Shown here: positions 1 to 64,000 of the stretch, piece by piece
Layout of the letters: every line of letters begins with the position of its first letter
How positions within the stretch are numbered: the stretch's first letter is position 1
Source of the DNA: an uncultured Sphingomonadaceae bacterium
Lineage (GTDB): Bacteria > Pseudomonadota > Alphaproteobacteria > Sphingomonadales > Sphingomonadaceae
Assembly (NCBI GenBank): GCA_947489315.1
Contig: CANLCX010000005.1
Span: 1 to 64,000 of the forward strand
Length of the DNA: 64,000 nt
Reading direction: 5' to 3'
Program-made: the position numbers and the translations under genes
Notes under the pieces: model-generated
Database searches by the model: none
The model's input: the letters and a program-made list of their open reading frames with translations, nothing else
What the model was told of the DNA's origin: nothing

Positions 1-154
1 CATATCCAACACTCCATCTTCAAATCCAAAGATTAAAGTGTTGCGTCCACCAGTTGAAATCGCAGGATATTGCGGACACTAGGTATGTAAGTTGAAATAG
101 TCACAACCTCGCCGTACTAATGTTCTTTGGGGGAAAGCATGAGTACATAATGGA

Positions 155-694
155 TTGAAAACTATGATTGGGCTGGCATCTTTATTTTTGGTTTCAGTTG
201 CGATCGAACCAGCGGCTCAGCAGGAACAATGTTCCTATGACCCCGAAATATTGTCGATGGACTTTGAGAAATTTGATCAAGATGAGGATAGCGGATGGCG
301 GCAGGTGGCTCGGCAACCTGGTTGCGAAAAAGAAGCCGCCAAACTGATCAGAATCTATCGGCTCAATATGGAGCAGCGGCTTAGTGTACTGTATTTTCAC
401 GAAGGCCAAATGAAAGCTTTTGCCGAAGATTATCCAGAGGCAATTAGTGCCTTGCGTCAGTCCATGAAAAAGCAAGATGTTTTCGGCTGGAACCCATACG
501 TTCGAGCAACCATTGCTTTTTTGCAGCGGGACATTGATCAACTTAAAAAAGAACGTGATATTCTGAAGCAAACGGTTCGACCAGATTCTTTTGAAGGGGA
601 TTGGCCTCTCAACCTTGATGTGATTGATGCACTGATTAGGTGCTTCAAGAAGCCCTATAAAGAAGCATATTCATCGAATTCTTGCTCGAAATAG
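155..694 (+). CDS. Small secreted hypothetical protein
   Basis: Unrecognised protein of about 176-179 residues. The N-terminus (MIGLASLFLVSVAIEPAAQQ) looks like a cleavable signal peptide, so it is probably periplasmic. The rest is polar with many Lys/Glu and Asp/Gln, four or five Cys (including CSYDPE near the N-terminus and CFKKPYKEAYSSNSC at the C-terminus), and reads as helical, possibly TPR-like around 'EDYPEAISALRQSM'. The open frame begins with TTG at 155; ATG at 164 gives the tidier signal peptide. A strong purine-rich stretch (gggggaaagc) sits upstream, but in front of a different ATG (139) that reads only three codons. It stands alone, followed by a dispersed repeat. Confidence 0.6.
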   Translation: MKTMIGLASLFLVSVAIEPAAQQEQCSYDPEILSMDFEKFDQDEDSGWRQVARQPGCEKEAAKLIRIYRLNMEQRLSVLYFHEGQMKAFAEDYPEAISALRQSMKKQDVFGWNPYVRATIAFLQRDIDQLKKERDILKQTVRPDSFEGDWPLNLDVIDALIRCFKKPYKEAYSSNSCSK

Positions 695-717
695 ATCGCA
701 GATTTGATCAAAATGTC

Positions 718-746
718 GTGTCCGCTTTTGCGCCCACAGCGGACAC
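718..746 (+). repeat. Dispersed repeat, copy 1 (5' hairpin half)
   Basis: Perfect 8-bp inverted arms gtgtccgc (718-725) and gcggacac (739-746) around the loop ttttgcgcccaca. The same unit recurs at about 2.6, 27.0, 28.0 and 28.5 kb. This copy lacks the second half (cccgaaagcggac) seen in the full-length copies. Confidence 0.75.
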
Positions 747-851
747 AAAGGGTCGGGGGCAAACCGAACCTTGTTCTTTCCAAAAGAGGAGTTCAAACCG
801 GTTCGTCTTGTTGATATTGATAGCGCAGCTTTTTTGCCTATTCTTAAGCCT

Positions 852-2528
852 ATGATCATCTTGAACCGCACATTGATTTTTCTATGCGTCATTTTTTTCA
901 TGGGCGCATTGCCATCCTATTCTCAAGCGAATGATGGTCCGCCCAGTGACCCAGCAAGTTCAGCAGTTATCAAGGCACATATGGCGTTTCTAGCTGATGA
1001 TCTCATGGAAGGGCGTGAAGCGGGAACGGTCGGTGAAGCTCGGTCGGCCTTGTATATCGCCACTCAGTTTGAGGCTCTTGGTCTTAAGCCAGCAGGAGAA
1101 AATGGCGTTTATGTGCAGGCGGTACCGCTTCGTTCAGCGCAGTTAAATTTGTCCGATTTCGAATTTTCTGTTCAAACAGATGGACAGCTGCAGTCGTTTG
1201 AGAATGGCAGCGATGTGGCTGTATCCAGCAGCTTTGCAAGCACAGACCTGTCTGTCGCAGGAGAGATTGTTTTTGCTGGACATGGCATCACGGCGCCAGA
1301 ACTGGGCATTGATGATTATGGTGGCTTGGACGTTAGTGGTAAAGTCGTCGCTGTAATCGGTGGTCCACCATCTTTTTTGCCCTCGGAGGAAGCGGCACAT
1401 TTTGGTTCTTCCAGTCAAAAACGCTTAATGGCCGAGGCCCAGGGTGCTATTGGGGTAATCATCATTTGGACGCCGGCATTGGAAAAGCGCTATCCTTTTG
1501 ATTTTTTGAAGACCCTTTTCAAGTCCTGGAACATGACGTGGAGTGATACGGCAGGAAAGCCAAATATCGAAGCTCCCAAAATTACGTTACGAGCATTCGT
1601 CCGGGGCGATGCAACGGAGGCTATCTTTAGCGGCGCACCGATGACGGCGGCCGAAGCAATCGCTAAAAGCGAAGTTGGACCAGTGAAGGGGTTTGTATCA
1701 AAATCCACTGTAAAACTGTCTCTACAAACCAAACATGATGATACGCGTCAGTCCCGGAACGTCGCAGCGTTGCTACCAGGATCAGATCCCGCCTTATCGG
1801 ATGAAATCATCGTCTTGACCGCTCATTATGACCATGTTGGTATTTGCGCTCCTGACAAAGAGGATAAAATTTGCAATGGCGCTTTGGACAATGCCTTTGG
1901 CACCGCGCTTTTGCTGGACGTTGCCCGTGCATTGGCGGCACAAGAAACGCCACCGGCAAGATCAATCTTGTTTCTCGCGGTCGGAGCCGAAGAAAAAGGC
2001 CTGCTAGGTTCTGACTATTTCGCCGCGTTTCCGACCGTTCCGCGAAACCAGATCATTGCGAATATCAATCTGGATGGCGGGTTTCCATTTTACGACTTTA
2101 GTGATGTTATCGCCTTTGGCGCGGAACAGTCCCAAATGGGAGAACAATTGCAATCTGCTATTTCAAAAATCGGTTTAACGCTGGCTCCAGACCCCTTTCC
2201 AGAACAGGGTATTTTTACTCGGTCTGATCAATATTCTTTTGTTAAACGCGGCATACCGGCGCTTTTTCTTTACAATGGTTTTACCGATATGGACGGGCAG
2301 AATAAGGGTCAGGCCATCTGGGACTCATTTCTGGTTGAGCACTACCATGAGCCATCTGATGATCTGTCCCTGCCGATTGATTACAATGTATCCGCCAAAT
2401 TTTCTCATGTGTTTCGTTTGCTCACATTGGAGGTCGCAAATGCTCCATCCCGACCATTATGGTATGATGATAGCGTTTTCGGAAAGCGCTTCGCTCCGGA
2501 TGAACCAAAGGCGCAGCGGCCAAGGTGA
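852..2528 (+). CDS. Secreted M28 family metallopeptidase with PA-like insert
   Basis: Zinc aminopeptidase-type exopeptidase, exported. From ATG 852 the protein has 558 residues, starting with a signal peptide (MIILNRTLIFLCVIFFMGAL, cleavage near SYSQA). The frame is open further upstream from TTG 771, but that would put 27 polar residues ahead of the signal. Residues about 40-290 hold the usual N-terminal part of M28 peptidases, including a PA-domain-like stretch (GKVVAVIGGPPSF). The co-catalytic zinc set is complete: His325 in LTAHYDHVG, Asp346 in GALDNAFG, Glu380/381 in GAEEKGLLGS, Asp408 in NINLDGG and His499 in YHEPSDD. Likely substrate is small peptides; actual specificity cannot be read from sequence. 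Monocistronic. Confidence 0.9.
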   Translation: MIILNRTLIFLCVIFFMGALPSYSQANDGPPSDPASSAVIKAHMAFLADDLMEGREAGTVGEARSALYIATQFEALGLKPAGENGVYVQAVPLRSAQLNLSDFEFSVQTDGQLQSFENGSDVAVSSSFASTDLSVAGEIVFAGHGITAPELGIDDYGGLDVSGKVVAVIGGPPSFLPSEEAAHFGSSSQKRLMAEAQGAIGVIIIWTPALEKRYPFDFLKTLFKSWNMTWSDTAGKPNIEAPKITLRAFVRGDATEAIFSGAPMTAAEAIAKSEVGPVKGFVSKSTVKLSLQTKHDDTRQSRNVAALLPGSDPALSDEIIVLTAHYDHVGICAPDKEDKICNGALDNAFGTALLLDVARALAAQETPPARSILFLAVGAEEKGLLGSDYFAAFPTVPRNQIIANINLDGGFPFYDFSDVIAFGAEQSQMGEQLQSAISKIGLTLAPDPFPEQGIFTRSDQYSFVKRGIPALFLYNGFTDMDGQNKGQAIWDSFLVEHYHEPSDDLSLPIDYNVSAKFSHVFRLLTLEVANAPSRPLWYDDSVFGKRFAPDEPKAQRPR

Positions 2529-2535
2529 GCATTTG

Positions 2536-2599
2536 ACGTCCGCTTTCGGGATAAAGCCGTCACAACGCTAGGGTCCGCTACGGGCGCAAAAGCGGCACT
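2536..2599 (-). repeat. Dispersed repeat, copy 2 (full length, reverse)
   Basis: Read on the minus strand it runs gtgccgcttttgcgcccg..gcggac, then about 20 bases, then tatcccgaaagcggacgtc. It aligns over about 64 bases with the plus-strand copy at 27969-28033. It lies in the convergent gap between the M28 peptidase gene and the 2632-2901 gene. Confidence 0.7.
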
Positions 2600-2631
2600 A
2601 GCGCTGACCCAAGCAGTCCAAACGCAGCCCG

Positions 2632-2901
2632 CTATAAATCGGCCATGATTTTTTCAATTTCATCAAACAGGATTTCGAAAACGCTTGTTTCCTGGGGATT
2701 TAATTGCGCAATATTTTCCGTGGCCATGCGCAGATTGTCGATGTCCGCACTGGTTCCCATTGCCATATTCTGAAGCAAGGAATTGACCTTGAAAATGGCG
2801 CGGGTCACGCGGTCGGACTGCGCATAGTTGCTTCCGACGCGCGCAAGCAGAGTGTGCAAACTGTCGCGCATGCTGTGCAATGGACCGGTTAAATCAACCA
2901 T
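2632..2901 (-). CDS. Small hypothetical protein, partner of lipoprotein 2915-3919
   Basis: An 89-residue soluble, helical protein I do not recognise. It opens MVDLTGPLHSMRDSLHTLL, has no signal peptide or membrane segment, and ends in an acidic amphipathic helix (ILFDEIEKIMADL). The start is well supported: aaaggagaggtga sits immediately before the ATG at 2901. It begins 13 bases downstream of the lipoprotein gene on the same strand, so the two are almost certainly one transcript and may work together. Function unknown. Confidence 0.65.
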   Translation of the reverse strand: MVDLTGPLHSMRDSLHTLLARVGSNYAQSDRVTRAIFKVNSLLQNMAMGTSADIDNLRMATENIAQLNPQETSVFEILFDEIEKIMADL

Positions 2902-2914
2902 TCACCTCTCCTTT

Positions 2915-3919
2915 TCAAAACACTCTGGCAATCGCGGCAAGATGACTGAGCGCCCGGCGCAGCCGCGTCCGGGTGACCGCCGCTGCCCTTCGCTTTTCAT
3001 CCAGCGTGAGGAGCCGCTTATCACCAAATAACAGGCCGTGATAATCGCTATGCGTCGCGCGCAACATGTCTACGGTCCGCGCCAATGCGATGGCCAGTTC
3101 CGGCAATGCCTCTTGCCGTTCGATCAATGTCATTTGCTGGGCAGCGAAGCGGTGCCGGCCTTCGAAATCCTCAGCGGAAACCCGGGGCAGGCGGCGCGTG
3201 ACAAGCGTCAGCCGGTTGTTAACTTGCCCATCCATGACGCGCAACCAACGCTGATTAATCCGGTCCAGCCTGTCGATATCATCGGCAAAAGCGGCCTGAT
3301 CCATCTGAATCTCGATTTTGCGCAAGTCATCAACCCGCGCGGCTTCATCGATCATCTCGCCAAGCAATGACAGTGTATCTGCAACCGCGCCTTTCTGATC
3401 ATCCGTCAAAACCGGAAGGGCACCGCCTTCTTGCCCGGTCAGGTTTCCCAAATCGGACGCGATGGCATCCAAATTTGCCTGTGCACCAATCAGCGTTTCG
3501 GCCAGGTCCGTGGGTTCGCGTGTGATTATGGCATCGACGGCGTCAAAATAGGCCACCAGGCCATCAATCACCGCCAGCGATGGACCAAAGTCCTGACGCG
3601 TCAGCCGCGTCAATTGAAAATCATTATCCTGCCTGTTGCCTTTGCGGCAGATTGTTTCGCCTTTTGCTGTTGCACCCTGCGCGATGAGCGGTGTGGGCAA
3701 ACGGCAATTAGGATCTGAGGCTACCAGATCGATAAGCGCATTTCGGTTTTCAGCTTGCACATCCGCCATCAAAACCCGCGTCGCATCGGTGGCGGTACGC
3801 GCCGCCTCGGTCATGGTTCCGGCACGTTCCATCCGGATCGTGTTGGTGGCACAACCAGACAATATGATCGCCAACACCAACGCCATGGAAGGCCCAGAAA
3901 GTCGGTAGAGCTTCGACAC
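2915..3919 (-). CDS. Hypothetical lipoprotein, helical
   Basis: 334 residues. An N-terminal lipoprotein signal with lipobox LSGC (Cys23) is followed by ATNTIRMERAGTMTEAARTA, so the mature protein is probably membrane-anchored in the periplasm. The remainder is predominantly alpha-helical and Ala/Asp/Arg rich, with long amphipathic helices (DDLRKIEIQMDQAAFADDI, RRAAAVTRTRLRRALSHLAA). It has two Cys besides the lipid Cys (PNCRLP and ETICRKG) that could form a disulfide. I do not recognise a named family. First gene of a two-gene unit with 2632-2901; a LacI-operator-like palindrome lies 23-36 bases upstream of its start codon. Confidence 0.7.
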   Translation of the reverse strand: MSKLYRLSGPSMALVLAIILSGCATNTIRMERAGTMTEAARTATDATRVLMADVQAENRNALIDLVASDPNCRLPTPLIAQGATAKGETICRKGNRQDNDFQLTRLTRQDFGPSLAVIDGLVAYFDAVDAIITREPTDLAETLIGAQANLDAIASDLGNLTGQEGGALPVLTDDQKGAVADTLSLLGEMIDEAARVDDLRKIEIQMDQAAFADDIDRLDRINQRWLRVMDGQVNNRLTLVTRRLPRVSAEDFEGRHRFAAQQMTLIERQEALPELAIALARTVDMLRATHSDYHGLLFGDKRLLTLDEKRRAAAVTRTRLRRALSHLAAIARVF

Positions 3920-3941
3920 AAAAATGGTCCTATTCTCAATT

Positions 3942-3955
3942 TGAGAGCGCTCTTA
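3942..3955. promoter_or_regulatory. LacI-family-like operator palindrome
   Basis: tgagagcgctctta contains the perfect 10-base palindrome agagcgctct (3944-3953). It resembles the TGNNANCGNTNNCA pattern of LacI/GalR-family operators (central CG, flanking TG/CA, here TG/TA). It sits just upstream of the minus-strand lipoprotein gene where a promoter would be. No LacI-type regulator is encoded in this window, so the assignment rests on pattern only. Confidence 0.35.
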
Positions 3956-4178
3956 TAGCATATCTGGGTTCAAACGTCCTCATATCAGCTAACTGCGATG
4001 GCTTAGAGCCCGCGATGGGCACATCAGCATTGCGGGTGATATCTATTTAGCGTTTGAGACACGGGCGAGAATGTGATGATTTGCACGTGCGACAAACAAT
4101 TATCGCCAACCAGACTGCGCGCCCAGGCAATGAATTGTTGGCCGGGCTCTGATCCAAGTCTTGAGTCCGATTGCCGCC

Positions 4179-5603
4179 TTAACTACCACCTAACGCCTGC
4201 CACAACGCAACCCGCGCGCGCGATGCTCGGCCATTGGCAATGGCGACCTGCGTTCGGGTGGTGTTTAGAGTCCGGCGGGCGTTGAGGACATCGCGAAAAT
4301 CGCTCAGCCCGTTGCGGTAGCGAATGCCGAGCAAATATTCGGCATCTTTTTCGAGCTTTTCCTGCGCCATCAGCGCGGTCACTTCGGCATCTACCGAGGC
4401 GACTTGACCATAAGCGGTCTCGGTTTCTCCCAAGGCGGTGAAGACCGTCCCGCGATAGGAAGCAAACGCTTCGCGGGCATTGGCTTTGCTCTGGTCAATC
4501 TGCGCGCCGACCCGACCAAAATCCAACAAGGGTCCAGCAATGCCTGCGCCCAGACTGCCGACCACAGCATCATTGCTGAACAGATCGCCTAGCGCGAAGG
4601 AGAGTAGGCCGATGGCCCCAGAGAGGGTTAGCTTTGGAAAGCGCTGCGCAGCGGCAGCGGCAATGTCCGCATCGGCGGCGGCCAGTCTGGCTTCGGCAGC
4701 GGCGACATCAGGACGGGCGCGCAGCATTTCAGACGGTGCGCTCAGCGGCGGTTGCGGCGCATCGTACAGGATGGTTTCGCTCTTCAGACTGTCCAGCACC
4801 GTTGCAGTATCTTGGCCGGTCAGGGTTACCAGCGCACCGACAATAATGGCGCGTTCGCCGGGTAGCGCAGCTAATCGGGACCGAGCATCGGCGATCAGGC
4901 TTTGCGCTTGCACCGCGTCAAGCCCGGGAGATATTCCGGCTTTGGCTCGGGTGTCGGTCAGGCGCATCAGATTTTCAGCGGCCGCCAGATCTTCCTCCAG
5001 AACGGTCGCGCGGGCCTGCAAGGTGCGCCAGTCCACGACATTGGCGGCGATGGCAGATATCAGGCCAAGCCGAACCGCGGCCGCATCGGCAGTGGCGGCG
5101 TTGATCCGAATATTGGCCGCTCGCGCACTGGCGCGTAAGCCACCAAAGATATCAGCATCCCAATTGGCAGTGATATTAGCGCCATAGCTGGTCTGATTGC
5201 GGTCAATGCTAATTCCGGCTGGCAGGTTTGCCCCGATACTATCGGGGTTAATGCGTGTTCGCGTGATGCTGCTGTCAACATCCACCGAGGGCAGGCGATT
5301 GGCGTTAGCGCCCTTTGCCATCGCGCGGGCTGCATCGATCCGCGCCAGAGCAGCGGCCAATGTCGGCGCATTCTCTTCGGCGGCGTCTCGCAAGGCGCGA
5401 AAGGCGGGGTCATCGGTGGGAAGTAGATCATCCAGCGTCTGACGGTCCTGCGCAACGACATCGGATGCCAGCGCAAATGCAGTGGGAGGGACGACACTTG
5501 CCGGGTTCAGAGCGGGGTCGGGCTTGCCAGCGCCCAGCGTGGAGCATCCCGCCACCAGGAGAGATGTTGTCAAAGCAAGAGCGATCCTGATCGACTGGGT
5601 CAT
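4179..5603 (-). CDS. NodT/OprM-type outer-membrane efflux lipoprotein
   Basis: Outer-membrane channel of a tripartite exporter, 474 residues. It has a lipoprotein signal with lipobox LVAGC (Cys20) and two tandem OEP repeats. Recognisable landmarks are LLPTDDPAFRALRDAAEENAP, the first-repeat helix ALARIDAARAMAKGANANRL, 'PSVDVDSSITR', RARPDVAAAEARLAAADADI and AAAQRFPKLTLSG. The second half has a partner-facing helix ending YRNGLSDFRDVLNARRTL. Last gene of the 8500-to-4179 operon; its start overlaps the stop of the adaptor gene by 4 bases, so they are translationally coupled. Confidence 0.92.
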   Translation of the reverse strand: MTQSIRIALALTTSLLVAGCSTLGAGKPDPALNPASVVPPTAFALASDVVAQDRQTLDDLLPTDDPAFRALRDAAEENAPTLAAALARIDAARAMAKGANANRLPSVDVDSSITRTRINPDSIGANLPAGISIDRNQTSYGANITANWDADIFGGLRASARAANIRINAATADAAAVRLGLISAIAANVVDWRTLQARATVLEEDLAAAENLMRLTDTRAKAGISPGLDAVQAQSLIADARSRLAALPGERAIIVGALVTLTGQDTATVLDSLKSETILYDAPQPPLSAPSEMLRARPDVAAAEARLAAADADIAAAAAQRFPKLTLSGAIGLLSFALGDLFSNDAVVGSLGAGIAGPLLDFGRVGAQIDQSKANAREAFASYRGTVFTALGETETAYGQVASVDAEVTALMAQEKLEKDAEYLLGIRYRNGLSDFRDVLNARRTLNTTRTQVAIANGRASRARVALWQALGGS

Positions 5604-6628
5604 TTGGTTTCACTCGCCTTTTTCACGCCATTTCTGGCACCATTTTTTGCCCGGACGAAAGCATCCACTTGCTGGCCGACAAAAAAGCCTTGATCGGAAG
5701 GGATCTGATAGATGAGTTGCAAGACCCGGACATCGACCCGTTCTGTCGCGGAATTGGTCAGCGAGGTTTTGGGTGTGACCAGCGGTTCGGCCCGGACAAA
5801 TTGGGCTTTGACGCGTTGATTGGCCTGTCCGCGCGGACTAACCACGGCTTCTTTGCCCATCTCGACCCGGCCAATTTCATTTTCGTCAATATCGATCCGG
5901 ACATGTAGCGGCGTGGTATTGCCGATTTCCATATAGGGATCACCGCCGCCGCCTTGCGGTCCGCCGGGATTGGCATATTCGCCGGGGCGGATATTGACCG
6001 ACAATATTTCCGCAGCAATCGGCGCTTTTACAGTGAGCCGTCCGAGATCGGTCGTGGCGCGGGCGCGAGCGGCCTCGGCGCTGCGAATATCGGCTTCGGC
6101 CTGTCTCAGCTGGGCTTGGGCGGTTCGGACGGCGCCGCTGCGATCAATGACTTCCTGCCGCGATACGGCGCGAGGGTCTTCGATGCCGCTGTACAGGGAT
6201 GATTGCTGCCGGGCTGTCGTCAGTTGCGCCCGGGCGGTTTCACGCGCAGCGCGGGCCTGCGCAATCGCCGCGCTGGCTTCGCTGATTTGCGAGCGGATGG
6301 CGCGATCATCAACCAGAAATAGCGGCTGGCCAGCGATGACCTGGTCGCCGGGAGATACATAGACTTTGGTGATAATGCCCGCGAGGCTGGTGCCGATACT
6401 GATCACTTCGCTCGACGGTTCGACAACGCCTGCGCCGGCAACGCTGGGATCATTGCCAAAAGCGGCTGTCGCTGTGGGCGGACTAGTCGCTGGCTGTTCC
6501 TCGCTGCGATCCGGTTGGCCGCTCAGGACAATGATGATGGCCACGATGATGGCCACGACCGCCAGGATAGGCAAAATCGTGCGCACGAAACTCACTTGTT
6601 TCAGCCGGTTCAATAATGTCTCTAACAC
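5600..6628 (-). CDS. HlyD/DevB-type periplasmic adaptor subunit
   Basis: Membrane fusion protein linking the inner-membrane ABC transporter to the outer-membrane channel. From GTG 6628 (aaagga eight bases upstream) it is 342 residues. A cytoplasmic tail is followed by one membrane segment (about residues 17-36, rich in Ile/Val), the biotinyl-lipoyl half 'SLAGIITKVYVSPGDQVIAG', a long coiled-coil hairpin of Ala/Arg/Gln-rich helices (about 110-200), the second lipoyl half (LTVKAPIAAEILSVNIRPGE) and a beta-barrel domain. The frame stays open upstream to 6748 inside the ATPase gene, but that extension has no supporting ribosome site. DevB-like by context with the FtsX-type permease. Confidence 0.9.
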   Translation of the reverse strand: MLETLLNRLKQVSFVRTILPILAVVAIIVAIIIVLSGQPDRSEEQPATSPPTATAAFGNDPSVAGAGVVEPSSEVISIGTSLAGIITKVYVSPGDQVIAGQPLFLVDDRAIRSQISEASAAIAQARAARETARAQLTTARQQSSLYSGIEDPRAVSRQEVIDRSGAVRTAQAQLRQAEADIRSAEAARARATTDLGRLTVKAPIAAEILSVNIRPGEYANPGGPQGGGGDPYMEIGNTTPLHVRIDIDENEIGRVEMGKEAVVSPRGQANQRVKAQFVRAEPLVTPKTSLTNSATERVDVRVLQLIYQIPSDQGFFVGQQVDAFVRAKNGARNGVKKASETK

Positions 6629-6656
6629 CTTGTCATCCTTTGCTTGTCTTTCCCGA

Positions 6657-7364
6657 TCAATGATCAGGCATTTCTGTGCCATCATGGGTGATGCGACCAT
6701 CTTCCATGACCAATATGCGGTCCGCCAGATCGAAAATGCGGTTGTCATGAGTGACGATGATCACCGTGCGCTCGGGTGCGAGCGCGACTTCGCGCAACAG
6801 GTCCATCACTCGCCGTCCCGATTTTGCATCCAGCGCCGCGGTGGGCTCGTCGCAAACCACCAGCCGCGGTTCGTGGACCAGCGCGCGGGCAATTGCGACG
6901 CGCTGTTGCTGGCCGCCGGATAACTGCCGGGGTAACTTGTCCGCCTGATCAGCAATATTGAGCTTGTCGAGCATTGCGCGGCCGCGCTCCACCGCTTCGT
7001 CGCGCTTCATGCCTGCCGCGACCAGCGGGACCGACGCATTTTCGGCAGCGGTCAAGGTCGGGATGAGATTATATTGCTGAAAAATGAAACCGATATTCGA
7101 TAGCCGGAACCGGACCAGATCATTGTCGGACAGGCTGTAAATATCCTGCCCAAAAACCGAGACTGATCCGTCGGTCGGATAAAGTATGCCGGCAATAATC
7201 GAAATCATGGTGGTTTTGCCCGAACCGGACTCCCCAACCAGATAGGTCAACTCACCAGACCGGATTTCAGCGTCGATGCCGTGCAACACCCGGATCATCT
7301 GGCTGCCAGCGCTGAATTCCTTGACGATGCCGTTAATCGTGATCGCCGTGCGTTTCTCGCTCAT
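6657..7364 (-). CDS. ABC transporter ATP-binding protein (DevA/MacB type)
   Basis: 235-residue nucleotide-binding subunit. Walker A GESGSGKTT at about 44-52, Q-loop Gln in FIFQQYNL (about 96), signature LSGGQQQR at about 148-155, Walker B LVVCDEP at about 168-174, switch His in IVTHDNR (about 206). The signature and Walker A sequence are those of the LolD/MacB/DevA group that pairs with FtsX-like permeases. Start taken at ATG 7364, which overlaps the permease stop codon as ATGA; the longer frame to 7472 lies inside the permease gene. Confidence 0.93.
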   Translation of the reverse strand: MSEKRTAITINGIVKEFSAGSQMIRVLHGIDAEIRSGELTYLVGESGSGKTTMISIIAGILYPTDGSVSVFGQDIYSLSDNDLVRFRLSNIGFIFQQYNLIPTLTAAENASVPLVAAGMKRDEAVERGRAMLDKLNIADQADKLPRQLSGGQQQRVAIARALVHEPRLVVCDEPTAALDAKSGRRVMDLLREVALAPERTVIIVTHDNRIFDLADRILVMEDGRITHDGTEMPDH

Positions 7365-8500
7365 CTGAACACCTCGGCCGGCTCGGTTTTCAGCACGCTG
7401 CGCAGGGCGAGCCAGCCGGTGATCAGGATCATCGTCATGACCACCAATGCGGTGAGAACAGGAATTTCCCAAGGCGTATAAAAGCCCTTGAAATCAGGTG
7501 AGTTGGCGGCACCCGAAGCGATAAAAATAGCGGCCAGCAATATCCCGATCCCATAACCGACCAGCCCGACCAGCAACGCTTGCGCGGCGACCATCATGCG
7601 GATTTTATTGTTGGTAACGCCAATGGCTTTGAGCGCGCCAAATTGCTTGATATTGTCACGAATGAACAGGCTGAAAGTCAGGCCAACAATTGCGACGCCG
7701 ACAATGAAGCCGAGCGCGACAGTGATGCCGAAATTGACTGGAATGCCGGTGTTTTCGATGATGAAATCAACGCCGTCGCGGGCAAATTCTTCACGGGTCC
7801 GTGCTTTCAGCCCGGTGGCTTCGGTAATCCGCGTAGTGACTTGTTTGGCCGTCAGTCCATCGGACGCGCTGGCCAAGATGAAGGACATGCGGTTGCGCGT
7901 GCCGGGCACGAAAGCCAGCGCGTTGGAATAGCGGGTGTAGAGGATGACCTGGCTGGTGAAACTGGGGTCCACATCCACAATCCCGCGGATAACGGCGCGC
8001 CGGTCGTTCAGTTCCAGACGCACGCCGATGGGATCAAAGCCTTCGGGAAATAATTTTGCCGCGCCGACACTGTCGATGATCACGGCATCCGGTTCGTAAA
8101 GCGCCTCGCGGCTGCCCTTGATGAATTTTTTGGGTAGGCCGATCAAGGTCGCATCATCCACACCGACGACGGTTACACCTTCCAGATCCCCTTCGGGCGT
8201 CCGCACCGTAGCCCCGGATCGCAGCAACGGCGAGGCCCATTCGACACCATTGACCGAGCGGACCTTGTCCAAGGCGGTTGGCGGCATTGGCAATGCGACG
8301 TCAGGGGTCCGGCTGACCGGATCCATGACCCAGATATTGGCAGTCGGAATATTATAAACGGCGGTTGCCCCGCGTTCGATAAGATTGATGAAGATGGTCA
8401 GTTGCTGCGAAATAAGCAGCGCCGAAAACGCGACGCCGAATAGCAGGCCAAAGAATTTCTGGCGATCTCCCGTCAACATTCTGATGGCAATCCACGTCAT
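7361..8500 (-). CDS. FtsX-like (DevC-type) ABC permease
   Basis: Inner-membrane permease of 379 residues with the FtsX/MacB topology: one N-terminal membrane helix (GLLFGVAFSALLISQQLTIF), a large periplasmic domain (about 50-245), and three C-terminal helices (about 250-375, including FGITVALGFIVGVAIVGLTF). The opening MTWIAIRMLTGDRQKFFGLL is typical of DevC permeases (usually about 380 residues), which supports ATG 8500 over the open frame reaching 8563 into the divergent regulator promoter. First gene of the operon permease-ATPase-adaptor-channel. DevBCA systems are known to export glycolipids in cyanobacteria; the cargo here is unknown. Confidence 0.9.
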   Translation of the reverse strand: MTWIAIRMLTGDRQKFFGLLFGVAFSALLISQQLTIFINLIERGATAVYNIPTANIWVMDPVSRTPDVALPMPPTALDKVRSVNGVEWASPLLRSGATVRTPEGDLEGVTVVGVDDATLIGLPKKFIKGSREALYEPDAVIIDSVGAAKLFPEGFDPIGVRLELNDRRAVIRGIVDVDPSFTSQVILYTRYSNALAFVPGTRNRMSFILASASDGLTAKQVTTRITEATGLKARTREEFARDGVDFIIENTGIPVNFGITVALGFIVGVAIVGLTFSLFIRDNIKQFGALKAIGVTNNKIRMMVAAQALLVGLVGYGIGILLAAIFIASGAANSPDFKGFYTPWEIPVLTALVVMTMILITGWLALRSVLKTEPAEVFR

Positions 8501-8550
8501 CCTATCCAGCCTTTTGTGATTGGGGTTGAACATGGAGATAGTAAGAGACA

Positions 8551-8590
8551 TAATGAACGTCAACGTTTTATTATACGGATGCGTTCATTA
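8551..8590. promoter_or_regulatory. Probable TetR-family operator in divergent promoter
   Basis: Perfect 9-base inverted repeat taatgaacg (8551-8559) / cgttcatta (8582-8590), located between the exporter operon start (8500, minus) and the TetR start (8591, plus). The position fits autoregulation plus control of the exporter. The long 22-base spacer suggests two dimer half-sites or that the arms extend over a promoter; the spacer itself contains aacgtcaacgttt. Confidence 0.6.
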
Positions 8591-9259
8591 ATGTCAGATA
8601 AGACTTCCGCCTCGATCAAGTCCACTGCGTCCAATAAGGCATTGGGGCGTCCGGTCGATACGGCCAAGAGTGCGATCATATTGGACGCGGCGCGCCATGA
8701 GTTTTTCAATATCGGCTTTGCCCAATCCAGCATCGAATCCATCGCCGCGCGCGCCGGTGTTTCCAAGGTGACGGTCTATAACCGGTTCAAAACCAAGGAA
8801 GCCCTGTTTGCCGCGGCGGTCGGCAATGAATGTGCTGTGATGCGCAAAGCTCTGTCTGTCGAAGCCACGGCAGGTGGCAGCATAAGGGAGCGGCTGGTTC
8901 ATTTCGGCATGGAAATGGTCGCGTTCCTATGGCGCGATGAGATGGTCCGCTTTGAACGGCATCTTGCGGTCGAGGTGGAGCATAATCCGGAAATCGGGCT
9001 GCTATTCCTCGACGCCGGACCACGCCGGCTGCATCAGGCACTGTCGCATTTGCTGGACGAAGCGGTAGAGGCGGGCGAGTTGCAGATTGATGATACTGAA
9101 CAGGCGGCGGAACATCTGTCCGGCATGATCAAGGGACTCGCCGATCTGGAACGCCGCTTCGGTGCCAACATCTCGCAGGCCAAAATACCGGACCCCAAAG
9201 CCAAGAAACGGGTAAACAGTGCCGTGGACCTGTTCCTCAAAAGCTACCGTAACGACTGA
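8591..9259 (+). CDS. TetR/AcrR family transcriptional regulator
   Basis: 222 residues. N-terminal helix-turn-helix domain at about 25-75 with the diagnostic stretch SSIESIAARAGVSKVTVYNR, followed by KTKEALF. The C-terminal half is an AefR-like ligand domain (FERHLAVEVEHNPEIGLLFL). Start chosen at ATG 8591; ATG 8579 would add four residues. Divergent from the DevCAB-like exporter, with an inverted repeat between the two, so the likely role is local repression of that exporter in response to an exported or toxic compound. The inducer is unknown. Confidence 0.92.
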   Translation: MSDKTSASIKSTASNKALGRPVDTAKSAIILDAARHEFFNIGFAQSSIESIAARAGVSKVTVYNRFKTKEALFAAAVGNECAVMRKALSVEATAGGSIRERLVHFGMEMVAFLWRDEMVRFERHLAVEVEHNPEIGLLFLDAGPRRLHQALSHLLDEAVEAGELQIDDTEQAAEHLSGMIKGLADLERRFGANISQAKIPDPKAKKRVNSAVDLFLKSYRND

Positions 9260-9488
9260 AAAGCTGTAACGGGGTCAATCGATATGAGCATGGGTTCTAT
9301 CGTTACCATCAGGAATTTTTGTGAAATAGAGTGAGATTTATTTGGATAAACTGTCACCGTAATTGCATTCCAGTGTAGGCTGTGGCCGCAAAACAGTTGA
9401 ATAAATGGGGGCAGATACGTTTTCGTAGACACTTAATCTCGTTATGTCCGCTTTAGCGATATAACGGATATTCTAACAGCACCTGCTT

Positions 9489-9966
9489 TTAAATTGTTGC
9501 GGGTGCGCATTTGGCTAACCCTAATGTTGAGCCTAATCGTTTGCTATCAGCAATAGTGACATCTTCAATCTTGCTGATTTCGTCATAAACCTTTTAGGGA
9601 AGGGGGCTCCTCGTATAATATCTCAATCGAACCATTGAGATAAACTGCTGGCGCAGAGTTTCTGGTGAAATTTTGATCTGATGGCGTTGCTCTAGTTTCT
9701 CTGAAGCAAATTTGGGACCAAAGTCTGGGTAATGCTCTTTCATCAGCTCGGTTATTATCGTTCGCTTAGCAGGAGATCGTTTTTTCCAAGTCTGCCTGAC
9801 CGTATTTTTGGAAATTTCTAATACGTCTGTAGGTTTGAGGTTTGGAATATCCTGTCGAAGCCATAAGGCTTGTTAAGTTAATCTCTTTTACCCAAAACGA
9901 TCATATCGCTTTGGCTTCATAGGATTCTTCGTCGTCAATTATCTCAATTTGAATATCATCATCCAT
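9489..9966 (-). pseudogene. Decayed ISNCY/IS1202-type transposase N-terminus
   Basis: On the minus strand a good ribosome site (gaggaggtccat) precedes ATG 9966, which opens MDDDIQIEIIDDEESYEAKA. An in-frame TGA at 9901-9903 follows, then the same frame continues with TSLMASTGYSKPQTYRRI and NFQKYGQADLEK. At a run of six A the meaning jumps to the next frame: KRSPAKRTIITELMKEHYPD, then FGPKFASEKLEQRHQIKISP and ETLRQQFI. 'HYxDFGPxxAxEKLxxxHxIxxSxETLR' is characteristic of the N-terminal region of ISNCY/IS1202-group transposases. The frame stops at 9594; no DDE catalytic domain follows. In-frame after that stop lies a further 34-codon coding-like stretch ending at 9489, of unknown origin. Confidence 0.7.
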
Positions 9967-10250
9967 ATGGACCTCCTCGAAGAAAAGGACGGAATTACTT
10001 TCGCGCATAAGATGAGTTTCATTCCTAAATGGGAGAACCGTCTCATTTGTAACTGGGTTTCACAATAAATTAGATTGATAATATATATTATGTTAAATTA
10101 ATCTTGTCTGGCGCTTGCTGGTTGTGTCGCTAACACCTATTTACTGGAATACGTCGCTTTTCTTGATCAAGGTTGATAATTTTGAACATGCAATTTCCAG
10201 AATTACACTTAAGGACCGGAATTTCAAATCATGTGGTACTTTCACAAACA

Positions 10251-10297
10251 TTGTTTAAACGTTGTCGAAGTCACATTCAAAAATTTTGTTTAAACGA
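10251..10297. repeat. Direct repeat ttgtttaaacg, two copies
   Basis: Identical 11-base units at 10251-10261 and 10287-10297, start-to-start distance 36 bases, each containing the palindrome gtttaaac. They lie about 380-425 bases upstream of the porin gene in AT-rich DNA. They could be a regulator-binding pair; no binding protein is implied by the sequence. Confidence 0.35.
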
Positions 10298-10398
10298 AAG
10301 TTTAGACAGGTCCGGTTTGCTTTTCCTCCGGTGTTAGTATTACATCGGGTGAAGCTATCAAAGCCTCTGCCCCCTTATCATACAAAGCTTTGTTTAGA

Positions 10399-10430
10399 TT
10401 GACATATACACTATTAGGATAGTGTAATTA
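10399..10430 (+). promoter_or_regulatory. Promoter-like element with operator palindrome
   Basis: A perfect sigma70 -35 box ttgaca (10399-10404) is followed at once by the perfect inverted repeat acactat-tagg-atagtgt (10408-10425), which spans the spacer, and by an AT-rich stretch (taatta) usable as a poor -10 element at loose spacing. Orientation suits transcription of the porin/arc operon about 250 bases downstream. Whether the palindrome is an operator or a small hairpin cannot be told by eye. Confidence 0.35.
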
Positions 10431-10676
10431 TTCAGCAAGCACCCCTCCCCTAAAGATACAAAATGAGACAATAACGCTCTCGCGGCTATCAAGGCCTATC
10501 AATTAGTGAAGCTGCGACCAGCACGGTCAAGTTGGTTGCAGAACACATAGCGTTGCTGTTGGAGCAAAAGACGTCGTTTCCCACCAACCAGAATCAGTAA
10601 GACCACCTATGTGGCAATACATATTTATTGGAATAATCGAATATTTTACATCGTACGCGAAAGGTGATTTCTGGCG

Positions 10677-12044
10677 ATGTATTCTCAAAAAACTGGCGTA
10701 TTTTGCAACCAAATTTTGGTACTTGGTGAGCGGCGATCAGCTGTTTTTATTGGCTCCTTAATAGCCGCTTCCAGCCTAGCGACTACCACACCAGCATTTG
10801 CAGAAGAAAAAATATATGAAAGTGACACGATTGAAGTCAGCGTCGCCCTAGATGCCAAAATGGCCCTGGTCACACAAAAAAATGCCTGGTTCGGCGAAGA
10901 TGTTGCTAATATTGGTGTAGAGACCGACAGCTGGGCAGAGTTTTCGGCCGAACCGCAATTGAAAGTTTCCTTGCCCAATATTTTCGGCGGCGAACTATAT
11001 GGTGCGGTTTCTGTTGTTGGCAGCAAGACCTTTGGCGAAAGCGCGGACGGCATTGGTGCGGGCCTTGATGATCCCGGCGAAGTCACGCTGGAAAAATTCT
11101 ATGCTGGTTGGAAACGCGAATTTGCCGACGGAAATTTCGTCGAACTGATCGGCGGCAATTTTAACTATCAGATTGGCACCGGTTTTCTGATTATAGATGG
11201 CGGAAATGACGGCGGTGACCGCGGCGCATTTTATCTCGGTCCGCGCTCCGCAGCCCGCAGAAGCGGTTTGATCCGCACGAAAGTGGAAGACTTGTTGGTC
11301 GAAGCTTTTTATCTGCAGAATAATCCCAGACGCGACAGCGTTGAAGGCACCCTCGCCGGGGTTAATATGGAATATGATTTCACTGACAAAATCAAACTCG
11401 GTGCAACCTATATTCGCGTTGTTGATGTAGATGGCGGACAATTAGGTTCCGTTGCAGAAGAACTCAGCACCTATGATTTCCGGGCCAGCATCGGTTTAAC
11501 CGAGACATTCACATTATCAGGTGAATATGCATTCCAGCGCGGTCAAGATTTTTTCCAGGGAGAAGGTTGGTATATCCAGGCCGAAAACAGATTTAAGAGC
11601 CTTCCGCTTTCACCAACTCTGACCTATCGCTATGCGTCGGTAAGTGGCGACGATCCGGCGACCGCTGCCTATGAAAAATTTGAACCGTTGGCCTATGGTT
11701 TCACTGACTATGGCCAATGGTATCAGGGTGAGATTGTCGGCAACTGGATCTTCGACAATTCCAACCAAAATACCCATTTGATCAAATTGGCAGCTCCTGT
11801 GGCTTCAGCTGTAACCGTGACGGGTGCTTGGCTAAATATCAGTATCGATGAACCTGCGGACCTCGGCATTACCGATGATGATTTCGGCGATGAGTTCAAT
11901 ATCTTCGTTGATTGGGAAGTGAACGACAACCTGTTCCTGTCGGCCTCAGCTGCGCTCACTTTGCCGGGCGAAGCGGCAAAGCAGTTTACCGGAGGTAACG
12001 ATAACTGGGCGCATTTCTTGCTGTTCGCCAGCTTTTCATTTTAA
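10677..12044 (+). CDS. Outer-membrane porin, alginate-export/OprD-like barrel, arc operon
   Basis: 455 residues. A signal peptide with a long N-region precedes the hydrophobic core and the cleavage site TTPAFAEE. The mature part is a beta-barrel: alternating aromatic/polar strands throughout, acidic loops (DGGNDGGDRGAFYLG), and a C-terminal strand ending in Phe (HFLLFASFSF) as expected for Bam-dependent outer-membrane proteins. It is followed after 11 bases by a YfcC-type carrier and then arcABC, all co-oriented. That position suggests it admits arginine or related amino acids through the outer membrane for the pathway; the substrate is inference from context. Confidence 0.8.
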   Translation: MYSQKTGVFCNQILVLGERRSAVFIGSLIAASSLATTTPAFAEEKIYESDTIEVSVALDAKMALVTQKNAWFGEDVANIGVETDSWAEFSAEPQLKVSLPNIFGGELYGAVSVVGSKTFGESADGIGAGLDDPGEVTLEKFYAGWKREFADGNFVELIGGNFNYQIGTGFLIIDGGNDGGDRGAFYLGPRSAARRSGLIRTKVEDLLVEAFYLQNNPRRDSVEGTLAGVNMEYDFTDKIKLGATYIRVVDVDGGQLGSVAEELSTYDFRASIGLTETFTLSGEYAFQRGQDFFQGEGWYIQAENRFKSLPLSPTLTYRYASVSGDDPATAAYEKFEPLAYGFTDYGQWYQGEIVGNWIFDNSNQNTHLIKLAAPVASAVTVTGAWLNISIDEPADLGITDDDFGDEFNIFVDWEVNDNLFLSASAALTLPGEAAKQFTGGNDNWAHFLLFASFSF

Positions 12045-12055
12045 GGAGATTGAAT

Positions 12056-13495
12056 ATGTCCGATACAACGGATCCCGGCGAAACAAAAAAAGGTTTTCAA
12101 TTTCCCACCGCATATAGCATTTTATTCGCCCTGATCGCCTTGGTTGCAGCAGCAACCTGGTTGATACCCGCTGGCCAATATGAACGAGTCCAGAATATCG
12201 AATTGGACAAAGCGGTTCCTGTCCCCGGCACCTATGCGCCGGTCGATGCCAATCCCCAGTCTATCGTCGATGTTTTTTTGGCGCCAATTGGCGGCTTTTA
12301 CAATCCCGATAGCTATGAGGCGGCGGCCATTGACGTTGCCCTTTTCGTCATCGTGATCGGCGGATTTTTGGGCGTCGTAACAAAAACCGGTGCCATTGAC
12401 GCCGCAATCACACGAGCGATGGAAAAACTAAAGGGTCGGGAAAATTGGATGATCCCGATATTAATGGCTTTTTTCGCAGCCGGCGGAACAACTTATGGGA
12501 TGGCCGAAGAATCCTTGGCTTTCTATTCCCTGCTCATACCCGTCATGCTGGCTGCACGTTATGACTCGGTTGTCGCGGTGGCCGTGATTTTATTGGGAGC
12601 CGGTATCGGTGTTATGGGATCAACCATAAACCCGTTCGCAACCGTCATTGCGTCCAATGCCGCCGGTATTGCTTTTACGGACGGACTAATGCTGCGGTTT
12701 TTCCTTTTGCTGGCGGGTTGGTTGATCTGTGTCATCTATGTGATGCGATACGCCGCGCGTGTGAAAGCTGATCCCTCACGATCGATTAACGCTGACAGAC
12801 GCGCCGACATCGAGAAACGGTTTCCCAGCGACAATACAGGCGATGACCATCTCCCCCTGACACCGACCAGGATCATTGTGTTGATCATTTTTGCATTGAC
12901 CTTCGCGGTAATGATTTGGGGTGTATCGTCTCAGGAATGGTGGATGGCAAAAATGTCTGCCCTGTTCATCGCATCCTCTATTTTGATCGGACTGGTCAGC
13001 TGGATGGGCGAAGAAGGATTTATCGATTCTTTCATGGATGGCGCGCGCGATTTGCTCGGCGTGGCGTTGGTCATTGGCATCGCCCGCGGCATCGTGGTGA
13101 TCATGGATGCCGGCAATATTACCGACACGATCCTCCATACCGGCGAGAACAGCTTGGCCGGTCTTTCCGGTGTCGGTTTCATCAATATGATGTTCGGGAT
13201 AGAAGTGGCGCTTTCGTTTTTCGTTCCCTCATCATCAGGGCTTGCGGTGCTCACGATGCCGATCATGGCGCCCTTGGCCGATTTCTCTGAGGTCAGCCGC
13301 GACCTCGTCGTCACCGCTTATCAATCTGCCAACGGACTTGTTAATCTGATCAATCCGACATTCGCTGTGGTGATGGGTGGACTCGCTATTGGCGGAGTTC
13401 CCTATGATCGCTGGTTGAAGTTCATGTGGCCCTTATTGCTCATACTAACGCTGCTCATCATGGGAGCATTGAGCGTTGCGGTCATGATTGGCTGA
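12056..13495 (+). CDS. YfcC-family carrier, probable arginine/ornithine exchanger
   Basis: 479-residue polytopic inner-membrane protein with about 12 hydrophobic segments. It opens MSDTTDPGETKKG followed by the typical YfcC entry (TAYSILFALIALVAAATWLI, PAGQYERV). Conserved-looking polar motifs are GMAEESLAFYSLLIPVM, GAGIGVMGSTINPFATVIAS and SSSGLAVLTMPIMAPLADF. Members of this family act as arginine/ornithine antiporters beside arc genes in other bacteria, and the location between the porin and arcA fits the ArcD role. Start at ATG 12056 because aaggagattgaat directly precedes it. Single carrier; no APC-type ArcD is present. Confidence 0.85.
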   Translation: MSDTTDPGETKKGFQFPTAYSILFALIALVAAATWLIPAGQYERVQNIELDKAVPVPGTYAPVDANPQSIVDVFLAPIGGFYNPDSYEAAAIDVALFVIVIGGFLGVVTKTGAIDAAITRAMEKLKGRENWMIPILMAFFAAGGTTYGMAEESLAFYSLLIPVMLAARYDSVVAVAVILLGAGIGVMGSTINPFATVIASNAAGIAFTDGLMLRFFLLLAGWLICVIYVMRYAARVKADPSRSINADRRADIEKRFPSDNTGDDHLPLTPTRIIVLIIFALTFAVMIWGVSSQEWWMAKMSALFIASSILIGLVSWMGEEGFIDSFMDGARDLLGVALVIGIARGIVVIMDAGNITDTILHTGENSLAGLSGVGFINMMFGIEVALSFFVPSSSGLAVLTMPIMAPLADFSEVSRDLVVTAYQSANGLVNLINPTFAVVMGGLAIGGVPYDRWLKFMWPLLLILTLLIMGALSVAVMIG

Positions 13496-13559
13496 TGGCC
13501 CGCAATGAAAGAACTCGTCCATCCAACTTCCCCCAACCCACAGTTTAATGGAGATAGAA

Positions 13560-14789
13560 ATGACAGGCTTTGGCGTTTATTCTGAAATTGGAAAACTTCG
13601 TAAAGTTATCACATGTCAGCCAGGCCTTGCCCACGCGCGCCTGACTCCGGCGAATGCTGCAGAACTTCTTTACGATGATGTTTTGTGGGTGCAGCAAGCG
13701 CGCACCGACCATGCTGATTTTCGTATGAAAATGCAAAACCACGATGTGTTGGTGTACGAATTCCACGATCTGCTCAAAGAAACGGTCAAAATCAAAGCGG
13801 CAAGAGACTGGATTTTGGATCGCCGGATTACCGAAAATCATGTTGGTATCGGTATGCTCAGCGAACTGCACGGTTGGCTGGCCGAAATGGCGGCAGAACA
13901 GCTCGCCATTTACCTCATCGGCGGCATCACGGTTCATGACCTTCCCTTTAAACCTGCTGGTATGTTCGGTAGCTATCTTGGTCCGGACGGTTTTGTCCTG
14001 CCCCCTCTGCCAAACACCCAATTCCCGCGCGATAATAGTTGCTGGATTGGCGGCGGTCTGACACTCAATCCCATGTATTGGCCGGCACGACGACCAGAAA
14101 CATTGTTGCTGGCGGCTGTATATAAATTTCATCCCGAATTTGCTGACGGTGATTTTAAAATCTGGTGGGGTGATCCAGACGTAGATCACGGGCCCGCGAC
14201 GGCGGAGGGCGGCGATGTCATGCCCTGGGGAAATGACACGGTGCTGATCGGTATGGGGGAACGGACCACGCCGCAGGCCGTCGGTCAAATCGCCAAGTCG
14301 CTATTTGCCAATGAAGCCGCGACCCGGGTGGTTGCCTGCCAAATGCCGCGATCGCGGGCGACCATGCATTTGGATACCGTATTTTCCCATTGCGACCGGG
14401 ATGTCGTGACCGCTTTTGTTGACGTTTGTGATGAAATCAAATGCTACAGCCTGCGTCCGGGCGACAGCGCCGCGACAATAGATATTCGCGAAGAACCAGG
14501 TCATTTATTCGAAATCGCTGCAGAATGCCTCGGCATCAAAAAGCTCAATGTCGTTCAAACTGGCGGCGATTCCTTCCAGCAGGAACGCGAACAGTGGGAC
14601 GACGGAAATAATGTCGTCGCACTGAAGCCTGGCGTTGTCATCGCTTATGATCGCAACACCTATACCAACACATTGCTCAGGAAGGCTGGCGTAGAGGTTA
14701 TCACTATCGCTGGCTCTGAACTGGGGCGCGGACGCGGCGGCGGGCATTGCATGACCTGCCCGGTTTGGCGTGATCCAGTTGAATATTAG
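13560..14789 (+). CDS. arcA: Arginine deiminase
   Basis: Converts L-arginine to L-citrulline and ammonia in the cytoplasm, first step of the ADI pathway. 409 residues, the usual size. The family opening [18 protein letters not shown] is followed by [18 protein letters not shown], the guanidino-substrate region [25 protein letters not shown] (catalytic His) and the nucleophile Cys397 in [17 protein letters not shown] at the C-terminus. Start at ATG 13560, preceded by ggagatagaa; ATG 13548 would overlap that ribosome site. Lies 64 bases downstream of the carrier gene and 37 upstream of arcB. Confidence 0.95.
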
Positions 14790-14826
14790 AACCTTCTTCT
14801 TCCCAGAAATATAAGGATATTGAAAA

Positions 14827-15828
14827 ATGGCTTATAATCTCAAAGGTCGCAGCTTTCTGAAGCTGCTTGATTTTGACCAACGCGCTGTCGCTTATTTGCT
14901 CGATCTGTCCCGTGATCTGAAACGCGCAAAATATGCCGGCAGTGAACGCCCCTTGCTGACGGGAAAGAACATCTGCCTTATCTTTGAAAAAGCATCCACG
15001 CGGACAATGTGCGCGTTCGAAGTGGCAGCAATGGATCAGGGCGCCGGCGTAACCTATCTCGGTCCCAGCGGTTCTCATATTGGTCACAAGGAGTCGATGA
15101 AAGATACAGCCCGGGTGTTGGGCCGTATGTACGATGCGATTGAGTATCGCGGCTTTTCACAAGACACGGTTCGGGAGCTATCCGACTATGCTGGCGTACC
15201 GGTGTTTAATGGATTGACCGACGAATTCCATCCAACCCAGATGCTCGCTGACCTGCTGACAATGCGTGAACATGCTGGCAAGCCGCTGAGCGAAATTTCC
15301 TATGCCTTTGTTGGCGACGCGAGCAGTAATATGGGACATTCCCTGATGATTGCTGGTTGCCTCATGGGGATGGATGTCCGCCTCGCAAGTCCCAAGGCCA
15401 ATTGGCCCGCCAAGGAATATGTGACAGCTGCAAAAGAACTCGCATCCCAATATGGAGCGAAACTCACAATTACCGAAGATGCAGAGGCAGCCGTGAAAGG
15501 CTGCGATTTTGTCCATACTGACGTCTGGGTGTCCATGGGAGAACCCGATGATGTCTGGGAGGAGCGGATAAAACTGTTGCAGCCTTATCAGGTCAATCAA
15601 AAGTTGATGGACGCGACCGGCAAAGCCAGCAGCAAATTTATGCACTGCCTGCCCGCATTCCACAATGCAGAAACCCAGGTCGGTCAAGAGATGCTGCGTA
15701 AATTTGGTATTTCAGAAATGGAAGTGACTGATGAGGTGTTCGAATCGGCCGCGGGCATTCAATTTGAGCAAGCAGAAAACAGGCTTCATACGATCAAGGC
15801 TATTCTTGTCGCCACATTAGGACATTGA
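14827..15828 (+). CDS. arcB: Ornithine carbamoyltransferase, catabolic context
   Basis: Cleaves citrulline with phosphate to ornithine and carbamoyl phosphate, here in the catabolic direction judging from its neighbours. 333 residues, the length of catabolic ArcB enzymes. Carbamoyl-phosphate loop STRT at 57-60 ([13 protein letters not shown]), then [34 protein letters not shown], and the catalytic HCLPAFH with Cys274. A good ribosome site (aaggatattgaaaa) precedes ATG 14827. Its stop lies 2 bases before the arcC start. Confidence 0.95.
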
Positions 15829-15830
15829 AG

Positions 15831-16763
15831 ATGCGTATCGTAATCGCGTTGGGCGGAAATGCTCTGCTTCGCCGCGGCCAAAATCTGACTGCCGAAAATC
15901 AACGCATCAATATGCGAACAGCAGCAGCAGCATTGGCCCCGATTGCTATGGACCACGAATTGGTCATTTCCCATGGTAACGGACCACAGGTAGGCCTGCT
16001 TGCGCTTCAAGGCGCGGCCTATAAACCAGATGAAGCTTTTCCGCTGGATATACTCGGAGCACAAACCGAAGGTATGATAGGCTATATGATCGAGCAGGAA
16101 GTGAGTAATTTTCTGCCCGCTGAAAAACCACTGGCGACCTTGCTGACGATGATCGAAGTTGATGCTCTTGATCCAGCCTTCAAGGATCCAAGCAAATTTG
16201 TCGGCCCGGTTTATGACCAAGCCAAGGCGAGCATATTAGCCGAGGAGAAAGGGTGGGCGATCAAGAAAGATGGCGACAAGTGGCGCCGCGTCGTCCCATC
16301 GCCCTTACCGAAGCGGATTTTTGATATACGTCCCATAAAATGGCTGTTGGAGCATGAAACGGTTGTCATTTGCGCTGGGGGCGGCGGGATACCGGTTCGC
16401 TATGACGAAAATGGCAAACTAGAGGGTGTAGAAGCCGTCATCGATAAAGATTTCGCCAGCGAGCTGCTCTCGCGCAATCTGGATGCCGATTTGTTTATCA
16501 TGGCAACGGACGTCGACGGCGTCTATCTCAACTGGAATTCTCCGCAGCAGCAAAAAATCAGACGCACTTCCGTCACGGAAATAAGAAAGCACGACTTCCC
16601 GGCAGGGTCCATGGGCCCCAAAGTTGAAGCAGCGTGCCAATTTGTAGAACAAACCGGCAAAAAAGCGGCGATTGGCAATTTGACAGATATCCAGCATATC
16701 CTGAACGGAACCAAAGGAACCACGATTCAAGCAGACGGGGAAGCAATGCGTTTCTATCGCTAG
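15831..16763 (+). CDS. arcC: Carbamate kinase
   Basis: Transfers phosphate from carbamoyl phosphate to ADP, giving ATP, ammonia and CO2; the energy-yielding step of the pathway. 310 residues, standard length. Amino-acid-kinase fold with [15 protein letters not shown] at the N-terminus, [15 protein letters not shown] at about 50, the [17 protein letters not shown] segment, [17 protein letters not shown], and the C-terminal [20 protein letters not shown] plus AIGNLTD. Start at ATG 15831 (aggacattgaag upstream); the frame also has TTG 15825 overlapping the arcB stop. Last gene of the operon. Confidence 0.95.
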
Positions 16764-17071
16764 ATGAACATCATATGGGTCGCATATTCGAAGAAACATT
16801 TGTCAAAACGCAGGATAATTGATCATCGCCATTTGCGGTGTTAATCCGGACAAAAGCGTTTTTCTGCGATCAAGGCAGGCACTATTCGCTATTCAAATTT
16901 CGTTGCGCAAGTCAAAATCCATGATCGCTACTAGGTAAGAATACGTAATTTGTTTTACCGATATTCCGTGCGACGGACTTTTTGTATAAAGAAGCCCTTG
17001 AAAATTCAGGTAATTTGAGTGACCTGGTACGAATATATGAGACACTGGTTCGACCTTTAGGATCAAACGCA

Positions 17072-19483
17072 ATGATTGGAGAGTATCCAAAACATGCCTG
17101 GAAAAATAGGTTGACGAAGCCGATCAGCCGTCCAAAAAAGCTGCTTTATTCGGGGCTGGCCGGGCTTGTTATGGCGATAGCAGTCGTGACTGCCTGGTAT
17201 ATACTCAATCAACAAGAAGATAGTCATGTTGACAGAGTGACTGCCTCGACTGCTTTTGGTGTCGAGGCATTGCTCCGCAAGGATATTGAGGGACGGATCG
17301 TGTCGCTATCTGGCCTTGCAAATGATTGGCAAGGATCGGCGAAGACGGACCGTACCCAATGGGAGGTGGAGAGCAAAAATATCTATGATGCTCAGCCGGG
17401 ATATCGAACGATTGGATGGATTGACCCATCAATGCATGTCCGCTGGCTTACTCCCATACTCGGTAATGAAATCACTCGAGATTTCGATCTGAGGCTGAAC
17501 CCACCGGCCTTTCAGGCTGCAGAGCAAGCGAAAAAAAGCGGCAAGCTGGTATTTTCAACACCGCTTGAGTCGATATTGCGTGGAAAAGGCATTGGCATTT
17601 ATGTTCCGGTTTATGATCCTCGCAGCAAACAGTTTGATGGTTTGATCGGTAGCCTTTTGTTGTTCGACCCCCTTCTGAGGACTGCCCTGCCTGAAGGTTT
17701 GTTGGCGCAACATGATATCGCGATCTCTGTGAATGAACAGCGCGTCTATTCTTCGACTTCTGACCAACAGTCCACTGAGCATGAGCACGAGCAACAGCGA
17801 CACTTTACGGTCGGTAACCTGGGATGGACGGTTGCATTAACGCCCAAGCAGGAATTCTTGCAACTCGTCCATTCGCGGTTCTTAACTATCATGCTGGTCG
17901 CCGGTCTGATTTTGAGCGGATTGATGGCTCTAACCGTCTATTTTGCAATGGTCTCGCTCAATCGGGTCCATCAAGTTGGTGAAGTCGCCCATCGAATGAC
18001 CATACTTTTCAAAAACCTGCCGGGCATGGCTTATCGATGCCTGAATCAATCAAATTGGCAAATGGAGTTTGTCAGTGAAGGTTGCTTGCCGTTGTCGGGT
18101 TACTCGCGAAGTGATTTTGAGGACGGGCGTGTTTGTTGGAGAGATTTAATTGTTCCCCAGGACCGTGATCTGGTTTGGGAGCGGGTACAGGGCGCTGTAG
18201 CCGCTGGTGAAGCTTTTGAGCTTGAGTATCGGATATTGACAGCAAGAGCCGAGGAGCGCTGGATATGGGAGCGCGGTCGCGCTACTGATATGACGGACGA
18301 TGGTATCGTCTATCTTGAAGGCTTCATGGCGGATATAACCGGCCTCAAAAGCGCTGAAATTAAATCCTTGCAGGAAAAAGGGCTTTCAGATGCGATTGTT
18401 AAAAGTGCGATTGAGGCGGTTATAACCGTGAATGCTAATGGCATAATCGAGGGATTTAATCCGGCTGCACAGAATATGTTTGGCTATGATTCTGATGAAA
18501 TAATCGGTAAAAATATTGAGATACTCATTCCGGCGGAACGTCGGAAAATTTTCAGGAATAACGTAGAAAATTTTTTCAATACGGGCGAGTGGCAATCGTC
18601 AAATTCAGACGGCGTCATCTATGGATTGCGCAAAGATGGTTCCCGGTTTCCTTACGAGAAATCGATAAACGAGATTGAACATCAATCCGAACAAAAACTC
18701 GTCTTCCTGATCCGTGATATGTCGAGTCAAAAGGCGAGTGAACAAGAAGCGCGGGAACTTAGGGAAGAATTGGCGCACGCCGAACGGCTGCATACACTCG
18801 GCGAAATGGCCAGTGGTCTTGCCCATGAGCTGAATCAACCGCTCACAGCGGTATCAAATTACATGGCGGCAAGCCGTGACATGATTAATGATTCTGCATC
18901 CGATATCCCGGCTATACTTAAAGAAGCACTGAATGAGGCATCATCAGAAGCGATACGCGCCGGCAAAATTGTTCGGCGGCTTCGCGAGTTTATTTCCAAA
19001 GGAGGGGTAAATAAGCAAATTTGTTCGGTAGAAAAACTTGTTGAAGATGCTGCTACTATTGGATTGGTTGGTGCACGTGAAAAAAGTGTGGACTGGTCGA
19101 TTGATATTGATCCGCAATCAAATAATGTCATGGCTGACAGCATCCAGATTCAACAGGTCATGGTGAATTTGATGCGCAACGCCATCGAGGCAATGGAAGA
19201 TAGTCCGGTTAAGCATCTCACCATTTCGGCACTACCCATACCGAATGGCTATGCCGAGATTAAGATCGAAGATACAGGAGGCGGCATTGCTGAGGAGATA
19301 CAGGACAAGCTGTTTAGTGCATTTTCTAGTACAAAAACTGATGGAATGGGGCTTGGCCTATCCATTTGCCGGACAATCATAGAAAGTCATGGTGGAGAAA
19401 TCACTGCGGAACGCGGGTCAAATGGGGGCACGATATTTCGCTTTACCCTGCCGCAAGTTACAGAAGAAATGTGTGAAAAATAG
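17072..19483 (+). CDS. CHASE-PAS-PAS sensor histidine kinase (FixL-like C-half)
   Basis: About 803 residues from ATG 17072 (agga nine bases upstream; the frame is open to TTG 16982). Order: membrane helix (SGLAGLVMAIAVVTAWYIL), CHASE-like periplasmic sensor (about 50-270, with YRTIGWIDPSMHVRWLTP), second membrane helix (FLTIMLVAGLILSGLMALTV), PAS (about 320-430), PAS (about 450-570), HisKA with HELNQPLTAVSNYMAASRDM (phospho-His), HATPase_c with NLMRNAIEAM, DTGGGIAE, GMGLGLSICRTIIESHGG. The second PAS and kinase part resemble FixL, but where FixL carries its heme-ligand His this protein reads ERRKIFRNN, so heme sensing is doubtful. No receiver domain or response regulator is adjacent. Confidence 0.9.
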   Translation: MIGEYPKHAWKNRLTKPISRPKKLLYSGLAGLVMAIAVVTAWYILNQQEDSHVDRVTASTAFGVEALLRKDIEGRIVSLSGLANDWQGSAKTDRTQWEVESKNIYDAQPGYRTIGWIDPSMHVRWLTPILGNEITRDFDLRLNPPAFQAAEQAKKSGKLVFSTPLESILRGKGIGIYVPVYDPRSKQFDGLIGSLLLFDPLLRTALPEGLLAQHDIAISVNEQRVYSSTSDQQSTEHEHEQQRHFTVGNLGWTVALTPKQEFLQLVHSRFLTIMLVAGLILSGLMALTVYFAMVSLNRVHQVGEVAHRMTILFKNLPGMAYRCLNQSNWQMEFVSEGCLPLSGYSRSDFEDGRVCWRDLIVPQDRDLVWERVQGAVAAGEAFELEYRILTARAEERWIWERGRATDMTDDGIVYLEGFMADITGLKSAEIKSLQEKGLSDAIVKSAIEAVITVNANGIIEGFNPAAQNMFGYDSDEIIGKNIEILIPAERRKIFRNNVENFFNTGEWQSSNSDGVIYGLRKDGSRFPYEKSINEIEHQSEQKLVFLIRDMSSQKASEQEARELREELAHAERLHTLGEMASGLAHELNQPLTAVSNYMAASRDMINDSASDIPAILKEALNEASSEAIRAGKIVRRLREFISKGGVNKQICSVEKLVEDAATIGLVGAREKSVDWSIDIDPQSNNVMADSIQIQQVMVNLMRNAIEAMEDSPVKHLTISALPIPNGYAEIKIEDTGGGIAEEIQDKLFSAFSSTKTDGMGLGLSICRTIIESHGGEITAERGSNGGTIFRFTLPQVTEEMCEK

Positions 19484-19664
19484 ACCCCTCTGACCGCCGC
19501 CGGAATAATGTCGCACTCACGAAAGACTCCGCAGCGTAATCCGATTGACAAACCAACTGCGCAACTGCGGAAAACCACCTAGTGGAAACTCCGTAATTAC
19601 ACGGCATTTCATTTCCTGTCCAACGACCCATTGAAAATCATCTACGGATCACAGGACAAATTTG

Positions 19665-20420
19665 ATGAACTATCAATCGATGCCAGCAATCCAACCGGGT
19701 CAATTTCACGAAGAAAATGCCGGGATATACAGCGACGATACCAGTATCGGAACCCCAAGTCATTTAACCGGAGATCGAGAATCCATCGAGCGAGTGTTTG
19801 CAGCCGACACTCCCATTTGCGGCGAAGGCGAAGAACGAGAACTGGTCTTATATATTCTAAAAGGCATCGCCCGAGTGTCTCGGGCGACAATTGATGGCAA
19901 CCGAAAAATCGTGGCGTTTCTTTATCCCGGGGATATGTTCACAGCTTCTGTTGATGGAGAATGCCGTTACAGCATTGACGCCCAAACAGCATGTGAGATT
20001 AGACTCTATCCTTGGACTGCGGTCACCGATTGGATAGAAAATGCCCCAGACCTGGCTGAAAAATTTATCAGTGATGCGGTAAAGAACGCCCTTTCTGCAC
20101 ACGAACATCTTGTTTCAATCAGCCAACGCTGTGCGACGCAACGGCTTTGTACCTTTTTGATGGAAATATATGAACGGGAAACATGCCAAGGCGACAATCC
20201 GGTCCTGAAACTGGGCATTCAACGGGACATTGCCGACTATCTTGGCCTCACCGTTGAAACCGTTTGTCGCCAGCTGACCATGCTCAAAGAGAAAGGCATT
20301 GTCAAAAGTCGAAACCGCCGAACATTGGAGGTTTTGGATGTTCACGCGCTGATGGAGCTTTCGGGCGAACCGAGATCAATGCCACATCATACCGGGTATT
20401 ATTTCCCCCAATCAAATTGA
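19665..20420 (+). CDS. Crp/Fnr family regulator, FixK-like
   Basis: 251 residues. Cyclic-nucleotide-binding-like fold at about 45-130 (VLYILKGIARVSRATIDGNR, FLYPGDMFTAS), dimer helix, then a Crp-type HTH with LGIQRDIADYLGLTVETVCR and QLTMLKEKGIVKSRN. The recognition helix (ETVCRQL, Glu/Ser-Arg pattern) fits FNR/FixK-type binding to TTGAT-N4-ATCAA. The N-terminus lacks the Fnr iron-sulfur Cys cluster, so it is more like FixK or Dnr. Start at ATG 19665, with agga eight bases upstream; TTG 19662 is less likely. It follows the sensor kinase and its stop codon lies inside an FNR-type box serving the next operon. Confidence 0.9.
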   Translation: MNYQSMPAIQPGQFHEENAGIYSDDTSIGTPSHLTGDRESIERVFAADTPICGEGEERELVLYILKGIARVSRATIDGNRKIVAFLYPGDMFTASVDGECRYSIDAQTACEIRLYPWTAVTDWIENAPDLAEKFISDAVKNALSAHEHLVSISQRCATQRLCTFLMEIYERETCQGDNPVLKLGIQRDIADYLGLTVETVCRQLTMLKEKGIVKSRNRRTLEVLDVHALMELSGEPRSMPHHTGYYFPQSN

Positions 20421-20430
20421 GCCGCATCAA
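20417..20430. promoter_or_regulatory. FNR/FixK-type binding site (anaerobox)
   Basis: ttgagccgcatcaa matches TTGAT-N4-ATCAA at 9 of 10 defined positions. It overlaps the stop codon of the Crp/Fnr gene and lies about 55 bases upstream of the TolC-family gene, a plausible activator position. The adjacent regulator has a matching recognition helix. Confidence 0.5.
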
Positions 20431-20484
20431 TTTTTATCGCCACAGCGGTCACTATAAAAATTCCACTGATAACCAGCGTAGAAA

Positions 20485-21906
20485 ATGAAAGGGCGGCTAA
20501 AAATGCCCGTCGTAGCCAAAAGATCCCAATTACGGTCAATTGGTGTCAGCAGACACTTTCGGGCCTTGTGGGTTGTCCTTTTGTGCTGTTTCTTCTCGAC
20601 AGTAACTCTCTCCATTTCAGCATCCGCCCAAACATTGGAAGACAGTCTTGCGCGGGTCCACGAAACCAACCCTGAGTTAATGGCCGCGCGTGAATCGGTA
20701 AAAGAAGCGCAAGAGTCTGTTGCTATCGCTCGTGGAGAGGGTTTGCTGCATGCTGAAGCTAACGGCACGGCAGGTATCATCAATACCGATATCGGGGGAG
20801 TAGACACAGACGATACAAGTGAAGCCTATTCCGTAGGGGTTCGCGTCAGCAAAGCATTATATACCGGCGGCCGCATCAATGCTGCGATCAGCGCAGCCAA
20901 TTCTGTCACTGACGCGACAATCGCCCAAATGCAGGCAAAGGAGCAGGTGATATTTCTGGAGGCCGTTACAGCCTATATGAATGTCATCCGTGATCAGCCA
21001 ATATTGGAACTTAAAAGTCGAAATCTATCGATACTGAAGAAGCGCTTATCCCAGATACAGGATAGTCAAAAAGTTGGTCGTGCAACCTTAACCGACATCA
21101 AACAAGCCGAAGCACTCGTTGCCAGCGCTGAGGCTGAAAAAATACAAGCTCAGGGCAATCTTACCGCCTCTCGCTCTGAATTTGAACGTGTTATTGGAAC
21201 GGTTCCCAAAACTCTAATCACGCCAACTGAAGTCAATGGATTGCCAACCAGCGAGCATGAAGCAATTGGATGGGCGGAAAATCGATCCCCTATGATCATA
21301 GCGGCACAACATGCTGCCAGGGCAGCGGATTCCAATGTGAAACGCGAACGGGGTGGAAAACTTCCTGAAATAGGCTTGGAGGGTTTTGCGCTATATGGCC
21401 GATCGACAGTTTTTAACTCCGGTATCGCAAACTTGCTGACAACCGATGACGATTTTCGCGGCGTTGGTGCGGTCGTTCGTGTTCGCATACCTCTGTTTCA
21501 AGGAGGGCAAATCTCGGCAAAAACACGTCAAGCCGAAGCACGAGCCTCTCAACAGACGTTACAAATCATATCGGCTCGTCGCTCCGTTCGCGATGGTGTA
21601 ATCCGGGCTTGGCAAGCGCTTGAGACCGCCGGGTCGGTCATTCGGGCCCGCGACGCCCAAATCACCGCGGCACAATTGGCGCTTGAAGGCATTATGCTGG
21701 AAAACAATGTGGGTCGGCGCACAGATCTTGATGTGCTGGATGCCGAGCAAAATCTCTTCAATGCACAAACAATGAAAATCAAGGCTGAGCGGGACCAGTT
21801 GGTTGCGAGCTATGCAGTTCTGGCTGCTGTCGGTCGCCTTACAGCAAAAGATCTGGAAGTTCAGAGTGCCGATATTTCTCGACCCTCTGCGGCAGTGGTT
21901 CCCTGA
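20485..21906 (+). CDS. TolC family outer-membrane channel
   Basis: 473 residues. Signal peptide (LWVVLLCCFFSTVTLSISAS, cleavage near SAQ) then two OEP repeats: TLEDSLARVHETNPELMAAR, YSVGVRVSKALYTGGRINAA, VTAYMNVIRDQPILELKSRN, and in the second half VVRVRIPLFQGGQISAKTRQ and NVGRRTDLDVLDAEQNLFNA. The YxGGR and PLFxGG landmarks are typical TolC-type. No lipobox. ATG 20485 and ATG 20503 are both possible starts. First gene of an exporter operon with the adaptor 32 bases downstream. Confidence 0.92.
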   Translation: MKGRLKMPVVAKRSQLRSIGVSRHFRALWVVLLCCFFSTVTLSISASAQTLEDSLARVHETNPELMAARESVKEAQESVAIARGEGLLHAEANGTAGIINTDIGGVDTDDTSEAYSVGVRVSKALYTGGRINAAISAANSVTDATIAQMQAKEQVIFLEAVTAYMNVIRDQPILELKSRNLSILKKRLSQIQDSQKVGRATLTDIKQAEALVASAEAEKIQAQGNLTASRSEFERVIGTVPKTLITPTEVNGLPTSEHEAIGWAENRSPMIIAAQHAARAADSNVKRERGGKLPEIGLEGFALYGRSTVFNSGIANLLTTDDDFRGVGAVVRVRIPLFQGGQISAKTRQAEARASQQTLQIISARRSVRDGVIRAWQALETAGSVIRARDAQITAAQLALEGIMLENNVGRRTDLDVLDAEQNLFNAQTMKIKAERDQLVASYAVLAAVGRLTAKDLEVQSADISRPSAAVVP

Positions 21907-21938
21907 ACATAATATCGGCCTGAAAGCGGGAAAATATC

Positions 21939-22928
21939 ATGCACAAATATGCGAAAATAATTCTTGTTGTCATTGTCTTAAGTGCGGTGGCCGCGGGTGT
22001 ATATTTTTGGTTTAACCGCGCGCCGGAACTTCCCGAAGGTATCGCTTTTGGAAACGGGCGCCTGGAAGCCGACGAAATCCAGATCGCTACGAAATATCCG
22101 GGGCGAGTGAAGGAAATTTTGGCCCGAGAAGGCGATATGGTCACAAAAGGGCAAGTAATTGCTCGAATGGATACTGCCGAACTGGACGCCCAGATATTGG
22201 AAGCCAATGCACAAATCCGAAGAATGCAACAGCTTTCAACACAAGCAGCAGCAGGCGTCACCCAAGTCCAAGCCGAGCTGGCGTTGTCACAAAAGGAATT
22301 CGATCGAGACTCGTTTCTATATTCTAAAGGTCACGCCCCATTGGAGATGGTCGATAAGCGAAGAGCAAAGCGGGATGCATTGGCAGCGACCGTCGAACAG
22401 AATCGCGCAGTGGTCGGATCCGCACAGAGTTCCATCATCGCTGCAAGGGCCGCACGGACACGCTTGGATACACTTGTGCGTGATGACGAACTTGCATCAA
22501 CGGCATCGGGCCGCATTTTATATCGCCTTGTCGAAGAAGGCGAAGTGCTTGGTTCCGGCGGGCGCGTTGTGACTGTGCTGGATATATCCAGCACGTATAT
22601 GACCATCTTCCTGCCCGCGGCGGATGCTGGCACGCTCAAAATTGGCGATGATGCTCGTATCATACTTGATGCATTGCCCGATTATGTGATTCCCTCGAAA
22701 ATAAGCTTCGTATCTCCTCAAGCTCAATTTACACCTAAACAGGTTGAAACGGCGGATGAGCGGGAAAAGCTTATGTTCCGTGTAAAATTAACACTGCCAA
22801 AGACCCTACTCAAAAGCTATGTAAATCAGGTAAAAACGGGGTTGCGCGGCACAGGCTATGTTCGCAGCGATCCATCAGTCGAATGGCCTCAAAAACTGGC
22901 AGTCAAGCTCCCGGACAGAGCGCCATAG
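21939..22928 (+). CDS. HlyD-family adaptor (YhiI-like)
   Basis: 329-residue periplasmic membrane-fusion protein: a single N-terminal membrane anchor (IILVVIVLSAVAAGVYFWF), lipoyl half-motif IATKYPGRVKEILAREGDMV followed by TKGQVIARMDTAELDAQI, a helical hairpin (about 75-165), second half GRILYRLVEEGEVLGSGGRV, and the barrel domain with YMTIFLPAADAGTLKIGDDA. Sequence and gene order (adaptor, double-ATPase fusion, ABC-2 permease) match the YhiI-RbbA/YhiH-YhhJ arrangement. Stops 3 bases before the ATPase gene. Confidence 0.92.
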   Translation: MHKYAKIILVVIVLSAVAAGVYFWFNRAPELPEGIAFGNGRLEADEIQIATKYPGRVKEILAREGDMVTKGQVIARMDTAELDAQILEANAQIRRMQQLSTQAAAGVTQVQAELALSQKEFDRDSFLYSKGHAPLEMVDKRRAKRDALAATVEQNRAVVGSAQSSIIAARAARTRLDTLVRDDELASTASGRILYRLVEEGEVLGSGGRVVTVLDISSTYMTIFLPAADAGTLKIGDDARIILDALPDYVIPSKISFVSPQAQFTPKQVETADEREKLMFRVKLTLPKTLLKSYVNQVKTGLRGTGYVRSDPSVEWPQKLAVKLPDRAP

Positions 22929-22931
22929 CTG

Positions 22932-25709
22932 ATGGCTTCTCATCCTGAAAAAGAGACAACTACTAACATATTGCAGGGTTTGGAACCGGCAGTGGAAATT
23001 GCATCGCTGTTCCATCAATATGGTAAGATTGAAGCGCTGGCCGACATTTCAATACGTTTGCCTAAAGGCAAAATCGTTGGGATCATTGGCCCCGATGGCG
23101 TAGGCAAATCAACGCTTTTTGCGCTGATTGCCGGAGCAAAGAAAATCCAAACCGGAGTAATATTTGTTCTGGGACAGGATATGGCCGATGCCGGGCAACG
23201 CCGGGAAGTTTTGCCCAAAATAGCATTCATGCCTCAAGGGTTAGGCAAAAATCTGTATTCGGAATTGTCCGTCTTCGAAAATCTGGATTTTTTTGGACGG
23301 CTGTTCGGTCAAGCAAAGGCAGAGCGTCGTGCGCGGATTGATTTGTTGGTCAACAGCACCGGGCTCGCACCATTTGTCGACCGCCCTGCTGGCAAACTGT
23401 CTGGCGGGATGAAACAAAAATTGGGCCTATGTTGCGCGCTCATCCATGATCCCGATCTTTTGATCCTTGATGAACCCACTACTGGTGTCGATCCGCTGTC
23501 ACGTCGTCAGTTTTGGGCGTTGATTGATCGGTTGAGAAAATCACGACCCGAAATGAGTGTACTGGTTTCAACAGCATATATGGATGAAGCCGAAGCCTTC
23601 GATCATTTAATCGCGATCGTGGATGGTAGCATATTGGCGCAAGGGTCCAGCGATGAAATAAAAGCGTCCACTCATAGCGAAACTCTAGAACAAGCTTATA
23701 CCGCATTGCTGCCCGATAGCACAGAGGAACAACAGCCGGACGTAAGAGTACCGCCGTTTGACCACAAGCAGCGCGAAATTGTGATCAAGGCGGAAGGGCT
23801 AACGAAGAAATTCGGCAACTTTACCGCCGTCGATAGCGTTGATTTTGAAATTCGCAGAGGTGAGATATTCGGCTTTCTGGGCCCCAATGGGTGCGGAAAA
23901 ACGACAACCATGCGGATGCTCACTGCTTTACTGGAACCAACCGAAGGCAAGTCATGGCTGCTGGGAGCACCGGCCAAGGCCGGCGCCATTGAAATGCGCA
24001 AGCGCGTTGGCTTCATGTCACAAGCATTTTCGCTCTATACCGAGCTCACGGTCCGCCAGAACCTAGTTCTGCATGGGCGTCTGTTCAATTTGTTCGAGGA
24101 TCAAATTCACCAGCGGATTCAAACGCTGGTCGATCAGTTCGGGCTTTCGGAATATCAAAATGAAAATGCAGAGAAGTTACCGCTAGGTGTAAGGCAACGA
24201 CTGTCACTGGCCGTAGCGATTATCCACGAACCTGAAATTCTTATTCTCGACGAACCGACCTCCGGCGTCGATCCGGCCGCTCGGGATGATTTCTGGCGAC
24301 AACTGATCGATCTTTCTCGAAATTCGAACGTTACAATCTTTGTATCCACACATTTTATGAATGAGGCGGAACGCTGTGACCGCCTTTCGTTCATGGACGC
24401 CGGAAAAGTGCTTGCCACAGATTCGCCGGAGGCTCTTAAATCCTTGGTAGGAGCACAAACGCTGGAAGATGCCTTCATCGCCTTTCTGAGCAAGACCCGG
24501 AGTGACGTCGAAATTGGCGATGTATCTTTTCAAAAATCAACTGATGGTGAGACGAGTGCCGCTGTCGCAAGCATCAGAAACTTCGTGAGTCTTAAACGAT
24601 TGCTCGCGGTCGCTCACAGGGAAAGCCTTGAGCTTTTAAGAGACCCCATTCGAACGACAGTTGCCTTTCTAGGGACTGCAATTCTGATGATTATCTTTGG
24701 ATATGGTATTACTTTCGATGTTGAGAATTTGCGTTATGCGGCTCTGGATCATGATCAATCGCCAGAAAGCCGGACATATTTGGAAGGGTTTTCCGGATCT
24801 CGTTACTTTACCGAGCAGCCCTCCCCTCGCAGTGCGGCCGAATTGGACGAGGATTTGAAATCGGGTGATATAGCGCTGGCGTTGGAGATTCCACCAGGAT
24901 TTGGCAAAGCGTTAATTGCAGGCACAAAACCCGAAATTAGCGCGCATGTGGATGGTGCGATGCCAGTCCGGGCGAATACAATTTTGGGATATGTGCAGGC
25001 CGAGCATATCAGCTATTTACAGGATATGGCCAGACGTCTGCACGGCGAATCGCCCTCCTTAATGGCTGCTGATATCGGGGAGCGTTACCGTTACAACCAG
25101 GCGTTCAAGAGCATTTATGCCATAGCGCCAGCTATTATTGCAATTTTGCTGATTTTCATTCCAGCGATCCTTATGACAGTCGGGGTCGTGCGGGAACGCG
25201 AGCTCGGCACGATCACCAATTTTTATGTGACGCCGACCAGTAAGATCGATTTTCTCTTCGGCAAGCAGCTGCCTTATATCGGCATCTCGATGATTAATTT
25301 TGTGATCCTCGTCTTGTTGGCCATTTTTCTATTCAAGGTACCGCTCAAAGGCGATTTCTTTGGGCTAACTCTATGCGCGTTGACCTATGTCACCGCCACT
25401 ACTGGGATAGGCCTATTTGTTTCCACGCTAACCCGTTCACAATTGGCTGCGATAATCGGCACCGCGGTGTTGACCATGACACCGACCCTGCATTTTTCGG
25501 GACTGATTTCACCTGTATCTTCACTGGAGGGGACCAGTCGCATGATCGGCGACATTTGGCCTACGACCTATTTCCTGAAATCCAGCGTCGGAGCCTTCAC
25601 CAAAGGACTTGGCTTTGCAGAGTTAATGCCATTTCTGGGCGCGATCGCGGTTTTTCTGCCGGTCGTGATGCTACCCACATATTTGCTGATGCAAAAGCAG
25701 GACCGTTAG
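22932..25709 (+). CDS. Fused ABC-ABC-permease exporter subunit, RbbA/YhiH type
   Basis: 925 residues. First ATPase domain (about 15-245): Walker A GPDGVGKST with the Asp typical of this family, signature LSGGMKQKLGL, Walker B LLILDEPTTGVDP. Second ATPase domain (about 280-505): Walker A GPNGCGKTTT, a degenerate signature LPLGVRQRLSLA, Walker B ILILDEPTSGVDP. C-terminal ABC-2 permease part (about 555-925): one membrane helix, an extracellular domain, then five or so helices with VGVVRERELGTITNFYVTP. The E. coli relative RbbA was described as ribosome-associated; the operon here argues for drug or lipid export. Start ATG 22932, right after the adaptor stop. Confidence 0.92.
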   Translation: MASHPEKETTTNILQGLEPAVEIASLFHQYGKIEALADISIRLPKGKIVGIIGPDGVGKSTLFALIAGAKKIQTGVIFVLGQDMADAGQRREVLPKIAFMPQGLGKNLYSELSVFENLDFFGRLFGQAKAERRARIDLLVNSTGLAPFVDRPAGKLSGGMKQKLGLCCALIHDPDLLILDEPTTGVDPLSRRQFWALIDRLRKSRPEMSVLVSTAYMDEAEAFDHLIAIVDGSILAQGSSDEIKASTHSETLEQAYTALLPDSTEEQQPDVRVPPFDHKQREIVIKAEGLTKKFGNFTAVDSVDFEIRRGEIFGFLGPNGCGKTTTMRMLTALLEPTEGKSWLLGAPAKAGAIEMRKRVGFMSQAFSLYTELTVRQNLVLHGRLFNLFEDQIHQRIQTLVDQFGLSEYQNENAEKLPLGVRQRLSLAVAIIHEPEILILDEPTSGVDPAARDDFWRQLIDLSRNSNVTIFVSTHFMNEAERCDRLSFMDAGKVLATDSPEALKSLVGAQTLEDAFIAFLSKTRSDVEIGDVSFQKSTDGETSAAVASIRNFVSLKRLLAVAHRESLELLRDPIRTTVAFLGTAILMIIFGYGITFDVENLRYAALDHDQSPESRTYLEGFSGSRYFTEQPSPRSAAELDEDLKSGDIALALEIPPGFGKALIAGTKPEISAHVDGAMPVRANTILGYVQAEHISYLQDMARRLHGESPSLMAADIGERYRYNQAFKSIYAIAPAIIAILLIFIPAILMTVGVVRERELGTITNFYVTPTSKIDFLFGKQLPYIGISMINFVILVLLAIFLFKVPLKGDFFGLTLCALTYVTATTGIGLFVSTLTRSQLAAIIGTAVLTMTPTLHFSGLISPVSSLEGTSRMIGDIWPTTYFLKSSVGAFTKGLGFAELMPFLGAIAVFLPVVMLPTYLLMQKQDR

Positions 25710-25710
25710 A

Positions 25711-26829
25711 GTGCACCCCCTCAAGAATATTTTGCTGCTCGGCATCAAGGAATTACGCAGCGTAATGCATGATCGCGTGCTTGTCCTGTTCGTGATCTAT
25801 GCCTTTACCCTTGCGATTTATTCAGGGGCCACCGGAATTTCGGGAGACGTGCACAATGCCTCTGTGGGGATTGTCGATGAGGATCAATCGATATTATCAG
25901 ATCGAATCATAAACGCCTTTCAGCCGCCTGAATTTGATGATCCCGTGCAGATTTCTGCGCGCGAAATTGATCGAGCTATGGACGATGCGACCTACGGCTT
26001 TGTTCTTGTCATCCCGTCCGGGTTTGAAGCTGACATATTGGCGGGCCGAAAACCGGAAATGCAACTCAATATCGATGCGACACTGGTCATTCAGGCTCGG
26101 ACCGGTGCCAGCTATATTCAAAATATCATATCTGATGAACTCAACCGGTTCGAGACAGGATCGGACGAGGAGCAATCCTTGCCTATGCGATTAAAAACCC
26201 GATTTGCCTTTAATCCTAACGCAAATTCTGTCTGGTTTACAGGAATGACGCTATTGATTGAGATGATAACCATATTGTCGCTTGCACTTACAGGGGCGGC
26301 TCTGATCCGAGAGCGGGAACATGGTACGATCGAACATCTCCTCGTCCTGCCTGTAACACCGTTCGAAATTGCTCTCGCTAAAGTATGGGCCAACGGACTC
26401 GTCATTTGGATCGTGTCATTCCTGTCGCTGCTATTGGTCATTCGTTATATTCTGAACATACCAATCGCTGGATCAATTGGCCTGTTCATGACCGGCACCG
26501 CTCTTTATCTTTTCTTCGGATGTGCCTTAGGTGTTTTTCTTGGAACTATAGCCCGCACAATGCCTCAATTTGCGCTGATGACAATATTGATAGTCTTGCC
26601 GATGAATTTGTTGTCTGGAGCACTAACGCCAATCGAGAGTCAACCGGATTGGCTGCAAGTCGCAACGCTTGCTCTGCCCACGCGACATTTCGTCGAATTT
26701 TCTCAAGCCATCTTATTTCGTGGTGCCGGACTGGATATTGTCTGGCCCAATTTTCTGGCCGTCTTCGTGATAGGGATTGCGTTTTTGAGTTACAGCATAG
26801 CGCGATTTCGCAAGGCTATTGCGGCATAA
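25711..26829 (+). CDS. ABC-2 type permease (YhhJ-like)
   Basis: 372-residue inner-membrane permease completing the exporter. It has an N-terminal helix (VLVLFVIYAFTLAIYSGATG), a periplasmic domain (about 45-170, with ASVGIVDEDQSILSDRII), then about five helices with ALTGAALIREREHGTIEHLL and VLPVTPFEIALAKVWANGL, the ABC-2 signature region. The GTG start at 25711 sits 1 base after the stop of the fused ATPase gene, so expression is coupled. Last gene of the TolC-HlyD-ABC-permease operon. Confidence 0.9.
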   Translation: MHPLKNILLLGIKELRSVMHDRVLVLFVIYAFTLAIYSGATGISGDVHNASVGIVDEDQSILSDRIINAFQPPEFDDPVQISAREIDRAMDDATYGFVLVIPSGFEADILAGRKPEMQLNIDATLVIQARTGASYIQNIISDELNRFETGSDEEQSLPMRLKTRFAFNPNANSVWFTGMTLLIEMITILSLALTGAALIREREHGTIEHLLVLPVTPFEIALAKVWANGLVIWIVSFLSLLLVIRYILNIPIAGSIGLFMTGTALYLFFGCALGVFLGTIARTMPQFALMTILIVLPMNLLSGALTPIESQPDWLQVATLALPTRHFVEFSQAILFRGAGLDIVWPNFLAVFVIGIAFLSYSIARFRKAIAA

Positions 26830-27219
26830 GATATGTGCGATCGAGCGCTTTGCTCTTTCACGATCTTCTTTGGCTGCTTAAACAAACCCAGAACTGATCA
26901 TAGTGACTTGCCTCGCTGCCTAAAGTTGAAATGATCAATATGTGCCTTCATGCCTCAACGAAAATCCTCAAGCCCGTTTTTGCGCCCATAGCGGACACTA
27001 CCGCCGCGTCGGCTATATCGCGAAAGTAGCAAATTTTTACATTGGGTTTCCGCTGATGGCGCATCGCGCCGCCAATGGCACCGAGCAGGGTAAGGTTAAT
27101 CTATCGGCTTCTGGCTATGCCGCGCGCGTTTTTGTGTTCTTTCGAGGCATGACCGGTGTGTGCGGCAGGCCAAATTGAAACTTAAATTCCTAGAACAACG
27201 GTTGGTAACCGCACATTTC
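26830..27219. other. Intergenic, contains a dispersed repeat copy
   Basis: 390 bases between convergent genes. Holds the diverged repeat copy at 26971-27034. The rest shows no convincing gene; a 78-codon open frame through the repeat has no ribosome site or protein-like composition. Confidence 0.6.
26971..27034 (+). repeat. Dispersed repeat, copy 3 (diverged, full length)
   Basis: agcccgtttttgcgcccata / gcggacact followed by ctatatcgcgaaagtagcaaat, aligning along the whole length of copies 2 and 4 but with a damaged left arm (gcccgt for gtccgc) and damaged distal arm. Confidence 0.55.
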
Positions 27220-27852
27220 TCAATCATCTCGGTGGAGAAATCGATCCAATCTTAGTCGTTTTGTGTGACCGGAAGACGGTTTGATCGACCTCGCTAGCTT
27301 TTTGATCTGTCGTTCCCATTTCTCTGAACGTGCTTCAGCGCCTCCGTTCTTGATCGGGCCACAGGCTAGGACCCGAACCGGCTTGAACCCGCAGAACCCG
27401 AGAACCTGGCGTTTCCAGCGCTTAATCAGCGCATTGCCATATATCAAACGCAAGAAGAACGGTGGCGTATCCATTGTTGCGATAACATCAGCGGAACGAC
27501 CCTGCAGGAGTTTGTCCCACCTGAGATCGTTGGCATGGTAGGCAAAAGCAAAGCCTGGCAGCAAAAGACGGTCAAGCAAGCCCTTTAGTTCGGCTGGCTC
27601 GCTGCCCCACCACATGGGGAAACTCACGACCAGGTGATCGCACGCATCCAGTCGTTCGGCTAGACTTGCGACATCTGGCTCCCATTCCGTGCGCTTTGCA
27701 TATCCGAACCTGAGTACCGGCGAAAATTGCATGTCGCGCACAGCGACCTTTTCGACAACTGCCTCCGAAGGAAGCGCATTCTCATAGACCTGCAGCAAGT
27801 AAGATGAATATCGCCCGTCGTCCGGATGACCATCAAGCAAAAGTACGCGCAT
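27220..27852 (-). CDS. NAD(P)H dehydrogenase (quinone)/flavodoxin-like reductase
   Basis: 210 residues, KefF/NQO-type flavodoxin-2 fold. N-terminal FMN/FAD loop LLLDGHPDDGRYSSYLLQVY, then DHLVVSFPMWWGSEPAELKG (the conserved P-x-W-W of the family) and LDRLLLPGFAFAY, and IATMDTPPFFLRLIYGNAL. The Lys/Arg-rich tail is longer than in most relatives. A soluble cytoplasmic two-electron quinone or xenobiotic reductase is likely. ATG at 27852; single gene, flanked by repeat copies on both sides. Confidence 0.85.
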   Translation of the reverse strand: MRVLLLDGHPDDGRYSSYLLQVYENALPSEAVVEKVAVRDMQFSPVLRFGYAKRTEWEPDVASLAERLDACDHLVVSFPMWWGSEPAELKGLLDRLLLPGFAFAYHANDLRWDKLLQGRSADVIATMDTPPFFLRLIYGNALIKRWKRQVLGFCGFKPVRVLACGPIKNGGAEARSEKWERQIKKLARSIKPSSGHTKRLRLDRFLHRDD

Positions 27853-27968
27853 ATGTCCCTGGTGCCCCGCAATTTATGGTTTCGAGAATACATAGTAAAC
27901 GACATCTCATAGAGGGCAATCAATACCTCAAATTGAGATGATGCGAACTGGTAACTCTGACAATTGGA

Positions 27969-28033
27969 GTGTCCGCTTTTGCGCCCACAGCGGACGCTAG
28001 AGATGTGACAGCAATATCCCGAAAGCGGACATT
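27969..28033 (+). repeat. Dispersed repeat, copy 4 (full length)
   Basis: Arms gtgtccgc (27969-27976) and gcggacgc (27990-27997), then about 20 bases and tatcccgaaagcggacatt. Best-preserved full-length copy; nearly identical over 64 bases to the reverse complement of copy 2. The distal cccgaaagcggac can also pair with the proximal tgtccgctttt arm. Confidence 0.75.
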
Positions 28034-28045
28034 AGCTCAAGTCGA

Positions 28046-28387
28046 TCAGTCCAATTCCAATTTGCTCGCAAGATGACGCAATTCTAGCTGTCCTTCGGGT
28101 GTTGACCATCCATTCCAACCCTCGGCACCATTGGTGGAGAACTGCTCATCAATGCGTTCAAGCTCTTTTCTAATGCTTTCCAGCTTGGTACTTTTCTTCT
28201 CAGTTTCAACAAACAGCTCTAATGCCCTAGGAGAAAACTCAGAATTGCCATTCGCAGAAAGATGCGCCTTGATCATAGATGCGCAGTTGGAGTGAGTTAG
28301 GCTATCGAAATCCAATACCGTATTTCGAATGGCGCTTCTGAAACCCAACAATCTCAAAACTTCGCCGCCCAGCCGTTTTGCATTCAT
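28046..28387 (-). CDS. Hypothetical protein between repeat copies
   Basis: About 113 residues from ATG 28387 (MNAKRLGGEVLRLLGF), soluble, with a coiled-coil-like middle (EKKSTKLESIRKELERIDEQ) and an acidic C-terminus (LRHLASKLELD). The frame stays open to 28501, but the upstream part would translate dispersed-repeat copy 5 (VSALGAKADV), so I place the start after it; the ribosome site there is weak. No recognised family. Flanked by repeat copies 4 and 5, so it may be a relic or a lineage-specific gene. Confidence 0.45.
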   Translation of the reverse strand: MNAKRLGGEVLRLLGFRSAIRNTVLDFDSLTHSNCASMIKAHLSANGNSEFSPRALELFVETEKKSTKLESIRKELERIDEQFSTNGAEGWNGWSTPEGQLELRHLASKLELD

Positions 28388-28454
28388 GAAAATTCCCACA
28401 GTCGGTGAATAATTGATGGTCGATCCTTGTATCTCGAAAATTGCCAAAACGCCA

Positions 28455-28484
28455 ACGTCCGCTTTTGCGCCCAAAGCGGACACT
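28455..28484 (+). repeat. Dispersed repeat, copy 5 (5' hairpin half)
   Basis: acgtccgcttttgcgcccaa followed by agcggacact: arms gtccgc/gcggac intact. The sequence beyond 28484 does not continue the full element clearly. It sits at or just upstream of the 5' end of the 28046-28387 gene. Confidence 0.7.
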
Positions 28485-28660
28485 AGAATTTGATCAGCCA
28501 ATCGCCTTACGAGGGTCGATCATCCGCCCATTTATCTGTCTCGATTTTTTCCTCGCTGGGCAAACTTTCACAAATATGCTTGATGTGATCCGGCAAATCG
28601 CGAACGCGGCACACAGACGGAGCCGTCAACTCGGAACAAAGTTCAATTTTTTTCCGAGAA

Positions 28661-29275
28661 TTAATTGTTTGCGACAGGAGGTTCTAGGATCATTTCACCC
28701 TGTTCTACCCGCCAACTCTTCATTTCAGAGAGAAAATTCATTCCGAGCACGTTTGAATCGCCAAATGCTTCCGCAACCACGACCGGTAATTCCAATGCCA
28801 TCATTGGACCGACGCGTAACGACTGTATGGTGCCGCGCTGTGCTTCTACTGTGCCGTTGGCCGTATTCAAGTAAGTCGGAAAACCGCCTTCATTAATATC
28901 TACATTGGCCGCTTGTGCCGTTTTTAGATTGATGGCGGTCGTTGTGGCACCGCTATCAATCAAAAATCGAACCGGCGTGCCGTTCACTTCTGCATCTGCC
29001 CAATAATGGCCATCTGGTGACTGACGTATTTTCAATGTACCGCCGACGACTTGCTGATCATTGGCACCGGTCAATTCTCCGGTTACCTTGTTCCAGACGC
29101 CGACTATTTCATGCTGATAAGAAAACATAACGATGAATATCGCAAATATGGCGATCCAGCTCAATACTGACCGGACAATCTCGCCCAAGCCGATGCGACG
29201 CGAAAATAACGCGCTTGCAACCAGCACCATCGCGCCGATCGCAAAAACAAGATTGATATTCTGATCTTCCGTCAC
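28661..29275 (-). CDS. Membrane-anchored retropepsin-like aspartic protease (TIGR02281 type)
   Basis: 204 residues. Two N-terminal membrane segments (NLVFAIGAMVLVASALF; VLSWIAIFAIFIVMFSY) then a periplasmic retropepsin-like domain from about residue 75: GHYWADAEVNGTPVRFLIDS with the catalytic DSGATTTAINL, the flap region LNTANGTVEAQRGTI, and the closing VLGMNFLSEMKSWRVEQ. Single-lobed, so it should act as a dimer. It is the last gene of the 37388-to-28661 block and starts 2 bases after the upstream hydrolase stop. Substrate unknown. A second, differently anchored relative lies at 41317-41838. Confidence 0.88.
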   Translation of the reverse strand: MTEDQNINLVFAIGAMVLVASALFSRRIGLGEIVRSVLSWIAIFAIFIVMFSYQHEIVGVWNKVTGELTGANDQQVVGGTLKIRQSPDGHYWADAEVNGTPVRFLIDSGATTTAINLKTAQAANVDINEGGFPTYLNTANGTVEAQRGTIQSLRVGPMMALELPVVVAEAFGDSNVLGMNFLSEMKSWRVEQGEMILEPPVANN

Positions 29276-29277
29276 GT

Positions 29278-30042
29278 CTATATCTCTATCACAAGTCCGT
29301 CATAAGCGGGTTGAATATCTTTGGGTAATATTGAACAGAGCCGCTTATAGTCCATCGACTTATCCATATGCGTGAGTAAGCTTAATTCTGGCTTTACTGC
29401 GGCAATAAAATCGAGTGTCATATCCAAATGAGCATGGGTTGGATGCGGCTTTTGACGCAAGGCATCTACTACGAAAATGTCGCTACCCCTGAATGTTTTT
29501 CCCATATCATCAGTCACTTCACCGAAGTCTGTCGCATAGGAAATAGACTTTCCACTGTGCTCGAAGCGCAATCCGGCAGAGGTTATACCGCCATGAGGCA
29601 TATCGACGGTTTTAACAACGATATCACCAATTTCCGTTTCTGTTTCCAGCAAGCGACCGTCGCAGATAGAGGGATAATATTCATGCCCGCTAAACGCATA
29701 GGCAAAGCGTTGCTTGAGACTTTCCAGAGCAAATGAACGCGCATAAGCTGGGATAGGTTCACGTTTCTTCTGAAAAACCTGTCGCAAGTCGTCGATACCG
29801 TGACAATGATCGGCATGATCGTGAGTCCAAATTACATGGTCAATTGCGTCAATTCCACAAGCTAGAAATTGAGCGCGCAGATCCGGCGATGTATCGACCA
29901 GGATGCGTGTTGCGGGACTTTCCACGATGATAGACACCCTGCTCCGCCGGTTTTTCGGTTCATTGGGATCGCAATCACCCCAATCATTACCGATCCGCGG
30001 TACACCTGAGGATGTACCACAACCTAAAATGATGAGCTTCAT
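29278..30042 (-). CDS. Metallo-beta-lactamase fold hydrolase (PhnP/RNase Z-like)
   Basis: 254 residues from ATG 30042. MBL fold with MKLIILGCGTSSGVPRIGND at the N-terminus, the metal motif THDHADHCHGID (HxHxDH), SYATDFGEV and a later HPTHAHLDM His pair. The CGTSSGVPR opening and size are typical of the cytoplasmic MBL hydrolases that sit after tatD in alphaproteobacteria; phosphodiesterase activity of the PhnP type is likely but not certain. Begins 8 bases after the tatD stop (TTG 30048 is an alternative). Confidence 0.9.
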   Translation of the reverse strand: MKLIILGCGTSSGVPRIGNDWGDCDPNEPKNRRSRVSIIVESPATRILVDTSPDLRAQFLACGIDAIDHVIWTHDHADHCHGIDDLRQVFQKKREPIPAYARSFALESLKQRFAYAFSGHEYYPSICDGRLLETETEIGDIVVKTVDMPHGGITSAGLRFEHSGKSISYATDFGEVTDDMGKTFRGSDIFVVDALRQKPHPTHAHLDMTLDFIAAVKPELSLLTHMDKSMDYKRLCSILPKDIQPAYDGLVIEI

Positions 30043-30050
30043 CGACAAAT

Positions 30051-30827
30051 TTAGGGGTGCGCCTTGTTGAACAAGCGGTAGAAATTCTTAGCTGTTGTCT
30101 CGCAAAGCTCAGAATAATCCTCACCTCTTAGTTCGGCGAGAAACTTCGCGGTATCGGCTACAAAGGCCGGCTCGCCGGTTTTGCCGCGATGGGGAACGGG
30201 CGCAAGAAATGGGGCATCGGTTTCCACCAATAGGCGATCTATTGGCAGTTTCGCTGCTGTAGACTGAAGATCCTTGGCATTTTTAAAGGTGACGATACCG
30301 GAAATGGAAATATAGAGGCCTAAATTCAGCGCTTTATGGGCGAAGTCTTCGCTAGCGGTAAAGCAGTGGATGACGCCGGTATAAGCGCCCTGCTCCATTT
30401 CTTCTGCCATAATCGCAGCCGTATCATCTTCTGCATCTCGTGTGTGTACGATAATTGGTAAACCGGTTTCTCGCGCAGCGTGAATATGTGTGCGAAAGCT
30501 CTGCCTCTGGCGGTCACGGTCGCTATGGTCATAATAATAATCGAGGCCGGTTTCTCCAATGGCTACCACGCGTTCGTGTTGCGCCTCCTCGACCAGTTTC
30601 GCCAAATCAATATCGGGATGAGCATCTGCTTCATGGGGATGGATACCTATGCTCGACCAGACATCGCTTTCGCGTTCTGCGGTTGCGACAATATCGCGCC
30701 ATTCGCTCTCGCGGGTCGAGATGTTGAGCATCGCCGTTACGCCGCTTTCACGCGCGCGATCAAGGACAGCGCCTTGCTCTTCAACCAGACCTTTGTAATT
30801 GAGGTGGCAGTGGCTATCGACGAGCAT
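30051..30827 (-). CDS. tatD: TatD family metal-dependent hydrolase/DNase
   Basis: 258 residues, full length. Metal-binding DSHCHLNYKG at the N-terminus, GIHPHEAD, the GETGLDYYYDHSDRDRQRQS motif with metal-bridging Glu, VHTRDAEDDT, GVIHCFTAS and the terminal LLVETDAPFLAPVPHRGK. Family members are 3'-5' exonucleases or deoxyribonucleases used in DNA repair and quality control. ATG directly follows the metG stop with no gap, consistent with one transcript. Confidence 0.93.
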   Translation of the reverse strand: MLVDSHCHLNYKGLVEEQGAVLDRARESGVTAMLNISTRESEWRDIVATAERESDVWSSIGIHPHEADAHPDIDLAKLVEEAQHERVVAIGETGLDYYYDHSDRDRQRQSFRTHIHAARETGLPIIVHTRDAEDDTAAIMAEEMEQGAYTGVIHCFTASEDFAHKALNLGLYISISGIVTFKNAKDLQSTAAKLPIDRLLVETDAPFLAPVPHRGKTGEPAFVADTAKFLAELRGEDYSELCETTAKNFYRLFNKAHP

Positions 30828-32402
30828 CTAGCCCTCCCCTTCGGCCACTGGTATTTCCAGACGCGGGAATATTCCGCTTGGTGCAGGAAGCGTCAGCCCG
30901 GTTTCGATTGCATTGTCCATGTCACAAAATGATCTATTTTCAGCGCCTTGAGATAAGAGATCTAACATTTTGTCGCAGCTTTCGGGAATGACCCAGCGCA
31001 ACATAATGGCAAGCTGGCGAATGGATTCGGCCGTATAGTAAAGCACCGTATCAGCCCGGGCTGGATCGGTTTTGCGCAAGGCCCAAGGGGCTTGATCGGC
31101 AAAATATTGATTGGTCGCGCTGAGCCGTTCACGAAGAAGATCAATGGCTGCATGGATCGGATATTCTCCATTTTCCATCAGCGTGTTTATATTTGTGAAG
31201 CAAGATTTCAAATCACCGATAAGTTGCTCTTCCGCCGCGGTTTTCGGCCCGGCTGAGGGCACTTTGCCTTCACAGTTTTTGGCTATCATGGAAAGGCTGC
31301 GTTGCGCCAGATTGCCAAAATTATTAGCAAGGTCTGCATTGGTCTTTGTCACGATCATCTCGGCGGAATAGCTGCCGTCTTTTCCAAAAATAACCTCAGA
31401 CAAGAGAAAATAGCGCAATTGATCAACACCGAAAGCATCGGCCAGGGCTATCGGATCCACAACATTGCCGACCGATTTCGACATTTTCTCGCCGCGATTG
31501 AGCAGGAACCCATGTCCGAATACCTGTTTGGGCAACGGTAAATTTGCGCTCATCAGAAAGGCTGGCCAATAAATGGTATGAAAACGCACAATGTCTTTGC
31601 CGATAATATGCGTAATATCGCCGCCTTCGCTCCAAAACTTAGGATAAAGGTCGGTTTGCTCAGGATAGCCCAGTCCAGTGAGATAGTTGGTCAGCGCATC
31701 GACCCAAACATACATCACATGATTGTTGCTGCCTGGGACTTTTACGCCCCAATCAAAGCTGGTTCGGGAAATAGACAGATCGTTTAAACCGCCCTCGACA
31801 AACTTGACCATCTCATTGCGGCGACTATCCGGTTTAAGAAATTCCGGACTGTCCTTGAAGAGCTTTAGCAAGGGATCCTGATATTTGGAGAGTCGGAAAA
31901 ACCAGCTTTCCTCTACAGTCCATTCAACCGGAGTGCCTTGGGGAGACAGCTTTTCTTTCGCTCCCCCTTCCCCTTCGGCCTCAATCAGTTCGCTTTCGTC
32001 ATAATAGGCTTCGTCGCGAACCGAGTACCAGCCCTCATATTTGTCGAGATAGAGGTCGCCCTTCGCTTCCATCGCTTGCCAAATGGCTTGACTGGCTTTG
32101 TGGTGCTCCGCTTCTGTTGTTCGAATGAACCGGTCATATGAAATATTAAGTTTATTGCACATCACAATGAATTGATTAGCCATTTCATCGGCTAATTCTT
32201 GTGGTTCAATTCCTTTTGCCGCGGCAGCTTGCGCCATTTTCAGGCCATGTTCGTCAGTGCCCGTCTGAAAACGCACCTCTCGGCCAGAAAGCCGCTGGAA
32301 CCGGGCAATTGCATCGGTCGCAATGGCTTCATAAGCATGGCCGATATGGGGTGGGCCATTGGGATAGCTAATGGCCGTGGTGATATATATTGGTTTGGAC
32401 AT
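30828..32402 (-). CDS. metG: Methionyl-tRNA synthetase
   Basis: Charges tRNA-Met with methionine. 524 residues, class I synthetase. HIGH-type signature PNGPPHIGHAYEAIATDAIA near residue 15, TGTDEHGLKMAQAAA, the connective domain with the YSVRDEAYYDESEL insert, WVDALTNYLTGLGYP, and KMSKS in GEKMSKSVGNVVDP. The connective peptide lacks the Cys pairs of the zinc-type enzymes and there is no C-terminal tRNA-binding domain, as in other alphaproteobacterial enzymes. In the standard tmk-holB-metG-tatD order. Confidence 0.97.
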   Translation of the reverse strand: MSKPIYITTAISYPNGPPHIGHAYEAIATDAIARFQRLSGREVRFQTGTDEHGLKMAQAAAAKGIEPQELADEMANQFIVMCNKLNISYDRFIRTTEAEHHKASQAIWQAMEAKGDLYLDKYEGWYSVRDEAYYDESELIEAEGEGGAKEKLSPQGTPVEWTVEESWFFRLSKYQDPLLKLFKDSPEFLKPDSRRNEMVKFVEGGLNDLSISRTSFDWGVKVPGSNNHVMYVWVDALTNYLTGLGYPEQTDLYPKFWSEGGDITHIIGKDIVRFHTIYWPAFLMSANLPLPKQVFGHGFLLNRGEKMSKSVGNVVDPIALADAFGVDQLRYFLLSEVIFGKDGSYSAEMIVTKTNADLANNFGNLAQRSLSMIAKNCEGKVPSAGPKTAAEEQLIGDLKSCFTNINTLMENGEYPIHAAIDLLRERLSATNQYFADQAPWALRKTDPARADTVLYYTAESIRQLAIMLRWVIPESCDKMLDLLSQGAENRSFCDMDNAIETGLTLPAPSGIFPRLEIPVAEGEG

Positions 32403-32450
32403 GAATTGCTTTCCCGAATCCCGGCAAAAACTACCGATTATCGCTCCTCT

Positions 32451-33491
32451 TTATGCGTGCCTGTCGGGTTCGGCAAGCGATCCCATCAAGCTGCCTAGGC
32501 GAAATATCACGGCCTGATTATCAAGGGCTTTTGGAATAGCCATCGACGCTAAATCGCTCGCCTCCCGCCATGTGTCAATTGCCTTGCCGGAACCGCTGAA
32601 TGAGGAGTTGGTTGCGGCCGTCTTGATATGCTGCGCCATCAAGCTGGGGGCACGGGATAAAAAGGCCTGATATCGCGGCGTCGCTGCCTTCAATGATAAT
32701 TTACGCGCTAAGTCGCTCTTAATTTGGTTATTCTTATCGCCAGTGCGCATAATATCATGTGCAAGACTTTCCAACTCAGCAAGACCAGCGTCGATATATT
32801 GGAGAGATTTTCCGGGAGCACCCTCCCCAGCTGCAATCAGAGCGTTGAGCTCCGTCTGCTCCAACTTGGGAGCAAGAGTCGAAAGAGCCTCCCGCATTTG
32901 ATCATCATTCAGTGGATCAAAACGTAATATCTGACATCGTGATCTGATCGTCGGAAGCAAGCGTTCTGGCGTATGGCTGACCAATAGGAATACCGTGTCC
33001 TTTGGTGGTTCCTCGAGGTTTTTAAGCAATGCATTGGCGCCGCCGCGCTCGAGATCATCAATCGCGTCGATGACGACCACGCGATAACGTGAAATAGAAG
33101 CTTGGGTCGCAAACAACGGCTGCAAGCCGCGAATTTGGGCAATCGAGATATTGCGCTTCAGCTCATGTTCCTCAAGGGAATCTATACCCTCTTCCCGCGC
33201 CTTTTTATCTTCCTTGTCCGTTTTTCCGCCTCGCTGGACGAGCCTGAAGTCCGGATGAGAGCGAGCGGCTAGTAGTTTGGCGCCTTGGCTCATATCATCA
33301 AGATTAAAACCATTTTCGGGATATATATCGCCCTTATGTGAATCCAATAGAAACTGGGCTGCTTGTTTAGCAAAACCGGCTTTTCCGAGGCCTTTTGGCC
33401 CTGCTAAAATCCATGCATGATGGAGCGTTCCTTTATCAAAGGACTGGCGAAATATGCGCTGTGCTTTGTCATGGCCTAAGAATGACGTCAT
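32451..33491 (-). CDS. holB: DNA polymerase III delta' subunit
   Basis: Clamp-loader subunit, 346 residues. MTSFLGHDKAQRIF is typical of the N-terminus. The P-loop region is GPKGLGKAGFAKQAAQFLL, with Ala in place of Ser/Thr after the Lys, in keeping with delta' not being the ATP-hydrolysing subunit. VVVIDAIDDLERGGANALLK and LEEPPKDTVFLLVSHTPERL, TIRSRCQ (sensor 1) are clear AAA+ landmarks. The C-terminal collar domain is less conserved. Lies 4 bases downstream of tmk. Confidence 0.93.
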   Translation of the reverse strand: MTSFLGHDKAQRIFRQSFDKGTLHHAWILAGPKGLGKAGFAKQAAQFLLDSHKGDIYPENGFNLDDMSQGAKLLAARSHPDFRLVQRGGKTDKEDKKAREEGIDSLEEHELKRNISIAQIRGLQPLFATQASISRYRVVVIDAIDDLERGGANALLKNLEEPPKDTVFLLVSHTPERLLPTIRSRCQILRFDPLNDDQMREALSTLAPKLEQTELNALIAAGEGAPGKSLQYIDAGLAELESLAHDIMRTGDKNNQIKSDLARKLSLKAATPRYQAFLSRAPSLMAQHIKTAATNSSFSGSGKAIDTWREASDLASMAIPKALDNQAVIFRLGSLMGSLAEPDRHA

Positions 33492-33495
33492 GCCG

Positions 33496-34122
33496 TCAAT
33501 CTAACAGATCGGTCAGATTTTGCAGCAGGTTTGCTGTAACATCCTCTGGCGACTGTGCCGCATCAATCAGTTTGACTCGATTGGGTTCATCATCAGCATA
33601 TCCGCGAAATTTGGCCATGACCGAACGATGATAATCACTGTCCCGGCCGCCAATCCTATCACTATCACCACGATCGCGGGCATCAGCGCGGCGGGCAGCG
33701 ACGTCTTCCGGCAGGTCAAGGATGAACGTGCGATCAGGCATCAGGCCGCCACTGCCTACTTTATGAAGCGCCATGATATCTTCGTCGTTCAATTGACCGC
33801 TCACACTTTGATAGGCGCGGCTGCTGTCGATGAACCGATCACTGATAATCCATTCGCCCCTTTCAAGGGCGGGTTTAATCAATGATTGGCAATGTTCGGC
33901 CCGCGCTGCTGCAAATAGCAACGCTTCGGTCCGCATGTTCCATTTGTCCTCTTGGCCAGTCAACAGGAGGCTACGGATTACTTCTGCGCCTGGCGTTCCG
34001 CCTGGTTCACGGGTGAGATGGACCTTGATACCCTTGCTTTCGAGTGTGCTCGCCAAGGCTTTTGCCTGTGTGGACTTACCCGTCCCCTCTCCGCCTTCGA
34101 GACTTATGAAGCGTCCTGTCAT
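33496..34122 (-). CDS. tmk: Thymidylate kinase
   Basis: Phosphorylates dTMP to dTDP. 208 residues from ATG 34122. P-loop SLEGGEGTGKSTQAKAL, LTREPGGTPGAEVIR (substrate DRX-type region), the ISDRFIDSSRAYQ motif and a LID segment with RRADARDRGDSDRI. The start is 4 bases after the D,D-carboxypeptidase stop, and ggatagcagg precedes it; TTG 34140 would overlap that gene. Confidence 0.95.
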   Translation of the reverse strand: MTGRFISLEGGEGTGKSTQAKALASTLESKGIKVHLTREPGGTPGAEVIRSLLLTGQEDKWNMRTEALLFAAARAEHCQSLIKPALERGEWIISDRFIDSSRAYQSVSGQLNDEDIMALHKVGSGGLMPDRTFILDLPEDVAARRADARDRGDSDRIGGRDSDYHRSVMAKFRGYADDEPNRVKLIDAAQSPEDVTANLLQNLTDLLD

Positions 34123-34126
34123 CCTG

Positions 34127-35287
34127 CTATCCCAGACCAAATAGTGATTTCAACCCAGCCCAGACGCGACCAAAAAAACCGGCTTCATCTATGGCTTCCG
34201 CCGCAACCAGCGGCATGGATTGGGTGCCTGCATCGCCTGTAGAAACGATCAAGGTTGCTATCTGCTGACCTTTCTTGATGGGTGCTTTAATTGGCCCGTT
34301 GTAACGCACCTTCATCGAGAGATCGCTGTCAGAACCCTTTGGCAAAGTGGCGAAAAGATCCTTGGGAGCGACCAAATCAACCGAGGAGGAATCGCCCAAC
34401 TGAACGTCTGCGCTTTCGACTTTCGCCCCTTTTTTGAACAGAGCCTTTGTCTCCCAAGCGTTAAACCCCCAATTCATGAATTTAACGGACTCGTTGCTTC
34501 GGCCGCTATAGCTGTTCAGCCCAGCCAGAACTGAAACGATTCGTCGCCCCTGCTGTTCCGCGGAGCCGGTAAAACCAAAGCCAGCTTCTTCTGTGTGGCC
34601 GGTTTTCAGGCCATCTGCTCCGGCGATCTTACCGAGTAAAGGATTGCGATTAGGCTGTGTTATCGGGTCACCACTATTTGTTTTGCCCCATGTAAACTCA
34701 GTTAACCCAAAGAATTGCTTGTAAAGCTTTGGAAAGTCGTCGGAAAGGCGCTTGCCTAGCGTGCCAAGATCCCGGGCAGTCACCATGGTTTTGCCTTCGT
34801 CAGGCCATCCGGTGCTGTTGCCAAATCGGCTATTTTTCATCCCGATGCGCTTTGCGGTCTTCGTCATTAAATCTGCGAAATTTTCTTCGGTACCGGCAAT
34901 GGCTTCGGAGAGAACCACGCTGGCATCGTTTCCGGACAGCGTAATGACACCATGTAGCAAATCTTTCACTGTCGGGTTGTCATTCACGCCGAGGAACATG
35001 GTAGACCCCTGCCCTTGCCATTTTTGCCAAGTTGCGCGCTGGATAGCGACCTTTTGATCGAGTTTCAGTTTATCCTTCGAAATCTGATCAAACGCCACAT
35101 AGACAGTCATCATCTTGGCCATGGATGCTGGCGGAATTTGCTTGTCGGCATTTTTCTCGAACAATATCGCGCCGGATGACAGATCAGTCATATAGGCGAT
35201 AGGCGCTTCCGTTTCATATTTGGGCGCCGCGATGACAGCGGAAGAAATGGCAATAAGCGGCAGTGAAGCCCAAAAAATTTTGTTCAT
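34127..35287 (-). CDS. dacC: D-alanyl-D-alanine carboxypeptidase (DacA/DacC type)
   Basis: Penicillin-binding protein trimming the terminal D-Ala of peptidoglycan stem peptides. 386 residues, signal peptide at the N-terminus (FWASLPLIAISSAVIAAP). Active-site set: SMAK with Ser55 and Lys58 (PPASMAKMMTVYV), SGNDASVVLSE (SxN), and KTGHTEEAG (KTG triad). The C-terminal PBP5-type beta domain is present and the last residues AGFFGRVWAGLKSLFGLG form an amphipathic membrane anchor. Third gene after mltB and rlpA in a wall-remodelling cluster. Confidence 0.94.
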   Translation of the reverse strand: MNKIFWASLPLIAISSAVIAAPKYETEAPIAYMTDLSSGAILFEKNADKQIPPASMAKMMTVYVAFDQISKDKLKLDQKVAIQRATWQKWQGQGSTMFLGVNDNPTVKDLLHGVITLSGNDASVVLSEAIAGTEENFADLMTKTAKRIGMKNSRFGNSTGWPDEGKTMVTARDLGTLGKRLSDDFPKLYKQFFGLTEFTWGKTNSGDPITQPNRNPLLGKIAGADGLKTGHTEEAGFGFTGSAEQQGRRIVSVLAGLNSYSGRSNESVKFMNWGFNAWETKALFKKGAKVESADVQLGDSSSVDLVAPKDLFATLPKGSDSDLSMKVRYNGPIKAPIKKGQQIATLIVSTGDAGTQSMPLVAAEAIDEAGFFGRVWAGLKSLFGLG

Positions 35288-35329
35288 TAATATCCCGGTT
35301 TCAAATCAGATGTGGCGTCCTGCGCCAGA

Positions 35330-36364
35330 CTAATTTGCGCGCAGGATTCTTGCTCCGTTATAGCCGCGCTTTTGCGCCTGCGCGAGTCCCGCTTTTGCAT
35401 CAATTTCATTGGCATAGGGTCCGTAGCGAACCCTCCATATATTGCGCGTTCCATCGGAAACCACTTTAGCGCCGATTTTGCGCGCCATGGTATCTGCTCG
35501 GCTTTTACTGGAGAAAGCGGCAACCTGTACGACATATCGGCCTGATTTGGCGGCCACGTTGGCTCTGGGTGCCGTTTTGGGCGAAACAGTAGCGCGCTGT
35601 CCTGCCTGTTCGACAATGAACTTACCGTCTCTATCGCCAGAAGATACTGGCGCGCTTCCAGATGCCGGAACATAGGATGCGCCAACACCGCTGCGATTAA
35701 CCTGTGGCGTGGCAACCGGCGCAGATGCTTGCTGCACAGGGGCTTTAGCCATCGGCAGTTTAGCGAGGTTTTTCCGAAGGATGGAAAGCAATGAGTCCGG
35801 AGTGTCGATACGCTGGGTCGCAGTATTACCTTTGCGAAGCTCTGCGCGTTCCTGTTCGTTGGGGTTTACTTTCCGGACCCGCACACCCGCAACGCCCTGG
35901 CGATCAATACCAAGCTGCTTGGCAGCGCCATGCGATAGATCGATCAAGCGGTCATTCGCAAAGGGACCACGGTCATTGATCCGGACGAGGATGGTTCTTC
36001 CGGTATCTAAGGCGGTAACCTCAACATAGCTCGGCAAGGGCAGCGTTTTATGCGCCGCACTTATACCATCAGGATTGAAAAGCTCGCCATTGGCGGTTGC
36101 ATTCCCGGCGAGCTCTTGCCCGTACCAACTTGCATAGCCGACTTCATCATAGCTCGCGACATCTTCCGGCGTATAAGTCTTGCCACCAACCTTATAGGGG
36201 TTTCCGATCTTTATCGGAAAGTCTGCTACGCTGGCAATAGACGGCTGCGATGAAGCACGCGGTATCCGGTTATCGGCATTGTCATTGACGCCGTCAATGG
36301 TCCCGCAACTTGTCAGAAGTGCGGTAACGACGCCAACTTGAAAAAGCTTAACTGCGAATTTCAT
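35330..36364 (-). CDS. rlpA: Septal-ring lytic transglycosylase RlpA family lipoprotein
   Basis: 344 residues from ATG 36364: lipoprotein signal with LLTSC (Cys20), a double-psi beta-barrel domain (GYASWYGQELAGNATANGE, AAHKTLPLPSYVEVTALDTG, INDRGPFANDRLIDLSHGAA), a low-complexity linker, and a C-terminal SPOR domain (RYVVQVAAFSSKSRADTMAR to the end) for binding denuded septal glycan. The family cleaves naked glycan strands at division sites. Its start lies 17 bases inside the 3' end of the mltB-like gene. The frame is open to 36391, but that reads through the neighbour. Confidence 0.93.
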   Translation of the reverse strand: MKFAVKLFQVGVVTALLTSCGTIDGVNDNADNRIPRASSQPSIASVADFPIKIGNPYKVGGKTYTPEDVASYDEVGYASWYGQELAGNATANGELFNPDGISAAHKTLPLPSYVEVTALDTGRTILVRINDRGPFANDRLIDLSHGAAKQLGIDRQGVAGVRVRKVNPNEQERAELRKGNTATQRIDTPDSLLSILRKNLAKLPMAKAPVQQASAPVATPQVNRSGVGASYVPASGSAPVSSGDRDGKFIVEQAGQRATVSPKTAPRANVAAKSGRYVVQVAAFSSKSRADTMARKIGAKVVSDGTRNIWRVRYGPYANEIDAKAGLAQAQKRGYNGARILRAN

Positions 36365-37388
36365 CTGCCAATAGCCCCACTGATAACGCATAAAAATTTG
36401 AACAATTATAGTCTAATATCACACGATAATTGCCGGTTAGTAAATATGCGGTCTTTCCTGGTCCATCTGGTTCAAGCAATGTTGCCAATGTTTCATTACT
36501 AAGCCGACTCCCGGTTGCCGGAGCGACACCTAGTGCCCGCCATTCTGCCATGCTCTTCCATTGGCTGTGACGCTCATGAACGCGCGGGCAACGAACCGCT
36601 TTTGTTTTATTTGCGATGGCTGTGCGGTTGAGCGATGCCGGAACCCGAACAGCGATTCCCCAAGGCTCTCCGCGCCGCCAGCCGGCATTCACAAAATAAT
36701 TGGCGATCGATGCAACTGCATCATATTCGCTATTCCAGATATCGGCATAACCATCGCCGCTGCCATCCTTGGCTAGCTTGAGATAGACCGACGGCAAGAA
36801 TTGCGGTTTGCCCATGGCCCCTGCCCAGCTGCCCTTCATGGCAGATTGAGGCACACCGCCGTCAATCATCTTTAGGACAGCCAAAAATTCTGCTTCAAAC
36901 AAGGTGCGCCGTCTACCTTCATAAGCCAACGTCGCTAGCGCGCGAGGTATATCAAAATTGCCCGTAATCCTGCCGTAATTAGTCTCATGTCCATAAATGG
37001 CCATGATCATCGGACCTGGGACACCGGTTTCGCGTTCTACGTCAGCAAGTTTTGAAATGAGCTGACGATATTTCGCCTTTCCTCCGTTAATCCGTGCCGC
37101 ATCGACATGGCGGCGCTTATAAGGTGCGAAAGGCGGGATCGCGCTATTCGGGCGACCTCCAGGCTGTGCCTGGTCTAGCTGAATTACGCGTGGATTGTAG
37201 GTAAGGCTGGGTAAAACACGATCCAAAGTTCGTTGGCTGACCCCTTGCTGCAAGGCCTTTCGCTCGACCTCTTGCATATAATTATCAAAACTTGTCGTTG
37301 ATTGTGCCGTCGCACTATTGTTGCCGGGGCTCGACGGTATCGTCAGAAATGCAAGCGCGCTAAAAGCAATCGCGGTGGTGAAACGCAT
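36348..37388 (-). CDS. mltB: Lytic murein transglycosylase (MltB family)
   Basis: 346 residues with a signal peptide (IAFSALAFLTIPSSPGNNSA). Slt/MltB fold: VERKALQQGVSQRTLDRVLP at the N-terminal region, catalytic Glu in IMAIYGHETNYGRITG, LATLAYEGRRRTLFEAEFLA, SWAGAMGKPQFLPSVYL, and DGYADIWNSEYDAVASIANY. Cleaves MurNAc-GlcNAc bonds to 1,6-anhydro products. First gene of the nine-gene minus-strand block ending at 28661. Confidence 0.93.
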   Translation of the reverse strand: MRFTTAIAFSALAFLTIPSSPGNNSATAQSTTSFDNYMQEVERKALQQGVSQRTLDRVLPSLTYNPRVIQLDQAQPGGRPNSAIPPFAPYKRRHVDAARINGGKAKYRQLISKLADVERETGVPGPMIMAIYGHETNYGRITGNFDIPRALATLAYEGRRRTLFEAEFLAVLKMIDGGVPQSAMKGSWAGAMGKPQFLPSVYLKLAKDGSGDGYADIWNSEYDAVASIANYFVNAGWRRGEPWGIAVRVPASLNRTAIANKTKAVRCPRVHERHSQWKSMAEWRALGVAPATGSRLSNETLATLLEPDGPGKTAYLLTGNYRVILDYNCSNFYALSVGLLADEIRS

Positions 37389-37703
37389 GAAAAACTTCCC
37401 TTCTTCAATATGTTATCGCACAAACTCAATCTCAGGGAAATCCCTAAATATCGCAGATTGTAAACCAGTTACCTGATAATCCATCGGTTGGAGAGCTATA
37501 ATATGATTTTTTCAGTTGGCTCGCGTTTTTGATGTTGCAGTATTTGTTCTTGCAAAAATCATCTGCATAAAAGTCTTTGCGCTTTGAGAGGGAGGACGCT
37601 GGTACGCTCTCGGCTAGAACCGGCGATTGATGCGGATCCATACTATTGCTCTAATCTCGCTAATTTGAGCTTTCGGGATATTGAGCGGTTGTTTTTCTGG
37701 GGG
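37389..37703. other. Intergenic, mltB promoter side
   Basis: 315 bases between the mltB-like gene and tRNA-Ser. No supportable gene. It should hold the promoter for the mltB-rlpA-dac-tmk-holB-metG block; I could not assign its boxes confidently. Confidence 0.5.
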
Positions 37704-37793
37704 TGGAGGTGCGGGAGGGATTCGAACCCTCGGGACCATTGCTGGCCCGCCAGTTTTCAAGACTGGAGCAATCGACCACTCTGCCACCGCACC
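37704..37793 (-). tRNA. tRNA-Ser (UGA)
   Basis: 90-nt class II tRNA on the minus strand. Acceptor ggtgcgg pairs fully with ccgcacc; D-arm ggcagagtggtc; anticodon stem ccagt/actgg with loop cttgaaa giving anticodon TGA; long variable arm; T-arm gaggg-ttcgaat-ccctc. CCA is encoded (tgg on the plus strand at 37704-37706). The discriminator base reads U73 rather than the G usual in serine tRNAs. Confidence 0.93.
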
Positions 37794-38045
37794 TCAATAT
37801 GAAGCGCGGCATTACATAGCGGGCCTAGCTGACGCAAGCCCTAATCGACGTGCTTTACCCGGTTCTTATTGTGACCGTTATGGCTTGGTCGATGCAGATA
37901 TCGGAGATGACTAAAACATAGTCTGTAACGATATATCTATGAGAGGACCTTGCCCGACAGCCTTCTTATGCCATTTTGGGTACCGCGGACATCGCCACAC
38001 AGCGCGTTATCTTAACTGTAAAATAGGTCGATCGCTTACTTCAGT

Positions 38046-39437
38046 TTAGTAAGCATTCGGATGAACCAGTACCTTTGCCGTTCCGAATAAGATTGTAACG
38101 TCGCGCCACATCCGCCAACCTTCAAGATATTCCAAGTCAGATTGCAGTCTCGCTTCAAGATCTTCCTGGCGATCGGTAGCGCCGCGAAAGCCCCTGATCT
38201 GAGCTAAGCCAGTAATCCCGGGTTTCAGAGCGTGACGCAGCCAGTAGCGCTGGTTGATCTCCCAAAAAAGCTTGTCACCAGCTAGAGAGCCCAAAGCGTG
38301 GGGCCGTGGACCGACGATACTCATTTCGCTCCGCAAGACATTTATCAGCTGTGGCAATTCATCGATACTGGTCTTGCGGATAAAATTACCGACGCGGGTT
38401 ATCCGTTGATCATTTAATTGTGTGGACTGGTCCCCATTTTTATCGCCATTTTCTGACCGCATGCTGCGAAACTTATAAATGTTGAAAATGCGGTTTCCCT
38501 GCCCGACCCGTGGCTGGCGGAACAAGACCGGGCCTGGGCTATCCAGTTTGATAGCTATGGCAACAATTACCAGCAATGGAGCTAGAAAAATAAGTAACGG
38601 GACGGTAGTTGCCAGATCAAAAGCACGTTTCTTCAGCCTATTGACTAAACTTAAGGTGCCTCTGGAAACGACCAAAGTATCATTGCCATCAAAATCACCT
38701 AAGCCGATTGCGCCAAGATTATTGGCTCCGCTAACTAGCAATTCGCCTGTAACATCAGAGCCTTTGAGAAATAGCGACCAATCGGATCTTCGTTCACGTG
38801 TGCATGCAACGATAATACGATCATAGCCCTTCACTACCTCGGACAAGTGAGAGAGCATGTGAGGGTCCATAGGGTCTGGATATAGTTTTTCAGCCTGAGC
38901 ATCGACACAATACATGCCCTTCTCGAATGCGATTGGTGGCACGCCATCAAGTATCAGCAATTGGTCTATGACAATCCCGCGAAGTTTCCACCAAATTACT
39001 TGGTGCACGATCAATCTGCCGACAGCTAATAAAGCTGCGCTGGCAGTAAATGCGAAAGCAAACGCCAGCCGTGAAATATCTGTGCCTGTCTGAGAGAAAA
39101 ATGTGAACATCATCACAACCAACGCGGTCGCAAATAGCGCCGAAAACGGGCGGCGAACGCTTTCGGAAAGGCTTCTCAAGGAATCAATCGAGTATGAGTC
39201 TCGCGTGAAAGCGAACATGACAAAGATAGGAACTACCAGCAAAACGATATGATAGCCTTGTGGTGACAGCCATTTGTCTTCCCGCAAAAAGCTGGCCAGA
39301 AAAAAGCCCGCAACTATCGCGATCACATCGAGAAATTGCAGAAGACAATATAGACTTAGGCGAACAGATTTAAGGGGCCAACGTTCCGTTGTTCCGCTAT
39401 CTAATCGCTGTCCTGAAAAAGGGTAACTCTCGTCCAA
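38046..39437 (-). CDS. Exopolysaccharide polyprenyl-phosphate sugar phosphotransferase
   Basis: 463 residues. Transfers a sugar-1-phosphate to undecaprenyl phosphate to start repeat-unit synthesis. N-terminal membrane bundle (four helices within about 25-150), a soluble CoA-binding-like middle domain, a further hydrophobic segment ([20 protein letters not shown]), then the bacterial sugar transferase domain: [47 protein letters not shown], and SIVGPRPHA. Size and topology are those of WcaJ/PssY-type enzymes. Marks the left edge of the polysaccharide locus. Confidence 0.93.
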
Positions 39438-39977
39438 CTAACGCACCATTTAATATCACATGATTGTGCAACCCGATTTTTGGATAGAGCAAAATGGACC
39501 AGAACGCCACAAACTATTGATTTGTTAACCTAAAGAGTATAACTAATTGATATTATTGATTTATTTTAAAGTAGCTGGTTCAATTGACGCTATCAGAGCG
39601 GCCAAAAGCGTGAAATCACCGACATAATGGGGAAATCGTGGCTAGTTTGCCCGCTCTATTTTCCCGATTTGGGACAGTCTTCTGAACAAAAGTACTATTT
39701 TCATAATGCTGGATTGATACTGCCATATTTGCACGATCCCTCGCTCACAAGTCTGTGCATCACGCTTGCGCATAAACGCTTTCAGCTTTGGCTATCGGCT
39801 TTAGAACGTCCCGTTTTTAGCGGTAACAAGGACCGAAGGACCTCTCACATTCCCAAGAGGTTTATGCGGAGAAATGATTTTCGAAATTATCCAAGGGCCT
39901 GGGACAGCGTCTACCATTAGACGGCTTTCTTTTGGGGGAACGTCATCAATCAACCAGAATATAAGAACTGAGAAGGC
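39438..39977. other. Intergenic, AT-rich
   Basis: 540 bases between two minus-strand genes. An open frame of 97 codons on the plus strand (39627-39920) lacks a ribosome site and protein-like composition, so I do not call it. The AT-rich stretch around 39510-39580 probably carries the sugar transferase promoter. Confidence 0.5.
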
Positions 39978-40262
39978 TTAACTGAAAACCGATAATCCCG
40001 CGGAAATCAAACCAACCCAGAGGAGCAAGCTGCTACCGACGATAATAGAGATACTTGAAAGTCCGCTATATTTTTCGAAGGGTTTGGCGGCAACGGAACC
40101 ACTTAACTGCTCTTCAAGTTGTTGCTGCAAATGTCGTGCTGGCGACGGGACATAATTTGCGGATGCCGAATTGACAGAAGTAACTTGGCCGGCTTTCGCT
40201 GAGCTTTGCTCTTCTTCTTCAGCGATGAAAGAGTCGTCATAGCGAATTTTTCGTGCGTTCAT
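39978..40262 (-). CDS. Small C-tail-anchored hypothetical protein
   Basis: 94 residues from ATG 40262, preceded by ggag at good spacing. N-terminal half polar and acidic (MNARKIRYDDSFIAEEEEQS), a Gln-rich helix (ARHLQQQLEEQLSG), and one C-terminal membrane helix (SISIIVGSSLLLWVGLISAG). Predicted to be inserted by its tail with the bulk in the cytoplasm. No family recognised. Placed in the polysaccharide/exosortase locus, so an accessory role is possible. The frame is open to 40334 but without a ribosome site. Confidence 0.6.
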   Translation of the reverse strand: MNARKIRYDDSFIAEEEEQSSAKAGQVTSVNSASANYVPSPARHLQQQLEEQLSGSVAAKPFEKYSGLSSISIIVGSSLLLWVGLISAGLSVFS

Positions 40263-40645
40263 ATTAAGTCTCCGGACACAGGTCTGCGCCGGAATTGGTT
40301 TCCCAATCGTTAATGCTTGAGAAATTGTGCCCAATATTTTCGGTGACCGATCCTAAGCATACATCCACAGAGATACATAAAACCAATCGTTGCAACCGGT
40401 TTGAACCCAATTTCGTTTTAGGTTACCGCTGAATGCGCCAAAATCAACTAAAGGCACCCTACCACTTAACTTAAGGAGAAAGAACGACCGCAACCCAGCT
40501 GCGCGCCGCGTTAGCAGTGATTTTACAACAAAGTACATTTGAAATGACCGATATTGGTAAACGACATTGCAAAATCGAAAAATTTGGCTAATAAACACTT
40601 AATTATCAATGAGCCTCGTGGCTTGTTTTCTCAGGGAATTGAATT
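40263..40645. other. Divergent intergenic region upstream of PEP-CTERM gene
   Basis: 383 bases between the minus-strand tail-anchored gene and the plus-strand PEP-CTERM gene. Contains a short hairpin agcc-tcgt-ggct followed by tgtttt (40612-40629) close to the PEP-CTERM start; otherwise nothing I can name. An 81-codon minus-strand frame inside it is not convincing. Confidence 0.45.
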
Positions 40646-41314
40646 TTGTCGGAAAATCTGAACGGATTAATCGCATCTGCTAATCGCCGTCGCCGTGCTG
40701 CAATCATAATATTTGGTTCGGCCGTCGGTTTGGCGTCGCTATTTCCCTATAATGATCGCGCCATGTGGGTGCCAGAGACCGAGACCCCCTTCGTTTTCAC
40801 GGCAGTCCCAGAAAAATTACCGGTTACCTATCTCACCATCGGCGGGGCAGACGCCTTGTTAAATCGATTACTAGGTTACAATAATGACAATCCAGAACGT
40901 AGGCTGAGATCACGTTTTATACCGTCTGATCCACGAGATGTTGCTCGCCAAGGCGGCGGTGGAAATAATCCGACGGCCGCTGTGCCACAATTTGGTGATT
41001 TGCCAACAGAATTGGCTGATGCTCAGACGGTTCCTGGCAGCATATTAAATCCCGGACCAGGCGGCGTTGGAACCACTCCGCGAAACACTCCTGGGAATCC
41101 AGGCGGTGTTGGCGGAGGTTCGACCGGCGGTAGCCCAGGCACGTTGAACGACCCTGATCCTGTGATTGATCCTCCCGCGAATGATCCTCCTTTTGTAGAT
41201 CCCCCGGTTATCTCTCCGGTTCCTGAACCCATGACTTGGGCGATGTTTATATTTGGATTTGCGCTGATTGGCTCAGCTCTCCGTCGAGGCCGGCGAAAGA
41301 TAGCAGCTATTTAG
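40646..41314 (+). CDS. PEPxxWA-CTERM sorting domain protein (exosortase substrate)
   Basis: 222 residues. A basic N-terminus (ANRRRRAAIIIFGSAVGLAS) gives an export signal or anchor. The middle is soluble, then a Gly/Pro/Asn/Thr-rich low-complexity linker (about 105-190). The C-terminal sorting tripartite signal is PVPEPMTWAMFIFGFALIGS followed by ALRRGRRK: the PEP motif with WA, a membrane helix and an Arg cluster. Exosortase is expected to cleave at the PEP motif. TTG start at 40646 with agggaa upstream. It is 2 bases from the convergent retropepsin-like protease gene and 3.2 kb from the exosortase gene, so it is the likely cognate substrate. Confidence 0.85.
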   Translation: MSENLNGLIASANRRRRAAIIIFGSAVGLASLFPYNDRAMWVPETETPFVFTAVPEKLPVTYLTIGGADALLNRLLGYNNDNPERRLRSRFIPSDPRDVARQGGGGNNPTAAVPQFGDLPTELADAQTVPGSILNPGPGGVGTTPRNTPGNPGGVGGGSTGGSPGTLNDPDPVIDPPANDPPFVDPPVISPVPEPMTWAMFIFGFALIGSALRRGRRKIAAI

Positions 41315-41316
41315 GG

Positions 41317-41838
41317 TTACTCGATAATCAGTTGGTTGTTTTTTATAACCACGGTTTCAAGACGCGAGATCGCATTTAGCCCGAGAAGGGAAACTTTCGG
41401 TCCGCCTTCCATCACGGCAACATCAATTTTTCCAAGCCTCTTTCCGGCAATCATTAGATTGTCGGCGTGTGACCATTTCATGGCGCTATAGCCCGCAGCA
41501 GTTCTAATATGATGGGTAGAAGAACGCTCAGACTTTAAACCAATGCGTTCAGCATCATTTGCGTTAAGAACGACGACGGATGCGCCGGTATCAATCGCGA
41601 ATTTTATCGGAACATCATTGATGCTCCCATCGATGTAGAAAAGGCCGTCGGTTGCGCGGTCGACAATATGTTTATCACCAGCTCTGGCATTCGTAATTTG
41701 CGACGCGTTCATCTCCAACGACGCCGTCAAGGCAGATGCCGGTGGCGTGGCTGAAAATACAGATACTTGCAATGCAGCCAGCATAGCTCCGCACAGCGTT
41801 AGACTGCTCAATAACAAATTTATGGGCTGCAATATCAT
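41317..41838 (-). CDS. Secreted retropepsin-like aspartic protease
   Basis: 173 residues. Signal peptide or N-terminal anchor (LLLSSLTLCGAMLAALQVSV), then a single retropepsin-like domain: GLFYIDGSINDVPIKFAIDT with catalytic DTGASVVVLN, flap IRTAAGYSAMKWS, and the closing VSLLGLNAISRLETVVIKNN. TIGR02281-related, but with a different anchor from the 28661-29275 protein. Convergent with, and 2 bases from, the PEP-CTERM substrate gene, which suggests a functional link such as processing of sorted proteins (inference). Confidence 0.85.
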   Translation of the reverse strand: MILQPINLLLSSLTLCGAMLAALQVSVFSATPPASALTASLEMNASQITNARAGDKHIVDRATDGLFYIDGSINDVPIKFAIDTGASVVVLNANDAERIGLKSERSSTHHIRTAAGYSAMKWSHADNLMIAGKRLGKIDVAVMEGGPKVSLLGLNAISRLETVVIKNNQLIIE

Positions 41839-41906
41839 GCAGCTACAATAGCCGCACCACTATTGGAGAACCCTTCAGTAAGAGGGTAAACGGCTAATTA
41901 ATCATG

Positions 41907-42878
41907 TCAGGAGCCGTCGATACCGTCTTTTAGGCGCTTATATTGGCGTCTTTGAAAGAGGCCAATCAAAAGAGCGCAAATACCGAACAATAAAAAAGCC
42001 CAAGCCGCTCCCCAATAGGGCCAACGCATGTCAGATGCTTTCCGGTAAAGAACATGGTGATCGGGATGGACTGTTAAGCCCGCTTTTTCGTACAGCATGA
42101 CAATTTCGTCTGGCAAGCCATCTTGCCGCAATACGCCAGAGACTAAGCCGCTAGGTCCGTCCTTAGTGGGCGTTATCAAGCCTTGCTCCAAAAGATGTTC
42201 CCGTTCTGGCGCTCGACCAGGCATCTGGTTTCTTGGCAAAACGAATTCCGGCCGAAATACTTGCACAAAATATCGCGTCGATTTCCGATCGGCTATTTGG
42301 CTCACAATTGGGATGAAATATGTGCGTTGGCTGGCGAAAACCAGGTTGCGTTTTATCGTTGCCAGTTTTTGCCAATCTAGAACGCCATCAAGCTCTGCCC
42401 TGCCCTCTTTCGGTTCTGTAAATGGAATGCTTCCGACACTAATTTTTTGAACTTTACCACTGTCGCTGGGGAGAGCGATCATCAATGCTAATGTTACAAT
42501 CACTGCGATTACCGACAATGCAGTAAGCACAAAGAAGCTGAGCATTGACATCCGGGCTTTTGCCAATGCGTTTTTTGCTTGCTCGGCGAGGGACAGTTCC
42601 GGCTCATCTTCGTCATCTTTTTTTCTGAGCCTGAATATTAGCCAGAAGATAAGAAGCAGTAGCAATGTCAAAATCAGAACCGGTAAAATAACGGTCAAAA
42701 TTGGGAGATAGTTGCCAAACCAGGAAAACTGCCACTCGGCCAATAAGGAAACCAGCCCCCGATAAAATACCGATTGCGGCAACAGAAACAAGAAAATGAA
42801 CAAAGCAAATGCAACCGCGACAGGTATAATGTTGCTGCGTATCGTCGCAAGAAATCCGGATTTTTCTTTTTCTGCCAT
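41907..42878 (-). CDS. Hypothetical membrane protein, four helices
   Basis: 323 residues from ATG 42878 (agggtgggtagt upstream). Membrane segments at about 14-34, 58-82, 110-135 and near 290-310, with a charged cytoplasmic segment between (RLRKKDDEDEPELSLAEQ) and a periplasmic domain of about 150 residues between the third and fourth helix (IPFTEPKEGRAELDGVLDWQ). Ends in a basic tail (QRRQYKRLKDG). I do not recognise the family. Its location between the PEP-CTERM/protease pair and the wall hydrolase suggests an envelope role. Confidence 0.7.
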   Translation of the reverse strand: MAEKEKSGFLATIRSNIIPVAVAFALFIFLFLLPQSVFYRGLVSLLAEWQFSWFGNYLPILTVILPVLILTLLLLLIFWLIFRLRKKDDEDEPELSLAEQAKNALAKARMSMLSFFVLTALSVIAVIVTLALMIALPSDSGKVQKISVGSIPFTEPKEGRAELDGVLDWQKLATIKRNLVFASQRTYFIPIVSQIADRKSTRYFVQVFRPEFVLPRNQMPGRAPEREHLLEQGLITPTKDGPSGLVSGVLRQDGLPDEIVMLYEKAGLTVHPDHHVLYRKASDMRWPYWGAAWAFLLFGICALLIGLFQRRQYKRLKDGIDGS

Positions 42879-43053
42879 ACTACCCACCCTGAAAAGAGGG
42901 CAGATATCGATCTTGGACAGGTAAGTCTAGGGTTTTCGAGAGTTTTTACAGGAATTGAACAAAATGTTTAGGCTGCAAAACAGTCAATCAAATCACCCGT
43001 TCTTCCAACATATTCACAACCAATAACTGAACTATAATTAGCGATCCAAAATG

Positions 43054-44121
43054 TTAGTCCAGAATTAAAGTACCCTTATCATTATCCGCAGCAAGGGCGC
43101 TGTCATTGTTATCTGCGGCAATATCGCTTTCAACCATGATGGTAGCCTCACTTGGCGCTGCCTCAAACTTTGGCGCTATGATTGGATCCACCGCAGGTAC
43201 GTAGTTAGTTTGTTCATCGGACAATGATTCATCCAGTACATATTCCATCATGGCTTCAGCTTCGCTATCTTCGTCATTAGTTTCTGATAAGTCTTCACCA
43301 ACATATCGCTGTGAAAATGCTTGGCGTTTGCCCCAATAGCCAGTCCAGCGATAAAAAATATGCGAGCCGACAGTTTTGACTTTGTCGAGACTTTTTGCCC
43401 AATATGGTACGATCCAAACGGTATGATAATGTGTCGCCGTACCAACGCTTTTCTCAACCGTTCCTGATATTGCATCCGCAGCAAACTTCTGCGCTCTTTT
43501 CCAAATAGCCGGCATGGGCTTGCGAGCGAGTGATCCATCACAGGTAAAGGAAAATTGACAGCCGGTAGAGCGTTCGGAACCCTGAAAAACGACACCGCAG
43601 ATGTTATTCGGATAGGCTGGATGCCGGACCCGATTTAATACGACTTGAGCCACCGCCCTTTGTCCCCTTTCTGCTTCACTTGCTGCTTCGTAATAAATTG
43701 CAGAAGTCAGGCAGTTAATTGCCGTGCTGCGCGACAGTTGCGAGGCAACAGTGGTCGGCACAATAAACGGTCTTGCCGGAACAATTTGCTCTTTTGAATC
43801 CGGCACAGCTTTATTCAGTTTTATCGCGTCTTCGGCCGTTAGGTTGAGGTTTAGTCCGTCTGCGCCGCCGGGAACAGCATCCGGCAAACCCGGCAAGCCG
43901 GAAACAGATTCCCCTGATGGCTGGTCAAGAGCAACGGATGCGACGGGTTTTGAAGCCGCGTTGTCTTGGTCGAAGATGGACGTGGATGATAGAAATAGAC
44001 CAACTATCGGTATCAGGCAGAAAAGCACGATGAATAACACCAAGCTTCGCCAACGCGCTCTCCAGCTTCGTGCAGGCCTATTATTTCCTTCAGGCTTTTT
44101 GTCTACGTTTGGTAATTTCAT
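43054..44121 (-). CDS. SleB/CwlJ-type cell wall hydrolase
   Basis: 355 residues. Single N-terminal membrane helix (LVLFIVLFCLIPIVGLFLSS) and a Pro/Ser/Gly-rich linker. Then comes a Hydrolase_2 (SleB/CwlJ) domain at about 130-260: NCLTSAIYYEAASEAERGQR with the catalytic Glu, AVAQVVLNRVRHPAYPNNIC, CQFSFTCDGSLARKP, ATHYHTVWIVPYWAKSL. The acidic C-terminal 90 residues (EDSEAEAMMEYVLDE onward) are unusual for the family and of unknown role. Predicted periplasmic N-acetylmuramidase or amidase. Confidence 0.87.
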   Translation of the reverse strand: MKLPNVDKKPEGNNRPARSWRARWRSLVLFIVLFCLIPIVGLFLSSTSIFDQDNAASKPVASVALDQPSGESVSGLPGLPDAVPGGADGLNLNLTAEDAIKLNKAVPDSKEQIVPARPFIVPTTVASQLSRSTAINCLTSAIYYEAASEAERGQRAVAQVVLNRVRHPAYPNNICGVVFQGSERSTGCQFSFTCDGSLARKPMPAIWKRAQKFAADAISGTVEKSVGTATHYHTVWIVPYWAKSLDKVKTVGSHIFYRWTGYWGKRQAFSQRYVGEDLSETNDEDSEAEAMMEYVLDESLSDEQTNYVPAVDPIIAPKFEAAPSEATIMVESDIAADNNDSALAADNDKGTLILD

Positions 44122-44552
44122 TTATTCTAACGTTCGGCGATATACATCGCATATGATCCTTACCATTTGTGTGTAGCGGCCCACTACACCCGAATAGTCA
44201 CGAAAACAAACGGAGTGTAATCAAATTACATCGTGTGAACCGCTGATACGTGTACAATCTAAATTGCATCGACGATAGCATATCAAATAAACGAATTTGT
44301 CTGAGATTGTGTCGAATTAGCACAGATCAGGCTGGGGCTTTTTTCAATTCCTGTATTTCTGGAAACTCTTCACAGAACATGATACGGCCTCAGTTTACGA
44401 AGCAGTATAGATTTCAGTATTTTATTAGTTCAAAGGTTACCCATGAACAAGAACAGCCTATGTCGCCGCCCGCTTGGCTGTCGAGATAATTACGCGATTA
44501 ATGCAAATTCTATCAAGTTTTGTGGAACCAAAGGCGCTAGAGATCAATTGAT
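44122..44552. other. Intergenic, divergent promoter region before exosortase
   Basis: 431 bases between the minus-strand SleB-type gene and the plus-strand exosortase gene. AT-rich; should contain promoters for both. A 79-codon frame at 44250-44489 has no protein-like features. I see no further named element. Confidence 0.5.
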
Positions 44553-45431
44553 ATGACGAGTATAACTGCACGATTTTCCATGCCCCCGATGAATTTTTCC
44601 AGTATTTTGCTGGCTGTCGGACTGGTTGCCATCATCATACCGACAATGATGTTTGTTTCGCAAGAAAGCTGGTCACAAGAAACCGGTGCACACGGGCCCA
44701 TCGTGCTATTTACAGGGCTTTGGTTGCTACGCAGGCGATGGTTGGTTGCGAAACCAGTTATGAAACCTGCTCCTACATTACCGATCTTGTTGCTTGCAGC
44801 GGTATGTTTACCACTATTTCTGTTCGCTCGGATAACGCAAATCGTCGAAATTGAGGGCTATTTAATGTATAGCCTGGTGCTGATAGCGCTTTATAGCCTT
44901 GTCGGTCGCGCAGCCATGAAATTGATGTGGTTTCCGCTATTCTACATGCTGTTCGTATTCCCGCCGCCTGATACGCTTATAGCGCTTATCACGCAGCCGC
45001 TAAAGATTCTTATCTCGCAGGCGGCTATCAGCTTCCTGCATATTGTAGGATATCCCATTGGCGGCGCGGGTGTCATGATTCAGATTGGCCAGTACCAATT
45101 GCTGGTTGCGGCTGCTTGTTCAGGGCTCAATTCTTTGGTCTCGCTTTCGGCCATCTCGCTATTTTACATTTATGTTCGGCATCAAGCAAATTGGCGCTAT
45201 TCATTGCTCCTGAGTTCCATGATTATTCCGGTGGCCATTATCGCCAATTTCATTCGGGTTCTCATATTGATCTTGCTGACTTATCATTATGGAGAGGCCG
45301 CGGCTCAAGGGTTCATGCATAATTTTGCCGGTATCACGATGTTTATGATAGCTGTTCTGACAATCTTTGCGATCGACAGTGTGTTGGAGCCAATTTGGCG
45401 CCGGTTCCAGAATAGAGGAAGTGCGGCATGA
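44553..45431 (+). CDS. xrtV: Exosortase, probably V-type (XrtV)
   Basis: 292-residue multi-spanning membrane transpeptidase/protease that recognises PEP-CTERM tails. About eight hydrophobic segments. Active-site residues are in place: Cys189 in VAAACSGLNSLVSLSAIS, Arg235 in IIANFIRVLILILL, His256 in AAQGFMHNFAGITMF. The Sphingomonadales setting, the PEPxxWA substrate nearby and the following EpsI gene point to the V-type subgroup rather than XrtA; subtype is inferred. ATGA overlap with the next gene. Confidence 0.9.
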   Translation: MTSITARFSMPPMNFSSILLAVGLVAIIIPTMMFVSQESWSQETGAHGPIVLFTGLWLLRRRWLVAKPVMKPAPTLPILLLAAVCLPLFLFARITQIVEIEGYLMYSLVLIALYSLVGRAAMKLMWFPLFYMLFVFPPPDTLIALITQPLKILISQAAISFLHIVGYPIGGAGVMIQIGQYQLLVAAACSGLNSLVSLSAISLFYIYVRHQANWRYSLLLSSMIIPVAIIANFIRVLILILLTYHYGEAAAQGFMHNFAGITMFMIAVLTIFAIDSVLEPIWRRFQNRGSAA

Positions 45432-46165
45432 CCGTCGAAGCGCAGACAGAGATCAATATGACAGATGAAAAACCAGAAAAAACATCGGCGGTCAATCGCC
45501 GTCATTTAATCATGGGTGGTGCCTTTTGTCTTGCTGCTGGCTTGGCTTATGCTCGTACACCGCAAGTTATTTTTCCAGTGGTGAAAAAAGAAGATTTCGA
45601 AAAATTGATACCGGAAACCATAGGATCCTGGCAGTTTAAAACCTCCAGCGGTGTTGTTCTTCCACCACCTGACGCTCTGTCTGATCGCCTTTATGATAAT
45701 CTTGTCACCCGGGTTTATTCTGCCCCCGAAGACCCATCTATCATGTTCTTGACGGCCTATAGCAACACGCAAGACGGCGTTTTGCAAGTACATCGTCCTG
45801 AAATCTGCTATCCTGCTGGCGGATATAATCTGACGGCCACTCGCCCTATCGCTATCGAAGATGGTTTGGGCGGGAACATATCAGCCAACGTCTTCACGGC
45901 CACTGGTCGTGATCGTACGGAACACGTTCTCTACTGGACCCGTATCGGGAATCAATTTCCGTTGACCTGGGCTCAGCAGCGACTAGCAGTTGTCCGCGCT
46001 AATCTGGGAGGTATTATTCCTGATGGCGTTTTGGTTAGGGCATCGCTGATAGCACCAACAATGGAAGAGGCGATGCCACATCTGTCGAAATTTGCGGCTC
46101 AGCTGAACCAGAATATGAATGAGCAGGGAAGATCTTTGCTAAGTGGGATAAAAAGCAACGTTTAG
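45428..46165 (+). CDS. epsI: Exosortase-associated protein EpsI (V-type)
   Basis: 245 residues. N-terminal membrane anchor (HLIMGGAFCLAAGLAYARTP) and periplasmic EpsI domain with IPETIGSWQFKTSSGVVLPP and the family's HRPEICYPAGGY motif. In many exosortases EpsI is fused to the C-terminus; here it is a separate gene whose ATG overlaps the exosortase stop by 4 bases, so the two are translated together. ATG 45458 is a possible internal start. Confidence 0.88.
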   Translation: MTVEAQTEINMTDEKPEKTSAVNRRHLIMGGAFCLAAGLAYARTPQVIFPVVKKEDFEKLIPETIGSWQFKTSSGVVLPPPDALSDRLYDNLVTRVYSAPEDPSIMFLTAYSNTQDGVLQVHRPEICYPAGGYNLTATRPIAIEDGLGGNISANVFTATGRDRTEHVLYWTRIGNQFPLTWAQQRLAVVRANLGGIIPDGVLVRASLIAPTMEEAMPHLSKFAAQLNQNMNEQGRSLLSGIKSNV

Positions 46166-46193
46166 CAGGTTCTATATCCCGTCCAGTATCGGT

Positions 46194-46448
46194 CTATTCC
46201 TTGGGCTGCTTGAATTTATCAAATGGCTTTAGCACCATCATAATGAAGGTGATAACCGTTGCGATCACCGCGACGGCAGCAAATTGGTAACCCTCGTTGC
46301 CAAGGTAATTGGCGCCGGCACAACCAACCGATGCGACAAGATATTGCCACAGATGGTCAGGTGGATCATCCTCGACCGAACGGTCGAGAAATAATACTAT
46401 CAAACCGCCAAAAATTGCGACTGTTAGCCAATCGTAAATGGTTTCCAA
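46194..46448 (-). CDS. Small membrane protein, putative exosortase-V accessory
   Basis: 84 residues with two or three membrane segments: WLTVAIFGGLIVLFLDRS, WQYLVASVGCAGANYLGNEG and FAAVAVIATVITFIMMVLKP, ending in a short basic tail. The length and position beside the exosortase/EpsI pair match the small protein I recall being annotated as an XrtV sorting-system accessory protein; no mechanism is known to me. It is on the opposite strand, 28 bases after epsI, and divergent from the EpsD-type gene. Confidence 0.7.
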   Translation of the reverse strand: METIYDWLTVAIFGGLIVLFLDRSVEDDPPDHLWQYLVASVGCAGANYLGNEGYQFAAVAVIATVITFIMMVLKPFDKFKQPKE

Positions 46449-46555
46449 TTCAGCCCTCCGTTGCTATGTACGTTGCTGTATATTTTTATGGGTCGTCTAA
46501 CAAGCCAATGATTCGTTTTGTCTTTTTACTGGACAAAACTCGAGGAGAAGTAACC

Positions 46556-47452
46556 ATGTTGAACACTATATCTGTCAAAAAACGCGCGTTAATGTGTCTG
46601 ACCGCAGGCGCGGTAATGCTTACCGGTTGTGAAAAAACAGCCGAAGGTCAAGTGGCAGCTATTGTGAATGGTGAAGAAGTAACGCTGCAAGAAATTAATG
46701 CAGCGTTGAGCGAAGCAAATGTCCCAGAGGGCGCGGACAAAGAGGTCCTTCAACAACAAGCGCTACAGCAAATTGTTGACCGCCGCTTGCTTGCCCAAGC
46801 GGCGAAAGAAAGTGGCATAGATCAAGATCCTTCCTATCTCATCCGCCAACGCCAACTTAGCGAAGCTTTGTTGGTTCGTATGTATGCGGATAAGGCCGGA
46901 ACAACGATCAAGGTCCCGGATCAGGCCGCGATCGACCGCTATACGGAATCCAACCCGTTCACTTTTGCAAATCGCACAGTTTATGCGGTTGATCAGATCA
47001 TTTTTCCAGCGCCCGCCAACCTTGGTGATTTGAAACAGCTGGAAGTGGCGAACACATTGGCTGACGTTGAACGGATACTAACCGAGATGGGTATCCAATT
47101 TGCTCGCAAATCCGCTCAAATGGATTCTGTTCAAGTGCCACCAGCAATGATGGCGCAGATTGTTTCGCTATCTCCTGGCGAACCTTTTGTGATTCCAACT
47201 GGTGCGACTGTGACAGCCAATGTTATCAAGGCTCAGCAGAAAGTTCCTTTTAATGCCGAGCAAGCTGGGCCGATTGCCGTCAAAGCCATTCGCAATGAAG
47301 AAATGGCAAAGATCATGAAGCAGCGGTTGACGGAGGCGAAAGCAAAGGCTGAAATTACGTATCAGAGCGGTTTTTCTCCAGCTGAGGAGAAGGATGAGGC
47401 GGCAGAAGCGCCAGATGTCATAAAGAAAGCCGTTGAAGTACCAGCTGGCTAG
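46556..47452 (+). CDS. epsD: EpsD-type peptidyl-prolyl isomerase lipoprotein
   Basis: 298 residues from ATG 46556, with aggagaagtaacc directly upstream. Lipoprotein signal with LTGC (Cys23 or nearby), N-terminal SurA-like helices (GQVAAIVNGEEVTLQEINAA; QQALQQIVDRRLLAQAAKES) and a degenerate parvulin-like domain (VYAVDQIIFPAPANLGDLKQ; SLSPGEPFVIPTGATVTAN). EpsD-family PPIases accompany exosortase/polysaccharide loci and are thought to fold exported components. Long acidic C-terminus (EEKDEAAEAPD). The frame is open upstream to 46259 but has no ribosome site there and lacks an export signal. Confidence 0.88.
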   Translation: MLNTISVKKRALMCLTAGAVMLTGCEKTAEGQVAAIVNGEEVTLQEINAALSEANVPEGADKEVLQQQALQQIVDRRLLAQAAKESGIDQDPSYLIRQRQLSEALLVRMYADKAGTTIKVPDQAAIDRYTESNPFTFANRTVYAVDQIIFPAPANLGDLKQLEVANTLADVERILTEMGIQFARKSAQMDSVQVPPAMMAQIVSLSPGEPFVIPTGATVTANVIKAQQKVPFNAEQAGPIAVKAIRNEEMAKIMKQRLTEAKAKAEITYQSGFSPAEEKDEAAEAPDVIKKAVEVPAG

Positions 47453-47487
47453 GCCGTTTCTATTTTGGTGTGAGCTACGAGGCATTT

Positions 47488-47604
47488 ATGAAAGCGACAG
47501 CTAAGCTTATCGCTATGATGATGACCAATACAAGAATGGAAGATATGCGTGCGCCCTCCGGCCATTGTAGCCTTTGCATTGAAGGACATGCTGGTCAAAT
47601 TTAA
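47488..47604 (+). CDS. Possible small open reading frame (38 codons)
   Basis: ATG 47488 preceded by gaggcattt opens MKATAKLIAMMMTNTRMEDM and ends IEGHAGQI. It contains a Cys-x-x-Cys (HCSLCIEGH). It lies in the 244-base gap between epsD and a glycosyltransferase gene. Composition is only weakly protein-like; it could be chance. Confidence 0.2.
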   Translation: MKATAKLIAMMMTNTRMEDMRAPSGHCSLCIEGHAGQI

Positions 47605-47696
47605 TCCCTCGACCTCGGAAGCGAAACATAATTAACGCGTTTGATTTCGTCTGCTGTTGCGGTAACGAAGCGTCAAATATCGGGGATTTAGCTATA

Positions 47697-48788
47697 ATGA
47701 GATTGTTATTCGCTCTGCCGGGCTTTCATAAATATGAACGCGGTGCAGAAATTGCCCTTTTATCCGTCGCAGCAGAACTAGCAAAAACCGGTGATGACGT
47801 AACAGTTATCGGATCCGGGCAAGCCCGGCCTGATGATCCCTATAAATTCATACATGCCAGTTCAATCCGTCGCGAAAACTTTGAGAAATTCCCTTCCATT
47901 CCGCTCTTTCGCAGCGAAACAGTGTATGAAGAAGCCACATTTGCGGCAAACTTGGCCTTACGATACAAGCCATCGGATTTTGACGCAGTACTGACCTGCT
48001 CATTTCCCTTTACTAACATGGTTCTGCGCCGCCCAGTTTTGGGCGGAAAAAAGCCCTTGAACTTGTTCGTGACACAAAATGGTGAATGGCCGGCGGTTTC
48101 CAATGATGCGGAATATCGGTTCTTTTCCTGCGACGGGCTCGTCTGCACCAATCCGGACTATTACGAGACCAACAAGGATCGCTGGAATTGCGCCCTTATT
48201 CCTAATGGAATCTCGATCGATCGATTTAAATTAGGAACCGGTGACAGAGCCGCGTTAGGGTTCCCCGCTGATCGTAAAGTCATATTGATGGTCAGTGCGC
48301 TCATTCCCACAAAGCGGGTCATGGACGGTATCAGGGCTGTCGCGCCAATGGGCGATGCCCATCTTGTGGTCGCTGGCGACGGACCGATGCGTGAGGAAGT
48401 AAAAGCTTTGGCCGCAGAGCTACTACCCGACCGTTTCACCCAACTAACCGTGACACCCGATCAAATGCCGACACTTTATCAGTCGGCAGATGTGTTCTTG
48501 CACATGTCGTTGCTTGAATCCTTCGGAAATGTTTTTCCCGAAGCCATGGCTTGTGGCTTGCCGATTGTGGGTCACGATACCCCTCGCCTGCGCTGGATTG
48601 TTGGTGACGAAGAGTTTCTAGTCGATACGCAGGATATTCCGTCTGTAACGAAAGCGCTTACGAGCGCATTGGCCGCAAGAGATGCATTGCCAGCCAAGAT
48701 ATCAGACCGTGCGACCAGTTTTTCCTGGTCAAATATTGCTCGTCAATATCGCGAATATTTGGCGGAATTAATTGGCAATCAGACGTGA
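47697..48788 (+). CDS. Glycosyltransferase family 4
   Basis: 363 residues, GT-B fold. N-terminal acceptor domain begins [20 protein letters not shown]; the C-terminal nucleotide-sugar domain starts near [20 protein letters not shown] and carries [17 protein letters not shown], the [20 protein letters not shown] and [18 protein letters not shown] motifs (E-x7-E). Cytoplasmic retaining transferase extending the polysaccharide repeat. Convergent overlap of 10 bases with the next gene. Confidence 0.92.
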
Positions 48789-49750
48789 GCAGGCATTTTA
48801 TCGAGTTTCTCGAAATAGGCGATTGTTTTTTCCAAACCTTCTTTCAGCTCGATGGAAGGCTCCCAACCGAGTTCTGATCTCGCTAGCTCAATATTGGGTT
48901 GACGTTGCTTTGGATCATCTTGCGGCAACGGCAGGTCGATAATTTTTGAGCCAGAATCGGTCATTTCAACGACCAGTTCAGCCAGTTCACGAATGGAAAA
49001 CTCATTAGGATTGCCGATATTCACGGGCCCAGTAAATCCTTCCCGGCTACCCATTAGCTTCATCAAACCATCGACCAGATCATCGACATAGCAAAAGCTG
49101 CGAGTCTGGCTGCCATTACCGAAAATGGTTATATCTTCGCCTCTTATTGCCTGCATTATGAAGTTGGATACGACCCGGCCGTCCGAAGGGTGCATGCGAG
49201 GGCCATAGGTGTTGAAAATACGGGCCACTTTTATTTCTATAGCATGCTGCCGATGATAGTCGAAAAACAGGGTCTCAGCACAGCGCTTGCCTTCGTCATA
49301 GCAGGAGCGGATGCCAATCGGATTGACGTTACCCCAATAATCCTCGGTCTGGGGATGAACAACGGGGTCGCCATAGACTTCACTCGTTGATGCTTGCAAA
49401 ATCCGGCATTTAAGACGTTTAGCTAGGCCCAGCATATTAATCGCACCATGGACGGAAACCTTGGTAGTTTGCACGGGATCATGCTGATAATGGATTGGAG
49501 AAGCCGGACAGGCGAGATTATAAATCTCGTCCACCTCGACAAAAAGCGGCAAGCAGACATCATGCCGCATGAATTCAAAACGGGGATGCTGCAGCAAATG
49601 GGCGATATTGCTCTTTGATCCGGTAAACAGGTTATCGACGCAAAGGACTTCGTGTCCCTGCTCAATCAACCGGTCGATAAGATGGGAGCCAAGGAAACCG
49701 CAGCCGCCGGTGACCAATACACGTTTCTGTAAAAAATAATCGCGGCTCAT
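48779..49750 (-). CDS. UDP-glucuronate decarboxylase / UDP-xylose synthase (SDR)
   Basis: 323 residues from ATG 49750 (ggag upstream). Extended short-chain dehydrogenase: NAD loop [39 protein letters not shown], catalytic Ser/Tyr/Lys in [11 protein letters not shown] and [15 protein letters not shown], then [20 protein letters not shown]. The HDPVQTTK and YDEGKR signatures are those of UXS enzymes, which turn UDP-glucuronate into UDP-xylose. This predicts xylose or a derivative in the polymer. Frame open to 49810 but without a start signal. Confidence 0.92.
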
Positions 49751-49936
49751 GCCAATATCTCCGGTAAAATCAATGCGCTGTTCGATACATGTGGCCACCT
49801 TAGCTAGCAATAGTGATGATATATTTAATCCGAGGCCGCTGAAATTCCATTAATTTCAAGATTTTATGTAGGGGATAATCATCGTGACGCGGCATCACAG
49901 ATTTGTTACGCTAACGCGCATGTTAAACTCGTCGCC

Positions 49937-51154
49937 ATGAAAGGCTTAACCTCGACCATGGATTTTTTCAGGACTGTTCCAGCCTTGATGGTGATATTCA
50001 TAGCTGGCCCCGCAGTCGCGGAGCAAGCTGCGATGCCGGAGGGCGTTGAGCTTCCGTCAATTCCGAGCAATTTCGATGTGACGCCAGACTATGTCCCCGG
50101 GTGGGGACACGGAAGAATACCCCCAAGCGCCGCCCCTGACGTTGTCGGTGCCTTTCGCTTTATCTGTAGTGCGGGCCAACTGAGCTATGATGATCCGATC
50201 GTATATCCCGGTGAACCCGGCAAATCTCATTTGCATCAATTTTTTGGCAACACAGCTGCGGATGCGCATTCTACATATGAAAGCCTGCGCAAAACTGGAG
50301 GCAGCACGTGTAACAACCGACTAAACCGTTCTGCCTACTGGATGCCAGCGATGATGAATGGACGGGGAAAGGTTGTGAAGCCATTGTTCGTTAGCATTTA
50401 TTACAAGCGTCTACCGGATACTGCAGAAAATTGTATTGCTCGAGGCGACAAATCTATAAAAAAATGTGTCGGTGTCCCGAGGGGGCTTCGCTTTATCTTC
50501 GGTCACGATATGTTGGATAAATCGGGCAAGAAAACGGGGAATGGCTATTTTAATTGTAGTGGACCGGGCGCCAAGTCTGGTAAATATCCTGATATCGTAA
50601 CAGCTGCGCAGAATTGCCCGAATGGCGCCAGAATTGGTGCAGTAATTAATGCACCAAGTTGTTGGGATGGCCGTAACCTGGATAGTGATGATCATCGATC
50701 CCATGTTGCCTATACCAGCTATGGACAAGACGGCAGGCCGAGATGCCCAAAATCCCATCCTTATAAAATGCCTACATTCACGCTAGGCGCTTGGTATGAA
50801 ACGGATGACACCTTGGATCGTTCAGGAATATGGGATCCGGAAAATCCAAGTTGGCATCTGTCCTCGGACTATATGCCCGGCATGAAACCGGCAAAGCCAG
50901 GCTCAACATTTCACACAGATTGGTTTGGTGCCTGGGATGATGAAGCGCTGGCGTTGTGGACGGCCCATTGTATCAACAAAATGCTTAATTGTTCCGGCGG
51001 CGAATTAGGCAATGGCCAACAGCTAAAACCGACCGAGGGCTATAACAACAAAGGGAAGCAGAGAATATTTGACCCTCCCCCCAATCCTGGTTTGCATCAT
51101 CACGGACATCAGGCCGATGCGAGCGTTTCGCGTAAAAATAATGGGGATTTATGA
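49937..51154 (+). CDS. Secreted DUF1996 domain protein
   Basis: 405 residues with a signal peptide (TVPALMVIFIAGPAVAEQAA). DUF1996 domain from about 55 to 330: GAFRFICSAGQLSYDDPIVY, PGEPGKSHLHQFFGNT, SAYWMPAMMNGRGKVVKPLF, RFIFGHDM, PSCWDGRNLDSDDHRSHVAY. Many conserved His, Asp and Cys residues suggest a metal-binding, disulfide-stabilised extracellular protein, possibly a carbohydrate-active enzyme; the biochemical role is not established as far as I know. The stop overlaps the next gene as ATGA, so it is co-translated with a membrane glycosyltransferase. Confidence 0.85.
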   Translation: MKGLTSTMDFFRTVPALMVIFIAGPAVAEQAAMPEGVELPSIPSNFDVTPDYVPGWGHGRIPPSAAPDVVGAFRFICSAGQLSYDDPIVYPGEPGKSHLHQFFGNTAADAHSTYESLRKTGGSTCNNRLNRSAYWMPAMMNGRGKVVKPLFVSIYYKRLPDTAENCIARGDKSIKKCVGVPRGLRFIFGHDMLDKSGKKTGNGYFNCSGPGAKSGKYPDIVTAAQNCPNGARIGAVINAPSCWDGRNLDSDDHRSHVAYTSYGQDGRPRCPKSHPYKMPTFTLGAWYETDDTLDRSGIWDPENPSWHLSSDYMPGMKPAKPGSTFHTDWFGAWDDEALALWTAHCINKMLNCSGGELGNGQQLKPTEGYNNKGKQRIFDPPPNPGLHHHGHQADASVSRKNNGDL

Positions 51155-52383
51155 CGGTTTTTGAGAACGGGCTGTCCATTATATCCTGGCTCTTGGCGAT
51201 CCCATTTATTCTTCTTTTCGCTATTTTTACATTGGAACTGTTATTCGGTCTGCTTCGCAGCCGGGATTGGAGAAACTCAGTTTCGAATGAATCCACTGCC
51301 GATCACTCAATAGCCATATTGATCCCAGCTCATAATGAGGCCTCTATTATCGTTCGAACTCTATCGTCGCTGCGCGAAAATATTCCGGTAGGAACCCGTA
51401 TATTAGTTGTAGCGGATAATTGCAGTGACAATACCGCTGAATTGGCCAGGGAAGCTGGCGCGGAAGCATTTGAGCGGACCGATGAAACGCTGTGCGGCAA
51501 AGGATATGCGCTGGCTTGGGGGCGGGATATATTAGCCGCTGATCCTCCGGATTGCGTGATTGTACTGGATGCAGACTGCGCGTTGAACAACGATAGTGCA
51601 GCGAAACTGGCATTAGCGGCCATGCGCAAATCTATTCCGGTCCAAGCAACCAATCTTATTTTTAGCGTGGCCGAAGCGCCACCTGTTGTTCAAATATCAA
51701 ATTTTGCCATGTTGGTGAAAAACCTCGTTCGCCAACGGGGAATGACAAGGCTCGGTGGTGCTGCGCTGCTGACCGGAACTGGCATGGCCTTTCCATGGCA
51801 GATTTTTGCAACCGCGCCGCTTGCCAGCGGCGACCTTGCGGAAGACTTGGCGCTGGGCATAGCAATTACCAAGCAAGGACATGCGCCCTATTTTCTGGAA
51901 TCTGCCGGCGTCTCTAGTGAAGCGGCTGCGGAGGAAGATACTTTGGTCCAGCGGACCCGGTGGGAGCATGGGTTCCTAACCACTGCCCGGCTTCATGCGA
52001 TTCCACTTATCCTCTCTGGGATAAGGCAATTTTCGCGGTCTCAGTTTTTCCTTGGACTGCACCTTATCGTGCCGCCACTGGCTTTGCTGATGGCAACGGG
52101 CATAGGCATCTTGTTTGTCCTGGCTGGTGCGGCTTTCTGGGGCAGCACGGCCCTGCCCTTTGCGTTGTTGTTGACGATAGTGATAGCCGCCATATTGCTC
52201 ACCATCGGCGCTTGGTTGTTGGAAGGACGAAAGGTTTTGACCTTCGGTGCTTTGATAAGAACACCTCTTTACGTCTTGTGGAAAATCCCAGTCTATTTAA
52301 AGCTTGTGCGTGGAAGTGAAACCCAATGGATCAGAACGCGGCGGTCTGGCGAGGATGTCATTTCGGATTCAACAAACGATTGA
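51151..52383 (+). CDS. Membrane glycosyltransferase family 2
   Basis: 410 residues, cellulose-synthase-like processive GT2. N-terminal membrane helix (WLLAIPFILLFAIFTLELLF), catalytic domain at about 50-275 with ILIPAHNEASIIVRTLSSLR, VVADNCSDNTAELAREAGAE, the DxD VIVLDADCALNN, GDLAEDLALGIAI (ED motif) and VQRTRWEHGFLTT (QxxRW), then three or four membrane helices. Overlaps the DUF1996 gene by 4 bases. A hairpin terminator lies about 95 bases after the stop. Confidence 0.92.
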   Translation: MTVFENGLSIISWLLAIPFILLFAIFTLELLFGLLRSRDWRNSVSNESTADHSIAILIPAHNEASIIVRTLSSLRENIPVGTRILVVADNCSDNTAELAREAGAEAFERTDETLCGKGYALAWGRDILAADPPDCVIVLDADCALNNDSAAKLALAAMRKSIPVQATNLIFSVAEAPPVVQISNFAMLVKNLVRQRGMTRLGGAALLTGTGMAFPWQIFATAPLASGDLAEDLALGIAITKQGHAPYFLESAGVSSEAAAEEDTLVQRTRWEHGFLTTARLHAIPLILSGIRQFSRSQFFLGLHLIVPPLALLMATGIGILFVLAGAAFWGSTALPFALLLTIVIAAILLTIGAWLLEGRKVLTFGALIRTPLYVLWKIPVYLKLVRGSETQWIRTRRSGEDVISDSTND

Positions 52384-52477
52384 TATAGCCTTGTAGACAC
52401 GAGTGGTTATAGCTTTCCTACATCATTAAATTCGTGCAAAAGGCTCCCGTTATTCGAGGGTAAAAATCGAGTGTGAG

Positions 52478-52506
52478 AAAGGCTTTTAGCTGGAACCGCC
52501 TTTTTC
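52478..52506 (+). terminator. Rho-independent terminator-like hairpin
   Basis: aaaggc (52478-52483) pairs with gccttt (52498-52503) across a 14-base loop and is followed by an uninterrupted run of T. Oriented to end transcription of the DUF1996-GT2 pair. The stem is short, so termination may be partial. Confidence 0.45.
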
Positions 52507-52634
52507 ATTGTGTTGATTCAGCGTATAATCTGTATAAACTGTCAGAATTAACGCCCCCAACATGAACGGAATGATATTGCGGCTTGTTTCGCAAAATCAG
52601 CATGAAGACATATGGAACGGAGGTTTTGAACCAG

Positions 52635-53441
52635 TCAGCGCTTGCCTGACTTGTTATGGTCTAGAAAAATTTTGAAAATTCGGGGGCCCTCGACGAGATA
52701 ACGGCGCCACAGTCGAGAAGGTTCGCTGAACAGCCTGAAAGACCATTCCAGACCCGCTTTTTGCATCCAGAGGGGGGCACGTTTTTTGGCTGATGTTATG
52801 AACTCGAGCGAGGCCCCGATACACAATCCTACGCCTTTGCACTTGCCGGATTTCCGGCATTGATGCGCTATGATCTCGCTTTGCGGTGAACCAATTGCAA
52901 ACAGAATATAATTGGCCTCGGCAGTTGAAACAAAGTCGACAACATCGGTCATGGCCTGTGGCTTTTTTAGAATGCCCATAGGTGGAATATGCTGCTCATA
53001 GGTAGGTTTCGGGAAAAGCCGGGACAGATCATCCAACAAGCTTTCGTCACCGCCAATAATTGCAACTTTGTCGCCCTGCCCTAACCTGTTGTGGAACAAA
53101 GATGCTGTCAGATCGCTTCCCGGCACAACGGTCAGCTCAATACCGGCAAATCGCGCCAGAGCCCTGACAACGCGGCTGTCGCATAATGTCAAAGATGCGG
53201 CATCATATGCCTGCCGAAACGAAGCGCTTCGGGCTTCGGGTATTTCAGGATAAAGATTGACGAAATGGTCGACATTCGGTGTGACGACATAAGAGAACTT
53301 GCCCTTCTTAGCCATAAGATCGATGGCATCCAGTGCTTCGGGCAAGTTTAATGGCGCAATATCGATGCCCAAAAAGGCTATGCTTGTGTCAGGCCATGGA
53401 GGCGCACTCTTATTGGATGTTTGCTCTGTGATCTCGGGCAT
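52635..53441 (-). CDS. WecG/TagA/CpsF family glycosyltransferase
   Basis: 268 residues, GT26. Landmarks are FLGIDIAPLNLPEALDAIDL, YVVTPNVDHFVNLYPEIPEA, LTLCDSRVVRALARFAGIEL, VVPGSDLTASLFHNRLGQGD, VAIIGGDESLLDDLSRLF, ILFAIGSPQSEIIAHQCRKS and the C-terminal amphipathic part APLWMQKAGLEWSFRLFSEP. Adds the second sugar (ManNAc(A)-like in known members) to the lipid-linked acceptor. Its start codon and the stop of the TPR gene share one base. Confidence 0.92.
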   Translation of the reverse strand: MPEITEQTSNKSAPPWPDTSIAFLGIDIAPLNLPEALDAIDLMAKKGKFSYVVTPNVDHFVNLYPEIPEARSASFRQAYDAASLTLCDSRVVRALARFAGIELTVVPGSDLTASLFHNRLGQGDKVAIIGGDESLLDDLSRLFPKPTYEQHIPPMGILKKPQAMTDVVDFVSTAEANYILFAIGSPQSEIIAHQCRKSGKCKGVGLCIGASLEFITSAKKRAPLWMQKAGLEWSFRLFSEPSRLWRRYLVEGPRIFKIFLDHNKSGKR

Positions 53442-55027
53442 TATTGCAAACGCCCGAACAAACCGCGGGTTGGTGGCGCGCCGGGTGGCAAATCTATGGC
53501 ATAAATGATGTTAGCAACTTTTTCACCGGCACTGGCTTCGAACTTGCATCGATCCAGACCAGCTTCTGTGCAGGTTTTCTGATATAGTCGCCAAGCTTTA
53601 ATAGAAGCCGGTGTATCCCGGGCAAAAGACCGCGCTGTAGAGACCGCAAGGGTCTGATCGCCATTGTCCAAAAGAAATTGCGTATATGCGCTGAAGAGAA
53701 TTGGGTCTTGCGGAAGCTGCTTGGCTGCATCACGAAATATTCGCTTCACTCCACCGTTATCGTTTTTTGCAGAATAAATTTCGATAAGGCCCAAATAGCC
53801 GGCACGCAATTTGGGGTTATCCCTGATAACGATTTGAGCATCATTAATGGCCTTCGCATATTCTTTACCCGCCAATGATTGTTTGATCTGAACCAACAAG
53901 GCATCCGCGTTGGTTTCGTCATCCTCCAAAATGACGGATGCAATTCTATAGGCCTCGTCGGTTTGTCCAATTGCGTGCAAAGATCGCGCATAGACTGCGC
54001 TGGCTTCAGGCGAAATTCGAGTAGAAACGGAAACTAATATCCGGTGTGCGTCATTTGGGTTGCCTATTGCAAGAAGGTAACGACCGATCGCGAGACGAGA
54101 TTCAAGTGTTCCTTCCTTTGATAGAAATTCAATTAGATTCTCGTTGAGAGGTTCCGTTTCATACTCCAGCCACAGATTAACGATCATAGTCAGCGCTCTG
54201 TTTGCTGTGAGACCTTTGCGCAACATTTGCTCAATCAATTTTAGCGCTTCAGCATCTTCTCCCGATTTATACAGGGTGTTAGCGTAATCTAGTCTCAGCG
54301 CTATGTCCTCTGGTCTGCGAGATATTAATCTCCTGAAGGTAGCCTTCATTTCCGAGAGATTACTTGTCTCGCGGAAAAGTTCGATCAGTGTCATATCGAC
54401 ACCTTCAGTATAATTTTGATCTGCCGCAGAATTTTTCAGCAATTCAAGAGCTTCTCTGGTTTCGCCGGTTAATGCCAATGACCGGGCCTTTAATATTGTC
54501 CCAGCTTCATCACCTGGTCGATTAGCTAGAATGCGATCAGCAAATTCCAGAGCCTTTTTGTGCTTGCGCCTGACAAGCGCGATCAAGCCTTTGGTTAATA
54601 GCGCTTCTGGTAGCTCCGGCGAGAAGGACAACATGGTGTCAGCCGCACGTTCTGCATCGCGCAAATGGCCTGTTTGCAGCCCAAGTTGCGATACTGCTTG
54701 CAAAGCCTCGGGATTAGTGGCTTCCAACGAAAGTGCGTCAGAATAAGCCAGAAATGCATCGGTAGGTCGGCCAGAACCTAGTTCAATACGACCTTTAAGT
54801 ATATGTAGCTTAGGATCATCATCTCGAGCAGCAAGGGCTTTGGTTATCGCCTTACGTGCTTCATAAAAATTGCGCTGATCGAAATATTGCTGCGCTTCAA
54901 CGCCTGCTTCTGCTGCATTTTCGGCAGCAGAATTGCATCCAGCAAGCATTAGCGAAAAAAATCCGACGAAAACTACGGCTTGAATTCTCCGAATCGGCTG
55001 CATTAACAGTAAATTGTTTCGTTTCAT
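53441..55027 (-). CDS. PrsT-like TPR lipoprotein of exosortase/EPS system
   Basis: 528 residues from ATG 55027. Lipoprotein signal with SLMLAGC, followed by some 12 TPR-type repeats along the whole length (for example EAQQYFDQRNFYEARKAITK, DDPKLHILKGRIELGSGRPT, SPELPEALLTKGLIALVRRK). The last 60 residues carry CTEAGLDRCKFEASAG, with a likely Cys pair. PrsT-type TPR lipoproteins are regular members of PEP-CTERM/exopolysaccharide loci and are thought to scaffold export. Divergent from the Wza-like gene. Confidence 0.87.
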   Translation of the reverse strand: MKRNNLLLMQPIRRIQAVVFVGFFSLMLAGCNSAAENAAEAGVEAQQYFDQRNFYEARKAITKALAARDDDPKLHILKGRIELGSGRPTDAFLAYSDALSLEATNPEALQAVSQLGLQTGHLRDAERAADTMLSFSPELPEALLTKGLIALVRRKHKKALEFADRILANRPGDEAGTILKARSLALTGETREALELLKNSAADQNYTEGVDMTLIELFRETSNLSEMKATFRRLISRRPEDIALRLDYANTLYKSGEDAEALKLIEQMLRKGLTANRALTMIVNLWLEYETEPLNENLIEFLSKEGTLESRLAIGRYLLAIGNPNDAHRILVSVSTRISPEASAVYARSLHAIGQTDEAYRIASVILEDDETNADALLVQIKQSLAGKEYAKAINDAQIVIRDNPKLRAGYLGLIEIYSAKNDNGGVKRIFRDAAKQLPQDPILFSAYTQFLLDNGDQTLAVSTARSFARDTPASIKAWRLYQKTCTEAGLDRCKFEASAGEKVANIIYAIDLPPGAPPTRGLFGRLQ

Positions 55028-55195
55028 GATAATAAAATGTCGCAGTTCAAAAAGGCGAATGTTGTGATAAACCACCAATATTCGTGGTTAAGAAGTCAGC
55101 TACTGGAATTAATCCTGTCTTTTGCAGTGGCAAGCTAAGGCTTTAGGCTTTATAGCGCAACGCTGTGAAGTGAAAATGATGGATGAGTAGTATCA

Positions 55196-55810
55196 ATGAA
55201 GAAAATATTAATGGCTGTGATTTTTGCGCTGGTCGCAGTTACGGCTCATGCTCAGTCTGCTGCGCCAGAGACCGATGGCGCAGTCGCAGGAACTTCTAAT
55301 CAGGCAGCATATCGGATTAATGCAGGGGATGACATTGAAGTCTATGTTTGGGGCGAAGAGCGTCTTCAAAGACAGATACGCATCTTGCCTGACGGAACCT
55401 TCTCTTTCCCGCTAGTCGGTAGAATAGAAGCACAAGGTAAATTGCCATATGAAATAGAGGCAGTGGTTAGCAAAGGTCTTGAGAATCAATATCGCGGCCA
55501 AGTTCCACAAGTCACTGTATCGGTAAGTGCTCCGACTGGTTTGCAATTCTCCGTTATGGGCCGGGTTAACGCCCCCGGGAGTTTTACACCAGGACGCTAT
55601 GTAAATTTGTTGGAAGCGCTGAGCTTGGCTGGCGGACCTAGCCAATTTGCTGACCTTGATGGGATATCAATCGTTCGTAAAACGCCAGCAGGGCTAACAA
55701 CGATCCGAGCAAGCTTGGGCGGCCTGTTCAAGCGTAGCGGTGCGGCTCAAGCTGTTTCTAAGCGCGCCATTCCGAATATCCAGACTGGTGATACGGTCAT
55801 TGTACCTTAA
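55196..55810 (+). CDS. Wza-type polysaccharide export protein
   Basis: 204 residues. Signal peptide (ILMAVIFALVAVTAHAQS) without a lipobox Cys, unlike classical Wza. Poly_export domain with AYRINAGDDIEVYVWGEERL, QRQIRILPDGTFSFPLVGRI, then a SLBB domain (LQFSVMGRVNAPGSFTPGRY, LLEALSLAGGPSQFADLDGI). About half the length of E. coli Wza, similar to the short exporters of exosortase-linked EPS loci. First gene of wza - barrel - wzz - kinase. Start ATG 55196. Confidence 0.92.
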   Translation: MKKILMAVIFALVAVTAHAQSAAPETDGAVAGTSNQAAYRINAGDDIEVYVWGEERLQRQIRILPDGTFSFPLVGRIEAQGKLPYEIEAVVSKGLENQYRGQVPQVTVSVSAPTGLQFSVMGRVNAPGSFTPGRYVNLLEALSLAGGPSQFADLDGISIVRKTPAGLTTIRASLGGLFKRSGAAQAVSKRAIPNIQTGDTVIVP

Positions 55811-55836
55811 ACGAAATATCCGCGGGGGGATAAATT

Positions 55837-57036
55837 TTGCATAGATCAATATACTATACGAGCCAACTCAGCTTGGTGGCAGGAACAATGCTTTGTGCGG
55901 CACCAGCGATGGCAGAGACAGAATTTGTTACTGATCTCTCTATTGGTGCAGGTGCATCGACCAATCCTTATTTGGAAAATGGGCCTGTGGAATCTACCGC
56001 CAGTGCGTCGATTAGCGTTGCTCCGCGGCTCACGATCACGGAATCAACAACAACGTTCAATTTGCGCGGTTTCGCTCGGATTGAAGAATATGAAAGAGAC
56101 TTCAGGAGCAACAACAGCTTCGGTGTGAATGGCAGCGTTGATCATGATCTTTCTGAACGGACGCAATTGCGTGGTCGTTTGGGATATAGCGGTAGTATCG
56201 TGGGTGTAAATGACGCCTTTTTCAATCCGCCCGATGTTATCGATGATAATTTTCTTCCGACTATAGCTGACGACATTGCTCTAAATGGTCTTAATCAGCG
56301 TCGGCATAGTTTCCAAGGGGGATTGGGTCTTTCTCATAGCTTGTCCGAACTAGATAGTGTGAGCTTTGATGTTGGAGCGACCGCAATCCGCTTCGCTGAT
56401 TCATTGCTACAAGACGAATTTAATGCGTTTAACCAAAATATCGGTTACTCACGTGTTCTCTCTGACCGGACGTCGATCGGTGCTTCCCTGGGCTTAAGTC
56501 AGGTAAATTATTTGGGGCAACGGACCGGAGATTCCTCAATCATATCGCCATCGGTGAACGTTTCTCACCAAATCTCCAGAGATTTTGACATATCCGCTTC
56601 CGCTGGCGTTTCGTTCGCACGTTCGAAGAATATTCTTGGGACTACTAAGTCTACTGATTTAACGGCATCATTTAATCTCTGTCGTAGCAATGAAAATAAT
56701 GACCTTTGCATTGGCGCAAGCCGTCAAACCTTGCCAACGTCTTTTGATGGTGTGCGATCTCAAACGTCTTTCAATATTTCTTATCGCCAGCAACTCAACC
56801 GCGATGACAGCATCAGTCTGAATGGCAATTATTCGCGGTCATCCAATTCCATTTTGGGGGTTTCGGACGATCTGGATTATCTTCGCACTTCCGTGACCTT
56901 TGACCATAAATTCCGTGAACGATTCACCGGATTTGTATCGTTTGGCTATTCCGATTCTTATCAGGATAATATAAATCGCAAAGCGAACACGCAGGTGAGT
57001 ATTGGAATTCGGCTTACATTTGGCAATAATCGATGA
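55837..57036 (+). CDS. Outer-membrane beta-barrel protein of EPS locus
   Basis: 399 residues from TTG 55837, with ggggggataaatt upstream. Signal peptide ending AAPAMAET. The rest consists of alternating Ser/Thr/Asn-rich amphipathic strands (VAPRLTITESTTTFNLRGFA, RTQLRGRLGYSGS, SFNISYRQQLNRDDSISLNG), ending IGIRLTFGNNR. Resembles the outer-membrane barrel conserved in PEP-CTERM/XrtA-type exopolysaccharide operons, which may replace the pore function the short Wza-like protein cannot supply. The stop overlaps wzz as ATGA. Confidence 0.82.
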   Translation: MHRSIYYTSQLSLVAGTMLCAAPAMAETEFVTDLSIGAGASTNPYLENGPVESTASASISVAPRLTITESTTTFNLRGFARIEEYERDFRSNNSFGVNGSVDHDLSERTQLRGRLGYSGSIVGVNDAFFNPPDVIDDNFLPTIADDIALNGLNQRRHSFQGGLGLSHSLSELDSVSFDVGATAIRFADSLLQDEFNAFNQNIGYSRVLSDRTSIGASLGLSQVNYLGQRTGDSSIISPSVNVSHQISRDFDISASAGVSFARSKNILGTTKSTDLTASFNLCRSNENNDLCIGASRQTLPTSFDGVRSQTSFNISYRQQLNRDDSISLNGNYSRSSNSILGVSDDLDYLRTSVTFDHKFRERFTGFVSFGYSDSYQDNINRKANTQVSIGIRLTFGNNR

Positions 57037-58487
57037 ATATGGACAATCTTGACGAACAAGAATCTGAGGGCGGTAATTTTCTGTCTCAGATTCCTGTCAT
57101 AATATGGCAACGGAAATGGCTTTTTATAATTCCGCTTCTGCTTTGTATAGCTGCCGGAATTGCTGCCTATTTTTTACTGCCGACCGTTTACAGATCACAA
57201 GCTATATTGCTGGTACAGTCTGCACAATTGCCTGACGATGTGGCGGGTGATGGAGCAAACGATATTATTGATCGCCGTATTGCCCGGATACGTCAGCAGG
57301 TCCTTAGTCGTCCCGGCTTGATTGAGCTTATCAATAGATATGAGCTTTATAGCTCCGAACGAAGCAGCGATCCGTTATCCGAGATAGTCGAAAATATGAG
57401 AGATTCGGTTGAGATTGTTCCGATGACTGCCGAAGTCCAACGGATGAGTAATGGCCAAAGTGCGACAATTGCTTTTGCTCTGGGATATGAATATTCCGAT
57501 CCAGTGAAGGCGCAAAGTGTCGCCCAAGATCTCACCGAACAGATTTTGCAACTTGATTCTAGCGTAAATTCTGAGCAGGCCAGCAGTACGGAAGAATTTC
57601 TGACTGATCAGGCTGCGGGACTAGATGCGCAGATACAAACGCTCGAAGGTCAGATCGCTACAATTAAAGCCCAAAACGGCAATGTGCTAGGCAATAGCGG
57701 TATGATGTTTGGTGGCGGTGGCGGCGGCTACGATGTTCAGATTGCGGCTTTGCAGCGGGAAAATTCTCAACTCGTTTCGCAGCGCGAAGATGCGTTAAAG
57801 TCATCGAACCGTGATCCCGTCGTGGCGGCTGCTGAACAACAACTCGCAGGTGTGAAGGCTGTCTATTCCGATAATCACCCTGATGTTGTGATAGCTCAGC
57901 AGAGATTAGCTGAGGCTAAAGCGCTCGCTGATCAGAATATCTCGAAACTGCCGGTTGATACTCTCAATCAATCAATAGCGTTTAACAATACGCAAATTGC
58001 GACCCTGCGAGCTGCCAAAGCTAGAGAAAATGCCCAAATGTCTGCGTCATTAAATGCCCAGTCGCGAGCACCACTAATCTTGCAGCAGATTGAACAGTTA
58101 CAACAAAGATTAAACGGCCTAAATGAACAATATCAAGTGGTTTCAAGTCGACTTTTGGCTGCACAAGCTGGTGTAAAGGCAGAAAATGAGCAGATGGGTG
58201 AGCGGCTTTCCGTTATTGATCCGCCCGTCATTCCTGACAAGCCATCTTCACCTGATTGGTTGTTATTGTCAGGCGGCGGCCTTGGTGCCGGACTAGCTCT
58301 CGGCTTTTTGCTCGTGTTCGGAACGGAATTGTTTCTGCAACCCATTCGGGATCCAAAAACAATATCAAACGCCTTGGGAGTAGCTCCCATGGTTGTCGTT
58401 CCGACTATTAAAGAGATAAACAAAGAAAAATCTGGCCGCAGTTTCTGGCCTTTTCGGCGCCGAGAAGATCACGCTGAAGAGTTTTAA
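57033..58487 (+). CDS. Wzz/GumC-type chain length determinant
   Basis: 484 residues. Two membrane helices frame a periplasmic coiled-coil domain: WLFIIPLLLCIAAGIAAYFL near residue 30, and PDWLLLSGGGLGAGLALGFL near 410. Between them are long Gln/Ala-rich coiled coils (AAGLDAQIQTLEGQIATIKA; APLILQQIEQLQQRLNGLNE) and the odd glycine stretch MMFGGGGGGYDVQIA. The ERLSVIDPPVIPDKPSSPDW motif before the second helix is the usual GumC/PCP landmark. Sets polymer length and links the outer-membrane exporter with the kinase encoded next. Confidence 0.92.
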   Translation: MNMDNLDEQESEGGNFLSQIPVIIWQRKWLFIIPLLLCIAAGIAAYFLLPTVYRSQAILLVQSAQLPDDVAGDGANDIIDRRIARIRQQVLSRPGLIELINRYELYSSERSSDPLSEIVENMRDSVEIVPMTAEVQRMSNGQSATIAFALGYEYSDPVKAQSVAQDLTEQILQLDSSVNSEQASSTEEFLTDQAAGLDAQIQTLEGQIATIKAQNGNVLGNSGMMFGGGGGGYDVQIAALQRENSQLVSQREDALKSSNRDPVVAAAEQQLAGVKAVYSDNHPDVVIAQQRLAEAKALADQNISKLPVDTLNQSIAFNNTQIATLRAAKARENAQMSASLNAQSRAPLILQQIEQLQQRLNGLNEQYQVVSSRLLAAQAGVKAENEQMGERLSVIDPPVIPDKPSSPDWLLLSGGGLGAGLALGFLLVFGTELFLQPIRDPKTISNALGVAPMVVVPTIKEINKEKSGRSFWPFRRREDHAEEF

Positions 58488-58522
58488 GCGACCATAATTT
58501 CTCATATTCTGGAAAATGCCCC

Positions 58523-59317
58523 GTGCTCAATACTACCAATAAAAATACCAAAGTGTCAGGCCCTGTTGCGATACCCCATCCATCACAATTGGACATATTT
58601 ACGCCCGATGAAGCAACGTTGGAGGCCAATCACATTGTGGGATTTGACGGAAATGATATCCGTTCACGGCCTTTCAATCTGCTGCGATCACAAGTGGTAA
58701 AGACGCTAGAATCTAACGATTGGAATCTGTTCGGGACCACATCTGCGACACCAGCAGCCGGCAAGTCATTTCTGTCCATGAATTTGGCAGCTGCCCTCTC
58801 TCGTTTGTCCGATACAACAATCTATCTGTTCGACTTTGATTTGCGACGCGGATCGCTGGCCGAGGCCTTGGGTGTTGATTCCAAGGTTGGGCTCGGTGAA
58901 TATCTCGCTGGTAAAACAGACGACTTGCAATCTGTTGGTCGCCGTATCGGCGAGAGCAATTTAGTTCTGTTCCCTTGCTATCGCGTCAAAGCTAATTCGG
59001 CAGAACTGCTCGCGAGCAGACGGTTTGAAGCACTGATGGATGCAATAAAAAGTCTGCCGGATGACATCATTGTGATCTGTGATCTTCCACCGGCATTTGC
59101 CAATGATGATACGATCATGATTGCTCAGTATCTCGACGCTTATATGCTTATCATCGAACAAGGTATTACGACCAAGAAACAGATGAACAATACAGTTGCA
59201 TTGTTGAAGCCGACGCCCTGCCTTGGTACCGTATTAAACCGTTATGTTGGCGGATTAATTGATCCGTATGGCTATGGCTATGGCGGTTCCGAGTATAGTA
59301 AATATTATTCAGACTAA
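58523..59317 (+). CDS. CpsD/BY-kinase-like tyrosine autokinase domain protein
   Basis: 264 residues, GTG start. P-loop MinD-like fold with FGTTSATPAAGKSFLSMNLA (Walker A, with Ala-Ala where Gly-Glu is usual), YLFDFDLRRGSLAEALG (Walker A', DxDLR), DDIIVICDLPPAFANDDTIM (Walker B). The C-terminus is Tyr-rich (DPYGYGYGGSEYSKYYSD), as in bacterial tyrosine kinases that autophosphorylate there. Separate from Wzz, so the system is split as in Firmicutes CpsCD. Position 35 bases after wzz supports a role in polymer chain-length control. Confidence 0.88.
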   Translation: MLNTTNKNTKVSGPVAIPHPSQLDIFTPDEATLEANHIVGFDGNDIRSRPFNLLRSQVVKTLESNDWNLFGTTSATPAAGKSFLSMNLAAALSRLSDTTIYLFDFDLRRGSLAEALGVDSKVGLGEYLAGKTDDLQSVGRRIGESNLVLFPCYRVKANSAELLASRRFEALMDAIKSLPDDIIVICDLPPAFANDDTIMIAQYLDAYMLIIEQGITTKKQMNNTVALLKPTPCLGTVLNRYVGGLIDPYGYGYGGSEYSKYYSD

Positions 59318-59400
59318 ACCAGAGAGTCTAAGCACCTTCTGGGGATGTGAGCGCCGAATAAAAGTTCAACCTCATGCTAGGACTATAGTGGAATATTATC

Positions 59401-60195
59401 TTGACGTTACAACAACTCAACTCCCTTTGGGTCGGCAACAAACTTAGTTATCTGGAGAGGCTGTGCTTAACGTCCGCGTTGGCCGTGGGCCATGATTTTA
59501 CGCTCTGGTCTTATGAGCCTGACAAGCTTGAAGGCGTGCCTGATGGCATCAAGTTGCGCGATGCTGCTGAAGTTATGCCGCGCGAGCGCCTGCTTACCTA
59601 TGCAGATATCGGTTCGGTTGCATTGGGTGCCAATTTCTGGCGCTATGAACTGCTGGCCAAAGGCCTTGGCTATTGGGTCGATATGGATTTCTATTTTCTG
59701 AGACCTTTGGAATTTGCTGAAGACCATGTTTTCTGTTGGGAATATGAGGGTTGGGTTAACAATGCGGTTCTTTTGGCTCCAGAGGGATCAGCGATGGTTT
59801 CTGACCTTAACTCGATACCACAAGCTAATAAGCGACCTCCTTGGTTTGGCCCCAAAAGATCATTGGCCTTTTACTGGAAAAAATTAACGAAAGGTCCGAT
59901 CGGACTGGATGAAATGCCATGGGGCACGTATTCTTCCGGTCTGGTCACTCACGTGATCCAAAAAAATAAGCTTGAACATTATGCAAAACCGCCAAGTTTT
60001 TTTTATCCGGTACGCTGGAAGGACGCACGGGATCTATATGAACCAGCTGACGTTGTAGAAGCTATGCTCGCAGACGATACGGTCGCTGTTCATATGTGGC
60101 ACAGTCGTCTGGTGGGATTGTCCGATAAACCCCCTGCCCCGGGCTCTTATATTGATTTGGCATGCAAGAAGCATAACGTCGACACGTCTTACTGA
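59401..60195 (+). CDS. DxD glycosyltransferase, GT32-like
   Basis: 264 residues from TTG 59401. The N-terminus reads LNSLWVGNKLSYLERLCLTS, then GHDFTLWSYE and RLLTYADIGSVALGANFWRY, and the DxD YWVDMDFYFLRPL, followed by VFCWEYEGWVNNAVLLAPEG. The pattern is that of the Och1/capsular-type glycosyltransferases with a sugar-binding DxD region. The C-terminal HMWHSRLVG is a conserved-looking feature. No membrane segment. Convergent with the next gene (13-base gap). Confidence 0.82.
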   Translation: MTLQQLNSLWVGNKLSYLERLCLTSALAVGHDFTLWSYEPDKLEGVPDGIKLRDAAEVMPRERLLTYADIGSVALGANFWRYELLAKGLGYWVDMDFYFLRPLEFAEDHVFCWEYEGWVNNAVLLAPEGSAMVSDLNSIPQANKRPPWFGPKRSLAFYWKKLTKGPIGLDEMPWGTYSSGLVTHVIQKNKLEHYAKPPSFFYPVRWKDARDLYEPADVVEAMLADDTVAVHMWHSRLVGLSDKPPAPGSYIDLACKKHNVDTSY

Positions 60196-60208
60196 CGCTC
60201 CAATCAGA

Positions 60209-60853
60209 TTATCTATTCAAGGCGCGTTTGATTTTACGGGCCATACCAATCAAATCCCGGATCAACGGTATCTTGTCAAAAAAGCGAAGCTCGGCAATGT
60301 CCGTTCGCGATGGACGCTGGTTGCCTAAGGCAGGCTCAGCAAACAGAGTGGCAATATCTGGGAAAGCACGGCGATACCAAATATAAGCTCCGTCAATAGG
60401 TGGGTGGATGCCGTCGTAGACCAGATTATTGAGAAAATCTGCAAGGTGAGCGGCCGTTTCTGGCGCAAATCCCATCATATGAGCGCCAATAATATCGCTC
60501 GTAAGAAGATTGGTGGGATCACTAGCTTCATAGCCACCATAAAATATCGACCATGGTTGCTTTGGTGCATAGGAGTTTGCTTCGGGAGTGAAATCGCAAT
60601 CATCTTCGAGGATAAGTACCCGATGCCCGTTGCTGGCTGCTTCTTCCAATATTGCTAAATGGCTTTGAAAAACGCCTCGCGCACCGGGGGAACTAAACGG
60701 CCCGGCATCATCAAACTGGAAGGCCTTAAAAAAGGCAACGCGTGGATCATCGAGTAAATCCAGTCGCGCCAATTCTCCCTCCATCTCCGTACGGCGATCT
60801 GTACGATAGGGTAAATTGATAATACGGATACTGTCAAACTGGTCGAAAATCAT
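60209..60853 (-). CDS. Glycosyltransferase family 25 (LPS-type)
   Basis: 214 residues. GT25 features are RIINLPYRTDRRTEMEGELA at the N-terminus, GARGVFQSHLAILEEAASNG, and HRVLILEDDCDFTPEA with the acidic metal/sugar-binding motif. GT25 members are commonly galactosyltransferases of lipo-oligosaccharide, but the donor cannot be read here. Its ATG overlaps the stop of the upstream GT4 gene by 4 bases. Confidence 0.88.
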   Translation of the reverse strand: MIFDQFDSIRIINLPYRTDRRTEMEGELARLDLLDDPRVAFFKAFQFDDAGPFSSPGARGVFQSHLAILEEAASNGHRVLILEDDCDFTPEANSYAPKQPWSIFYGGYEASDPTNLLTSDIIGAHMMGFAPETAAHLADFLNNLVYDGIHPPIDGAYIWYRRAFPDIATLFAEPALGNQRPSRTDIAELRFFDKIPLIRDLIGMARKIKRALNR

Positions 60854-62145
60854 GGCTGACGTCCCTGTGGGGATGAATGATAAGCCTCTATCGCATCGGC
60901 AAACAGCTGCGGTAAAGGAGATACCGCAACTTCGATATCAAACTCCTGCTTTATTGTTTGCTTGGCTTGTAACGCTAAATCTGCGGCTTCCTTTTGATCT
61001 GATAGGTTCCGAATAATGGCCGTTTCCAGTCCTTCCCAATCCGCTGGGTGAAAGAGTAACCCGTTCTTTCCATCTTCGATCAGTTCCGGCACGCCGGCTA
61101 CTCGACTTGCAACAACCGGCACGCCTAATGCCATGGCCTCCATAAGAACGACGGGCAGGCCTTCCATGAAGCTTGGTAAGACCAGTAAATCAGATTCTGC
61201 TATCGCGATGAGTGTATCTGGCTCGGATCGCCGACCCAGTATTTTGACATGAGTTTCTAAATCCAAATGTTTTAATTCAGTCTCAATTGCAGTTTTCTCA
61301 GGACCGTCACCTAGCAATATGAGTTCAGCATTCCAACCGCTACTGCGTACACCTGCAAAGGCCTTTAACAAGCCCAGAAGCCCTTTTTCACTGGAAAGTC
61401 GCGCTACGCAGATAATCTGTTTAGGTAATCCGGACTGCTTTTCGGTGCTATGCGTCGGGATATCATCTAGGGCGATCCCGCACCGGATTGTATGGAATTT
61501 GTGCCGATGGTCTGAATGGCTGATCCGCATAGCTTGCGCACGGCCAAACCATGATACACAAGCAACAAATTGTGCTGCAGCCACTTTCTTTCCCAAAAGC
61601 AATCCTGCCGGATAGTCGGTCTCAGAGATACCATGCAGCGTCAGGCTCCAAGGTATCTGGGAAAAATCGGCGGCAAGCATTCCGACATTGGCAGCTGAGT
61701 TAGCAAAATGGTTGTGCAAATGAACGATGCCATCTTTTTTCAACTGATTTGCTAGCGTGATGCTTTCGACGAAGTGAAACAGTGACCATAGAAGCGCTCT
61801 TCCGCCCGGAACGCGATGCTGTATTGCCCGTTTTAAAGTTCTTAAGTAGCGAACAGGCCGATGCAGCAGAGCTTTAATATGAGCTGCGATATGAGTTGCC
61901 CAACCTTGCCCCAAAAGGAAATAGGTTTGCTCTTGCGCCTCGACATCCAATGGATTGTCCAGCCCCGCAACCGGCTTTCTGATACTGTAGGTTAGAATAT
62001 CGAGATTAACTTTTTTCAGCTGTGCGATTTCCCGCCGAATAAAGGTGTGCGAAGGCGCAGGATATTGGCTGGTAAGATAGGCAATGGGTCCGGATATGCT
62101 TGCGGCTTCCTCCACTGTCTCGTTTTTTTTGTCCTGTTTGTTCAT
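60850..62145 (-). CDS. Glycosyltransferase family 4, colanic-acid type
   Basis: 431 residues. N-terminal domain GPIAYLTSQYPAPSHTFIRR (the SHTFIxRE motif of WcaC/WcaL-like transferases); VHLHNHFANSAANVGMLAAD; C-terminal GT-B domain with QIICVARLSSEKGLLGLLKA, ELILLGDGPEKTAIETEL, LPSFMEGLPVVLMEAMALG and VPVVASRVAGVPELIEDG. Cytoplasmic retaining transferase. Overlaps both neighbours by 4 bases on each side, so it is tightly coupled with the GT2 and GT25 genes. Confidence 0.92.
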   Translation of the reverse strand: MNKQDKKNETVEEAASISGPIAYLTSQYPAPSHTFIRREIAQLKKVNLDILTYSIRKPVAGLDNPLDVEAQEQTYFLLGQGWATHIAAHIKALLHRPVRYLRTLKRAIQHRVPGGRALLWSLFHFVESITLANQLKKDGIVHLHNHFANSAANVGMLAADFSQIPWSLTLHGISETDYPAGLLLGKKVAAAQFVACVSWFGRAQAMRISHSDHRHKFHTIRCGIALDDIPTHSTEKQSGLPKQIICVARLSSEKGLLGLLKAFAGVRSSGWNAELILLGDGPEKTAIETELKHLDLETHVKILGRRSEPDTLIAIAESDLLVLPSFMEGLPVVLMEAMALGVPVVASRVAGVPELIEDGKNGLLFHPADWEGLETAIIRNLSDQKEAADLALQAKQTIKQEFDIEVAVSPLPQLFADAIEAYHSSPQGRQP

Positions 62146-62789
62146 TTGTAAAATATAGCCCCCCCACGCTGGCCCTTTAAAGAGCGAACAATGAAACGGA
62201 ATATACTCAAAGTTTCTCCGAACTTCCCAAGAATATTAGGAATAGCAAGTTTCCAGAAAAAACTATTTTTCACGTTCGATCGGATTGCCATACGCGCAAT
62301 TTGTAATGAATAAATGGCCGGGAGTAGCAGCCAATATAATGGATTTAGCAGACCGGCTGTCACAACCAATAGCGACAATAACAAAGCCCAAAATAATGAC
62401 CTCGCAACTTCGCGAGCATATAGTGTTTTGCCGGTTTGCCGTGTTGTCCACCAGACCTGTGCATAGCCGAAGCCGCTTCGTACAGCGCACATCCGATTGT
62501 AGAAAGGTGCATCGGGAAACCGTTCTCGCCGACGCCCGCAGACAACCGCTACTTCGGGTCGTTGGTCAAGAACGTCAGCACCTCGAGTCCTTGCCATGGC
62601 TGGGCTTCCATCGGTAGAAGCGGATTCCACATAAACGATCGGCAATCCCAAAGGAGCCAGAGAATCGATGCATTGGATCAGCCGCTCACCCTCATTGCGA
62701 CCAATAGCGACTACGCCTACTCTGCCTCTCGCATGAGAGGCATTTAAAATTGTCTGATTTTCGGGTGTAGGTCCCTTTGCTTCATCCAT
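62142..62789 (-). pseudogene. Glycosyltransferase family 2 remnant, catalytic core deleted
   Basis: 215 codons from ATG 62789 (gggag upstream), uninterrupted. The N-terminal nucleotide-binding half is intact (GVVAIGRNEGERLIQCIDSL, VYVESASTDGSPAMARTRGA). After GADVLDQ it jumps to PEVAVVCGRRRERFPDAPFY, skipping the segment of about 60 residues that normally carries the DxD (FVDGDC-type) site. After YNRMC it jumps to AVRSGFGYAQVWWTTRQTGK, skipping the CGGDAMMR / GEEPELCVRLR acceptor segment. The C-terminal membrane helices remain (SLFWALLLSLLVVTAGLL). Both junctions are in frame. Relatives I know are over 300 residues. It is probably inactive as a transferase; a retained structural role is possible because the frame is open and coupled to its neighbours. 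Confidence 0.7.
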
Positions 62790-64000
62790 TGATGACGCTC
62801 CCATATTCCAACCATGTGTTGAAATCGGCAACAAGCCCTAGCTGCATGAAAATAAATCGCCACACTAGAACCAGAAATATGAAAAGACCAAGTAAAACAA
62901 CGTCTTGCTTCAAGAAAGAAAGACCTTCTTTCCATTGCGAGACGGATAGAGAAATATAACGAAATAGGTCCGCAACCGCGATAACACAGAGAGCAGCTAT
63001 CAAACCAAAATAAGTCAAAGCCAACGGTACGGCAATCACCAGCCATATCAGTTTGGCAAGATTTGCTTGGGCGCTATGGACTGACTTTCCGATACCCAAC
63101 ATAAAGGATTCTCCCATGGTTGAGAGAATTGAGAACCAAGCGCCTGCCATCAATATCGGTAGCATGAACGCCGCGGCAGTATAGCGATCATCATATAATA
63201 TAAGAATGACAAGATCGGAAAGTGCAACCACTATTGAGAGACCACATGCCGTCGCCAGTAACGCTTTTAGCCGCAATCCTGAAATGGCTGGACGCAGTTC
63301 TGACCGTTCTTTTGCGAATGCTGCGACTTTAGGGAATATCATCATCGCACCGACGCGTTGTACCAGCATGCCTATCATGTCGGAAAATGTCCGCGCTATC
63401 CCGTAAATACCCAAAATTGCGAACGGAATTTCTTTAGCAAAGTAGAGACGGTCAAAATTCATGGCGAGAAAAAAGACGACAGAAGAAGCAAACACCCATT
63501 TTCCAAACGAAATAATCGCTTTGACGTGCTCGCGAGCTATTTTGATTCGATGCAGGCGAAAATCAATCAAGAAAAAGCTGGTAGTTGTAGAGACAGAAGT
63601 AGCAATTATCAGAGCCGCCACCAATGCCCAAATTGTCGGGGAGTAGAGTGCCAAAGCAATGTGAACAATGGCGGAAATCACGGCTATAAAAACATCGAAT
63701 AGAGCGATCGTTTTAACCGCTTGCTGTTTTTGTAAGATGAAGCGCGAGGGAGACTGGATTCCAGTCAGCAGAAATAATACTGAAATAATAGGAATGATCT
63801 CAATCAGTTCATCGCTATCATAAAATTCAGCCAAAGGCTGGGCAAGCAACAGGGCGATCACAAAAAGCAAGATGCCGCGAATGATCTGAATAGTCCAAGC
63901 CGTATTGTAAAAATCGGGTTGGTCACCTTTACGATTGCTCACGATATTCTGTCCGATACCCACATCAGACAGCAATTCGATTCCGGTACGCAGTGTATTA
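62782..64000 (-). CDS. Wzx-like polysaccharide flippase (partial, 5' end outside window)
   Basis: MATE/polysaccharide-synthase family lipopolysaccharide-repeat flippase. At least 405 residues are visible, with about ten membrane segments. The frame continues to the right edge as NTLRTGIELLSDVGIGQNIV, which matches the region near residue 90 of such flippases, so the start lies beyond the window. Landmarks are RKGDQPDFYNTAWTIQIIRG, FGKWVFASSVVFFLAMNFDR, YFAKEIPFAILGIYGIARTF, VGAMMIFPKVAAFAKERSEL. Moves lipid-linked repeat units across the inner membrane. Its stop overlaps the GT2 remnant start by 8 bases. Confidence 0.9.
   Translation of the reverse strand, partial: NTLRTGIELLSDVGIGQNIVSNRKGDQPDFYNTAWTIQIIRGILLFVIALLLAQPLAEFYDSDELIEIIPIISVLFLLTGIQSPSRFILQKQQAVKTIALFDVFIAVISAIVHIALALYSPTIWALVAALIIATSVSTTTSFFLIDFRLHRIKIAREHVKAIISFGKWVFASSVVFFLAMNFDRLYFAKEIPFAILGIYGIARTFSDMIGMLVQRVGAMMIFPKVAAFAKERSELRPAISGLRLKALLATACGLSIVVALSDLVILILYDDRYTAAAFMLPILMAGAWFSILSTMGESFMLGIGKSVHSAQANLAKLIWLVIAVPLALTYFGLIAALCVIAVADLFRYISLSVSQWKEGLSFLKQDVVLLGLFIFLVLVWRFIFMQLGLVADFNTWLEYGSVING

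Follow-up and report, generated by a model that had tools for sequence, protein, structure and literature searches.

A GT2 glycosyltransferase gene of a Sphingomonadaceae exopolysaccharide operon, probably inactivated recently by two in-frame deletions

Background

The exopolysaccharide (EPS) locus at the end of a 64,000-nucleotide stretch of DNA from an uncultured Sphingomonadaceae bacterium (referred to below as the window) raises the question whether a glycosyltransferase gene that has lost the centre of its catalytic domain, while keeping an open reading frame, encodes a protein still of use to the cell. A first-pass annotation, made from the letters alone, had described a GT2 gene whose catalytic core is removed by two in-frame deletions, and had left two readings side by side: recent decay without a frameshift, or selection to keep the remainder as a non-catalytic subunit. 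A frame that is open and well placed within an operon can nevertheless encode a dead enzyme, which a gene caller would report as an ordinary protein, so such frames should be treated with caution. The portion of the literature consulted yielded no paper joining glycosyltransferase, pseudogene, exopolysaccharide and Sphingomonadaceae.

In this work we have compared the gene with its counterparts in the genus and in the family, showing that the lesion is real and that its most likely cause is an ordinary and recent event, by which a variable EPS operon lost the function of one of its glycosyltransferases, and not the rise of a new kind of protein.

Results and discussion

The truncated GT2 gene and the motifs it has lost

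The gene is placed between those of a Wzx-type flippase and a GT4 glycosyltransferase (Table 1). Its ATG lies inside the end of the flippase gene, giving an 8-base overlap (62782-62789), its TGA overlaps the GT4 ATG at 62142-62145, and GGGAG is found immediately 5′ of the ATG; the open frame and the overlaps with both neighbours reported by the first-pass annotation were seen, and both protein junctions quoted there are present in the translation. An alternative start of the frame, TTG at 62834, would extend the product to 230 aa.

Table 1 Features of the EPS locus at the end of the window
Feature	Coordinates	Strand	Description
GT25-like gene	60209..60853	minus	214 aa, open frame; overlaps GT4 stop
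GT4 gene	60850..62145	minus	431 aa, open frame; ATG overlaps GT2 TGA
Truncated GT2 gene	62142..62789	minus	215 aa; ATG placed as the ATG of the G323 orthologue
Junction 2	62484..62492, at about 62487/62486	minus	77 codons, 231 bp missing
Junction 1	62564..62572	minus	52 codons, 156 bp missing; within TTCTTGACC stretch
Wzx-type flippase gene (Polysacc_synt_3)	62782..64000	minus	453 aa in full, extends past the window

Codon alignment with the seven intact orthologues of the genus (330-358 aa; genomes G298, G323, G301, G153, G243, G314 and G322) gave identical gaps against every one of them, with 52 and 77 codons missing from the window gene, and the same two clean gaps appeared in DNA alignments with L002 (a contig of G323), G153 and G243. 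The first gap takes out DGDC, identical in 34/34 homologues, and with it DGD, here the form of the DxD-type metal motif. The second takes out GGD (both glycines in 34/34 homologues, the aspartate in 31/34) and GEEP (33/34, 34/34, 33/34 and 34/34 for its successive residues), putative acceptor-side motifs according to the role given them in the first-pass annotation. Altogether 129 codons, including DGD, GGD and GEEP, are absent, and the gene has lost conserved functional residues relative to its orthologues, as a pseudogene does. The alignment with full-length homologues, proposed earlier as a check, therefore bears out both the removal of the catalytic core by two in-frame deletions and the assignment of DxD to the first and GGD/GEEPE to the second.

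Both gaps interrupt the GT2 domain between conserved motifs, leaving its beginning and the membrane tail in place. Because the motifs are missing, the short product is probably inactive. The parts that remain might be thought to support some altered glycosyltransferase activity; since DGD, GGD and GEEP are all gone, and none of their residues is conserved in fewer than 31 of the 34 homologues, this is scarcely credible.

The contrast with an intact enzyme is best illustrated by P0002 (CANMWO010000001.1, uncultured Sphingomonadaceae bacterium; PF00535), which, like the window GT2, follows the flippase gene of an EPS locus and shares 63-72% protein identity with it across the three retained pieces, but has 358 aa with DGD, GGD and GEEP in place. 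P0002 matched PF00535 with 55.5 bits (8.8e-15), whereas the short protein reached 15.0 bits (E 0.024), below the cut-off of 23.3 bits, and matched none of the Pfam and NCBIfam models at cut-off. By the curated PF00535 threshold the short protein does not class as a functional member of the GT2 family; its descent from full-length GT2s is apparent from the retained pieces, which are collinear with members end to end and lie at the same locus. The sugar transferred by the intact orthologue cannot be named, since its matches to NCBIfam were weak (best MftF, 51.6 bits vs a cut-off of 280) and nothing good was found by sequence among solved structures (best GmaR, E 0.024). AlphaFold2 run on three-sequence alignments gave mean pLDDT values of 51.4 for the short and 50.7 for the full protein, too low for use. 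When a plasmid collection was searched with the 3.2-kb region 60850-64000, no match was found.

Since the comparison rests on one genome per species, a gene that is truly full length might have been shortened by assembly or sequencing. The edges shared in relatives, however, are no longer than 7 bp and 3 bp, far too short for an assembly collapse, both gaps comprise whole codons with flanks that read cleanly, and the assembly (3.88 Mb in 11 contigs) is 100% complete with 0.16% contamination. Neither a second GT2 copy nor displaced missing parts were found elsewhere in the same assembly. An artefact is thus very improbable.

Intact, split and short forms of the gene

The GT2 gene is present in 9/32 genomes of the genus. 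Apart from the window genome and G278, in which the gene is broken, all carry it as an open frame (seven frames, 337-370 aa). The short form occurred in 1/32 genus genomes and in 1/298 genomes taken evenly across the family, the window genome each time. Matches were obtained in 50/298 family genomes (window included), of which many were weak and probably represent other GT2 proteins; those in open frames below 300 aa, other than the window gene, came from G278 (239, 164), G295 (284) and G131 (89, with internal stops). The first-pass annotation had allowed for a recognised family of about 215-residue proteins of this architecture. Such a family finds no support, as there was no second case in the 32 genus or 298 family genomes, and the short form was found in a single lineage, where a conserved non-catalytic GT-like subunit would be expected in more than one.

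Of the eight further genus genomes that carry the gene, G278 alone has it split over two frames, which overlap and encode 239 aa and 157 aa (L007:1498-2599, also L060). Either the same gene has been disrupted a second time, or the split is a sequencing error. The G278 orthologue resembles the window gene in being disrupted at the same locus with an open GT4 frame downstream, and differs from it in that the frame is split and not shortened by in-frame deletions.

Constraint on the retained codons

Selection on the 194 retained codons was estimated with a two-ratio codon model (own script) on a multifurcating six-taxon tree, adopted because several nodes of the locus tree had support of only 44-68. 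The dN/dS of the window branch was 0.150 vs 0.092 elsewhere, with pairwise dS saturated in many pairs and branch estimates rough; the difference is not significant (2dL 1.79), and a window-branch value of 1 was rejected (2dL 19.6). The likelihood profile placed the window value at roughly 0.09-0.29 at the 95% level (2dL 10.26 at 0.05, 1.52 at 0.10, 2.32 at 0.25 and 4.10 at 0.30), from which it follows arithmetically that a neutral part of the branch, if any, makes up at most about 22%. Zero stops would have P=0.05 at 0.11 unconstrained substitutions per site, the branch measuring roughly 0.94-1.29, and the absence of stops caps unconstrained time, if any, at about a tenth of the branch. Past purifying selection on the retained codons is thereby shown, with normal constraint over most of the branch. 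From the low dN/dS and the lack of stops it follows that either the lesion arose late compared with the species split or the frame remains under constraint.

The latter alternative would apply if selection maintained the short protein as a membrane subunit that no longer catalyses but serves the other EPS glycosyltransferases or the flippase as a scaffold. Such a role would agree with the open frame and both intact overlaps, with a window-branch dN/dS well below 1, and with retained codons that look as constrained as those of intact orthologues (identity to relatives 0.67-0.69, vs 0.65-0.71 among five intact orthologues when the close pair G153-G243, at 0.91, is not counted). Recent deletions would nevertheless leave the same constraint signal, the form is in no other genome searched in the genus or the family, and the gaps cut into the GT2 domain between its motifs and not at its edge. 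The membrane tail, moreover, shows no extra constraint on the window branch (0.163 vs 0.098, 2dL 1.08), and two residues invariant in 34/34 homologues are both altered, the aspartate of DSxSTDG to E and a tail glycine to S. We regard a selected subunit as unlikely; should it prove to be kept, the short form would offer an uncommon example from nature of a GT2 trimmed to a scaffold.

Among positions identical in the seven other proteins the window gene has 6/70 altered, vs 0-3 of 64-67 (14/462 together) when each of the others is left out in turn. With the six closest proteins only, the excess nearly disappears because the count for the window (12/102) is similar to those for G298 (11/101), G323 (9/99) and G301 (7/97). 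In the wider set of 34 homologues the excess is slight: 3/43 positions are altered at the 90% threshold and 5/50 at the 80% threshold, which ranks the window tied second and narrowly first, respectively, among 35 rows. Relative-rate counts of unique changes were higher in the window in 7/12 comparisons, lower in 4 and equal in 1. The altered sites may be a sign of relaxed selection, although a weak one.

The neighbouring genes were examined likewise. A four-taxon check of the flippase gene gave a raised value on the window branch (0.117 vs 0.023, 2dL 4.72), which was not reproduced in the six-taxon test (0.054 vs 0.041, 2dL 0.87). The GT4 gene had a lower value on the window branch in its four-taxon check (0.069 vs 0.133, 2dL 3.17).

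Probable recent inactivation and the survival of the frame

The explanation that we consider likely, with good though not complete confidence, is that a full-length membrane-tailed GT2 of the EPS operon was recently inactivated in the window lineage by two deletions. The short form is found in the window genome only, there is no spare copy, and the same gene is broken in G278; together with normal past constraint and the change of two invariant residues, these observations support recent decay, the first of the two readings originally offered, and nothing favours a selected subunit over it. The ancestral gene would have been a full-length, membrane-tailed GT2 glycosyltransferase of the EPS operon, from which two lineage-specific deletions removed the metal-motif stretch and the greater part of the acceptor-side half. 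The residue or linkage added by this enzyme would then be missing from the glycan that the strain makes.

Several points tell against recent inactivation. Under pure neutrality, two deletions would be less likely to leave the gene free of frameshifts and stops and still overlapping both neighbours; conserved sites show only a small excess of changes and the relative-rate counts are mixed; a repeat at junction 1 is clear in only one of five relatives, with none convincing at junction 2; and the split in G278 could be a sequencing error.

As to the first point, the first-pass annotation had called retention of the frame unusual, which overstates the case, as two random deletions would both keep the frame with a chance of 1 of 9, and the overlap with GT4 could add to this. 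The GT2 stop overlaps the GT4 start in the window, in G153 and G243, and in G278 (second frame of the split gene), and because of this overlap in-frame survivors may be favoured whatever the GT2 protein does: in-frame deletions would let translation run on into GT4, and breaks of the frame might not. The second frame of the split G278 gene also runs into GT4, therefore the frame change there need not halt translation before GT4. We infer that the frame may have been kept partly by chance and partly because translation into the overlapping GT4 and GT25-like genes was spared.

Bacterial pseudogenes can arise by deletions between short direct repeats. The window gene resembles pseudogenes of this kind in that its first deletion falls within directly repeated sequence, and differs from them in that the frame is kept in both deletions and that there is little repeat at junction 2. 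In the intact G323 gene TTCTTGA (7 bases) stands at both edges of the first deletion; for a deletion of that size in that gene, a run of at least 7 within 15 bases occurs at 4% of positions. The other four relatives tested have 3-4 matching bases there, which is unremarkable. At junction 2 edge identity was 1-3 bp in the five relatives tested, unremarkable in all, and no convincing repeat was found in any of them. Because of the repeat at junction 1 in G323 and the 1-3 bases at junction 2, slippage between short repeats is a plausible origin of the first deletion and an unsupported one for the second.

Variation of GT2 and GT4 at the EPS locus

The flippase, GT2 (whole or broken) and GT25-like genes occur in the same nine genus genomes, and a search for the GT25-like gene in the other 23 gave nothing at E 1e-20. 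The GT25-like protein itself scored 21.2 bits against PF01755, below the cut-off of 24. GT4 is present at the locus in five of the nine (G000, G153, G243, G278 and G314) and was not found there in G298, G301, G323 and G322, which have distant GT4 matches (33-35% identity) elsewhere in the genome. GT2 is broken in 2/5 genomes with GT4 vs 0/4 without it, so that by tally two genomes have a broken GT2 with GT4 present, four lack GT4 with GT2 intact and three have lost neither. The pattern is suggestive; both broken GT2s would fall among the GT4 carriers by chance with P=0.28, a hand calculation that ignores relatedness. That GT2 and GT4 are alternative steps, lineages losing one but never both, and that the short GT2 has in addition been retained to partner the neighbouring EPS glycosyltransferases at the membrane without catalysis of its own, is a decidedly improbable combination. 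The variable GT2/GT4 content suggests that glycan structure differs among species of the genus.

Several minor features of the locus were also noted. In G298, G323 and G301 (L055, L056, L057), where GT4 is missing, 125-126 bp separate the GT2 and GT25-like genes, and a stretch ahead of the GT25-like start, shared in part, is possibly a promoter. Past the window end, a gene for a 412-aa protein adjoins the flippase gene (L063:6324-7562, minus strand), as a similar gene does in L002; its product ends in a C-terminal VPEPATW, which we take to be PEP-CTERM-like. On the plus strand, at 59401-60195, lies a gene for a 264-aa protein that matches PF04572 (alpha 1,4-glycosyltransferase conserved region). 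Conservation of this gene greatly exceeds that of GT2 and GT4: its G323 orthologue has 87-95% identity to those of six genus genomes, one of them the window genome, and 68% to the G314 orthologue.
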